Position numbers and translations under genes: made by a program. 64,000 bases of DNA from Neelides folsomi (lineage: Eukaryota > Arthropoda > Collembola > Neelipleona > Neelidae): assembly GCA_034687125.1 (NCBI GenBank), contig JAQGBZ010000026.1, positions 310,001 through 374,000 of the forward strand, in the 5' to 3' direction. Position 1 is the first letter of the stretch. Every line of letters starts with the position of its first letter. The notes beneath the pieces are model-generated. The model saw only the letters and a program-made list of their open reading frames with translations. It had not been told where the DNA came from and did no database searches. Of the stretch, positions 1-64,000 are shown in pieces.

Positions 1-3000
1 TAAGAGAAATGTAAGAGAGAAAAGATATTCTTTTATTTATCTCGGCAAAAGTAGAATAGGAGAAATGCGTGAACAATTTTATTAAAGATTTAAGAGAAGG
101 AGATGGAAAATAAATTTCCTCTGGTTTGAATAAAATAGGTGAAAGTTGACACGGCGAATCCCAAAAGGAGACGCGAAATAAATTATGAAACAAAAGACGA
201 GACTTTTAGTTGTTGAATTGTTACAAAAATATCTGAACTTTCTTCCCTGCTTTTCTTATTCACAAATTCACATTGTATTGTTCTTTTTCTTCTCCATTCT
301 GGAATTTGTTAGTTTGGGTGGGAAAATAAGAGTTAGAGTATATCAGTATTTGGGGTTATATCAGAGCTCCTAAAATGCAAGTTGATTTTATACAAGTAGG
401 ATAAATTCTGGCTTTATAACCTTTAACGTAAATGGAATATGAGGGAATGAAATTAAATAAAAGAACCTTTACTTTGTTTGATTGAAGAAACACGGAAAGT
501 TTGGTTCGATTCGTGCATTTCTCCAGCACGTCTTGAACAAATGAAGTTGAGTAGCTTGGAGGTAGTTGTGAATTTTGTGAATGTGGGTTAAGCTCACCCT
601 CTAAGCTCCATGAGAGGCTCGTGGATTAAAAAGGAGGAATGTGAGCCAAAGTTGATCCAGATGAGATCAGGAAGATCAATGTACAAAATCTTCTATTTTC
701 ATTTCATGTCAGAACTCAAATCTTTTCACTCCTTTTTGTTTCTAACAAATCTAGCTCTGATTTTTTTAATTGTATTTTTCTAATTGCTTACTAAAAATCT
801 CATATTTTGAAATGCATTTAAGGAAATGTGAATTAAAATTAATCTGTAATTAAAATTTGAAAAATAAGATAAAAATAAAAATTGATTTACAGCATTTTGC
901 TTAAATCTACACTAGCTTACAACTAGTATTTTACCTTTACAATACCAATTCTTACATTATAAAATATTTATTATGAATTATGAACCTTATTAAATGTCAT
1001 TAGTTCATTAGTAAAATTGTTGTTTAAGTACCTATGTAATAAAGTAATATATAAGTTTATGTTTGGAGTAACTTTGAGTATATGAGGAACAAAAAAGTGT
1101 GCTAGGGACAATAAGTATCAGTAGTTGTTAGCAAAGTGGGGAAGAAACTGCCCAAGTTTCCCCCTTTGATTCCATTAGGAGTTGAGGAAGAGATCGGGTT
1201 AAGGGAATAACACGGGTAGTTGACGGGGGAGAATGGTCAGTTGGACACGCTGTCATTTCATTCTCAGTCAGATCCAAAGAACCCTCCACTTTCCTCCCCT
1301 GTCTTTTCAACCGGAAATTTTACTTTTCTCTTTCCTACACATGTAAACTTCACCCATCCTCAGATCTTCTAACACGATAAAAAGAACAATTCGTCTTTCT
1401 CCTAAATTCTTACATCTTTCTGATCATTTCCAAGTTTTGGGCAATTTAACTATGTACTACATTAAAATTATTCAATAAATTAGGTTATACTTATGAATGC
1501 ATTGAATGTTTTTGAAGAATTGTGAAGAATGTGTTTGATTAGCTTAGGTTGAGCGAATGAGGAATTGAACGATGCCAAAATGAGAGTGTGAAAGGGGATG
1601 AATTGCATAATTGCATTCCTTTAAATTCCCCTCCTCTTTGAAAAGATTCCCCGAGGGCCTTTGACACATTGAATTGGACTTATTATGAGGAGTTCCTTGG
1701 TATTGGAAGGGGAGTCAAAGGGAGTCTATAATAGATATTACTATTTATTCTGCTGGTGAGGAGAGCGAAATGAGGCGAGGGGTAAAATAATAAAGGATCT
1801 CAACAAACTTGGTAAAAGTGGAACTTCCATCCTCCGAGCGTCAGTCTGGGAGGATGAGAACGGATGAGTGACAAGGAAGGGGAAGAAACTCATATATGAC
1901 CAAATCACATTTATTCCACTCGAGGACGAGGAAATTGGAGGAAAACCAGAACCCCTTTGTCACTCTCGAGGACGTCTTATCTAAATACTCCATTTTCATT
2001 TTTTAATTCTAAACCAAAATATTCTTTTAAGAAAAAGACCTATGGACATTTCTTGGGATGTAAATCTTATCAATAATATATAAATTTATTTATGTCTGAA
2101 TTAAATAATAATATTATTAAATAATATATGACATTTTTAATTATTAGATTTTTACGTTTCAAGCAGTTTTTGCACTGTTGGGATTTAATCAAAAGAATAA
2201 ATTGAATTTCTTTGATTTGGGTTTTTTATGACGAAGAAGATTGTGTTGATAAAGAGTCTGAACTTTGTAAAGATCTTTGTAAAGATATATCTTTATGTAT
2301 GAGCAGAGGGAGGAGGATGATTCATGATCAAATGTTGATGATTCTTGTTCTGTCAGTCGAATTCTTCATCTCGATGGTTCCCCATCTGTATCTTTTATCA
2401 GTCCGATGAGTATCTCTTTCCATTTATTGTCCGCTGTAGTTCTTTGGGCTGAGGAGAAGTTGGGGGAGGATGATGGGTCGAGGACTTCCGGCCAACTCCC
2501 TCCATCTCCCCTCATCCAAAATGACAAAGGGAAACGATGAACCGAAGACTTCTCCTCTGCCACCATGTATTATTATATGCATGCTGGGAAGAGAAAGTTG
2601 GAAGGAGGAAGAAGTTTAAGAATTTATATCTATTGCTATTTTTATGACCCATCTTCCGCTACTTTGAGAGGTCCCGGAGATTTCCCCTCTCTACACCGAT
2701 TCTCCTACAATTGAGGAAAACAAGCATAAATACTCACAACATTCCCAATACAATAAACTAGTTTTGAGTGCTTTGAATATCAACATATTAAATCCATTCC
2801 GAATTCATATTTAAATAATTTGATTATTTAAGTTTTTAATCCTAAATCATTTCTTAATGCTGTGATGGGAAAGCTATGCAAAGCAATCAGAAGATTTTAT
2901 TCATTTTATAAATGAATGAATTTACTCCAAAAGAATTTATTTAATTCGCAAGGAATTTCTCTCATTTTTTCAACTTTGTCTCTTTCAATCGCTATTTTTC

Positions 3001-6000
3001 TTTTCATTCTTCTCCTATGAGAACTTAAATAGGTACTCGTACTTTAGATGCATATACCAAAGATGCATATACCTTGGTACGACTGATAGTTATAATAAGT
3101 ATAAAGTATAAAGAAAGCACTGTAGAATATTTATGATATTCGCTATATATAGGAAAGAGTAGAAAAATACAGTATTTAGTACAATGTTAGGAGAGTATTG
3201 AGAAAGGTGGTATGGGTCGTAAAGGCGGGATTGAATGAATTGGAAGACTGGTGATAGTTAGGAGGAGCATTAGTTAGAGTGTGGCCCGTTTTTCACTGTT
3301 GGAATTCATGTTTCAGCTTATGCTTCCTCCTCTAATCGTGATTAATATGGGACATTAGGGAACCGAAAGGGAGCCGAGTGATCAACATCCAGAGGAAACA
3401 TCTCTCTCCAAATTTCTCTTTTTCTGAGTGAGTGAGGTGTGGGAGGACCAAAGGGATCCGCCTCATCTCAACTTCTCATCTCTCACCCTTTCAATTCGCA
3501 AAATTATTCCTTTACTCATTTAGATTTTAATCCACTTCAATTCCTTCTCATTCCGAATATTCCCACTGTATTTTCCTTCAAATCCCATTCCGCATTTTCC
3601 ATTCCTCATTTTCCCCAAGCTTGCATACCTAATAAATATAACCTTTATGTAAGATGTGGAACAGATCAGAAGATTTTTTAGGGTAGGAAAAACATTTGAG
3701 CAGATGGAACATTCCTGAAAAGTTTTTCCTCTCATATTTTATTTAAAGGCTTCCCTCATTTCCGATCTGCCCCACATTTCAATCAAATTTGTTTTGGGAG
3801 GCGGAGGGCTCAAGCGGGAAGGATTAGGCGGAAAGCATTAAACTTTACATTAAACATATCTGTGAAAAATTAAATTTATACTCCGGAAAAAGATCCAAAG
3901 TGGAGCAGTGGGCTGAATGTTTAAAACCCAAAAATTAAATTTTCACACAAAATTAAAACTTTTCGGAACTTTTCAGTTTACTGTCAAGTTTCAACTTCTG
4001 TAAAGCTATAAGCTGACTGACTTCCAGTGCTACATAAATGGTATATGTCTGTATTACATAAAGTCCTTGCTGGTTATACCATATATTTATGGGTAGAGGT
4101 AATAATGAATGGGCGGGAAAGAGCGAAGTGAAATATAACACGGCGTTTTATATGAAATTGCAAAGCTTTCGTCATTTGGACTTTGGCCAAAGGCTGAAGA
4201 GTTGGGCGGTGAAAGCATTTTTCTTTTCACAAATCCGCCCATTTCGCTTCACGATCGGGTCGAATAAATTTTGATCCGCGATCAAAGGTACTTCAACTAT
4301 TCCTTTGGCTCGGAAATTTCAATAGTTTTCTCCCAAATTGAATATAGCATTACTCCTCACATTACTCCTGAAGGTGCCTTAAATCACTTCCCTTTGGCCT
4401 CAACAGTTTTACAATAATTGAATTTGAACAAAATATGTTTCAAATCCCATGTTTGGCCACACGATTTTTGACATTTAAAATGGACCAGTGGGGCTCAATG
4501 GTTCGTCACATAATTCAGGTTCATATGGGGTCACATATAAAATTATATAATCTTCATTATTGCATTACTTCATTTGGGTCATAAATCTTGGAAATGTCAT
4601 CGTAGGAAAATTGAATGTTTTTTCACGAGGAAAAGTCATCGGATTTGAAGGGGCCTGGCCGTTTGTTCATAGATTTATTACCGACATTTGGAGTTTTTGG
4701 ATTTTCGTTCGAGGTGCCACGAGGTTGAAAAAGGAGGAGAACAAAAGAATTGAGTGAAATAAGGGCTTTTAGGAGGAATCTTAAAAGATATTGGCATTTT
4801 TGCCCGTTTTTCTCTTATCCTATTATACTAGTTTATTTGGGTGCCAGGAGGGAGAAAAGATTTGCTTTTTTGGCACTCAAGTCTTTTAATGTGTGAGGGT
4901 TTTTCTCCAGGGTGTGGGTGTATGTGTTATTCGGAGCTGTTCTTCCGAGTTCTATCCGAATCGGAGTCTTTGGGGGTTTTGAGAGTGGAGCGGATATGCC
5001 GGTAGGAAAAGGAAGCATGTGGGGAGTTGGAGGTCCACTTTGTAGGAAACGACGACACTTTTCCCACGGAACATCTCCCACATAAATTTTTCAAGGAGAG
5101 TTATGGTAATGTTTAATGTGGAAGCGGAGGAGAGGGAGAATTTTTAGAAGTGGTAAAGTCAATCCTGATCCTTCCTCAGGGAAAATACCTTCTTTTAAGA
5201 CCAGAGCATTTGAAGAATCCGCGAACCCTGGAGGAAATTTGGGCATATGATGAAAAGCAGAGAATACATAAGATAGTTAAGAAGGATACATAAGATGCAT
5301 TGAGATGCAATAAACATAAGGGATGCATAAGACGTACTTATAAGGTGATATATGTAGATTCATTGTCATGTTGTGAGATGGAGTGTCAAAGGGTAAATGG
5401 ATGCTGAACAGTTGCTCATAGGAGAATTTGGGAATTTGAGTGGTGAAGTTGGATGAGTGGGGAAAATGGTGGAGGAAGATTCTTCCCCATTACCATCTCT
5501 CAATCTGATGGAAATTGAGTTAAAAGAAGAGCCTTTGAACTTGAGGAAAAACTCATGTCAAGATCAAGCACCAATCGACTCACTTTTTATCAAAAGAAGG
5601 AAAACACCAGAAAACACTTCGTTTTTTACACAACATTTTAAAACATGAACTTGTCAAATTTTTTATTTCCTTTAAAACTCTTCTTTATTCGACTCGAGCT
5701 CAATTTATTCAAAGATTTTTTTTGCTAAATGAGAAAAGTTACTGTCATTTACTTACTACATAGTAGTACAACAAGATTGCTGGAAGAGAATACGACATAC
5801 TATAGAAAAGTACAAGTATAGTAGTTTCTTATATTCTTAGTTAGAATGTTAGTTAATTTAGTTAGTTGGTTAGTTAGTTAGATAAGTTAGTGCAGTGTCG
5901 TGGAATATGGTGGAAAATGTGATTTAGTGAGAAGAAGGGGGATGCAAATTAAATGTGGAATGATTGGCCCAATGTGCAATGTGCATGGAGAAGAAGTCTC

Positions 6001-9000
6001 GGGGCGGGTGTGGAAATCTCAAGGGAACTTATCCCTTACCCGTTTATTGAAAGAGGCCAATTACGTCCCAATCAGTAGAAAAGGGGGGAGAGGAAATGAT
6101 TATGAAAATGGAATAGGGAATGCCCTTATTAGGCTCCCGCTATTCTTCTAACTAAAACTTCACATGGTCTTCTAGGTTCTTCCTAAACTTCCTAACTCTC
6201 AACGTCCGAACCAAATCATTCATTCACCTATACAAATAACCCGGGTATTTTATCTGTATTATAGAGCCACTATTGGTTGTATCAGTATTTATAAATGTAT
6301 GGTATACTCTTCATATGAAATTACTGTACACGTATTCTACTGTAGTCATATTGTATAACATATCGGATAGGGATTTTCCCCTGGCGTTCTTCCTCCCCCC
6401 ATTCAATGAACAATCCTCCGGTTCTTGGTTTCATTAATATAAGAGAAATGAGAACGAGAGCCATAATATGGTTTTACAATTCAACTTGCGGGACCAAGGA
6501 GGAAACCGATGTGGGATTTGAGGGAATTTCCCCTTGCCCTTTCCACAAATTATGGATTACGTTTTATTAAACTCTCGATTCACTTCATCTGCTGGTACGT
6601 TGAGCAATTTTCATATCTTTCTCAAAACTTGTATGGGCTTAATAGAGAATTAAAATTTATAGAATTAATACAGGAGGGATAATGCCCATCATTTGGGGTT
6701 CATTTTGGGCTTGTAAGGGCTTAATACTTCAAGTTATGTGGGAACTAAATTATTTATATGAAATGTATGTATTAGATATATGTGAAATATGAAATGGAGT
6801 AATGCGCGATGTATAAAAGGAAAATGATTTCGTAATTAACATTCCTACTTCATAAAAACTTATCTCTAATCTCATCAGGTCCTCATTAAGTTGAAGTTTT
6901 GTGGATTCGCCAACTACCGGGTTATTTAATACGTTCAACAATTGTTAATTATGAGGGTATTAAAAAGAAACTTTCGTGGCTAAACATGCTTAAATATTTG
7001 ACTATCATTGCCGGCTAACAAACTCATGCTTGAAAATGTATTTTCACAATGAGCATCTGTATTTAACTCAATACAATATAATCAGGCCTTTTAACATTCA
7101 AGTATTTAATACGGCATTTAACTCGTTTATATTTTAATAATACTTTTAAAATATAGATATTTTTGAATCTTGTATAAACAAGATTTTTTGTAGTGCTTAA
7201 TGAAAATAATGATAATGACATTTTTAAAAGTTTTGAACATGTAAATGGAAGTAATTTTATTAGAAAAAATCACATTGTTTTACCAAACACGATCATTAAG
7301 AGAAATTTAAAAGAGCATTTGAATAAATTAGAAATGCAAGAAGAGTAAATGAATATGAAAGAGACAATTAAAGAAGGCGAAAGAAAAAGACATAGCGGAA
7401 GTTGATACTTCTTTGAGCCTCGTCGAGTCTCCCGTTTCCAATGGGGGAAAGAAAATATCAAAAAAATTATCATAAAATGTTCATTCTCCGTCTCCACATC
7501 TCATCCATGATGATGATGAGGGTGAGGTTGGGCGGGTGAGGGGCCGCCGCTGAGGAACTTTCTTCTTAACAACGACTGTCGGAATCAGGAGTTCACGGTC
7601 CATTTCGTCCCCTTCCTTCACTCCCACTTAAATCTTCACCAACCTCCTCCTTCAATAACATTTGCTTACACATCTCTTTATTCACTCTTAAAGACAAATA
7701 TTCTAAGATCACTCCAATTTTCACTTGCTTCATACATACAATATTAAATCAATATATAATAAGTATAAAAATAATGGTATTTCGAAGTCATTTAACTAAA
7801 TGTAATTATCAATTAATATCAATTGTTTTAGTTAACAAAATTTAGTAGATTAAACAATATTCGTCCGATTCACTTAAAACATTATATTATGGAAAATTAG
7901 CAAATATTCCCATTTTGGCCAAATTGGAAGAAAAACTGTATAACGTGAAAATGAGGTGAATTGAGCTTAATGGTAAAGTAAAAGTGAGCCGGGATTTTAG
8001 GCGGGAGGGAGAGTTTTAACTTGGCAGTTAGGAAAAAACCTCCCTGTTAATGGATTATGGATGGATGAAGTTAATGCATGGTGATAAAGATGCGGTCATG
8101 GAAGAAGATAGAGGATACAATAAAAGGGGTGGGAGTCAGCAGTGGATGAAGAGTGTCATTATCCCTTTCACGGTTCGGATGAAGGGAATCATCAAGAAAT
8201 CCTCCCTCTGCCCTTCCCTATAAACAAAGCAGTCTCTTATGATAAATATCCCAGAAATTGTCAAATGTTCAAACTTCCTTAATTCAATACCATGTATTAT
8301 CTATTCATAAACTCCATATCATATTATGCAACCAGGATATACCTTTATCTTTGTGTTGTACATTTGCATATCTTGGTTATATGAGTATAAGGATTATTAC
8401 ATGGTAGAATTGTAAAGAAATTTGATTATAGAATCATAAATGGTGAATCTTCTGTAATCTCGGCTCTTATGCATTTTGCATGAAAGCGGATTTTACCATC
8501 TTACTCCTCATAAAGATATAATTTAAAAGGGAAGAATTTCCAAGTTGTTATATTAAGTTATATGGCCCAGCATGGGATATAAAAACGAAGTGGGTCGTTT
8601 GGATGTGCATAAAATGACTTTCAACTTTAGAAGGTTGAAGAGGGGGAGTTGAGAAGTCTCAATTCGGCGTTCAATGGGAGGAATCCATGGGCTGTCAATC
8701 TCCATGTTGGAGGAATGGAGAAGGGGGATGAGTCAGAGATGGGAATGAGGGCAGTTGAGTGGAAGAGCGGAAAGATGGGCCGAAGGAATGAGCTTAGGAT
8801 GCTTCATTGCATCCCGGAGATCTCTTCCCATTGTCAAGGTAGATGACGGAATGAATGGATTAGAGAAGGAGGAAATGGGGAGAAGAGATCTCGTAATTCA
8901 CGAGGATTTATTAAACCCGCACGGAAGAGATTTCCACATAAGGAGAAAGAGAAGGATAATTTAATTTTAAATAGCCAATTTATTACTTCAATGGTACTTC

Positions 9001-10509
9001 AATTGATACGATTTGTGGTTTATTAAATCAATTTGATATCTCAAAATTTATCAACCATGATTTTAATTTAATTATAAAGTAACTAATAGTTTATAACCAT
9101 ATTAAGATTTAACTGCTTAAGGATACTTTAAAAAGTAAGTTCAAATCTTCAAGCATTCTAAATCCCGCTCAAAAATAACAAACGTTTATTGTTCTTTTTC
9201 TATTGGGCATTATGAAACAATGGTCGATTATAACATTATATTTCTCGCCCCGTTACTGGTCAAAGTTCGTATGCAACTTACACTGGAGAATATATAGGAA
9301 ATCTTAATAATGTCAAGCATAATTTAAAAATATAGGCATTAGCTTTCTAACACAAGTACTATTTATGTAATTGTTTTGAATGTAAAAAAACATAAGTTTG
9401 AACTATTTTAAATACTTTTTGCGAATAATAATTGTAAGTTATTAAGCGTAAAGTGAGAATGGGCATTAGAATGCTCTTATCCTCCCATTACGCATCAGCG
9501 AGTAAAAGTTGGCTGCGTAAACTTCAATTACATACGGATATTATAATCCAAACTGGGTAACTTTACTCGTTAGTGAATGGGGAAATGTGTCCAACTGTGA
9601 GGGCCTGGGAGTTTGGAACAGCCGAGACATTTGAGTCATGTGGGTTTGAATGCGGAACGGAAGTTGGTCCCTCGTTAAGGCCCTGGGAGCGTAAAGAGGT
9701 AGAATTAAGAATTAATCGGTGAATTGGGGAATCCGGTGGGTGTTTGGAGAAAGCACGAGACGCATCCAAATGACTCACTTTCATAATAAGAACACAACTT
9801 TGGGAGAGAATTACATTTATTTCTTCCGCCCCCGAGAATCTCCTTTAAGAACAAGGAAGGAGGAGGGAAATGTGCGTTTATTCCTTCTTATTTATTGCAA
9901 CATTCCTGGAGATGGAGAGGACGGAAGACGTTGGAAATGTTGTAAGACCAAAGACCAGAAGACTGTAGGGGTCATCCACCTGATTTATTAACTTTGTTCA
10001 TATATTTCTTATATACAAAGTTTCATACCCTTCATGTATTGCAACTCTCGTATGAAACTGACTTTTTGTAACAACTTTGGTTCAATATGGGAGCACAGAT
10101 GTAATCCTGAACGCATTTTATTACTTGATATTGGATACTTGAACTTGTAGAGTTGTAGTTTGATACGAACAAGATTTTATTTGGTAGAGTTCATAAACTG
10201 TAAGAATAACATCGTGGGGTTCATGGGGAATTGGAGATGTTGAGATGCGAATCCAATTTCTGGAGCTTCCTACGCAGCTTCTTCATAAATAATCAAAAAT
10301 CCGTACTTGCACTTCTCCCATGTAATATTTATTAAACCACTAAACCTTCACTTTTTATACGTCTAATTTGATTTTTTGGAAAAATCTTATTATTTAAATA
10401 TTTCTTAGATTTAAATAGATTAACTGTTTCTGAAATGTTGATAGCTGATAAAATGTTTACAGTGCATAATATTTTAAAATCGTAATTCACAACAATTGAT
10501 GCTAAACGA
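1..10509. other. Gene-free stretch, probably intron or 5' flank of the UNC5 gene
   Basis: I see no convincing exon here on either strand. The open frames are short and low in complexity and lack paired splice sites, and I found no Ig or thrombospondin type 1 motif (such as WSxW) that would mark UNC5 ectodomain exons. The first UNC5 exon in the window opens mid-codon behind a splice acceptor at 10691-10692, so much of this stretch is likely its upstream intron. Minor simple sequence includes a TTAG-rich run near 5850-5890 and a short tandem repeat near 3047-3074. An intergenic part or an unrecognised small gene cannot be excluded. Confidence 0.6.
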
Positions 10510-10547
10510 TACGATCCACAATTGTTAAATAACAATTGTGGATCGTA
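10510..10547. repeat. Perfect 18-bp inverted repeat with 2-nt centre
   Basis: The left arm TACGATCCACAATTGTTA (10510-10527) and right arm TAACAATTGTGGATCGTA (10530-10547) are exact reverse complements separated by AA. The palindrome lies about 145 bp upstream of the UNC5 transmembrane exon, inside presumed intron. It could be a cruciform-prone site, a protein-binding palindrome or a relic of a small element; nothing nearby decides. Confidence 0.85.
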
Positions 10548-10692
10548 AAAGAGCTGGTTCATAAATACACGTGGCTAAATGAGAATCTGGTTTTCGCCCT
10601 TTGTTTAATTAATGCTTAAGTTCAGGAGAGATTAATTACATGTTGGAAGTGTGTGGAGATTGAAAGATTAATTAAGAATTTTTTATTTGCAG

Positions 10693-13600
10693 CTGCAAGA
10701 GCCGTCGTGGAGACAGACATCGCCCTTTATATCGGGCTGGGTGTGGCGATAATCGTCTTCACTATTGTTGCCTTCGTCGTGGTGCGGTTGATGCGACGGA
10801 AGGGCCGTGACCATGTCATGTACGACGTGGCGCCTAGCGGTAACCAAACATTATTATTAACCATTTTTTCAATACAATGACCCGTATAATTGAAGAACAA
10901 TCATTGGGTTGTATTTAATATCGATGATAACAATCTCTGGCGATAACTGATGTGAGTTGAGATGGATGATCATAATCTGGAAAGTTAATGGAAAAGTCAA
11001 TCATTTCATTTTATTGATTGATTCTCATTCATATTATGAAGGGAGATGAGATTTAAATCGTAGGATTTTATATGCTTACATTTAGCTTTATTTATGACAC
11101 AGTTGAATAGGATTGAAATAAGATTGAAAAAATTCAGGAGCTAAAACAATTGATTTAACAATCGATTGTGTAATAGATAATGAGATGACAAGATGACATG
11201 GTTTCAGATGGATCTGGTCATTAAGGCAAAAAAGGCAGATTGAAATATCGGGAAGTAAATGATGGAGTTTGGAATGAAATATGAGATGATGAGAGTTTGG
11301 AAGATTTTGATTCACGATGTTTACACATTTGCCACTTGAAAGTAATGATATCATTTGTTCAGGAAGGTTGTTTGAGTATTCCTTACACTTCCCCATGTGG
11401 GATTTGAGCTCATAAGTCAAAAGGGAAGAAATGGATCCGCTCTCAGCTGTGTGGGCGAAAGATTCCGAAAGAAACATTTCCCTTTTGTTATTTAATACTC
11501 GCATGCTCCGATCCTGTCTTTTAGATCCAATGTGTTTAGAAGGTTTTTTTATTTACACTCTAGAATTTTGGCAAAAGACATAATGAGGGTAATTGAGATG
11601 TTTCTCCATGTTGTACAAATTTTACATGATCTTAGCATGTTTAGAAAAAGGATTGATCTTTTCTTTTTAAATTCAATTACTTTTTAATTGCGTTTTTTTC
11701 AATTTATTTCAACGGATTTCATTCATTTTGTTTCATTTTATGAATATTTGTGTGATTAATTTGAGTTTTAACTCTGGATTTAATGTTGCATTCACGTGAT
11801 TCGCGCCATTAATGTTTCAACTGCAGAATGAATTGAATTTTTTGAGTAAAATATCAAAGGGTTCAACTTGAACTTGAACGTTTTTAAATCATGGGTATTC
11901 TGTTCAAGAGGGATCTGTTAATGTCAGGGTGTCTAACAGCCCATGTTCCAATGGTGAAAAATGGTAAAGATTGCGGAATTGAGAGGCAAAGGGGCATTCG
12001 AAGTATTTTACATATAGCTCTGTGTGAAGCATTGAAGATACGTATGTAAATATCCGATGAATGGTGGTGGAAAATAAATGCTTCAAGTGTGTGGAAGTGA
12101 GTGGAAAGATGAGGGAGGACATTTATGTAAAAGATATGGAACTTCGAAGACTCCGAACTTCAAATAACGGAGGTTGAAAGATGGGAATGGTGTGGATGAT
12201 GGCAAAGTGGAAGGGTGGGTCAGAAAAAATAGCCACCCAAATGTTTCCTTTTTAAGTAATGGATGGGTGCAAGAGGGAGAAGAAATATATGGCATAATAC
12301 ATACCATAGGTATTCTTATAAAACAATGTTGTACCATACATATCCTACATGGTATGGAATGCACATATAATGATAGTATTCTATAATATGCAGTGTAGAT
12401 ACTGTTGTTAAAATATGTAAAAAGGTTATAAGAAGGCAAATACTTATATCAGTACGTGTATTATTATTGGTCTATAGGACCACTCCTAATAAATCACAAT
12501 AGAACAACTCTCGATAGTTTTGGCGATCCTTAAGGGAATAGGTAATAAGACATTCGTCGGATCTTTACAGTTTTTTCCCTCGTAGGATGGAGATTATCCG
12601 CTATCGGGTTGTATCTAAAGTAGGAAAGTATCATGTAGGGAAAGAGTCCTTTTAGCAACAGTGTACATTCTTATGCCGTTCTTACGAAGCTGGCGAGGGC
12701 GAATCTTATCGGATAATTTACGAGTAAAAATAGGTAGAGATGAGAAGGATGAGCGGAAAGAAGAACGGAGGGTTGTTAAGGAAGAAAAAGAACAAAAGTT
12801 GGGAAAAGTTGAAACTTTCCATCGATGTGCATTGGGGGTTTCACTTTTCCTTACGGGCCCCATTTGCTCCTCAGAATTACCATGAGAGAATCCGAACGTG
12901 TTTCTAATTAAGGAAGCTTCGTTAGCCCTGTTTACTCTTTCCTTTTTCTACTCAACACGCACACACGTTTAAATTCTTATTTACATTCATTTTCTAATTT
13001 AGCTTCGTTCATATATTTAATTAAATGCCAAATGGCTAGGGAAGGATAAAGAACACAACTTTAGGATTTGGGGAATATTAAAACAAATATTGAACAATAT
13101 TTTATTTAGTGTTTGTATTTATTCTTCCAAAGTCTTTTCTTTGTTAGAGATTCAAAACTTATATATCCAATATCAAATTGGGAGTTTGACTTTGACAAGA
13201 ATCATCAAAAGTTCATGTCTAGAAATAAAGACAAATGAGGGACAATAAATGACTTTTGATATGCAATAAACTATTTTTGTGACAAAGTATATTTATTAAA
13301 GTGGAATATATGAGATAGAATAGAACACATGAGGACAATGTTTTGATACATAAAATATTTATAGGAGGATAATGTTTAGATATTTTATTATATGGAGTAT
13401 GAAGCTAATGTTAAGGAGTAGGACAACGAAAAGAATAAAATTGTAGTTTTGTTGGAGTTTTGTGCTAGTGTTTGGAATGTGGGTGGATGTGGAAATGGAG
13501 GAAGTGGAAGGTTTTGAATTTGTGAAGAAACACACAAGTGCGGAAGCGGAAGGGGGAATGAATCAAGAACCGAAATTAATCTGTTTCTCTCTCAGAAACA

Positions 13601-16600
13601 AATTACATCAATTCAATCTTGGGGAACCGACGGAACTCAAGACGAAGGGTGAAAGTCGATTCGAAGCTAAAAACTATTATTCCCTCGGTCCAAAATTCCA
13701 ATAAGGGATTCATGAGCCGCCCATCCATCCACGATAAAAACACAGAACTTCACCCTCTCGTTCCTTTATTTATTCCTATCAAATCATTCGACTTCTTTTT
13801 TAATGAATCAAATTACCAATTGAATCAATATTTGCTAACTTGCTTGGAGGAAAATTTACTATTGGTCTTTTTTAAATAATAAGGGTATGAAGGATAGCTG
13901 TATTCAATTAATGAATATTTTTATTATTTAAAATTATTATAATTAATTTTCTGGCTTTTAATATTTATAAACTATTAATTTTTTATATTTCTTATACAAT
14001 AGTAGTAGTTAATTTCAACGAAAAGTTAGTTGAATGAAAAGAATATTCCTCATACATATTAAATATGAATCATAAGTTGTTCCATCATTTTCCCCTACAA
14101 GTGATGTTTTGAGGGGTGTCGTTGTGTTTGGGGTATAATTTATGTTTGTTAGATCTGAGCCCAATGACTTAATGACTTTATCTCCAATTAGATGCATCTG
14201 GCTGGAGCAGAGACGAATTGCTCTTCTTCCACTCACCCCCTCAGACAGTTGAATTAAAACTCCGCCTCCCAGGATTCCTCTGCTTATTTCTCCTCATTAA
14301 TGATTTCCATCTCGCCCACCACCGCACAATTTACCAATTTTCCTTTCCCTCCAACTTTAAGAGAAATACTACATTCATATACAACTTACCAGGAATGGAG
14401 GGAAACCTCCTGTGAAAAGCCCTTAATGACTTGCACATCACTTTCCCTCCATTTCTCTCATTACGCAATTTTCTCTTTAAACTGTTTACTCCTCTTTAAC
14501 TCAATTAGCAAACCTTTGGACCAGATGCCTTTTATACAGTCTTTATATAGTCTTTACATTACATAGCTTGTACTTGTAAAAGTTTGTAGGGGATGAAAAA
14601 CCAGACTTTGGTTATAAATACAAACTCAACATTTATTTAGAGACACATTTTTAAAATTCTGTTTAGCTCCATTCGTAGAAGACATTCGGGAAATATTTGG
14701 AAGGAATATATGGAAATAGTTTCTGAATTCCTTGAGTTGGACAGACGGAGATGGTTTATGAATAAGTTAAGTGATGTAATAGAAGAGTCGTTGAGTGACG
14801 GGCAAAGCGGAATTCTTCAGTTGTTTTAATACTCCGACTGTAATTTCTATCTCTTTCTCGGGGTGTTCGTCACGCGAACGGGTCGCCGTTAAATTATACG
14901 AGAGATCTTATCTTCATACTTAATGCTTCTTCCCCATCCATTTCAACCCCAATTCCGGGGAAGGTTCGTCCTTTGAACCCAGGCCCACATCAGACACATG
15001 TACCAGATGGAAATGATATTTATGAACACGATCGGGAAATGATAACCACAACCAAATGAACCACCATATGAATCATTCATTTTTATTATCTTCATTCTTT
15101 CTTTTCTCTTAATATCCAAATTATTCACTTGTCGATTGACATTTAAATAATTAGTTCTCTTATTTTAAATAAAATGGTTATAAGTAGTTAACTGAAATTG
15201 TTGTACCTTTTTGACATTGTACATTAGTTCGAGTTACGATAATTGCAGTTACAATAAATTTTAAAGACGTTGGTTGGAATTATTGTAAAAAAAGAGTTCG
15301 ATTTGGGAATTTGTTACGATGAGGTTGAAAGGTCGAGTTCAAAACTTTGGATCTTTTTCAAAGTCTTTGCCTTCGAATTTGTGGGAATATTTCCTAAAGA
15401 CTAAAGTTCTGTACATTGCAATGGCGGATGTGATACAATATATTACCCATTTTACTGTCTGTGCATCCATTAGATTGGGAAGTTGGATGAACAAAGTAGG
15501 AGCGAACAGATCTCTTTGCATTGGAAGGAACTGAGGAATTTAATGGGGAGTTGAAGGGACGGGAAGAATGTGTCTTCTATTTTGATCTCTCACTCGGGCG
15601 ATTGGGGCAACCGGGGGGAGTGAGTGGATTTATTGGAAATGCCCGAATTTCTCCCTTCTTCACAAATGAGGAGCAATCGATCCACTTATCTCCCTTACTA
15701 CCTTCAACTATCTTTATTAACTTCCCCTTTACGCATAGCATTTGATTGAGACTCTTTTCCTGAATGTCACACGACGCTAAGACGATTACAAAGACGAACG
15801 ACCCCAATGTTCCTTGCTACAATTTCATGGGAATTGGTTCAGGAATCTCTTGATTGCGTAGACCCAAACGCACACAAAATTATTTCACTTTCGGTTCACA
15901 AAATTCCTTTTAGTTTCAAATGAATTGAACGTTCAGTTTAATGGGCTTTTTAATTTTTTATGTTAAAACCCTTTGAATTGTTTTGGATTGTTTTTTATCA
16001 ACTTGGTGTTTTTTAAAGAGCTTATTGGGACATTTAAAACCTTTATATCAATAACTTAATGTAGTTTTTTTATATTGTTTGTAATATTTTCAAATGTTTT
16101 TGGTATTTTTCATTTCATTGTGGAAATCGATATTTTAATATGAAAGCGGGCTTTGATGGGGAAAGTTGAAGAAAGAAATAAAAGTTTTGTAAACCTCAAA
16201 ATTATATTCCCGAGCGGTTTCCGGCAGATATCCCTTTTATTCTCTTTTTGATGAAATATAAAAGAGGAAATTACGCTCATTTCACTCCCACATAAATTCC
16301 TGGGCCTTCATTTCTGTTAATAAAATAAGAGGAGATTATTTTCCCTATTTATTTCTATCTTCTTGTAACATAACAATTCTTTTTAACTTTCTCTCTCGTT
16401 TTATTTCCCATTAAAACTCTCGGCTTCCTTCCTATTTGGAGAGGAAGCAAAGGTTTGAAGGAAGTTCGATAAGGGGATTTGTTCGTCTTTCCCTAATGTG
16501 AAAATATTGGTGTAGAATCTGAAAGTGGTGAAGGTTCCGTGTTTGATATTGAACTTCATATGTATGACCAGTATGACTTTATATGGAAGGAGTTTTCGAA

Positions 16601-19600
16601 TGGAAATATTATTTATAAATAAGAGATTCGAACAAGAGATGGGAAAACTGAGGGAGGAGATGAAAAAATTTTCAAATGAGAAATAATGGGGATTGGAGAG
16701 AATGAAGATATATGGAATATTCTTGGAAAAATGTAAATACCATGAATATCGCATTTTAAAAGAATCCTCTTATTTCAATTATGTGTTTTTCTACTGAAAA
16801 TTCCGTTTTGTTAAATAAATACAGTAAAGACTTAATTAGAACGCGGAGCCTCAAATAGAACGCGGAGCCTCAAATAGAACGCGGGCCTCAATTACAACGC
16901 GGGTCTGGAACGAAATTACACTAAACAATGAATAGGTATAGGTAAAATATGAACGCCTGTTGGCAAAACATAGGGATTTATTAAAATAATTTACTGTCTT
17001 ACATTATATTTTGAATAGAACGCGGGCCTCAAATAGAACGCGGGGGCAAAATAAATTCTGCGAATAGAACGCGGGGCGTTCTATTTAAGTCTTTACTGTA
17101 ATTATTTTAGTAATAATTAATTGTAATTTAAATCAAAGTTCAATGATGCTTTGTATTTTTCATTTTTATTCATTGATAAAATTATAACATATAATATTTG
17201 TACTTACATATTATAGACATTAGAAGTATATTTTCTTAAAAATAAAAACCCATCTCAACTCCATCACTATTGAAGAGATTTAGATCTGAAAAGGGGAATT
17301 GAGATTGAATCTTGTTTAATTCATACAACAGATTACCCACCTGGGTACTTCCCAGACCCGGCAAAGAAACTCGGGATCCAACCCGACTTGACAGTGAATA
17401 CATCTGGATCTGGAAGCGGCGGAGGCCTTCCGCTCTGTTACGAATACACTTACCCGGGAAAAGACAATGTGCCCCTCACTCCTGGTATAATTCAATATTC
17501 ATTTATCTATCAATCCAAATTACTCTTGTAGTAAATTCTGAATATGTTATATAACTTTATAAGCACAGGAATATAAACATTATATTTTTCTAATATAAAT
17601 AAAACTTTAATTGCAGACAATAGTGAACATCATTACGACGTTCCACATCTTCATCTTCAAGCGAATGCTGTGAGTGTGAGCACTGGAGCTGGGAAAAAGA
17701 AAAACCTCATTCAGAATCAATTATATGACCAACATGGAGAAGCGGAAACTGCCCTCATAGCCCAGCGAATCCCACAAATACAAAATTACGAGAATAAAAC
17801 GGTTGACACATCGCTTGAAAGACTCCCGCGCTCCGTTTCGCCCGATTCCGCTTCAAGCTCCTTCAGTTCATGTAAGGAATTAAAGATTTGGTCGTTGAAA
17901 TTGTTCAATTTTTTATAACTCCAAAATATTTATTGTAAAAAATCTTTATTTAATTTGATAAACATTTTTGATAATTAGGTTGTTACCATCACATTATTAC
18001 GATTATTATAATTTGTCCATTTAACTTGTTTAAATTATAATAAAATTTATTTTTATATGAAGATATTAAATATAATAATTACATATTTTGAAGTTTAGTT
18101 TTTTATGCCCTTATTGAGAAAGGAAAAAAATTTTTGTTGTTGATTCATTGAAAAGTTGAAAGTGAAGATTTAGATAGGACGTGAGCTTTGTGAATGAGAG
18201 GAAATATTTGGGCCCTTCCACACCTCTCGCATGCCAATTGGCCATAAAGGAGAGAAAATTCTTTAAAGGCAGTTGAGAGATATCAAACGACCATTTTTCA
18301 AATTCTCATCGAGAGATCTTCAAGTCCAAGTGGGCTAATTGAAATTAACATGAAACCCCCAAATTCTTATAAATGATTTATACCAAAATTCACGTTTTTA
18401 ATATCAATGGGGATTTTTGGTCCTTTGAGTTTAACCCACAGTTTTAACGCGGAGTTAAACCTTGTTCAAAAACACGCATGGAACAATTGGCATTCTTAAG
18501 GTCTTTTGACTTTCATGTTGAAATTTGAGTCTTGTTGCTTTTACTATCATTCAGCCCTATTGAGACTCATGTTGTATTTAATCCTTTATGTGTCTTACAA
18601 CACTATAGCCATTTTATTATAAGAGAAGGAAACATTAGGTACATTCCCACACATTAAGTATGTGGGAATATAATGGTACCTTGTATATTTGTATGGTATT
18701 CGAAACTAACAGTGTTGTATGGATATAGTATATAGTAATTGAACGTGAATTTGAGTTGTGTGGTTGTGGAGTCTGATGTTACATGAGAGAGCCTTCAATT
18801 CCGATCCTGGAAAGGCTTCGAATGTCAATGAAGTGGATTGTTGATTGAGGAGGATTGTAAGAGTCCTTTTGATATGGGCGAAGCCGGTGAAGGGTAATGG
18901 ACGGATTGGAGTGACGAGATGGGGAAATTGTCCCCTTTCTCACAGACTGATTAAAAGAGGGATCTTCAATTATTCAACAGAGTCATCATGTCCTTTTCCC
19001 AAGACTCCAAATCAAGAACCCCCTTTTCACTATTCACCTATTGATCTCATACATTCTTACTAAACTAAAATATAGTAAAATGTTTTTATCTAATAAATCT
19101 TACACTTGTTAAAAAAATCTTAAATCCTTTCTTAAAATTAATTAAAAATTATTTTAATAATTATTTAGACAATTAATTTATAGATCAAATAGAAATATCA
19201 TGGAACACGAATTAATTATTTTGTTATGATTTGTTTCAGCTGGAGCTTCAAGACCCAATTCATTTTATGACACGGATTGTCCTGAACGCGTTGCGCTTCT
19301 TCAAGGGTATAACAACGGGAACGTTTGTCGGGATTCGATCACTTCGGCGAGTTTGCTGCTTGATGGTTTGGACCCCGAATGCGTCGCGTGGGCCGGAGCA
19401 AACTCTGCGGGATGTCGGGTCACTTTGAAGGATTATGCGATTAATTTAACAATCCCCGAAGGAGCTTTGAGTAAAAGCGAAGAACTTTACTGTGCTCTAC
19501 TCACTGATGAAAAAGACCGTCCCGTTCTCAGTGGTAAGGACAAATAGTTTTATATAGTAATTTACTATAATAAATGTTCATTAGTTTAATAGTTAATGTT

Positions 19601-22211
19601 CATGTAGTTAATGTTAAAGAGGCTTAATGGAATGGTTTTAATGTTTTTAGAGGGTCAGACATTGCTAAGTCCAGTGATTTCAAGTGGCCCTCGAAGTCTT
19701 CATTTGAAAAAACCAGCAATTTTGAGTTTCCAACATTGTGCAGCTTTAAAGTTCGGTGGATGGAAAATTTCGCTTTACCACTATGAGTCATGCGGAACTT
19801 CGACAACTAACAGTTCTTCTTCAGACAACAATCCTAATTGTTGGAAGGTACAATTTCATTATTTGACTACATTTAACTATTTAATTGTGAATTTGTGAAT
19901 TATGAATTTACCTATTGAAATATTATATTTAAAAAAAATTTTAATATCGAATATTTGGTTATTTAATATAAAGTTTAATGCTGAATTTATGTCTAACTTT
20001 TTTTTACAATTCATATGATGAAACTGACAAATTTTAAATTAAATAGAAACTGGCCACTGTTGGAGAAGAAACGATTCAAACCCCAGTGTTCATTCAACTC
20101 GACGCAAATCAAGTTTTCCTCGTTTGCGATCGACTTGATAAATTTGCCCTCATCGGGGAATCGGATGGCGGGAGGCGGGCAGTGAAAACTCTCCGACTTG
20201 CCGTTTTCGCCCCGGCCCAACTTCCCCCTTCGGCCTCGACCGAATACAACATCCGAGTTTATGTCTTGGACGACACAATTGCCGCTCTCGAAGTACGATA
20301 TTGAAATAATATTTTCATTTAAACAATCACTTTAAAGATCCCTTTGAGATCTTTAAGATTAGGATTTAAGATTTAATTTCTAAAATGCGTCTATTATTGT
20401 TAGTTTGTTATCTTTTAGTTCTAACCGTATTCAAAGGTAGTTTATAGTTAAAGGTTTATTTAAAACGGGTTGTGATTGTTTATGTTTGGACTTACAGAAA
20501 GTGTCGTCCCATGAGAAACGCGTTGGCGGAAGAATTCTCGACAAACCCCGAAGCCTTTTATTTCAAGACGGCGGAGAAAATCTTTGCATTTCTCTCGAAG
20601 ACGTTGGCTCTGGTTGGAGATGCAAATCTCAAGGAAGCTATCAGGTAAAACTTTCCCTCCTTGTTTTATCTAACTCTTAAGCTTTAACAGAAGTTAGTGG
20701 AATTTGCATAGCCAAGTACTTTCCTTGTTTTTCCTACTTTGACCAACTTTGGAAGCCGAGTGTGACAAATTGTGGAACATTTTATATCTTGAGGCCAAAT
20801 GTCATTTAATGCTCAACATGCACAAAGTTTAAATTTTTGCAAAGTTTTCCAAAAATGTATTTTAACAATATTTTTTGCATATACCGTGCATAGAGTTAAG
20901 TTATGCAAGTTATTGCTAGTTATTACAATTTTATGCCAATTTTACAAACTTTTGACCAGGGAAAGTTCTTGCATAGTTTTTCAAGTTTTTGACCAATTTT
21001 TATGGATGGTTTTTAAGAAAAATTCCCAATTTAGTTAAAAGTTTATAAATAAATGTGATATCAATAAATACATTAAGGATCGTTTTGTATCTGGGTAGTT
21101 TTTTCTTGGTTTTTTATTCCTTTTTTGGGGACTAGGACATGTATCGATATGAGGATGTTTAAAAGATGAATGGGCGAATCTCATTTTATGCTCTCTATTC
21201 CTATCTGCGACATAAATCATTCTTCCTGCATTTCCTCCAGATTTATGCTCTGCGACATCTTTGCCTCTTTCTCCTTCCCGCATTCATGGAAGAGATCAAA
21301 GGAAGAATGATGGCTAATTCACTTCCTCAACATTATCTGGGATTTATGAGTGATGGGTTTAAAAATGTGAGTTTTTTGGACCACAGGAGCTGAGATTTGG
21401 AGATGTTTGGGGATCTCGAGTTTCGGATCTTCATTGTTCTTTCACTTTGGAGAAGACGGAAAGGCGAACTTCGGCCATTTGCTTCCGTCTACTCGCATAC
21501 CAACACGGAGTTCATCTGCAACGACAGACATTCCGGATACGAACGGAACTTGGATCTCTCGTATGACCAACATCTTTCTAAATAAATAATTTTTTACATC
21601 ATATTCATTCTTGTATTAACTTAAAATTAGGCTTAACCTGTGCATTAAGCCGTGAATTTTATAGATTGAATGTAAAATTTATGAATCATTGATTCGTAGA
21701 AGAGTCGAGGAAACCAGACGATAGTGAATGGTGCTGAAGGTGGTGGGACTGGGATTCCAAGAGCGACAACAACAGTTACAAGCAGTGGTTGCAGTTCAAT
21801 GGTCACTTTAGAACCCGGCTCTCCCCTTTTCCGAATCCCACAAACTCTGAAGAAGAAATTATGCAATTGCCTCGACCAGCCCCATATCTCCGGAAAGGAT
21901 TGGAGACTTTTAGCACAAAAACTTGGAGTTGACAGGTAAGAAAATCGAAGAGCTTTTATTTAACCCAAATATTTAAATGTTTATAATTTTTATTAGGATA
22001 GGTAATAAATATGATTAATAATTCTTTTTATCATTTTAGATATATCAATTTCTTGAGTATGAAGTCGAGTCCAACAGAACATATTCTGGATCTTTGGGAT
22101 GTAAAGAATCGTAAACCGGAGGCCATCACCGATCTCCTCAATGCCTTGAGGCTCATGGAACGTCAAGACGCCGTGGCGATCCTCGAGAAGGAAATGGGCC
22201 CTTGGATCTAA
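10693..22211 (+). CDS. unc-5: UNC5-family netrin receptor, transmembrane and cytoplasmic part (5' end missing)
   Basis: UNC5 receptors bind netrin at the cell surface and signal repulsive axon guidance, and in some settings apoptosis, through a cytoplasmic ZU5-UPA-death domain module. Ten exons read in one consistent phase: 10693-10839, 17332-17484, 17617-17871, 19240-19533, 19651-19847, 20047-20292, 20498-20644, 21387-21560, 21700-21935 and 22040-22211 (TAA). Together they encode about 672 residues. The first exon holds the membrane span (IALYIGLGVAIIVFTIVAF) followed by a basic RLMRRKGR stop-transfer. The ZU5 domain lies in exons 4-5 (for example INLTIPEGAL), UPA in exons 6-8 (EYNIRVYVLDDT, RVGGRILDKPRSLLFQ, CSFTLE) and the death domain in exons 9-10 (SGKDWRLLAQKLGVDRYINF, ILDLW). 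All junctions are GT...AG. The Ig and TSP1 exons and the start codon are not visible, so the gene extends left of the window or behind a very large intron. The juxtamembrane exon at 17617 carries a YDVP motif. A possible ATTAAA poly(A) signal is at 22350-22355. Family identity is firm; exact junctions are inferred. Confidence 0.93.
10840..16821. other. Large UNC5 intron, proximal part
   Basis: Intron between the transmembrane exon and the first juxtamembrane exon. Open frames of 138 codons (11088-11504, minus) and 118 codons (12083-12439, minus) occur, but I recognise no domain, their composition is ordinary for the region, and no splice partners are evident. I see no other structured feature before the MITE at 16822. 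Confidence 0.6.
16822..17098. mobile_element. Non-autonomous pogo/Tigger-like DNA element (MITE)
   Basis: The left end CAGTAAAGACTTAATTAGAA and the right end, whose reverse complement reads CAGTAAAGACTTAAATAGAA, form terminal inverted repeats. They are flanked by TA dinucleotides at 16820-16821 and 17099-17100, the target duplication used by Tc1/mariner/pogo elements. The CAGT start followed by an AACGC-type motif recalls pogo/Tigger termini. The 277-bp interior has no coding capacity but repeats AGAACGCGG six times (plus one ACAACGCGG), clustered near both ends. It sits in the UNC5 intron. Superfamily assignment is inference from the TIR and TA duplication. Confidence 0.8.
17872..19239. other. 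UNC5 intron
   Basis: Intron of about 1.4 kb between the juxtamembrane and ZU5 exons. I see no coding signal. A small inverted repeat (ATTCCCACA at 18643-18651 with its complement at 18661-18669) is the only structure noted. Confidence 0.6.
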
Positions 22212-22392
22212 TTAATTTTTACACCCTATTTAAAACAATTGATCTCCCCTTTTGATACTAACCACGAATCTTTGTCTAAACTCTTAAATACCTTCATGTG
22301 TGTGCAATCAAACTGTACAGATAAATGTTTCCGGGTGGGGAAGGATGTAATTAAATTACAAAAGTATTGAATGATAGAAACAGTTAATATAA

Positions 22393-22402
22393 TTTATTTA
22401 TT
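22393..22402 (-). terminator. Probable poly(A) signal of the HMG-box gene
   Basis: On the minus strand, overlapping AATAAA hexamers lie 45-50 bp past the TAA stop at 22445-22447. They fall in the short gap between the convergent UNC5 and HMG-box genes, only 233 bp stop to stop. Assigned from motif and position only. Confidence 0.5.
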
Positions 22403-22444
22403 TATTGTTGTATTTATAATTGTTTTAATGATTGTAATTTATAA

Positions 22445-23613
22445 TTATTTTGGTCGAAATGCGGGGGGGCCTGTACACACGGGGAGATATTTTGCTTGAC
22501 AATATGGAACCATTTTACAGGTTGGCCCATCACGATCCTTCATCTTTTGAGCACGTTGCTTGAACACTTCTTTTTCTCCGTCTGGAAGATTCTATAATTG
22601 TACATATAAAGAAAGTATAATAAATTAGGGTTTAATTCATCGCAGCTATATAACTTAATTTAACAGAGCCTTAATTACAAACATATAAATGGATTGTATA
22701 AAACTACAAAGATAGGAAGTATTAAAACTACAAAGCCAAATTGTATATAAAACGAATGTCGAGTTTAATTTATCCAAGTGTTAGATATTTATTAATTAAA
22801 TTAATTTAGATATTTTAGTGATGATAGCGAAAAATGTTCATCTGCTATACTATAAATACGATGATGTACTAATTTCGATATACACTAATAAAAACGTTTG
22901 ACGGCTAAAACTTTACTTTCCTTGATCTTTAATTAATTAATATCAACTTAATTTTAAATAATTATTTGGTAACTTACTATCCATTCATTGTCCAGCACTG
23001 CGGCCATTGAAGCATATCCATTAGCAAAAGTGTGACCTTCGGCGATCAAAGCATCACGTCGAGAATCGCAGAAAAGAATAAAAGCATTTTTCTTGGAACG
23101 ACTTCCTACTTTCGCTTTGATGTTCGATGGCTTCGATGCTCTTGGCGTATTTGGACTGACCCGAACTGTTTAACAATCAATACATAGTTTACTATCATAA
23201 ATCATAATTTCATAATCATTAAAAAGTTTAATAGTAATTATAATTATTCCTAATTGGTATTCCACATCACTTTATGTTAATTATAAAATTAAGGTTTGAA
23301 ATCAAAATTTAAAAGATATATTACTTTCCAAAGGCTTCTCAAGATTATTATCCTCCTCAGGATTAAGCTTGGATTGTTCAACCATCTTCGAATCATCATC
23401 ACCTTCCTTTTTTACGCCATGGGCCTTTAAGTTAAATTTCGTTAAAGGCACTAACGAACCTGGCGAACATCGTCTCGGAATCGGAAGATCTTCGTCCTTG
23501 GATTTAGCGTCAATTCGGATGTCGGGCTTCTTGGGCTCACGTCCAATTTGTCTAACTTCGGGATTGACCCCGAGTCTCTTAAAAATATCTTCCATGGGAC
23601 GCTTATCTGCCAT
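22445..23613 (-). CDS. Small HMG-box protein with a Maelstrom-like HMG box, no MAEL domain
   Basis: Three exons on the minus strand join in frame: 23613-23325, 23165-22978 and 22591-22445 (TAA), giving about 207 residues. Residues 1-~115 are charged, low-complexity linker (start MADKRPMEDIFKRLGVNP). Residues ~118-186 form one HMG box: KKNAFILFCDSRRDALIAEG, FANGYASM, LDNEW, LPDGEKEVFKQRAQKMKD. The NAF..F...R opening and the G..F.NG...M pattern resemble the HMG box of Maelstrom, a piRNA-pathway protein, more than SOX or HMGB boxes. In Maelstrom a MAEL (RNase H-like) domain follows, whereas here only about 20 residues follow and a poly(A) signal comes soon after. It is convergent with UNC5 and divergent from the myotubularin gene (about 0.8 kb between start codons). 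HMG-box identity is good; the Maelstrom link is inference from remembered sequence. Confidence 0.8.
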
Positions 23614-24424
23614 TTAAATGATTTTAATTTGTTAAATCTAATGGAAAGAAAGAAAAATTGTGAGTGGTTGAATGGAGGGGAGTTTTTTTAGGTCTATAAT
23701 GGAAGAAATCTACTACAGGAATGAGTAGGAAACTTGTAATTTTTCAAGTGAAACGTTCTGGTGAAACTCGAGATTTAGTCTAAAGTCAGAATCATTTACA
23801 TTTTAAAACAATTTTAAAATAATGTATTTGAAATTAGCATAATAAATATACCTACGATAAGAGTTTATGTATCATATTAAGATAGGAGCCTTTAAAAAGG
23901 TCTTTACTTATCCAAAATTAAAAGTAATAATTTTAATAATACGCTAATTAAATAGATTCAATACAATAAGAATAAATGAAGAATCATCAATGAAAATACT
24001 AAGTATTAACGTTAAAGAAAAGAACGTTTTATTTGGATTTTGGTCTATATAGAGAAATTGATTCTTACCATAATGTTAAATGGAGCGAAATAAAAAGGGA
24101 AATTCAAAAATAAATTCATATTAAATAAAGCTTTTATAAATAAATATAAGAATGTGTTGATTCAGTTGATTTTGAATGACAAGGATAGGCACATAAAATA
24201 GGGAGGAAACAGAAATAAGGAGGATAATTAGTTAACTATCAACTTAATAATCCACTTTAATAATTTATGCTTGATTAGAAATAATAATACGTCATTTTAA
24301 CTGTAATTATTCATAGTGGGGGTGGGAGTTAATCAAATTCATTAATTTGACCAAAGTACAAAAATAATTGTTTCACGGAATTTTTTTAAGGTTTGGGCTA
24401 ATTGTATTTTGTGTTGTAATTATA

Positions 24425-27263
24425 ATGTTTCCTATTGGGAAATTAAGTGATAGCAGTGACCCCACTATAACTGACCCAAAAAATGCTTTCTCAAAGGTAA
24501 TAAACATTATTAAGGAAAATTTTCCTAATACTCTTGTTAAATAAAATTAATAATTTATTAATATAAACATGTTATGCATTATTTGATGTTTTTTAAAGGA
24601 CGGACAAGGAAATTACCCTAATTTTTCATCCAATGAACCACCAGAACAGCAATTTAGCTACCACGATCGATATCACCCTGAAGTTCCGCATGTCGATGTG
24701 ATTTTAAAATTAATTAATATATTTATAACTTTCAATTAATTGCTAATCTCAATATCACCTTATACAGAAATGTTTATTTTCATGTATTATTCATAAATTT
24801 GGCTAATCAAAATGTCCTTTTATTTGTCTCCTTTGCCTTTGAAGACCGAAGATGTTCCTCTTCTCTTTGGAGAAAAAGTTTTGAGAACCTGCAAAGAAGT
24901 GACGTATCTCTGCCCATACACTCAACCAATTAAAGGAAATCTTTATTTAACAAGTTATAAATTATATTTTTCGGCTGAGGTTCCAAAAAAAGAACAATTA
25001 AACACGTTTGAAATTGCACTCGGAAATGTAAGTTTTTATAGAATTTATAGAATAAATTATACAAATAATTTCTGTTCAACACGAAATATTAACAAACTAC
25101 ACTATGTATAAGAATGTTTATAAATAATTTAATTATTATTTATTTTTATAAATAAAAAAGGCTTTAATTTCCTCCAAATAGTTGAATCGAGTTGAAAAAG
25201 TTGGCGGAGTTTCCAGCCGTGGTGAGAATTCTTACGGAATTGAAATATTTTGTAAAGATGTTCGGAAATACAAATTCGCCAATAATCCCGAAAAACATTC
25301 AAGACGGGAATTTTTTGATGAACTTCTCCAAGTCGCGTTTCCCATTACAAAAAAAGTGCTTCCCTTTGCTTTCCACTACACTGAGAGATTTCCTGAAGAT
25401 GGTTGGACAGTTTATGAACCAATTCGTGAACTCACGAGAATGGTAATTAAATTATTTTTAATATTTAACTTTATAATTCTTTATCTTAAATTCCAATTTG
25501 TAATTAAATGAATTACTATTCGAATTAATAATTTTAATTTAGGGAGTTCCGAACGAGTCGTGGAAGATTACACGAATGAATGAGCAATATGGACTTTGTG
25601 ATTCCTATCCCTCTGTTTGGGCAATTCCAACTGTTGCTGAAGACGTTGACGTCCGAGCAGTTTGCAATTTCAGATCCAGAAATCGTCTTCCTATTCTTTC
25701 ATGGTTGCATCCGTATAGTCATGCAAGTATCACACGCTCAGCTCAACCCCTTGTTGGAGTTGCATCACGGAGAAGTCGAGATGATGAAAAATATCTTAAT
25801 TATATTCTTGAAGCAAATGCCCAAGCACACAAATTATACGTTATGGATGCGAGACCCAAGTAATTAAAATCCAATTTTCATTGACCAAATATGATTCACT
25901 AATTTGTTAAAATGAATTTAGACCAATTAACTAATTCATTAAATAATTTTAGTGCTAATGCAGTAGCAAATAAAGCCAAAGGTGGGGGTTACGAACCAGA
26001 AGATGCCTATCCAAATATTGAGCTTATTTTTCTTGACATTCATAATATCCACGTAATGAGGGAATCTCTAAGAAAACTCAAAGGTACAACCATCAATTTA
26101 AATTGTCAATATACATATTTAACCTAATAATGTTATTGTACCATATAATTCAACTTATTTTAAAAATATAATATTGATATTACTTTTATAGATGAATGTT
26201 ATCCTGGCCTTGAAACGAGCAAATGGCTTTCAGCAATTGAATCAACTCGATGGTTGGAACATTTGAAATGCATCATTTCCGGAGCCATTCGAATTGTTGA
26301 TAAAATAGAAACGAACAAAACATCCGTTCTCGTACATTGCTCTGATGGATGGGATAGAACAGCCCAGGTAAGATTTAATCATTTAGCTTAAAAATTTGTT
26401 TAATTAAGAACAAATAACTTTTATAGCTGATACCATTGTTTTACTTTAAATGAAAATTTATATTTAATTGCAGCTAACATCTTTGGCTATGCTCCTATTG
26501 GATCCATATTACCGAACGCTTAAAGGCTTTGAAGTTCTAATAGAAAAGGAATGGCTGAGCTTCGGGCATAAGTTTCAACATGTAAGTAAAATGAAGTTTT
26601 AATGTCAATCTGAAATTGAGAATTTTTGAAATAATAAAACATTAACAATATTCAGCGTATTGGCCACGGCGATGATCGACACTCCGACGCTGACAGAAGT
26701 CCGATTTTCCTCCAATGGGTCGATACCGTTTACCAAGTGACGACTCAGTTCCCCTATGACTTTGAATTCAATGAGTATTTTCTCCTCACCATCCTCGAGC
26801 ACTTGTATTCCTGCCTCTATGGAACCTTTTTGTACAACAATGAGAGAGAACGGTGGAGCAATGATGTTAAGCGGAAAACCGTTTCTCTATGGTCGATGAT
26901 CAACTCCAAAATGGACATTTATCTCAATCCTTATTACTGCGAAGAATTGGCGATGAAACCTCCTGGGAAAGTTTTGCTCCCTTCGCCCTACATCAAGCAG
27001 TTGAAAGTATGGAAAGGATATTTTTGCCAATGGAATCCAAGGACCAGGCCAAATGTAAGCACATTTATTAAATATATTTACTATATATGTTTGATGATAT
27101 ATTTATTAGAAGTTTTAAGAGTTTCATTTGTTTACAGCCTCCAATTTGGACCGGATATCCGAGACTTCTTCACATCAGGGCTAATCTTGAAAAGAAAGTG
27201 AAGGAATTGAGGATTGAAGCAGAAAAGCGAAACAATCAGACACTTCATGCTTTTCAGACCTGA
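24425..27263 (+). CDS. Myotubularin-family phosphoinositide 3-phosphatase (MTMR2/MTM1 group)
   Basis: Active myotubularins remove the 3-phosphate from PI3P and PI(3,5)P2 on endosomal membranes. Ten exons read through in phase: 24425-24496, 24599-24697, 24845-25027, 25182-25442, 25543-25859, 25953-26083, 26192-26367, 26474-26581, 26656-27054 and 27138-27263. They encode about 623 residues, close to human MTMR2. Order: a short acidic N-terminus, a PH-GRAM domain (~residues 58-170, [20 protein letters not shown] and [18 protein letters not shown]), then the phosphatase domain. The catalytic loop [11 protein letters not shown] is intact (Cys404, Arg410), so this is an active-type rather than a dead member. 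[18 protein letters not shown] and [18 protein letters not shown] are near-invariant family blocks. A short charged segment at ~597-611 ([15 protein letters not shown]) may be a coiled coil. The exon 2 donor is uncertain: GAT|GTGATT at 24697 and CAT|GTCGAT at 24691 both keep frame. The start is the first in-frame ATG. An ATG at 24812 could start a shorter form. Confidence 0.93.
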
Positions 27264-27295
27264 CTTATTTTATGCATTGCCACCTCCCACGTCAT

Positions 27296-27470
27296 TACAT
27301 GTTATACCATTACCATATTATATATGATATGATTATGTTTATGTTTACTAACTTGACATTTCTTTGTGCATTATATGAACTTTAATGCTAATAATAAATA
27401 ATTAATGTTAATCACTTACTAATTCCAAAATACACCTAGTTCTTAAATCATGTTGAGTAAAGAGCATTTA
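27296..27470. repeat. Array boundary repeat, copy 1 (myotubularin 3' flank)
   Basis: This begins about 33 bp after the myotubularin stop. It aligns with 28074-28245 and, over its last ~100 bp, with 29597-29697. Shared landmarks are CATTTCTTTGTGCATT, TATGAACTTTAATGCTAATA, AATTCCAAAATA and TGAGTAAAGAG. The position beside the myotubularin gene suggests this is the ancestral copy. Confidence 0.8.
27393..27398 (+). terminator. Probable poly(A) signal of the myotubularin gene
   Basis: AATAAA about 130 bp after the TGA stop. It lies in the segment that is repeated between the units of the downstream tandem array. Confidence 0.5.
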
Positions 27471-27495
27471 TTCTTTCAATTTTATTGATCAAATC

Positions 27496-27998
27496 TCAAT
27501 GCATTTTCTTGCTATATATAGTGAAGTTGAGATTTCGACATCCAGGTCTCAATTGAGATTCTCTTTCTAGAAAAATTAGGGTATCTCCGACATTAGTCGT
27601 ACCCATTCTTGTTGATCCGACAACAAATTCCTGTGAAAAACGGGTTTTTGAGGCTCGGTACCCTCTTATCTGCAAAAAATAAATTAAATTCCTTAGGTAT
27701 CGGTTTAGTTACCAAATTTAAGCAAAAAATACAATTTTTTATTTGAGCATTTTTAATATTGTAGTATACCTATATTTTACTAAACAAAATGATATCGAAA
27801 TTGGTATTTTATATTTTTATTTAGAGTATTCGAGTAATTATAATAAAATAATAAAATAAAATTCTTACGTTTAAGATCCAGTGGTCAGCTTTCTGTATCT
27901 TCTCGAGAATGAAGTGCAACAGATTCTCATCTGGCTGGTCAGAAACGACTTTTAGACATATTATTCCAACAGCTTCGTATTCTCGCGGAATGACAGCA
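27496..27998 (-). CDS. Tandem-array unit 1: exons B and C only, no exon A or promoter found
   Basis: Two minus-strand exons are open and spliceable: B at 27998-27869 (phase 2 entry, 43 codons) and C at 27669-27496 (57 codons and TGA). B carries YEAVGIICLKV and LLHFILEKIQKADHWIL. C opens with IRGYRASKTRFSQEF. They align to exons B and C of unit 2; I count 24 of 43 identical residues in B. The acceptor region before B, TTTGTTAAAATAG, is nearly the same as in unit 2. No exon A lies between 27998 and the next repeat at 28074, so the unit is either a 5'-truncated duplicate or an alternative 3' cassette used by unit 2, whose exon A ends in the matching phase. I do not recognise the family. Confidence 0.55.
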
Positions 27999-28073
27999 CT
28001 ATTTTAACAAACGAAATTTATTCTACTTAGATTAATGTAATTAATAAGATACACAAGAAATATACACAGCGTT

Positions 28074-28245
28074 TACATGTAATACCATATTATATATAAT
28101 CAATGTTATATGTTTATGTATAGGTATGTTTACTAATTTTACATTTCTTTGTGCATTGTATGAACTTTAATGCTAATAATTAATGTTAATTACAAATTCC
28201 AAAATAAACCTTGTTCTTAAATCTGAGTAAAGAGAATTTTTATTT
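28074..28245. repeat. Array boundary repeat, copy 2
   Basis: A diverged copy, with small deletions, of the myotubularin 3' flank (27296-27470). It separates unit 1 from unit 2 of the tandem array. Confidence 0.75.
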
Positions 28246-28262
28246 CATTAGGTTTATCAAAC

Positions 28263-29342
28263 TCAAATTTCCTTGTTAAAAATGAAAAAATTCAATGTGC
28301 GAGGTCCTAGTCCCAAAAGAGATTCTGTTGGAATGGAAATGAGAACTTCGCTGACATCACTTCTATCCATTTTAAGTGATCCTTCTACAAAATCCTCAGA
28401 AAATCTCGTCTGGGAGGAAGAGTATCCTCTTATCTACAAAAAATAAGTAAAATACAAACTATTAAAAAGTGTTATTTGTTTAATATGTTTTAATACCAAT
28501 TTTATACTACTATTTATAATACTATGTAGTACCTATATTTTACTATATATACAAAAAGATATTTATCGAAATTGGTTAATCTCATTTAATTATAAAATGA
28601 TTCGTTCAATATTTTTATTTGGAGTAATTAGAATAAAATAACATTTCTTACCCTCAACTGCCAATGATTAGACTTTTCGATCTTTTCAAGTAGAAAATGT
28701 CGCAAATTCTCTTCCGGCAAGTTTGAAGCTACTTTTAATTTGATTACTCCGATAGCTTCGAAACCTCGAGAAGGGACACCGCTATTTTAACAAACAAAAT
28801 TTATTCTCCTTAGATTGATAAAGATACATACATTCTCCATTGCTACCAATTTAGGCGATACTTTTAATCTCACCAATTTCTGGAATTGCTTGGTGTGATT
28901 AAAATTAATTGAGTGAATGAACGAATTGGGTATATGTATAGTAAATTATAAGTAAATAATATTTTAATAATAAATATTTTTAAAAATATTTTTAAAAAGT
29001 AACATTAAAATTATTTTAAAAAACTTACTTATAGAAGGTATGGTGCAAAAAGGGAGAAAAAATCGACGTTCTTTGCACCTTTGGAACTCCTTCGGTGGCC
29101 TGTAGCTCGAGATTTTTTCGTGATGATTTCGCTTCTCCAATGCTTGGCCTCGGGGGCTCTCCACTCGATGCTGCTTTCATGTCGTCTTTTAACTGACTTA
29201 AATTGTCGTCTGAGAAGTTTGACCATTCTAGTTGGAATTTGATTTTATTCAAGAATATTAATTTCGTTATCGTTAAATGTAGATGAGGGATGAGTTCAGA
29301 AGGAGTCATTTCTTTCAAATGCAAAATACGTAGACATTCCAT
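28263..29342 (-). CDS. Tandem-array unit 2: protein of unknown family, three exons
   Basis: Exons A 29342-29029, B 28781-28652 and C 28433-28263 (TGA) join in frame to about 204 residues. The start MECLRILHLKEMTPSELIPH lies 68 bp downstream of a TATAAATA box, and an in-frame stop lies upstream. Residues 1-~50 are identical to unit 3. The rest of exon A (through SIFSPFLHHTFY) is strongly diverged from unit 3 but keeps the exon length (314 nt). B contains FEAIGVIKLKV and LRHFLLEKIEKSNHWQLR. C starts IRGYSSSQTRFSEDF. I see no signal peptide, membrane span, zinc ligands or catalytic motif, and I do not recognise the family. A shared signature across the three units is HWxLx followed by IR(G/A)(Y/F)xxSxTRF or close variants, split by the B/C intron. 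Confidence 0.75.
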
Positions 29343-29596
29343 AAAAATGTGAGCGAAGTTCTCATTCTCTCCTCCATCGAAGCTGGACCAAATCCTTTCA
29401 AACCCTTTTTATTTATATCATTTTATTTTTGGAAGTGGAGGGGGACTTTGTGCACCCAAAGATAGACTTTTAAGCAAAGAGAAAGTTCACAATAGTGTGT
29501 GATGCGTTCAAAAAGCATGGTGAATGAAATGAGTTGATTCACAATATTTGAATGAAATACATTTAAATGGAAGAGATAAACAGATAGGAAATAGTG
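29194..29596. repeat. 403-bp near-identical block, copy 1 (promoter and first ~50 codons of unit 2)
   Basis: Compared base by base with 30714-31116 (constant offset 1520). The only difference I find is at 29590 (a) versus 31110... in the shared string cagatagg(a/g)aatagtg, so 402 of 403 match. The left edge falls inside exon A, at the codons after NLSQ, and the right edge about 250 bp upstream of the ATG. Sequence outside both edges differs. Confidence 0.92.
29410..29417 (-). promoter_or_regulatory. TATA box of unit 2
   Basis: TATAAATA on the minus strand (tatttata on plus), 68 bp upstream of the ATG at 29342, a spacing that allows a start site and short 5' UTR. An identical box is at 30930-30937 in the duplicated block. 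Confidence 0.55.
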
Positions 29597-29697
29597 ACAT
29601 TGTATGAACTTTAATACTAATAATGTTTATCACTTACTATACAATTCCAAAATACACCTACCTAAAATCATGTTGAGTAAAGAGCATTTTTTTTAAC
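29597..29697. repeat. Array boundary repeat, copy 3
   Basis: A partial copy of the myotubularin 3' flank (TGTATGAACTTTAATACTAA, AATTCCAAAATACACCTA, TGAGTAAAGAGCATTT). It abuts the right end of the 403-bp block and marks the junction between units 2 and 3. Confidence 0.75.
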
Positions 29698-29740
29698 CCC
29701 AAATTTTATTCTTCCCTTGGCATATTGATTGCTTAGACAT

Positions 29741-30862
29741 TCAATTGCTTACATATTTCATTAAAATGCAAAAATGAAGAATTCGATCTCCGGTCCCCGT
29801 GAATTCTTCATCATTTGTATACACCAGTACATCTTTTAGACTTGGGTTAGTATTCATTCGACACTCTCCAAATACTGTTGAGCGGGCGAATCTGGTCTCC
29901 GAAGTGAAAAATGCCCGTATCTATAAATATTTAAATAATACACAATATTTTAATAATATTTAAAACTAATAGAGTATAAAAATTCTACCTCGTTTCTAAC
30001 AAAAATTCCATGGAGAAATTGAACATTTTCTCATATCTTTACATTTAAACTTAATTTATTAAAACGTTAATATAAACTTGAGACAGTAACAATAAATTAC
30101 AACCAGACAACAACAACAATCACAAACATACACATTCAAAATACTATACTACTAATTACTACTACTACTATTACTATACTACTAATTTCAAAATTCCACT
30201 AATTCTTACTTTGAGAATCCAGTGGCTAGAATATTGAATCTTTTCAACAATAAAGTTGAACGGCTCGTGAACCCTCAGACTTATAGTTCCAACAGTGACG
30301 TATCTCGGCGGAATAGTACCACTAAAAATAAAAGAAAAAAATATTATTAACAGTATAATATAATTATTTGATTACAAATATAATTATTGACAATTTTTAA
30401 TATGTAAAGAGGTTAGACGTTATGTGTTCATGAATGTACAATTCCCAAACCACGCTTTTAACAAATAACATTGTATAACATGTTATATACAAAATATGTT
30501 AATTGTATTATATCATATTATTCCTATAAATTTTTTTTGAAAACTTACTGGTAAAATGAATGAACAAGAAAATCCGAAAACGGAGTGGTTTGCGCGACTT
30601 CTGGAACCCCGTTGTTGAGAATTAATTCATGGTTGTGGCGAGTATATTTCACTTTGGATGAACTACTAGGTTGGCGAAGATCTTCCATTGTGTGTCGTTT
30701 GATAAACTTCTTTTGACTTAAATTGTCGTCTGAGAAGTTTGACCATTCTAGTTGGAATTTGATTTTATTCAAGAATATTAATTTCGTTATCGTTAAATGT
30801 AGATGAGGGATGAGTTCAGAAGGAGTCATTTCTTTCAAATGCAAAATACGTAGACATTCCAT
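29741..30862 (-). CDS. Tandem-array unit 3: protein of unknown family, three exons
   Basis: Exons A 30862-30549, B 30321-30210 and C 29920-29741 (TGA) join in frame to about 201 residues. The first ~50 residues match unit 2 exactly and the upstream sequence is the 403-bp duplicate. After NLSQ the sequence diverges (KKFIKRHTMEDLRQPSSSS), then shows a weaker shared block (GVPEVAQTTPFSDFLVHSFY against GVPKVQRTSIFSPFLHHTFY in unit 2). Exon B is six codons shorter than in units 1 and 2 but keeps the ending EKIQYSSHWILK. C starts IRAFFTSETRFARS. Its start codon lies about 430 bp beyond the Pde11 stop on the same strand. No known domain recognised. Confidence 0.75.
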
Positions 30863-31116
30863 AAAAATGTGAGCGAAGTTCTCATTCTCTCCTCCATCGA
30901 AGCTGGACCAAATCCTTTCAAACCCTTTTTATTTATATCATTTTATTTTTGGAAGTGGAGGGGGACTTTGTGCACCCAAAGATAGACTTTTAAGCAAAGA
31001 GAAAGTTCACAATAGTGTGTGATGCGTTCAAAAAGCATGGTGAATGAAATGAGTTGATTCACAATATTTGAATGAAATACATTTAAATGGAAGAGATAAA
31101 CAGATAGGGAATAGTG
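30714..31116. repeat. 403-bp near-identical block, copy 2 (promoter and first ~50 codons of unit 3)
   Basis: Partner of 29194-29596, 402 of 403 bases matching in my line-by-line comparison. It contains the ATG at 30862 and the TATAAATA box. It ends abruptly at 31116, before sequence belonging to the Pde11 3' end. Confidence 0.92.
30930..30937 (-). promoter_or_regulatory. TATA box of unit 3
   Basis: TATAAATA on the minus strand, 68 bp upstream of the ATG at 30862, within the 403-bp duplicate. Confidence 0.55.
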
Positions 31117-31214
31117 TCCTACTAAATATTCAATTTCACAATCTTTCTAATTATGAGTTTATGAGCATAATGAGAAAATACCTAAGAATGAACTTTAAAA
31201 TAGAATGAATAGGA

Positions 31215-31220
31215 ATTTAA
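31215..31220 (-). terminator. Possible poly(A) signal of the phosphodiesterase gene
   Basis: ATTAAA on the minus strand, about 77 bp after the TGA at 31297-31299, between Pde11 and the unit 3 promoter. Motif and position only. Confidence 0.35.
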
Positions 31221-31296
31221 TACGTGTTAAATATGCAGCATATTATAGATGTACAAATAATTTGTGTTCTCCGTCTGTGACTTCCTGAAGGTGGTT

Positions 31297-34200
31297 TCAA
31301 TGATGAGATTGTCCATTCTCCGATCCTTGAGATGCAATGATTTGGGCCCAATGTCCGCGATTCGTCTTCACTCCATCAAGCAGAGGGGAAAGTTTGGGAC
31401 ACAGTCGTGTAAATACCTATTAATTATAAATCAAAACAAAATATTCAAAATCAAATGGAAAGTAATATTTAATTTTTAACCATCTAATATCTGTATGTAA
31501 TCTACATAATGTATGTACATAAACGTATGTATGCGAACAACTTTGAACTTACTTCGTAAACAGGTTGACAAATAGAGTCAATGAATGCAATTTGCATCAT
31601 TGGGAGTTGATCTTTCTTTTCTCGGTTCATCATGTCCTGATTGAAATATTATAAATACATAAAAGAACAAACTTATACTTATATTCATATGTTACATAAA
31701 TATTTGAATTGTAACTCACGATTGGAGTAATATTAAGCTTTTCTCGTTCCATATCTCCTTGTTCAAAGAACTCAGACGCAACGAGCTCCGCAACCTTCAA
31801 CAAATTAAAATCATTCATTTACATGGCGTGTGACATTCATTAAAGCTCATTGGGAACGGAATGAAAGTTACCCGTTTCTCAACATCCCATGGTTTGGTAA
31901 TAGCAGCTAGGTCACAAGCCGTCATCAACATCCCTCTGAATAAATCCCTCTGATCCTCCAAGTTCCAATTGTAACTCTCGTTGTCGACCAGCTCCATGAA
32001 AGCCACGCGATTCCTTTCAAAAACAAAAGTTTGAGATTCCCTTTGAACCAACATTCAACAACAGCTCAATTGAATGGTTTTAGGAGAGTCAGATTGAAAA
32101 CTTGAAGACATTCATCTCTCGCCTGCCGCCTTCACACCAATATGAGCCAAGTCGTCAACGAACCACTTTCAATGATTAAAACATGTAAAGAAAATCCGCA
32201 AGGTCTCCATTAAATAAATGTGACACGTGGGATTCCCCTCACAAATGTCTTTCATTAAAGAAAACACCTCGGAGACATCGGCCAATAAAAATGTTAAGGA
32301 ATAATTGGCAGGGAAAGATTTTCACTCTTAGGGCATTTGTCATCATTCAAATTGGTTAATTTTCATATATAATTTTCATTATAAATTTTCAAAATGTAAA
32401 AATTAGCTTGGGGTATTACCTAAAGTAGACAGCAAGATCAGTAGCGAGAATGGCATCTTCAAGAACCTTCACAACTCTCGTATACTCGTCCGGCGACAAA
32501 TGAGAAAGAATTTGATTACCCTGTAAAATAAGAATAAATACATTTAAGAGAATGGGTCAAAAGGGATTTTAGATCCCCAATTCCTACAAATCTCACCCCG
32601 CATACTTATACTCATATATCCCATACAAAAGGAAAAAGTGTAAAAGAGTTAATCCCACACCCACAGATTTATTTCTCCAAATCTTTTAATGGAACATTGC
32701 GAAATATCCCCATAAACTCCTGCCTTTGTGCTGAATCTCTAATCCAGTCAATATTTTTTTTGATTACATTGAATACACGTTTTGAACTATTGAAATAGTT
32801 TTGAAAAACTAATAAAACTTGGTTTCGAAAAATACTATAAAATATGGTATAATTAAATTACAATTAGATTTAATTATCAACCTGGGTGTTGAGGATCATG
32901 AGACACTGGTCAAAGTGATGTCGTTCCATTGTCGACGTCGAGTAAAGTTGAGCCAAGGCAGAAGAAGCCCTTGAGAATAATAATTAGTTACAATCAGTTA
33001 AAATTCTCATTGAAACTTCCAGTGAAGGAAGAAAATTTAATTATTTTTGCCACCCACTTGATTTGAAATGAATTATTTGTTCCCCTGAAATAGAAATAAA
33101 ATATTCATTAAATTCCTCATTGTCACCCAAATTGGTTTCCCACTCCGATGGAATTTAATTAAAAATAAAACAATAGACCAAGAAGGGATAAGAATAGTAA
33201 TACAAATATGTGTATAGGTTCTTTATACAAATTAGGTATAAGACGAAACTTATATATTATATAGGAGGTAATATTTACAAAAGATATTTCATACACATGC
33301 ATAAAATGCAAAAATAAAGTTACTGTAGAATTCCTCTCAAAGAAAAACTACAGTTTGAGCCAATACGGAGCAACGGAGGGTTAAAAAAAGGGCTTGTGTC
33401 AACATTCTTATTTCAATTAGCGTAATTAATCGTATTAATAATTATAGTTATGAGAAAGAGTCTACCTGTGATCAAGATCATGGCAAAGACAAGCAATGAG
33501 AATCCCAAGGCATTCCATGTCACCAAGTACTTGCCACCATTTCGTTGCCTTAAATCGTAAAACCAAAGTCCATTTTTATATCTAATATTTCCAATAAATT
33601 TTCTATCAAATGATCATAAAATTTTAAAAGTAAAGTCGTCAATCATTTTTCATTTAAACCAAAGGTTCAGACATGGAATAATTTCTGTCTTTTAAGGCCT
33701 TTTCGGTGGCGAAAGTGGGGTTTGTTTTAATGGAGAGTCTAAATGGCTAATGGCTCTTTCCAATGTGATTAAAAGTAAGTAAACGAACCGTGAGGATGGC
33801 AAACATCATTTGGGCCACGTTGAAAGCGTGTCTCCAGTTATGGTAAATCACTTTCCGGTAATTCTTCTTTACGGATAGGAGCCACCGGCATAGAACTTCA
33901 TACTCGATGTGGAACCTCTTCACCAAGTCAAGGTCCAAGAACATCCGGAGACAAGCCTATCAACACACACACACTCATTACAACCAATCTAATTGTTCCC
34001 ATTCAAAATAAATTTAATCTTTAATCACAATTAGGTCTAACAATATTATAAAAAGTATTTATTTAATAAAAAATAAAGTATGCATAAATAAATAGATTCG
34101 ACTTAGCTCTAGTGGTAGATTAATAATATAATTCTCACTTTAAAAGTATCGTCATCGGACAAGTGATTGTCATCAAAATCGAACTCGTGGAGGCGGAAAT

Positions 34201-37200
34201 GTTGGGCCGAAGGAACCATCGCATCCTAATACAAGAGAAAGAAAAATAACGGACCAATAACAAGATGAAGTTATAAGGGTGGGGCGAGAGAGGAGAATAA
34301 TATGATTAAAGGGATGTTTGTTCAAGTATTTTTAGCAAAGATCGATTGCTTACACGGAGAATTACAGCCTCTTCAATCGGAGCTGTCGCGTGATAACTTA
34401 AGACTTCGAGGGTCACACGTTGTTTGGCCATTGCCACAATTGCCGTCTCGTACCTTGAAATAATAGAATATAAAAATTGGGTTATTCCACATCCTCATTT
34501 CCAAAATTCATATCCAACACATTGATAGTTATTATACTTCTCATCCAATTTATTAACGACTTTCCCACAAAACCCCACCAACGACCTTTCCGCATAAATA
34601 AAACATTTATGAATAGTGTTGTAAAAATGGTTCATAAATGGTTTGGTCGTTTCCCTCTCCATGTTTCCCTCCCTGGAGTTCAATCATATTATTTTTCCAA
34701 TAAAAATGAACCCGGTCTTTAACGCATCACTGCTAGATTTAAAGGCCACGTTAAATTCTTTTATTTTCCCTCTTAAACTTTCAAACCCCTCGTTACTTTT
34801 TTATGGCAAATTGCTGCAAGTTTTTATAAATATAATAAAAACATTTAGAAATAAGTCGAGATCATAAATACAATATATTTGTCAATAAAATTTAGACAAT
34901 ATTAACCAAACTTGTATTTACACTCTAATTTTTCTATATTATTTATCGAAAACATTTAAATACAATTATAATTGGTACTTACATTCGAGTATTATGAATT
35001 CCCATTCCACAAAAAATGGTAAAAGCTTCAAGAAAGCTTTCATCGCTAGTTGAAAATGGGAGTTGATCAAACTTGTTGGTTAGCTAAAAAATCAAGAGAA
35101 AAGAATCTGTTATAATAAGAGTTTTAAAATTGACTTTAATTAAATTATTTAAGATTACTTGAATGACTCCAATGATTTGTCCATCCGCATTTTTAATTGG
35201 CATACAGAGTAAACTCGTATGCGTAAAGTCTGTATTCTCATCAACTGCTGGATCAAACCTCGGGTCTTCGTAGAGATTCGCAATGTTCACGGCCTATTTA
35301 AATAAATAATATTATTAATTTCATAAAAACTATCATTAATGAACAAATAATAGTTACACCATGTTCCAATGTATTTATTCCACTTTAAATAATCATTTAA
35401 TTAGGTAAATGTATTAAAATAATTAACTTACTTCCCCAGTCGTCGCCACATAACCACTCACTCCGAGATTAATAGGGAAACGACCCTCAAAAGGACTCGT
35501 TCGACCCTCAGCTTCCTCCAAATTGAGATCCTTTGACTCCAAGTCAAAAACTCGGCTAAATGTCCCTTTTGAAGCTTCATGAACCAGAAGCACCTGCCAA
35601 GATCAACCAACTCATTTAAATCATACCATTTACCATATATCCTATTTATTTACATGTTAAATAACATATCTCTATGATAAATCCCTCATTCAAATTACTT
35701 CCAATTTGCATTAACTAATCCTCATAAAGGATCCATCCAAAAAATAAAGTACATCATAAATTTTAGTAGCTTCAAAGGATTAACTAAAGTTCAAAGGGAA
35801 ATTACAAAAAATAGTTCCAAAATGAATCTCAACTTAAATTAAAAGAAAACATAAAAGCCAATATTTGTACATGGAAAACATTTTCATTACGCTAATGAAA
35901 AAACTGGGAGCTTAAAAGAGCTAAAACTTTTTCTATGCAAATTTTTCTACACATCATTTACATGTATTACATAATATATTTAAATAATGCGTTTACGTCA
36001 TGTAAAGACAAAAATTTGGTCTGATGAAAGGAAATGAAAAGAGTTTGAAAAATGTTCCGAAGCATGAGGGAGATGAAAGAAAAAAACTCTTGGTTGGATT
36101 GACTTTGATTTACCTGAGCTCTTTGGCACTGCATGAGTGAGAGAGTGTGTGTGAGGATCCTGTAGACTATGTGCTCAATTGTGCTCTGCTCTTCGAAAAT
36201 CACCCGGGCGAGGTCCAGAAGAACCTAAAACAAATTTAACAAATTTAACGAGTATTTTGTAAAGGATACTCTGTATCAAATATTGTACTCGTATAAAGGA
36301 TACCGATACGTATACTATAAGGTACTTTATATTTTCGTATCTAATATTTTGTATCAACCAATTTGAAACAAATTGTGAACACAACCAATGCACGATTTTG
36401 AATCATGATGAAAAATTCAATCACGTTCCGCGCTTATGGAATATTGATTGAAAGTCTTTTTGATTTCTCAAAAAAAATTCCAAGAATTTTGAGAAAGTGA
36501 GAATTTTATCAAGTTTTTTTACAAACAATTTTATAAAATTTCTAACCTGATTCCTTTTCACTTCCAATCGGCTTTGCTGATACAACTGAGCATTTCCAAG
36601 CCCAATTCCGCAAAATTGCAAGTAGTTTAAGAAAACTTTCTCGTCCCGATCTGTAAACGCCGCTCCGTCCCGTTTATTTATCACCTTTAACATTTAAGAT
36701 TCTAGTTATTTAAAATATTCTAAAATGCAAATGTACAATATTACATATGATACATATCATACAAATTCTTATATTGGTATGCTATAGCAGTTAAAGAAGT
36801 TAAAAATGTCCAAATAAAAAATACCACTTGGAAAATATTGTCCCAATATTTAAATTGGCCCACAATAGTTCACATTATGTTGTGAAGTTAATTAGAAATA
36901 AAGTCAGAATTTTCCATTTGAACAACTTCCATAAAGATAAATATGAAAAGATAAAGGGGTTTGTGAAGATGAGCTGTTGTAAGATTGGATGTAAGAAAAA
37001 CGTACTTGCGCCACACCGAGAACGTCCCCTCGTTTATCCTTGATGGCCATGCAGAGGAGTGATTTGGTCTTATAGCCCGTTTTCGCATCAACCTCCTGAT
37101 TAAATCGGGTATCCTAAGAGAGAAAAAAGACTGGTAAGAAAAAGTTCTTTTCTCCTCCATGACTCACTTGATAAGCATCTGGGATGTTGACCGTCGTTCC

Positions 37201-40200
37201 CGAATCTGCCACATAACCCACGATCCCCGAACCCCATGGAATCCGAATTTCTTCTTTCTTCTCCATATCAGCCAAAGTACTTTGAGACGAAACATCGAAA
37301 AGAGTGGAAACGAGACAACGACCACTTGAACCTCTTTTACCCTTCAAAAATCACATCAATATTTCAATAAAACCTCTGCTTTAAAATATACCATACATGT
37401 ATCAGTATATGCCATAAACATTTTCGTATAAAATCTCAACTTGTGCAGATATTGTAGATACTTTAGTTATATAAAAAACTGCAAATATTTACAAACACTT
37501 GAAAAATGCAATATTCTAGGATTACGACAAAAAGCTGAAAAATATCATAAGTGCTAAAATATTGTAAAAACCCAAATATTGCTAAACTTTTTAATGAAAA
37601 ACTCCACTATTGCAAACTATAAAAAAATTCCTCAAAAAATATTCCAAAAGATCTACAAAAATGCAAATAAATGTATAGAAAAAAATCCCCCAAATATTGT
37701 CAAAAAATATTGCAAGAGTAAAATGAGAAATAAATTGTGAGAATAAAGTTAAAAATGATGCGTATTTTCCAAACTTTGCATATTTGTCATATGATCCTAA
37801 CCATTAAAAGTGGATCAAACGGGAAAGTTGGTCTTAAAAGCTTTTGAAACTCAATTATCGTCCACTCATGTTGAAATGAGGGATAGTAAGGATGAGTAAG
37901 AAAAAGAGTAAAAGGACGAGTAGTGTAGTAAGTTGTAAGTTTGAAGAAAATAATATAAAAAGCTTTTAAGAAAAGTTGAAGATAAAAAATATTAAAAATA
38001 TTTCTCCCAGCCCAATCCAATGCGGTTTTCTCTCTTTGGGTAAAAAGCCTTCTTTTGGATCAAATAATATTATTATAATATATGATTATGTATGTATTCC
38101 AATTTAAAATTGAAATAACCGGAAACCAGAACTATACCAGACTGCATAAAATAACTATAGTTGTATATCCCGATGTGAGTAGTCATAATTAGGAAAGTAC
38201 TTGTACGAGGAAGAGGGAAGCCCTGTCGGCGGAAGTTAAGACTCCAACATGTCGGAGGATTTTATGGGCCAATGTTCTCGTATCCAACTCATCGCAGATG
38301 TCCTTCGCTAGTTCAAACAGAAGCTCTTTCTCGTCCAAACTCTGAAAATTAACGACATCCAAATTAACTTCAATTCGCTTTATTTCTCTTAACTAATGAA
38401 ATTACAATTTTAATTTAAAATATATTTCTCTAAAATTAACATATTCTATTCCTAGCACAAAATAAAACTTTATTTTAACCCCTGTAAAGTTATATGTAAA
38501 TTAAATAATTATTATTAAAAGAATAATTGATATTTTTATTTATTCTTTTTCTATATTACGCCACTAGAATTGTTAAATCATTATTAAATTAAAAAATACT
38601 CGCAATTTTAAAAATTAAATGACTCTACAACACCACAACATGTATGGCTAGATTATTTAACTTTAAATATTATATGTTTATAATGTTTAAATATTAGGGG
38701 AAAAAGTCTTATTCTTATAAATAAGAAATATACGTTATATAGGTTTTAAAAGTAGAGTTAGAACAATTGGTCTCGTAATTTATAATGAGGATAATGACGC
38801 ACGCATTTACAAGGTCTAAAACAAGAAAGTAAAGTCTTGAGAGTAATTCTGATCTCCATCTAACTACTTTGTCTAACTAGGAAAATAATCTTCCTCATTC
38901 ATCTCAATTTCCACTTGTGCTTTCACCAACTTTTCCCCCTCATCCAAAACACATCCAAGGAATGTTCAAAGGAGGCGGTTTGTTAAAACAAAAGAACTTT
39001 AACTATCTCCCAAACCATTTTCAAAGTCTGTTAAATATGACTTCCTTCTCCAACTTGATCCTCAATCCGTCTACTAAACCTACATTCCCCTATACTTTTA
39101 CTCACTTCTATACTTTTAACTTCTATACTTCTAACTTTTATACTTTTTATGTAAACTTATTCTCCAACATATCCAAAGGTTTAAGCCTAAGCTTTAAATT
39201 CAAACTTTCATGGATTCAAATAGGAAGTTTGTTGTTCAAAGCTCATAAGAAAAAGTATAAGAAAAACAAGACCATAAGATCAAAACTTTTTTTTACAAAA
39301 TGTACCAAATACAATTCAACTCTATAAATACATATTCTGCATAGTTGAGATGTAAAACTAAGAGCAAGTATGTAAGTAGTTATATGTAACTTGTATGCAA
39401 TTTTTTATTATGCTATCAATACACCTACCAAGTTTCCGTCTTCAAAGACTTTAAATATTTTTGCAAGAAAAAACTCTTTTGCAGATCATGTGGAGGAAAA
39501 AGTGACGCAAAAAATAGGACGAAAATCCCTCACAGAAATTCTTCCCTTTTTTCATATCTTGTATACATAATCTTCTTGAACATGCTTTCAACACTTTCCA
39601 AAGTTTCTGTCTGAAACAGTTTGAGTTTCAAACAGTTTGAATATGTTTGAACCTTGGTGAATCTTTAAACCAGCCTTCATATAATACACCAGATGCACTT
39701 GTCGTAAAATGACGTAAAATGACAAGTTAATTGTTCTCCCTTCTGTTCATAATGTCAGGCAATAAAATGTAGTAATATTATAAAAGTTTATTGAACCTCA
39801 TTTCCCAAATATGAACTCCTTTCCTCATTAACTCCCTTTCTCTTTTATTTCTTATTTCAAACACCAGTTAACTAATTGAGCTAGATTTTAACCAACCAAC
39901 TAGCTGTATTAATTAAACTCATAATTAACAACACTTTTATTAATTAGCATTTTGCCATATAATATATGTTGTTAAACTAATAATTGAACTCATTATGCTA
40001 ATTAACACATTTTTAATGAACCTACAGTAGTATTAAGTAATTATTTTAGTAATTAAAAATTTAATCTAATAATTGTCCAAAACTGGGAATGTAAATTCAC
40101 CTGTAATTCCTCTCTTGACTTCCTATACATGAGCCCCCCATTGGGATCAAGAGATGACGGGGGTGAAAGGAACGTCGGAGTCCCGTCGATCGTCGTCACC

Positions 40201-42603
40201 ATTGGCTTCACCAACCCACCACGCTCAAACTCTTGAGCTGAGATCTTCCGAACTGGCGTAGCACCTCCTGAGCCCCCGCTGCTTTTACTTGACGTCCCCT
40301 ATGCCACCAAAGACAGCCAGGTATAAGTACAATAAATGTATTTGGCCACCTCAGAAAACTCCCCAAACTTATTTACAACTTTAACTTCCTTCAACTATAC
40401 TACAGAGTCGTGAGAGCGTTAAAGGAGGACAAATGTAGGTAATACAAATAATCACACCATCACACACAAACTTTCCCCAATTCCCCAATTTTACTCGAAA
40501 GAAACAAACAAACAATTGTTGGTGGTGAGATCAAAGGAAGCTTACTTGTGAATCTCCCGACGATTGGATGACAGTCGTAGTGGCAATGTTACCCTTATAG
40601 AACAAAAGGTCTTTTAAAAAACTGAACATTTTTAACAAGCTTTCACTTTTCAGTACTTTCTACTATTTTTCACAATAGAACTAAATTCTGCACTTTTAAA
40701 GAGGGAATTTTAAAATTTTGGTTTTTACGGTAGCTGTGACCAATGCAGTGACTCCAGCCACACCGGTTGCAAACGTCGATCCGGCTACTGTCGGTGGTTG
40801 ACTAATCGAGTGGAATGCAAGCCATAAGTCTATCAAGCCCCTTGGAGCCTTCCTGTACACAACATTGCAACAGAAGTTAAGCAAGAGTCAAAGAAAAAAA
40901 ATAATCCATTTATTGATCACCCCATTTCAATAATCATCCTCCCCATTTGCAATCCAAGGGCTATAAATCTGGGTTGGAATAAGAGGAAAAGACAATCAGA
41001 CAAATTAACTGCCCCTTTATCCTTTTTCCCCTCTTAGCCCTAACGGCTCTTCCGCACGTCTTTCTTTTTCTCCTCCGGTTCTTCTTTCGCACAATCAGTG
41101 ACGTTCCGTGGTATGGTCCGGCCCGGAGGAGGGGTCTTGCGTACGGCCCCTTCCCCCTTTGATGAATTTATTATTTTTAGAAATTATTCAATAATGGGTA
41201 TTGTCTGTTAAATTATCAGATTGTTCAGACTTAAACATTTTATAAAATGAGCTATTTGTTATGTTCCTAGATTATTTCTGATCTAATAACTATTAATCAC
41301 GGGACTTTAAGATCCCGAGAAGTTTTTTTAGAAATTCGGAAAAGGATCAAATACGCGACCTTAGGTCCCGAGAAATTTTTTTTAATTTAGTTAAGAATTA
41401 AATTCAGGACCGCCAGGTCACGAGAAAATTTTTCGAAATTCATTTAGATCCTGAACCAGGAACAAAATTATTCTATATCCGAAGTTTTAATAGTTGTGAA
41501 GGTCCTGCAATTATTTTAGATTTATAAAAATTTAAATGCGGACCTAAGGTCCGGAAAAATTTTTCGCAAAATATATTCTTTGAAAAATATCTATTACACC
41601 TAGTGTAAAATTAAGAATAAAGCCATATTATCTAGTGTAAGGGATCTTGAGGTACGGCCTGGCCTCCCTGACCGTTCGGCCCGGAGGAGCTTCCTCCCTC
41701 ATCCTTCTCGTAGTTACGTTACTGCGCACAATTCACATTTGACTTTACGAGCCTACATTCCTTTTGATCTCCTTTTTAAAATCCCATTTTCATCATCGTG
41801 ACAAATTTACGAAATTTTAACTACAAAGAACCAAGATTTATTCTTCACTAAAATTTTTCCATTTTCTATTCCACTATACTTAAGTATCTTAAGTATTAAA
41901 ACACTATAAAAAATATGTGTATAATTATGTATATGGTATATGCCTTGGTATAAGCTTATAGATTAACTTATAAATATTTATTAATATACGCATACACCAC
42001 ATATAGATTAAGAATTTATTATAGATAATTAATTCCATCTACTCTACATATTATGATGATGATATTATTCGTATTCATTCATGTTGTTGTTATATGGGTA
42101 TATATTATAGTGAAATTTTTTTAGCCTCTATCTGTACTTATTTTTACGGTTATTGGCTACTTTAAAGTTAAGCTTTATAGCATGATATTTTGAAGAAGAA
42201 CTTTTAAAGTTAAAGTGATTGGGGGGAAAGGGAATTTTTAATAAAAAGTTACTTGACTTTGCTAAAGACAAATAAAATTTCCTCTGTTTTGAGATAAAAT
42301 TGGTAAAAATGTTCTTTTAAACCCAATAAAATCCCTGAAGTTTGTGAGTGGTCCTGAAGAATGGGAAAGGATAAAGTTATGGGAGAAATGATTTTAAGTT
42401 TCGACTTTCATCCCTTCAGTTTCAGAGACCTCGGGGGAGTGGCGGAGTCAAATGGTCATCGTACCTTATGAAGTAATCGTTGGCAAACTCGGGATGTTCA
42501 TCCAGCCATGCTTCGATCGAGGCGGCGTCAGAGGAAATTTCAACGTCCCCGTCTTCCTCAACTTCCCCGCTCTCACCGCCGCCCATTTCCCTCAAAGGGA
42601 ATC
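31297..42603 (-). CDS. Pde11: Dual-GAF 3',5'-cyclic nucleotide phosphodiesterase, PDE11/PDE5 group
   Basis: Hydrolyses cAMP and/or cGMP. Twenty-three minus-strand exons stay in phase: 42603-42465, 40852-40729, 40593-40546, 40298-40101, 38341-38201, 37341-37168, 37113-37006, 36684-36547, 36224-36114, 35593-35432, 35293-35159, 35083-34983, 34453-34354, 34225-34139, 33956-33789, 33548-33466, 33084-33058, 32969-32882, 32520-32420, 32013-31872, 31794-31720, 31636-31553 and 31416-31297 (TGA). From the ATG at 42586 the protein is 878 residues. N-terminus: [20 protein letters not shown] and [15 protein letters not shown], as in PDE5/11. GAF-A is ~165-345 and GAF-B ~355-530, both with the NK...F...DE motif ([26 protein letters not shown]). 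In the catalytic domain, metal ligands are His626 (YHNWRHAFN), His662-Asp663 (HDLDHR) and Asp773 ([12 protein letters not shown]), the general acid is His622, and Gln826 is the purine-clamp glutamine. GTNNSFQ and [10 protein letters not shown] favour PDE11 over PDE5. The 42603 exon opens mid-codon, so a 5' exon must exist upstream. Confidence 0.93.
41300..41575. repeat. Degenerate minisatellite with small internal palindromes, in a Pde11 intron
   Basis: Four imperfect monomers about 51-55 bp apart, the last further away, share a core like GACCTTAGGTCCCGAGAAAT followed by a T-rich run. They start near 41301, 41356, 41407 and 41538. Each core is itself palindromic. Outside them, CGGCCCGGAGGAG occurs at 41119-41131 and 41677-41689, and TCTTG-GTACGGCC near 41135 and 41645, so the whole may be an inserted element of about 510 bp with flanking direct repeats. 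No coding capacity. Confidence 0.55.
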
Positions 42604-44857
42604 CTGGAAATGAGAAACACAAATAACCACTTTAACACTTTTACAATTCAAACATTCAAACTAAATAACCAATCAAGTAAATTAACAAGTCTTGAAAGTC
42701 AGTTTATAACTTATTTTTCCAAGTTTACTTAATATTTAATTTAAGATTATTAAATTAATTTAAACTTAAATGATTCAAGTTTGACAGCTTACTGATTTAA
42801 TTTAACTCAATTTGCTAAAAACTTCATTTATCTAATAAACAAAAAAGTTTGGGATTTAGGAAAATTGAACAATAACAATGAGTGAATTATCGATGTAGTT
42901 ATATTCATACAACTTTAATAAATACAATGAATGACCTAATCACACGATGCGCTCAATAAATGATATTGATTGATTATGGATAAATATAAATAAATACATT
43001 TACAAAGGAAATGAATCAATTTATAAAACGCAATTTTAATTGATTGATTGATATTCAAATCGTGAATAGCACTGTTAGTATTTATCAACTTTATAATATT
43101 TATTGATTATTAACAATCAATAGTATTATGGGTTATCTCTTGCACGGAAAGCTGATTATAATTAAATCCCATTAAATCCATTCATTAATCCATTTACAAA
43201 CAATAAAGATTAGAGTCGATTCAACGAAAGGAAATATTACGAATGTGGTTTAATTCAAGGATAATAAAACAGTATATTTTACTTTAATGGCAGAAATAAC
43301 AATAAGCCATTAACCAATGATTACAGTTAAAAATTATTATTTGATATTAAAACATAGCCAATCAGTCAATAACCATCAATACAATGTTAATTAAGTACGT
43401 ATTTGACCAAGTGCTTAATAAATAATGAAGTCAATATGTATACTTTAAGCAATTATTATTATTTGATTATCATTAAAATTTATGTAATTTTCATTTACTA
43501 AGTGTACCATATAATGAAAAAACTAGCTACTAGAGTAAGATATAAGTATTTAAGCTCTAGTGTTAAGTAAAGGGTAAAAGGTTCTAAAGTTTAAATATTA
43601 AATTGCAAGTTGGATGCTCACATTAAAATGTTTCACGTTGAAGGCTTTTACATTAAAATTGTGTATAAGTTAAAATTACTCAAGAATTTCGCGAGGAATC
43701 CACACGTGGGCTTCAGGGCTAATATTTAACAGCTCCACTCACTTTGTAAACTTTGTAAACTAACAACATTTAATTTTTTATCCAAACACTCCAACGTTGG
43801 ATCTCTACACTTATTGACTCAAGCGAACCTACCAAATGGTTAATTAATTTCGAGACTTGATTCCTTAATTCAAAATTGGATCTATCACGTGAGAATGGAA
43901 AAAAGAGGTTCGGAGGTTCAACGTCGATGTTCCTTCCTTTTCCTCTCCCCAAACCGAACTGAAACCCCGACCTCAGGTTTCGGGACTTTATCAGAATCAG
44001 GTCGGGAGAGAAACGCGTAGTGAAAACCTTCCTTCATTTCTCCCCTCCTTTCAACACTCAACAACCAAAGTCTCCATTTGTGTCCTTTGAAAGAATCCAA
44101 GGAGGCAAATACACATTTCTCTATTTCTCTCTCTTCCTATCAGTTCATCTCTCTTGGTCATTAAGTCGTTTCTTGAGCATTTCCCCATATAATAAAAGGT
44201 CATTAAAATATCTGAAAGGCGCGAGTTTGGGAAATAAAGAATTTGGTCCTGAGATTGGAACTCACATTCTGAGATTCTCCTTTAAGGAACTTAATCCTCC
44301 TTCTCAATTTCTCAATTGGATGAATTTAGTTAGAAATTCCATTTCCTCCTTCTGTTACACCTTCAAAGCTCATTTTACCATTTTAAATCTTTTTCGTCCT
44401 CTCACTCGCTGAGTCAAAAAGAGAAAATAAGAAATCCGATGTCATATTAAATCCATATAATGTGTATACTGATACTTATTTTATTTCTCCATATATATGA
44501 CGAACTAATTATGTACCTTTATATGATCCATTACAGTTTCATTCCCAATGTATGAAGATACAGATATTTATTACGCCTTATGTAACAAGAGTAATAACTA
44601 ATATTACATTTCACATCGCACTTTGACTTTATGCTCTCAAGACGTTACTTTTATACTTGAAACCTTCCACCGTTGAATTCCTGCATACAAGAAGAGTCGT
44701 TGTTTGAGAGGAAGCTTAAGAAAAGCACACATGTTCCAAACATCCTGAATCGCTTTATAGACCCTCATTACTCATTCAAGATCAGTATTCAATATGAACG
44801 AAATGGCAATACTGATGAATGCCTAGGGATTCAAAAATGATTCTACAATTTATATAC

Positions 44858-44899
44858 TGGATATCCCTTTAAAGTATTCTAACTTTAAAGGGATATCCA
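44858..44899. repeat. Short hairpin: 18-bp perfect arms, 6-nt loop
   Basis: TGGATATCCCTTTAAAGT (44858-44875) and ACTTTAAAGGGATATCCA (44882-44899) are exact reverse complements. After a small asymmetric internal loop, a further AT-rich stem of about 7 bp can form. It lies in the non-coding stretch upstream of Pde11. An RNA hairpin or a small transposon relic are both possible. Confidence 0.75.
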
Positions 44900-45192
44900 T
44901 ACGTATATAACGGAGTATAATAATATGTTCTGATATATAACAGAAGATGAGTATTTCATATTATATGAAATATTTTATATAGGACATACTTATTAGGCTT
45001 ACAAACTGGAGTACTATAAAAATCTCATACCTTGATTCATTACACACATATCAACTTATCGGTAATGAACGTAGAATAAATATAATATGGAATGTAACCA
45101 ATATGTATAAAATAAGTATCCAGTACATTCTGATATACTACATATGTACTTATGTATATACATAAAAGTATGCATATGGTTGGATATTGTTT

Positions 45193-45493
45193 ACAGCACA
45201 CCAATGTGCAAAATCCAGAAGAGACGTCAATGGATATAACCAAATTGTCCTGGGAGGTATATCATAATATATGTATGGATGCAGATGCGGAGAATCGGGC
45301 GATATTTCTCTTTAAGAATAAAGAAATCCAAAATCTGAGTTCAATTCCCAGTAGGGACAATTCCCAGACCCAGATCATAAATCAATCCGATTTATTATTA
45401 CACACATCAACCCATCACACCATGTTACATTTAAATATGTTAGATGTTCAATTAGCGTCTCCCAATTTGCCCTATGACTTTAATCATTCATAA
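45193..45493 (+). CDS. Possible orphan terminal exon, plus strand
   Basis: A frame of about 99 codons follows a good-looking acceptor (TATTGTTTACAG ending at 45192) and runs to TAA at 45493. Composition is protein-like (SWEVYHNICMDADAENRAIF, then a His/Asn-rich tail ending LPYDFNHS), but I recognise no domain and see no partner exon upstream. It could equally be a chance open frame in non-coding DNA. Confidence 0.2.
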
Positions 45494-47811
45494 TTCCATT
45501 ATTATAATATTTATGACTAATCTATATGTCAAATTAAGGTCATTTCCTCCCGACCCAACATTTTTTATTATTTAAGTAAACATGTCATTTATCCCGGACT
45601 CGTTTACTAAACATTAATGTACACCGTTGTCTTTGAGTGCAACCTCCCTATTATATAAATGTTTGCTTTCTTGCTAATATTTCACCCTCACGACCCTCAT
45701 TTATGAGAGAATAACTTCTGCATAATTAATGAACATTTCCTATCCAAAAAATTTCAAATTAAGATCTACTTTACCAAATGACCCTTTTACCCAAATAATA
45801 AATAATATAATTCCCCAAGAGGGAAAAGAGTTTGAAATATTTTCCATGTTCCATTTTACAAGACTTGTGTCTTGGACATGTTAAGGCGCGAGTCAATAGA
45901 GCAAAAAGAGTGAAAGTTTATAATTCACAAAATGAAAGTGTGTTATAACTTATAACGTCATATTCTAGATAGGTACGGTATTATATCATTCTAATATATA
46001 TTATTATATAAGTTATTCTAAAGATACATAGACTGTATCATGTTCCTTCTGCTTCATATTCAACTTCTTTCTCAGGGTATAAAAGCCGTAATGCGAAAAA
46101 GCCTGAGTATGATTTATGTGTAGGATTGAATTAAATGTTCAGAGCCCTTTCTGAACAAAATGATGAAGAGTTTAAGGCCCGTGGTATAAAGGGATATACA
46201 CAAAGGAATAACAAACTTCACAAAGCTGAGTATTTTTCTCGAACTTGAATCCCTTCCATATATTTAAGTCATCCAAGTCTCGCCAGCTAACAATGGATGA
46301 AATAGCGTATTGCGTATTTATTACTATTGTAATATACAAGAAGTAGATTTTTATATTACAACATAAAACACGATATTATAAGAATATAACCATGCAGTAT
46401 AACGATACAAACAAAATATCGGTTTCGAATATATTTTTATATTTATATCATACAAGTAAAAGATATTAAAGTAAAGGATATGTGTATCTGTATTTTCCTT
46501 ATTATTATTTTTGTGAGATATTTGTGGCATCAATAGGCGTGTTAATACTGTGTTAATATTCCTTATGTATGCCGCCTTGGATGTCTGTCTGTGTGTTTAG
46601 GATCACACACACAGCACACCTGTGGTGATCCATCGATTTCCAACTTCCTTCCTTTGCCCTTTTCAACCGGGCAATGATGAAAAAATATCAATTTCCGTTT
46701 TCCTCTCCATTCAAAACTTCTTAATTTTCCTCTCAAGTGGAGTCTGAGGAATTGCTAAATTGCCCGCGACAACACTTCCGTATGGAATGTAAGTGAAGAC
46801 TTCCAAATTGCCTCTTTATTATATGGCTTATAAATGGAGACTCACTCGCGTTTGATTCTTATAAAAATAGAGAATCGATCCTACAAACTATCAGTATACC
46901 CAACCCAATACAGACAGAATCCAGAAACGTATGGTACAGAAGTATGAGTTACAAGGAAGGAAATGGTTTTAGTGCTGTAACTCGTTATTTGATATATACT
47001 AAAAATATATTTGATATATTAGACTGGGATTTTGAAGAGTCGAGTCAGGTTGAGTTGGTCTGAAATCTCTCACTAATTTAATATAAATTATATTAAGGGC
47101 CTCCTACCTCCAAAACCCACCCTACCACATTTCTCGTATTCCACTTCAAGTCTCCTCAAATGAGCGCTCCAATTTCCTGTGGCTCAAGAGGCTCAGTCTC
47201 CAATTTAATTTCTTCCTTCGCTACTCCTCCACGTCTAAAAACAATATTTAAATTTCTTCACTCTCAATTTTTAATAAATGAATTTATAATCTCGTGTAAA
47301 TATTGAACTACTGTATGGTACATGATATAAAAATTTGACTAAATGTACTTGCGTAGAAATTTAAATTTCCAAGAAAAATATTAAAAATTGTTAATCGAAG
47401 AAAGTTGAGAGTTTAAAGAATTGAGTTTCATCCATTTCGGAATGCAAGATTGAAGCTGAAAAGAGATAGATCCAAGTTGTGATTTGTATAAGATGACAAG
47501 ATCGAAGGAGATCAGATCTACTTACAGTTTCCAGTTTCTACTTAAGAAGACACTAAAAGAGAAAGCCCAGAGTTTCAAACTACTTAAACTATCCCTACTT
47601 AAAGAGAAGTTTTAAATGCAAGAGGACAAGCGACTGAATGACACATCGTTTGTTTCAACTATACTTAAATTCATTCCCTTTCTCTTCATTTATTGATTTA
47701 TATAAAGTGTATTGTCTAATACTTAAAATCTTCGTTTTCCTTAAAATGAAAACGGCCTGGGTCAAAGGTCAAATCAAAATGCGAGAGAATAAAAAGTGCG
47801 ACTTTATTCGT

Positions 47812-48168
47812 TTATATTCCATTCATGAAATTATTGCCTGTGAGTCTGAACCAACCGCTTAATTATTTCCACCGAAACCAAGTTAGCTAATTGTTACTTT
47901 TCATTGACCCAATAATTATTCAAATTGATTCTGATTATCCTACCAGTCCATTCTGATTCTGATATTGATTAAATAATACACTTTGATAAAAAGAAATCAA
48001 GATTCACCTATTTGTTTTTTAATTAAAATAAATATTTGATATCAGCTTTGAAATTATAGCATATGATATACTACAATGAAAAGTAACAATTAGCTAACTT
48101 GGTTTCGATGGAAATAATTAAGCGGTTGGTTCAAACTCACAGGCAATAATTTCGTGAATGGAATATAA
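47812..48168. repeat. Long inverted repeat: 95-bp arms, 167-bp spacer
   Basis: The left arm 47812-47906 and right arm 48074-48168 are reverse complements at 92 of 95 positions by my count. The three differences are all C/T. The ends read TATTCC...GGAATA beside TA dinucleotides, which would suit a foldback or Tc1/mariner-type MITE. There is no coding sequence inside. If transcribed it would fold into one long hairpin. Confidence 0.88.
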
Positions 48169-51100
48169 TAATACAATCATAATAATTATTTTTCATACAT
48201 TCGCATTATAATAAAACATAGTAACAAACTATATAGTGCCATAGACACAATCTATACAGTGATTCAAATCTAATTAGGTAGTCAAACACATAAAGTGATA
48301 TTAAAATTAGGTCCATTTAATTGAATTGAACATGCAAATGTTAAGCAATGTAATTAAGTAATATGATAATTAGGATTTCTATACATCAGTGTTATATTAA
48401 ATTATATTAAACTTTTTCATTCCTTGTAATAAATAATCCAAGTATTGGTATTACTATACAGGTATATACTACAATACCATAAGTATTTATGTATACCTAG
48501 TAAGATATTTAGTTAGATACTCCATTTTTACAATGTTTGAAAACATCAAACATAATATTTCGTACAATATTTATTTACATAAATATACTTATACAATGTT
48601 ACAATATGATTATGGATATTATGTTATGTATGTTAAACTCTCTTCTATTGTCATTGCAAATATTTACATATTCATGTACTTATATACTTAATATATAAAT
48701 TCCAATTCCAACCTCAAATGTTCATAACATTCCACATAATATTTAATATTCAAACAGAATATTAAATATTGCAAAATGGTCGTAATGTTCATTTCAAACA
48801 AATGTAAATAAGAAAAATGATTAAAAATAAGTTTATGACATGCCTCAGGTTGACTCACATATGACATTTTAGACAGAAATGGGAAAGGGGGATTTGGCAG
48901 GTTCGTAAATTAAAAAAGGTAACTTTTGTATGAAAATATTCCAGGAACCATAAAGAGGAAATATGTAATATTTCCAAAATATTCATTTTAACATTCCTTC
49001 CTGTCAAACGCTTCAAACTTTGAATGTCCAAAATGAAGAATTGGAAAGTTTTGATGTAAAGCCGTTTGGTTAAGATCTGAATCTCAGGACTTTGCCGCAC
49101 AAAATGAAAGCCCAAGATTAAGTAAAGATTTGTCAAAAATGAGAAATAAGAAGTCGTTTGGAAAGAAAGGAGTTGAGAGGGAAAGGAGATTAAATAAAAA
49201 GAACAATTGAGAAAGTGGGAGTTCTTTTATAATCTTATATTAAATAGTTACTTTTATAAAGGAACCTACATATTATAAGTAAGTGAATGTGAAAGTTCTT
49301 TGGGGTTCCTTCACGTGTCCATTAAGGCCGTTCTCGTCAGGTCGTGAAGAAGAAATGGATGGGTTTCTGATTTCTTCTTAGTAAACCTCAAGGCATAGCA
49401 AATTCATTTTCTCCCTTTTAGAGGGAAAAGTCTGGGAAAGAGAACGTGAGAAATGGAAAGTTTCAAGCTTTTTTCTCATATAAACTCAATACCAATTTAT
49501 ATATTTAATAAGTAAAGGAATTTCAAAGATATATTACTATCAAATATCCTAGACTCATATTCATCAATAGAACAACTCCAACTTTTAAATTACTTTAATT
49601 AATAAAAAAGTAAATAAAATTAATTATATTTGGCTTAAATAAGTAGCATGTTTTTTAATTTTTCATATTAATTTCATTTTACTGGATTTTAATACAAATA
49701 AAGTAAAATGGAATATTTCTCATATTTAATAAATTAACATTTCATGTTTCGTCATTGCATAAGTTTTTTAAGTAAATGTTAAATTACATTTAAGGGATTT
49801 ATGTGCCAAGTCTGGGGTCATCTTATACAGAGTTTGGCTCATCTTTTAATACATGTTGTAATTTATACGCTCCAACTTCCGCCAATTTTTTTCTCATGAT
49901 GAATTGAGAAATTTGGGGATTTGAGCATAAGTTCGTATATAGGCAGTTTTTTAATTTCTGTTTCTCTCATATAATTCTTCAAAGGTTCCTTCAAGTTTTC
50001 AAATCCTTTCCGAAACTTTGATAATTATCTCTAATTTATTGATCTATATCTAATCTTATAAGAATCCCAGCCTTAAAAATAGTGATGCTAAATTCGTAAT
50101 TCCAACTCAAAAATAAAATATCTAAAGGTCTAATATTAAATGAAATTACGCTTAAATCAATCAAAGGTTTAATACAAATGAATGAAAATCAACTTTGGAG
50201 ATTGATGAGATGGGAAATGATGAGTTTCTCAAACTGTTTTTCACCTCCTGAGCCTGAGAGCTCAGGTTAATGAATTCTCGACACGGAATCTCAAATTAAC
50301 AATCTTTCTCCCTCCACGAACTTCATCACAAAAGATAATAATAGAAAGCTATGAAGAATTATTATTCATTAATCAAATGATCTTTCATCATCACTTCACA
50401 GAGATTTAAACGAATAAATACAAATACAATAAATAATATAAAGCAGACAAAATGAGACTCAAACAACTAAGTATATATTTCTTTTCATGTTTTTTATCTT
50501 TATCATAAGACCAACAAAATTAACAAAGCGGAAGGAAGGAATACTCTTTACTTAATATTTAAATAGGCAAATGTAGAATGTCTTGTCATAATGAATAAAT
50601 TGCTCTGCTGTTTGTCCATGTGTGTTTAAATATGCAGATGAGATGATTCTTCATAATGTTCTTAATCTTCCAAACTGAAAAGTTTGTCAATAGCCTTAAA
50701 AGCCTTTAAACCGTCTCTATGCCTCACTTCCTCCCTTTTATTATTTGCCTTCATATTTTTTAACTTGTAGACGAAGAGTCTCAAGGGTCTCTCCAATTGT
50801 GCTCGAGAAGAATAAGAAGAGTTCCGTTGATTCTTCCTCCCATGAGAGTCTTAACTACTCCGACCTCGGATCATAAGAGAAAGAAGGAGAGGGGAAAATA
50901 TCCAAAAACAAGTTTAATAATAAAAAGTCTAGTTCCTAAATCCTCTCGAGCCCCTTTTGCTCCACTTTCATCTTCATAACTTATTGAATAACTCTCATAT
51001 ATGCCTTAATTGAACTCAAGTACAACTTAATAACAATGAGTATTTAGCAAGAGAAGAAACACACTCCAGATATATACCATTATGAATAGAAGCATTAGAA

Positions 51101-54100
51101 ATACATTTGAAATTCTGAATATCAGGAAACTGTCATTGTCGTAAAAGGCTTTAATATGAAAGGATAATCCAATTTATTGAAGAACCTTTTGGTCAACATT
51201 TGGCTAAGCGAAATTTCCCTTTGAAGTTGAAATTAAATTTTCAAACCACTTTGTGAATACTCGGAAATTGTAAGTAATTAAATGATAGAAAAGAGTATTA
51301 CTTATGTATAGATACGTACAAATAATATGACAGGAGCTCCATTTCATTCAATTCTTCATATTTATTATTGCGCCGCGATTGGGTTGAAATTGAATTTGCG
51401 GGAGAATAAAAGGAAATGAAATAATTTGGAATTTAATAAACCTATGAATTTTGAATATTTAATTAATGAATCGAATTAACTTCAATGGCTTTTTCAAATT
51501 AGCACTCTGAATCTAATGAAATTGACCACATTTAAGGAATTTCATTTAAATATTGTTAAAAGATCTATCAGATTGTTAGTGAGCTATTGAAATCCAACTA
51601 ACTTCAAAGAGTCCAAATGGGAATTGATATTAGAGCGAAGTGAGAGATAATTTATTAAATTCGTGTTCTTGAATTTCATTAAATCTCTCATCCTTCGTTT
51701 GTTCATCCTTCATCTTAAATACACAAGGAAATGTTTCATTTGGAACCATCTAACAGAACCTTCATAACATTCGTTCGTCTTTCGGTCCATGAAGATGAAT
51801 TTCAGGGAGGGGAATCGATCTTTGTTAGATCCTTTAATGTCTCTCCAATATCCGATCTCACGCTCGCCCTCACTCCCATGCAATTGATAAATTCTCAATC
51901 GCATCTCTCACATCTTCCATATTTACTTTATTTTCCAACGATTTTCTCTCCAATGGCCAAGGAAGTGGAATGAGATGGGGAATGGGAATCCTCAAGAGAA
52001 ATTAGCAATAGAAGAAAATGCCATTTTTGACTAACGATCCCTGTTTTGGAACGTTGTGAAATATCGAGCTCTACATTTTCTTTCAATGAAATATTTAACG
52101 CATTGTGAACTGTAAAATACTTAAAGTAATGTATTTTCCGTGTTCGCTTATTTGCCTTTAAAATAAATTCAAAATTCAATTAACCATAGCCGAAATGGGA
52201 GTTATTGGCGAATATTTAGATAGCCATAAATTACATACCTAATGTATTTTATATTATATAAATTATACAATATTTCACGGAATATTCAGGGTAGTATATT
52301 AAGATATTGTCAGTTAAATGTGAATTTAGATATACACAATTTATGTGTTTAGTTTCGGCATATGTTTGAAAGTAAAACCTATCATAATTTACCGATTTGG
52401 AAATATGTAGGTTGATATTAAATTGATATACCATATATTTGTAAGTATATAGTATTATAATTTTTGATTCATATTACATTCAGGCTATTAACTCACATTT
52501 GAATTCCGGTTTGAATTATGTATTTATGCCATCTCAGGCGAATATTTCTTTAGATTTATACCAAGAATTGAAAATCATCAAAGTAGAACTTGGACATTGA
52601 AAATGAATCAAGAGAGGAGGAAGGATTGGATTTAAACAATTAAATATCTAAAATGCTCTTTCCCAGACTCTCTCAATGCCTACATGGAAGAGACATTGAG
52701 AGAGAGAAACCCCGAAAGTGGAATTGAAAGGAAAATCGAATGAACGGAAATTGAGAGATCACTTTCGACCTTCGGGCTTTTTACGGCTCTGACGACAGAA
52801 AACACTTTCTTTTATATGTAATACAGTATATACTAGATAATGGAACATATATATATATATATATTATATACTTATACTTATTATATATGTATTTTATGTG
52901 TACAGTACAATTAGATTTACCATATTTTGCAGTAGTACTGATAGTAAGTACCAATACAAATGGCTAAACAAAATATCCTTATTTATTTTAACTACAATAT
53001 AATACTTTAGTAGAATTCATCATTTGATTCAATTACAGATATATCAATCAATCAAAAATCTAATCCAAGTATTTATAAAATAAATATCAAAAAGCATTAC
53101 ATTATGAATTCAATATTTAATTCTGTGACTCTAGTGTTATCCCTGCGATATCTCAACTCACCAAAAATAACAAAATGTAAAGAAAATAAGAAGAGAATCA
53201 GAAAAATGAAGGAAATGAAAGAAAATGATGAGAAAGTAAAAAGAAAAATCTGAGTTTAATGTCCTATGAGAAAAGAACTCAACTTTAATCATCCACCTCC
53301 ATCTCCAATAAGGCACAAATAAAACTTTCTTTAGTTTACCCCCTAATGAACTTTCTAATTAAAAGGGAAACGCGCAAATAAATTTCTCCATATAAAAATC
53401 CTATCATGATGGAATTAATAATAAAGATATTAATGAGATTTATAAATTTACATATACAAAATGTTCATTTCATACATAAGTAAATTATAACGCTTTACGC
53501 ATTTACGCTTTAACTTTTCAATACTGTAATACAGATGTAATACTATAAGCCTATATCAGACTTGTGCCAATATGCAATATATTTTATATCTTATATTGAT
53601 TGTATTTTATGCAAACTCTGAACTCTGTGCAAACTCTTTTCGAAATAAGACCATTATTTTGATATTGCACAAGTTGAAACGGAATATCTAAAAGGTCTTT
53701 TGGTATTTGTTCATCTTGTTATGCAAAAGGGAAGGAGCTGGAAAATGGTTTTAGGAAATCAATAAAGAGAATAATGAGATTCCCAGACGCGGATGAAGTT
53801 TGTAGTTTCGGTGTTTCCTTTGAAGGATCCTTTAGAGAGAATTTTAGTGGCCAAAGGCATTTAAATCCTCCACCTTCCTCTTAATCTTCCCAACCTTTCC
53901 TCAACTAACGTCTGGTAAATGTAAAGGATTGGGAAAGGATAAGAAAATGTGTTTGTGTATGTTCAGGCACGTTCGCACCCTTAAGGACACTCCTTGATGA
54001 GATTCTCTAAGATTCGCCCTATTAAATTCAACAAATTCCTCATCTCCCACTTCAAATGGTCTTAAAACAAACACCGTGACTTGAAGACTCTCTTTACTAA

Positions 54101-57100
54101 TCTAACTTTTGCCTTAATAATGACAATAAGTCCTGAGTCAATTCTTGACTATGCAAAATTTAAATTTCGTCCCGGCAAATCCCATCAATCCCAAAATTGC
54201 GTTTTCTCATGTTCATGCTACACATGTAAATAGTTAAATTGATTCTGTACAATGTTCTGCTTGTTAATTTGGTATAATCACAAATTCCCGAATCTCTTTC
54301 ATGAGAGATTTATCGATGTTGGGGAAAAAGTCCTTACGTTAGCAAAGACTCACAATTAGTATTCTCCCATACATAGTGAGTTCCATAATGAAATGACCTT
54401 TAGAATGTCGCTCAAGAATGCCTTTATTAACAAGTTTGTATAAACCGTAGAAGGGAGAATAAAATCTGTGCTAAAGAAGACCTTTATAAGAAGATGAATG
54501 TTAAAGGTATTAGAAGATTAATGTCCAAGTTATAAGAAGAAGATTCATTTTAGGAAAAGATCTATGTCCCTTTTGCCCTTATGGTATTTACAAGTTTCTC
54601 TCAAAGTGAATTTATATGGTTCAATTTAGGGCTCTAAGAATGTTAATAAATTTAATAATGCTGTCTGGAAAATAATTTCCTTAAATGCTCAAGACCCATT
54701 TTCATTAAATTCTTAATGTACAAACTTGCGGAAATTAACGAGGGAACTTAAAAGTGATTAACTGCACATCAACTTCCGCCCATTAAACTTTTCCATATTA
54801 TATAATTTTACCAATATTTACCTTAAAGTACAAAACACAGACATAAAAAAATGATTTTAAAATGACAATGTCATTTGAAAACTTAACCTCGTTAACTTTT
54901 TTACTACAATTTACTTTGTAAATTTTTTAATTAAGAGGTGATTGAAAACCAAACTATTTAACACGTTCTTCTGATACCTTCATAAATTAATCTTTTAAAC
55001 ATTAATTTCACGGCTACATAATTAACAATTTATTCTTCTCCACACAAATGCGTAATATGTATTTAATTTGAGCAAAACCACGCTATAAATTAATAAGTGA
55101 GTGAAAGGCGTGAAATATGGTCAAAGATTTTGAATAACATAATGCACTAGCATATACATATATAATTTATATAAACTCAAATTCTGAAAAATCCTCCGAT
55201 CCTTCAAATGGCTTTAAACTTGTTTTAAACCCATCCCTGGCAAGGGGAGATCAAATTGAGGACATTGAGAGTGAATTAGAGCAAAGGGAGAAGCGTGAAA
55301 TTGAGTAGGAAAGAGATAGTTATGAACCCTCATCATCTTTTCATCCAACCAGAACTTTCCAGCTCCACCGTGGGTCCTTCACTTCATGATTATGCATAGA
55401 CAAATACCATTAGCTCCCATGTAATGTCCATAATGGTCACAATAACCCATCCAGAGATGATAAAGAGGGAGATTTCATTCATCTCCTTCTATTATTGTGA
55501 TAGCCATCTACACGCCTTCAACACTTATACAAACTTATAAGCACATCGTAAATGTGTCTCCAGATTTTGAACTCAAATACAATTCACAATTCTCCTAATG
55601 TCCTTCACCAATATTATATACAAAAGCATAATAATCTAACAATAGCACACACAACTATTTAATACAACATAGCAATTTTGTATAATCCTTTATAAAATTT
55701 ATAAAATAACCGATGCGAAGCCTACGATGCGCAAGTAGATAATTAAAGAAATTTTGCATAGAATAAGATAAAGAGAGATATTTGTTGAGGATGCCAAGTG
55801 TGAAAATAATCATTTTATTTATATAATCGTATTTATAATTGTGCGAAGATGATAAAAATGTCCCTATTATCCCAATGGAATGAAGAAAAAGGAAGATGTG
55901 ACATTGTGTAACTTTAAACTTCTCAGTCCCCTAGCTATTAAAAAAATTCCTAATCCATTTCTCATCTTGTCAACTTTGAGATAAAGTAAATAAATAGAAA
56001 CTGAGAGAAACCAGACAAATGGATTTTCTCTCCCTTTGGCAAACAATAATAAAAAAGGCACATTTAAAATAAATAATCTTATAAAAGGATCAAAAGAGGA
56101 TCTTATGAAGAATCCTCCAGGCCTTTTCTTCACTTTACTAATAATTTCCATTAACCCATCGCCCGTTTAATTATTAAATTCCCACACCTATTTTAATATA
56201 ATTTTTTTTCCACTTGCTACAGTTGTGGATCTGTAATTTATATAATATTATTAATTCTTTTAATAATATCAATAACAATTTAAAATCGACACATTAGTCA
56301 TGAAATAAAAATAATGAAAATTGAATGATAAAAATTCCTCCGATTAAAAATTAATAAGATGTGATGTAAATTATGAATCATGAATTAGATAAAAAGAATG
56401 TAAAGATTAAAATTACATGTTACGTTTGAGTAAATTACAACACAGAACATTAAAAGTGCGTAAAGTTCCATATCTAATAAACCAATAACTTATATAAAAT
56501 ATTGTTATATTTTTGAGAGTTTGATGAATTTATGAACAAAGTGAGATCATTTGAACATTCCAGTTCGATCAAGAAAAAAAACATGAGAATTTACTCAATT
56601 TCTTCCATAACCTCGGAGAGAACGTCTGAGTTGACCTTTTCCTAAATGGAGTTCAAGAGCGGCGTCCTCTCGTTAGACAAAGAAAAAATATGAACCACTT
56701 GAAAGATAAACAAACTCTAATGGTCTTTTTCCTGATAAATGTCTTTTCAATGTATACACAATTTACAAAATACATAAAATACTTCACCCTAGGTCCATGA
56801 TCACTACAGTGAGATTAATTGAAAAATGTGGCGGTGGAGTAAAAAGTAATATATTACATTACACCCAATGCAATGTATCAACACCATGTCATTAGTGTCA
56901 TAATCATGATTTAATATTAACAAGAAAATAATATTTAGGAATTCAATTATAAAGGTTTATGTACTATAATAGGTATATTTATTTAGTTATCGTTATTACC
57001 AGATTAAAACACTAAAAATTGGATAATTTGCAGAGAATTATTTTTAAAGCCCAAACCTTATTTTATTATTAAAGTCAGAGAGCGGAAATGGAAAATGAGA

Positions 57101-57171
57101 ATAAGAAAAGGGCAAGATAGGGTTTCTAATTATTCCATTATTAATAGTGAATAATTGAAGAGAATTCTTAC
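48169..57171. other. Long stretch without a supported gene
   Basis: Very AT-rich sequence with only short, low-complexity open frames on both strands. It contains the (AT) run at 52847-52864. It may be intron if the small exon at 57172-57234 belongs to Pde11. I see no RNA gene or element here. Confidence 0.55.
52847..52864. repeat. (AT)9 microsatellite
   Basis: Nine uninterrupted AT units followed by more AT-rich sequence. Confidence 0.9.
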
Positions 57172-57234
57172 GGATGTGACGGCGACGTGCCCATAACACT
57201 GGGACAGTTCTATTCCCCGACCCGGCCAGGATTC
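57172..57234 (-). CDS. Possible orphan 63-nt exon, minus strand (candidate Pde11 5' exon)
   Basis: On the minus strand a 63-nt, relatively GC-rich segment is bounded by a clear acceptor (AAATTTCAG) and a strong donor (GTAAGA). Two frames are open. One reads ESWPGRGIELSQCYGHVAVT and ends in phase 0. The other ends in the phase needed to join the Pde11 exon at 42603 (running into [10 protein letters not shown]). It could be a Pde11 5' UTR or alternative N-terminal exon across a 14.6-kb intron, or belong to another gene. Confidence 0.4.
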
Positions 57235-60200
57235 CTGAAATTTAAGAAAACACTTTCTTCAATTCACTTCAATTAATTATTCAAAGGAAATGGCAGAGAG
57301 TGAATTAAATAATTTAAAAGCTTCCTTCTACTAACTGTCAAATGGACCAAATTCATTCTTATTATCAAATACAAAATGAGGACCCAGATTTCAATTATTT
57401 TACATTTTATCCATCGTATACGATTATATTCACATTAAACAATTAATTAGCAAGAGTTTAGATATTATGTATCATAATTGTGAAATATATTCAAATACAT
57501 TTGGAAGTTCTAAGACTCACAATTTTAAATACCATTTTAATCAACTTCACAAAAACCTCAAATTAATTAATTTTCCTTCAAATGAATTTTCATTTTCGCA
57601 ATAAAAAATACTTCTAAGCAATTACAAGGAAATTGCTGGTTGGATTAATCCGTTCTTTGTAATTTGACTAAAAGGTTCAGGATTAGAAAATGACAATACG
57701 CCAAATCTCTGCGTAAATCTTTCAAAAAATTCCTAATGGTAATTATTTTATATAGAATTCTATTACAAAAATCATAAACCTTTAAAACTCATATTGGAAA
57801 TTGGAACCAAAATCTCAGGATTTGTAATTTATAGGTAGTAGTGAAATCACTGATAGAATCAACGGTGAATGTTGATTTTATCTTTCGGATGACCAGAGAA
57901 CTTTTCCCACAATAACGAGGAAAATAACGAACTCAACATTTTTATCAACTTCTGTTGCAATTTATAGCATTTCAATTAACTCTTGTGATTAATGATATAT
58001 AGGGTTTCAATTTCATTTCATTTTTTATAATGACAAAATTCTCTTTTTTATATCTATCATATAAATTATAATAACATAAAAAAATACGAAGATGTTTTTT
58101 CGTGTAGTTATATCATATTCATACAAGAAAGTAAATAATAAATACAAGATGATTTCAATAAAAATTTTATCATTGTGTGTTGAAGAAAGCAAGGGATATT
58201 GCCCAATATATTTACTATATAAGAAAAATACATTTTGGAAGAAGTTATATCAAGAACCAGGAATGAAGGAGTTGAACCATATAACTCATATAAGTGAAAT
58301 GTATGTGGGAGAATGTTCGTGTTCCAGTTCATTATTTCCTATTATTATCTCTTAATTGATCCTTCCTCTCTTTCCACCTCCTTCCATTTCAACATCCCAC
58401 AAAGACTTTTCCCATTGAAACATTCCACATCCAACACCATGTATCAAATGTGAATCGACCAACATCTATGACACGTTTTGGTCTAATTACTATAATACTT
58501 GTAGGGTCTAAAAGAAATCATACGATACATTAGCATCATACCATAGTCATTTGTCATTGTATAGAGCTCATTGAGATAATTGTTAGCATATCTTTTATAA
58601 ACACATTCTGTACAAACTCCCGGGAAAGTGAAGAAAGAAATGACGAAAGTTATTTTCACCGAATCGACTTTTACTCTTTTGCCAATTTGCTCTAATAAAT
58701 GGTAAATGGTATTGTAACTTTAATTTATTTATGCATTAGAGATCTTATGGAATATGACGGTTGTGTTAACAGGGACAATTGACATGGTGTGTAACCTTAC
58801 AAATAGTAACTCTCTTGATTACAAATGATTAAAACCTTTACGCACGGAAGGCCTTGTGTAATAAGTGAGGAAAATTGTAATTAAGTGAAACCGTGTTACA
58901 CGAGACAGTGATTAGATAAGAGAATCTACAAACAAATTTTATTTGCATATTCAATAAATACAGAATGGTGATCTGACAGGGAGGTTATTAAAATCTCTTG
59001 TACTACCTTTTTTGTGTATATGTAATAATACGAAAGTTATTACATATGCCGGTATGGATCTCTCTGTATTAGTCTGAATAACTTATGTATGTATGACTAA
59101 CAATAAGTACATGGTTAAATGAAGTTGAGGTGGAGTTTATTCCATAAGGGTCACCTTTGACGTCTTTGTGAATAAAATCGATAATTGTACACGTCGAGTT
59201 TTATTTCTCCGAACGAGGAGAGATTATAAAGAGATCCTCAACTCATCTCGACTCGAACTGAAGAACATAATCTCATATATGGGAGATTGAGACTCTTTCT
59301 ATCTCTCAGCCTCAGTGGAGAAGCTCGTGAGAGGAACAAATTACGATAAGCGGATTTATGTTCAATTTCCAGGAAAAAATAGAAAAAAACACAGGAGACT
59401 GTAGGAGAATGGAAAAAGTAGGTCTTGAGTTCAATCTCAAAATATATCGAAAAATTGCTTTATAAAATAGGATTTGTAAATATTTTTATTTTAGAAAACC
59501 TCTATATGTAACTTATATGAGCTAACATATATCGAACATCACGAAATGGTTAATAATAGGTTGTAGGTAGGTAGTTTGTTAGTATGATGATATATTGAAG
59601 TTATTTATTTACATTACACATTTGATAATTATGATTAAAATCAAGAAAGGAAATAAGCGGTTAAAATATCAAATTTATAAAATTACGACATACCTTTTGG
59701 TTGAGGATTTGAGGAAGTTTTTCTTGTATTTATGACTTTGTAAAATATTGGCACTTTTAATTAACTTGTATTTAAAATATTTAAATCGTCTCTGTTTTAA
59801 TTGGATGTTTTGTATGGATGTGTTTAATTTTTAAATGGCACGATAATGACGAGTTCACAATATGTCATCAAAGGACTCTTCTTTTGATCAAAACTCTATT
59901 TTGATAATGTTTTAATAATAATTTATATTTAAATATCACAAGAATTAAAAATGACTTTAAAGTCAGTCTGATTAATAAAATAAAATTATTTATTTAATTT
60001 CTATTAGTATTTTTATTAGTTAGAAAACAGACCCGCTTCTTTTATGCCTCTTTCTAATGAATAGATTGTCAACTAGATAATGTAAAATACAACTTTTAAA
60101 ATGATTTAGCTTTAATTGATCAAATAAATAAAATTTTAATTTTTACTAGTGATTTTTCACGCTATGAGTTAACGATTGTCCTTTGCAAACTGTTGCTTCT

Positions 60201-61691
60201 ACTCTCATTTAAACTCACATAATTGGTATGAAGTCTTTGAAGTAAAAACTAACCGAGGTCATTTCCTCGTGGTTATCACAAAAAGCACTTAAAAATGTAA
60301 TTGACTATTTACTCTATAAAATTCCTATACATAACTCTCCTCTAAAAAAGTGACTGGAAATAAATTAACTCCAAATAGTAATAAAAAATGAAGTAGAATT
60401 AATAAAGGAGGAGTGTGGTTGAAAATTAATTTTAATTCTAACCAACTTCAAACTGACTCTATAATTTAACTAATCGTCCGCCGACTTTAAATAAATAAAT
60501 GTAGGTTTGTCAAACTGAGGGTTGTTAAGAATGGTGAGAAAGGGTTTAATTAAAAAGAAGGGGATTAAGTTAAAGGGGAAGAGGTTAAAAATGTTTATTT
60601 ATTATTTTATTATTTTCCTCAAAAGGGAATTTGTTTTGTAAATAGTGGAAAAGTTCCCGGAGTTAGTTTGAAGGTTTGAACTCTTTTGAGTCAAACCATC
60701 CAAACGCCAACCACTGACATCATGAGGGGCAAATTTACACTTTTCCCTCTTCCAAACTTTCTTTGTTTTCGCACCTTTCCCAATCAACGCTCTCACCTTT
60801 CCTTTTGCGCCGGAAATTCTCATCTTTAATTATTTCAATTACCTAACGACAATCACCGGAAGTTATCTATTTACAAATAATTTAAATTGCAAACACTGGA
60901 AATCTCCATAAAATCACAAATGGCGAATCATAAACTCTTTCAGAAATTCGTGGTCACAGCCAGAGAACATCAAGGCGTCGTTTAGCTGTGATTCAATCTC
61001 AATACATTTTTCATAATTGGTAATAAATACAGTGAGTGTAATATGTATGATTGATTTATTCATTTTTTTAGTTAGTATAACAGGCCTTGGCCCATGTGTA
61101 CACTAACAGTGAGTGTAATATGCAAATTGATGGGTTCATAAGATTAAACTCCCATTCAATGATTTATTTATATGTTACATAATAAATTTAATAAATAAAG
61201 AGACTAGCTGATCCAAAACATTCTTAAATAATACACAATTAGCATGCATATAGCATCATAGCATAAAGGTAGATATTTTAGTTCATTGTTGCTTGTAGAT
61301 AAATAACCTTTGTATCATAATTCATATTATATTAAACAAACATTATAAAAATATAACCCATTTTTGTTCAACTACTACACACTACATAAATAAATATAAT
61401 CAATTGTAAATAAAAAATATTTTTCGTAACATGATTAAAATCCCAAAATATAACATGCTTAAAATTTTGAGGAATTTTCAATTCCAACCGCTTTGGATTG
61501 TGGAATAAGTTAGACAATGGTTTAATCTCTAATCTCTAATTATCAAACAATTAACAAGGTAAAATCAATCCATTTGTGGAACAGAGTCAATTTGGGAGAA
61601 AAAGTTAAAATCGTAAAAGAAAACTCAAATTGAGTTAACTTTCACATTCATGGCACATTATAGAATGATAATTTAAGTAAGAGTTATTAAA
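57235..61691. other. Stretch without a supported gene
   Basis: AT-rich, with short open frames only. Near 59018-59048 there is an 11-bp inverted repeat. At 61029-61045 and 61106-61122 the 17-bp string ACAGTGAGTGTAATATG occurs twice as a direct repeat 77 bp apart. Otherwise nothing seen. Confidence 0.5.
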
Positions 61692-62886
61692 TCATTTTTT
61701 AACTCCTTTACTTCCAGAGTTGTTACAAAATGGATGAGGAGCTATTCTGTTTCTATATGATGTAATGTTCGGGGCTTCTGTTCGACATTGCCAACATCCA
61801 TCCACATTGTCGCACTCAATGAAGCAATCTCGGCATAAGACATGACCTTCCGGACATAGCATTTCCTTCACGGGTCTCAAATGTACTTCTGCGTTTAAAA
61901 ATGATCTCATACATCGAGGGCATGAAGATCCTGGAAATCATATTCAAAGGATTATTAAAGATTATGGTTGAACTCTATGTTAATGAGACGTATAACTGGA
62001 CTAGGCTATAAAGTTTTATTAATTGGTCTATTAACTATATTACCTAACTCTATTAGTTTATTATTATCTTTCATTTATTAAATGACTAGTGCCGTAAAAG
62101 CAATTAAAATCTATGGCTATTTCCAGGTAAGGGTCCAACCTTTGAATACTCCATTGCCTAAGTCCTGCAGGTCGAGGGATTATGTAATAAAACAATTGAA
62201 CTTCTAAGGATAGAAATGAAGTTTACTGAAGTAATGAAGTCCTTTATTACTTCAGGGTATAAAACTTGGAATTTTTTAAAGGGTAAAATGGTGTCTAATA
62301 ACTGGATTAAATACCAATTCTATAATTGTAATAGCGGACATATTAGTTTTTGTCTTTTAGCCTCAAGAGCCTTTCACTCACCCGATTTTTACAAATGTTA
62401 AATTAACGGAGCTAAAACAAGGGAGTTTGACAATTTCATATACTTTTATGTTGAGATTTCGACATAAAATTTAAGCCACGATGAACGCAATAATGTTTTT
62501 TATGATTTTCATAAATATAATTTACCCCAATGTTTACAATATTCTAATTGAGTCAAAGAGTAAATCGGCAATCTGCTATAGCTATAGCCTATAGAGAATT
62601 AAATTACATCACAATAACCAACAATTATTAAATTAACCCATGACATTGTAATTTCCCTATAATACATTGATACTGACGGCTGCTAGTAACCAATTAAATA
62701 ACCAACGATCTTACCGAAATTAACAGGAGGGATTGTTGAGTCGTTCATAACTTCCGGAGACTCTACACTTTCGGAGTTATCGGAATTTTCATGGGGTGTG
62801 CTTGTGTTGGAGGTGGCTGTTGAGGGTTTTCGACTACTGCTATTTTGACGCTGATTTTGAAAAAATAGTCGACTTCCGCCACCCAT
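61692..62886 (-). CDS. Small RING-HC finger protein, probable E3 ubiquitin ligase
   Basis: Two minus-strand exons, 62886-62715 and 61930-61692 (TGA), join in phase 1 to 136 residues. Residues 1-57 are a Ser/Thr/Asn-rich, probably disordered tail. Residues 61-106 fit the C3HC4 RING consensus exactly: C61-x2-C64-x18-C83-x3-H87-x2-C90-x2-C93-x9-C103-x2-C106 (CPRC, CPEGHVLCRDC, CWQC). RING fingers of this type recruit E2 enzymes for ubiquitin transfer. About 30 residues follow (NITSYRNRIAPHPF to KGVKK). No substrate-binding domain is visible. The last ligand pair lacks the proline usual in CPxC. The start ATG (MGGGSRLFFQNQ) follows an acceptor-like TTTTTAAAAG, so an upstream non-coding exon is possible. 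The overall protein family is not one I recognise. Confidence 0.8.
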
Positions 62887-63302
62887 AGCTCCCTTTTAAA
62901 AAGAAATTGAAAATTTTTTTTATTAAAAACCTCTTCGGTGAGGAACGCTGGGAGTTGAGGAGAAGGACAACGGAAGCTACCTTTAAAAACCACCCTCCGA
63001 CGGCCTTCACAATCTCATCTGGTCAAAGTGGATAGGTTGAGAATTTACGATAATGAAGGTCACAGTTAGCCAACGCCTGAGTCAGTCGAGGTCGGGAAAG
63101 TAAAAGGCGTGAAGGAATCGTAGTTTGAGAGAGACCCGAAAGACCTTTGTTTCGAGTAAGGGGGTTCTACGGGAGATGCCTCTGATCGCAACAATCCCTT
63201 GGCCCACGGCCTCCTTTCGTCACTTCGACCTCCTACTCGACCCCGCAAGGAATTAATAGAGCTGCGTTGTGTGGTTTTAAAATATATGAGTGGCCGACCG
63301 TG
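62887..63302 (-). other. Probable 5' UTR or leader intron of the RING gene
   Basis: This lies between the TATA-like box and the RING start codon. A GC-richer segment at 63060-63250 has an open frame of 60 codons on the minus strand (61 counting the non-ATG start), so it is more likely leader than coding. A possible acceptor (TTTTTAAAAG) sits just before the ATG. Confidence 0.4.
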
Positions 63303-63310
63303 TATTTATA
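63303..63310 (-). promoter_or_regulatory. TATA-like box upstream of the RING gene
   Basis: TATAAATA on the minus strand, about 417 bp upstream of the RING ATG, immediately before the GC-richer leader segment. Motif and position only; AT-rich DNA makes chance hits common. Confidence 0.35.
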
Positions 63311-64000
63311 CACATCAACATCGTAACCTTCCGTAATATAACAAATGGCAATACATTGAAAAATATTAAATAAATCGATATTAAAAAATATTAAAAAAAA
63401 CCATTTTTATTCAATTGTTACATAGCCTAGTTGCTATAGAAATTAATACATTTCAAATATGTTTATTTCTATGGGAAACGAGAATCACTTGTGATTACCT
63501 AATTTAATATCTTTATGCTTCAATATGCCTATTATATTATAGGGATACAATTAAAAATATTATATAGAATGTGTTTGAATTATATAATTCATAATTATCA
63601 CAATTTTATAATTGCATGTATTTAAATACTTAATTAAATTGTGTTCATAAATTGTTATAAATGTATTTAATCAGCTTTGCTTTACCATCCATATTACGTA
63701 TATTATTTTTATCAAACGTGAAATAAAATCATATTTCTATCAAAATATCGACTTCTTTGAATTCCGGGTTTTCAATTTGAAATGTAACGATTGTAAAAAT
63801 GAATATTCCATATTGAAATCTAGACAGAGTTTAGTTCAGTTCAGTAATGTAAATTATGTATTGTTTATTGAGTAATCTAAATACTAGGAATATTCCAAAC
63901 AAAGTTTACTAGGTTCTTATGGCACTGCACAAAACACCTATAGTTTGTTTTAAATTAAAAATAGATTTTATATAAAAATCTCTATAAAATTATTTATAAT
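63311..64000. other. AT-rich flank, nothing recognised
   Basis: No open frame of note, no repeat structure and no RNA gene seen on either strand. Confidence 0.5.

Follow-up and report, generated by a model that had tools for sequence, protein, structure and literature searches.

A 64,000-nucleotide stretch of the Neelides folsomi genome (assembly GCA_034687125.1, contig JAQGBZ010000026.1, positions 310,001 to 374,000; hereafter, the window) contains three units on the minus strand, flanked by a myotubularin-like gene on one side and a phosphodiesterase gene on the other. The explanation that we consider best, at roughly even chances, is that they belong to a small family of three-exon genes in which one part was copied recently between members. 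A gene of this family would consist of a head, comprising the promoter and the N-terminal segment, and a tail, comprising exons B and C. We refer to the units as headless, middle and distal, corresponding to units 1, 2 and 3 of a preliminary description of this DNA.

The two neighbours match Pfam families Myotub-related (PF06602, plus strand) and PDEase_I (PF00233, minus strand), which bears out, at the family level, the flanks named in that description; the final small stretch of phosphodiesterase exon gave no Pfam match. The three minus-strand units had also been reported to share an exon B and C architecture and splice phases, and this was confirmed, because all five introns in the window are GT..AG, with A/B introns in phase 2 and B/C introns in phase 0. 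Identical phases occur at both introns of a relative on contig C15 (see below). The signature HWxLx followed by IR[GA][YF]xxSxTRF was recovered in each of the three units, and the middle and distal units are indeed complete, with three exons apiece. From their promoter, splice and poly(A) signals, together with the constraint described below, these two are predicted to be expressed, in keeping with the earlier view that they look expressible; AATAAA motifs are found 31, 19, and 10 and 24 bp past the stops of the three units. Translation of the complete units may instead begin at a second in-frame ATG, which lies 11 codons upstream in both (30862 in the distal unit and 29342 in the middle unit); protein lengths are counted here from the ATG whose context is common to the C15 gene.

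Features of the three-unit locus, in window coordinates (aa, amino acids)
Feature	Positions	Strand	Remarks
Distal unit, head block	30714–31116	−	Upstream region, TATA-like core promoter (30924–30944), 5′UTR and exon A bases 1–116; 402/403 identical to 29194–29596
Distal unit, exon A	30549–30829	−	Start codon at 30829
Distal unit, exon B	30210–30321	−	GT–AG; entered in phase 2, left in phase 0
Distal unit, exon C with stop	29741–29920	−	190-aa protein in total
Middle unit, head block	29194–29596	−	Core promoter at 29404–29424; 402/403 identical to distal block
Middle unit, exon A	29029–29309	−	
Middle unit, exon B	28652–28781	−	
Middle unit, exon C with stop	28263–28433	−	193-aa protein in total
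Intron 1, remnant of 3′ end (acceptor region)	27999–28036	−	35/38 identical to the end of intron 1 in the middle unit
Headless unit, exon B	27869–27998	−	Frame continuous with that of both upstream copies of exon A
Headless unit, exon C with stop	27496–27669	−	
3′ flank of the three units	27290–27495, also 28073–28261 and 29598–29692	−	78 and 79% identical copies

Blastp comparisons gave E values of 3e-63 (middle–distal), 1e-34 (middle–headless) and 1e-17 (distal–headless), indicating that the similarity among the units is far above chance. Their proteins had been described as about half-identical, which holds on average (48, 51 and 40%) but masks a mosaic of near-identical head and diverged tail. 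The head block of the two complete units spans 403 bp, made up of 287 bp of upstream sequence and 116 bases of exon A with the first 38 codons, and contains a single mismatch, at 31109. Past this block, identity between the distal and middle units is 51% over the remainder of exon A, 49% in exon B, 49% in exon C and 52–53% in the introns, against a baseline of 0.43–0.51 mean identity for shuffled sequence with the same aligner; the proteins encoded by exons B and C are 34% identical. The upstream edge of the middle head block falls at about 29597, where the 3′ flank of the distal unit ceases to resemble the other flanks. These are thus constrained, homologous neighbours in which one tract is far more alike than its surroundings, and the simplest history is that, in an old array, the head passed from one complete unit to the other a short time ago, in either direction, through gene conversion or a partial duplication. 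In principle, an assembly error could also account for the pair of near-identical heads.

The 3′ flanks are another similar region, with 71–78% of the aligned bases identical in gapped global alignments, and a genome search returned no further copies beyond these three places. At 78–79%, they resemble one another more closely than do synonymous sites in the preceding exons. Either a conserved 3′ element or conversion may account for this likeness.

The headless unit (27496–27998) lacks exon A and has neither its own start codon nor its own promoter; its exon B contains no in-frame ATG. Upstream of this exon lies the 3′ flank of the middle unit, and between the two are the 38 bp left over from intron 1. 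Splicing to either exon A would give an open frame of 194 codons, and no stop interrupts the 100 codons of its B/C frame. We simulated 100 silent codons, with 2000 runs per neutral substitution level, and the probability of finding no stop was 0.42, 0.20, 0.11 and 0.057 at 0.05, 0.1, 0.15 and 0.2 substitutions per site, and 0.0225, 0.0055 and 0.003 at 0.3, 0.5 and 0.75. Since the frame is open and this probability is low at long divergence, the unit was constrained for most of its divergence, although the loss of its head may be recent.

The headless unit could accordingly be a fresh pseudogene, that is, a once-complete gene that lost its head recently and is now silent, the rest of the history being as in the best explanation; we regard the chances of this as evenly balanced. 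The absence of exon A and promoter, with only the intron 1 remnant left, agrees with such an origin, and the simulated values at 0.05 and 0.1 substitutions per site are compatible with a recent loss, whereas those at 0.3 and 0.5 are incompatible with a long silence and the acceptor region is unusually well preserved (35/38). Splicing from an upstream head, which would make the headless unit a predicted alternative 3′ end, is a tentative reading that we place somewhat short of even chances, recent pseudogenisation being at least as likely.

Tails are old and yet constrained. Because synonymous sites are near saturation, pN/pS values for exons B and C are rough; with bootstrap 95% intervals, they were 0.43 (0.32–0.59) for middle–headless, 0.58 (0.45–0.75) for distal–middle and 0.59 (0.45–0.77) for distal–headless. 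Ratios against the C15 gene were 0.73 (0.59–0.91) for the distal, 0.81 (0.66–1.00) for the middle and 0.66 (0.53–0.83) for the headless unit, and are weak evidence, with one interval reaching 1.00. A codon-position test was below 0.05 in two of five pairs, with p values of 0.014 (middle–headless), 0.048 (distal–middle), 0.071 (distal–headless), 0.13 (distal–C15) and 0.087 (middle–C15); headless–C15 was outside these five. The units are very probably real protein-coding genes. The preliminary description had held that lack of selective constraint would speak against the family, and the ratios among window pairs instead point to purifying selection; its term fast-evolving is supported as well.

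The family had been presented as a tandem array at one locus, but it is not confined there: contig C15 carries one intact relative together with a decayed copy. We searched the 75.1-Mb assembly (840 contigs); copy counts are lower bounds. The middle protein, the distal protein and the 403-bp head each found the C15 locus as queries, and a blended B/C query recovered the window units only. The C15 gene (locus L024; exon A 3308–3591, exon B 3935–4061, exon C 4237–4425) is open and encodes 199 aa. Used as a query, its protein found the exon A of the window units and the decayed copy, which carries stops and lies at about 6740–7470 of locus L022. Overall identity between C15 and window proteins is about 30%; in exon A, it amounts to 16/33 in the head, 4–5/38 in the linker and 12/22 in the motif that ends the exon, and in the tail to 10/42 and 11/40 in exon B and 9/52 and 12/53 in exon C. 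The parts best kept between loci are therefore in exon A and not in the tail signature. Another copy of the closing part of exon A, now decayed, lies within intron 1 of the C15 gene (L024 3631–3708; tblastn E 0.002, one stop). Beside this gene are two further tandem genes (L024 720–2415 and 5117–6861), which, judging by motif, we take to resemble wax-ester-synthase/DGAT-type acyltransferases. The assembly also includes a mitochondrial contig of 15,157 bp, on which Pfam identified COX1; its frames, read by eye, carry ND2, COX1, COX2, ATP6, COX3, ND3, ND6 and CYTB on one strand and ND1, ND4 and ND5 on the opposite one. Also by eye, a stretch resembling tRNA-Leu(UAA) separates COX1 from COX2; ARAGORN, run with the bacterial code, returned no tRNA. 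This arrangement is the gene order established for hexapods and crustaceans.

Despite the low protein identity, the core promoter of the C15 gene has the same bases as the window units at 28 of 28 positions; in the decayed copy on the same contig, the core is imperfect. The 21-base core occurs in three exact copies in 75 Mb, all within the family, and within the window its two matches compare with 0.06 expected. This common core suggests that the members may be expressed together. A wider regulon defined by the promoter was considered and rejected; allowing two mismatches added ten sites, as compared with four control matches.

Family proteins have about 190–200 aa (about 22 kDa), a pI of 8.0–9.1 and 0–2 cysteines each. 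The maximum 19-residue hydropathy is 0.82–1.09, so no membrane segment is indicated, and no signal-peptide-like start was evident. Structure models were made for single exons: in that of exon A, from a two-sequence alignment, residues 3–48 form one long helix with block means of 71–93 (mean pLDDT 64.3), and that of exon C shows two strands and a short helix (mean pLDDT 49.7); models of this kind are too poor for a fold search. The product may be a soluble intracellular protein with the tail as a fast-diverging, putative binding module, an assignment that we hold only a little less probable than its opposite.

The preliminary description had recognised no domain in these proteins and had proposed sensitive profile searches. 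Searches of Pfam, NCBIfam, PHROGs and PDB profiles gave no credible relative, with best E values of 0.034, 0.056, 0.051 and 1.1, all at chance level, and the surveyed papers name no such family. The family may therefore be an orphan, as the suggestion of lineage restriction in that description implied, the absence of relatives extending over these four collections and one IMG/VR scan. It had also held that a match to a common transposon or repeat protein would refute the family, and none was found in these searches; the low copy number also argues against a transposon. An origin of the units from a transposon, repeat or virus appears highly improbable. Repeats are indeed called to mind by the 403-bp copies with their single mismatch and by the resemblance of the non-coding flanks, but the genome searches, whose counts are lower bounds, yielded few copies (those in the window, the single C15 gene and a single decayed copy) rather than many dispersed ones, the 3′ flank was matched only at the three window units, and the introns have conserved phases. 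As for viruses, there was no PHROGs match of note, and, of the 68 candidates that one peptide pattern retrieved in an IMG/VR scan, none was a relative.

We consider it improbable, although slightly less so, that the tail is a far-diverged SIAH/TRAF-like domain, whose RING and zinc fingers were lost, within an expanded SIAH-like set of this genome. Its likeness to the TRAF-like domain of SIAH/Sina proteins (PF03145) consists in a strand pattern that is similar by eye and in the fact that five SIAH-like genes carry a phase-0 intron close to the matching strand (acceptors in 5/5 and a clear donor in 4/5, also by eye); however, the intron positions are about five residues apart in the alignment, and the family tail differs in having neither a significant score nor a RING or SIAH zinc fingers. 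Against a profile of 11 SIAH-like last exons, the four family exon C sequences scored −2.1 to 0.0 bits, the best of 4000 shuffles reaching 8.3, and the reverse search gave at best 0.2 bits among the 10 of 11 that were listed, the best of 4400 shuffles reaching 12.7. The hhalign probability was 0.31%, or 0.09% with a longer version, and PF03145 matched three places in the genome, none of them at family loci. Membership among the SIAH/Sina E3 ligases was likewise rejected, the proteins failing to match the TRAF-like domain profile, having few cysteines and giving no RING or zinc-finger match in Pfam. The idea had arisen in part from 15 genome matches to the SIAH zinc-finger family PF21361 (loci L056–L070), two of them over the cut-off. 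By eye, most of these loci contain RING and SIAH zinc-finger-like exons, and their C-terminal domains are strongly diverged; the set is possibly a lineage-specific expansion.

Under the history that we prefer, that of a three-exon family with recent copying of the head, tandem and partial duplications would have enlarged the array until it held a pair of complete genes plus a B/C unit without a head. In the very recent past, one complete unit would have received the head of the other, through gene conversion or a partial duplication, so that promoters and N-termini that hardly differ now precede tails that are old and divergent. Members would be co-expressed through the promoter core common to the window and the C15 gene, and the headless tail would either be joined by splicing to an exon A further upstream, serving as an alternative 3′ end, or be what remains after recent loss of its head. 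A stricter version, judged from sequence, is rather unlikely: a locus of constant head and variable tail in which near-identical heads were converted, old tails were constrained and the headless tail would be expressed only by splicing.

The finding is real, its domain is unrecognised and its kind is already known, namely, a fast-evolving, partly converted tandem gene family. It offers a clean, small case in which promoter and N-terminus were homogenised while tails diverged to saturation, together with a headless unit for which fresh pseudogene and alternative 3′ end are the two readings, and it adds one unannotated gene family without a recognised domain.

Two known systems are comparable. 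In a Schistosoma japonicum family, distinct lineage-specific genes share a core promoter and protein start, with duplication as the proposed source (PMC3434034). Promoter core and protein start are similarly common to distinct genes in both, but the Schistosoma family involves 34 contigs, with a signal sequence and with repeats at the flanks, whereas the N. folsomi family has few loci, homologous tails and no repeat dispersal shown. Partial and chimeric duplicates, as treated in a review (PMC3449122), arise when breakpoints within a gene produce copies without some parts or with exchanged parts. The N. folsomi units likewise lack or swap gene parts; they differ in that the two tails are homologues of long standing and the head alone is new, a combination as compatible with conversion between units already present as with partial duplication.
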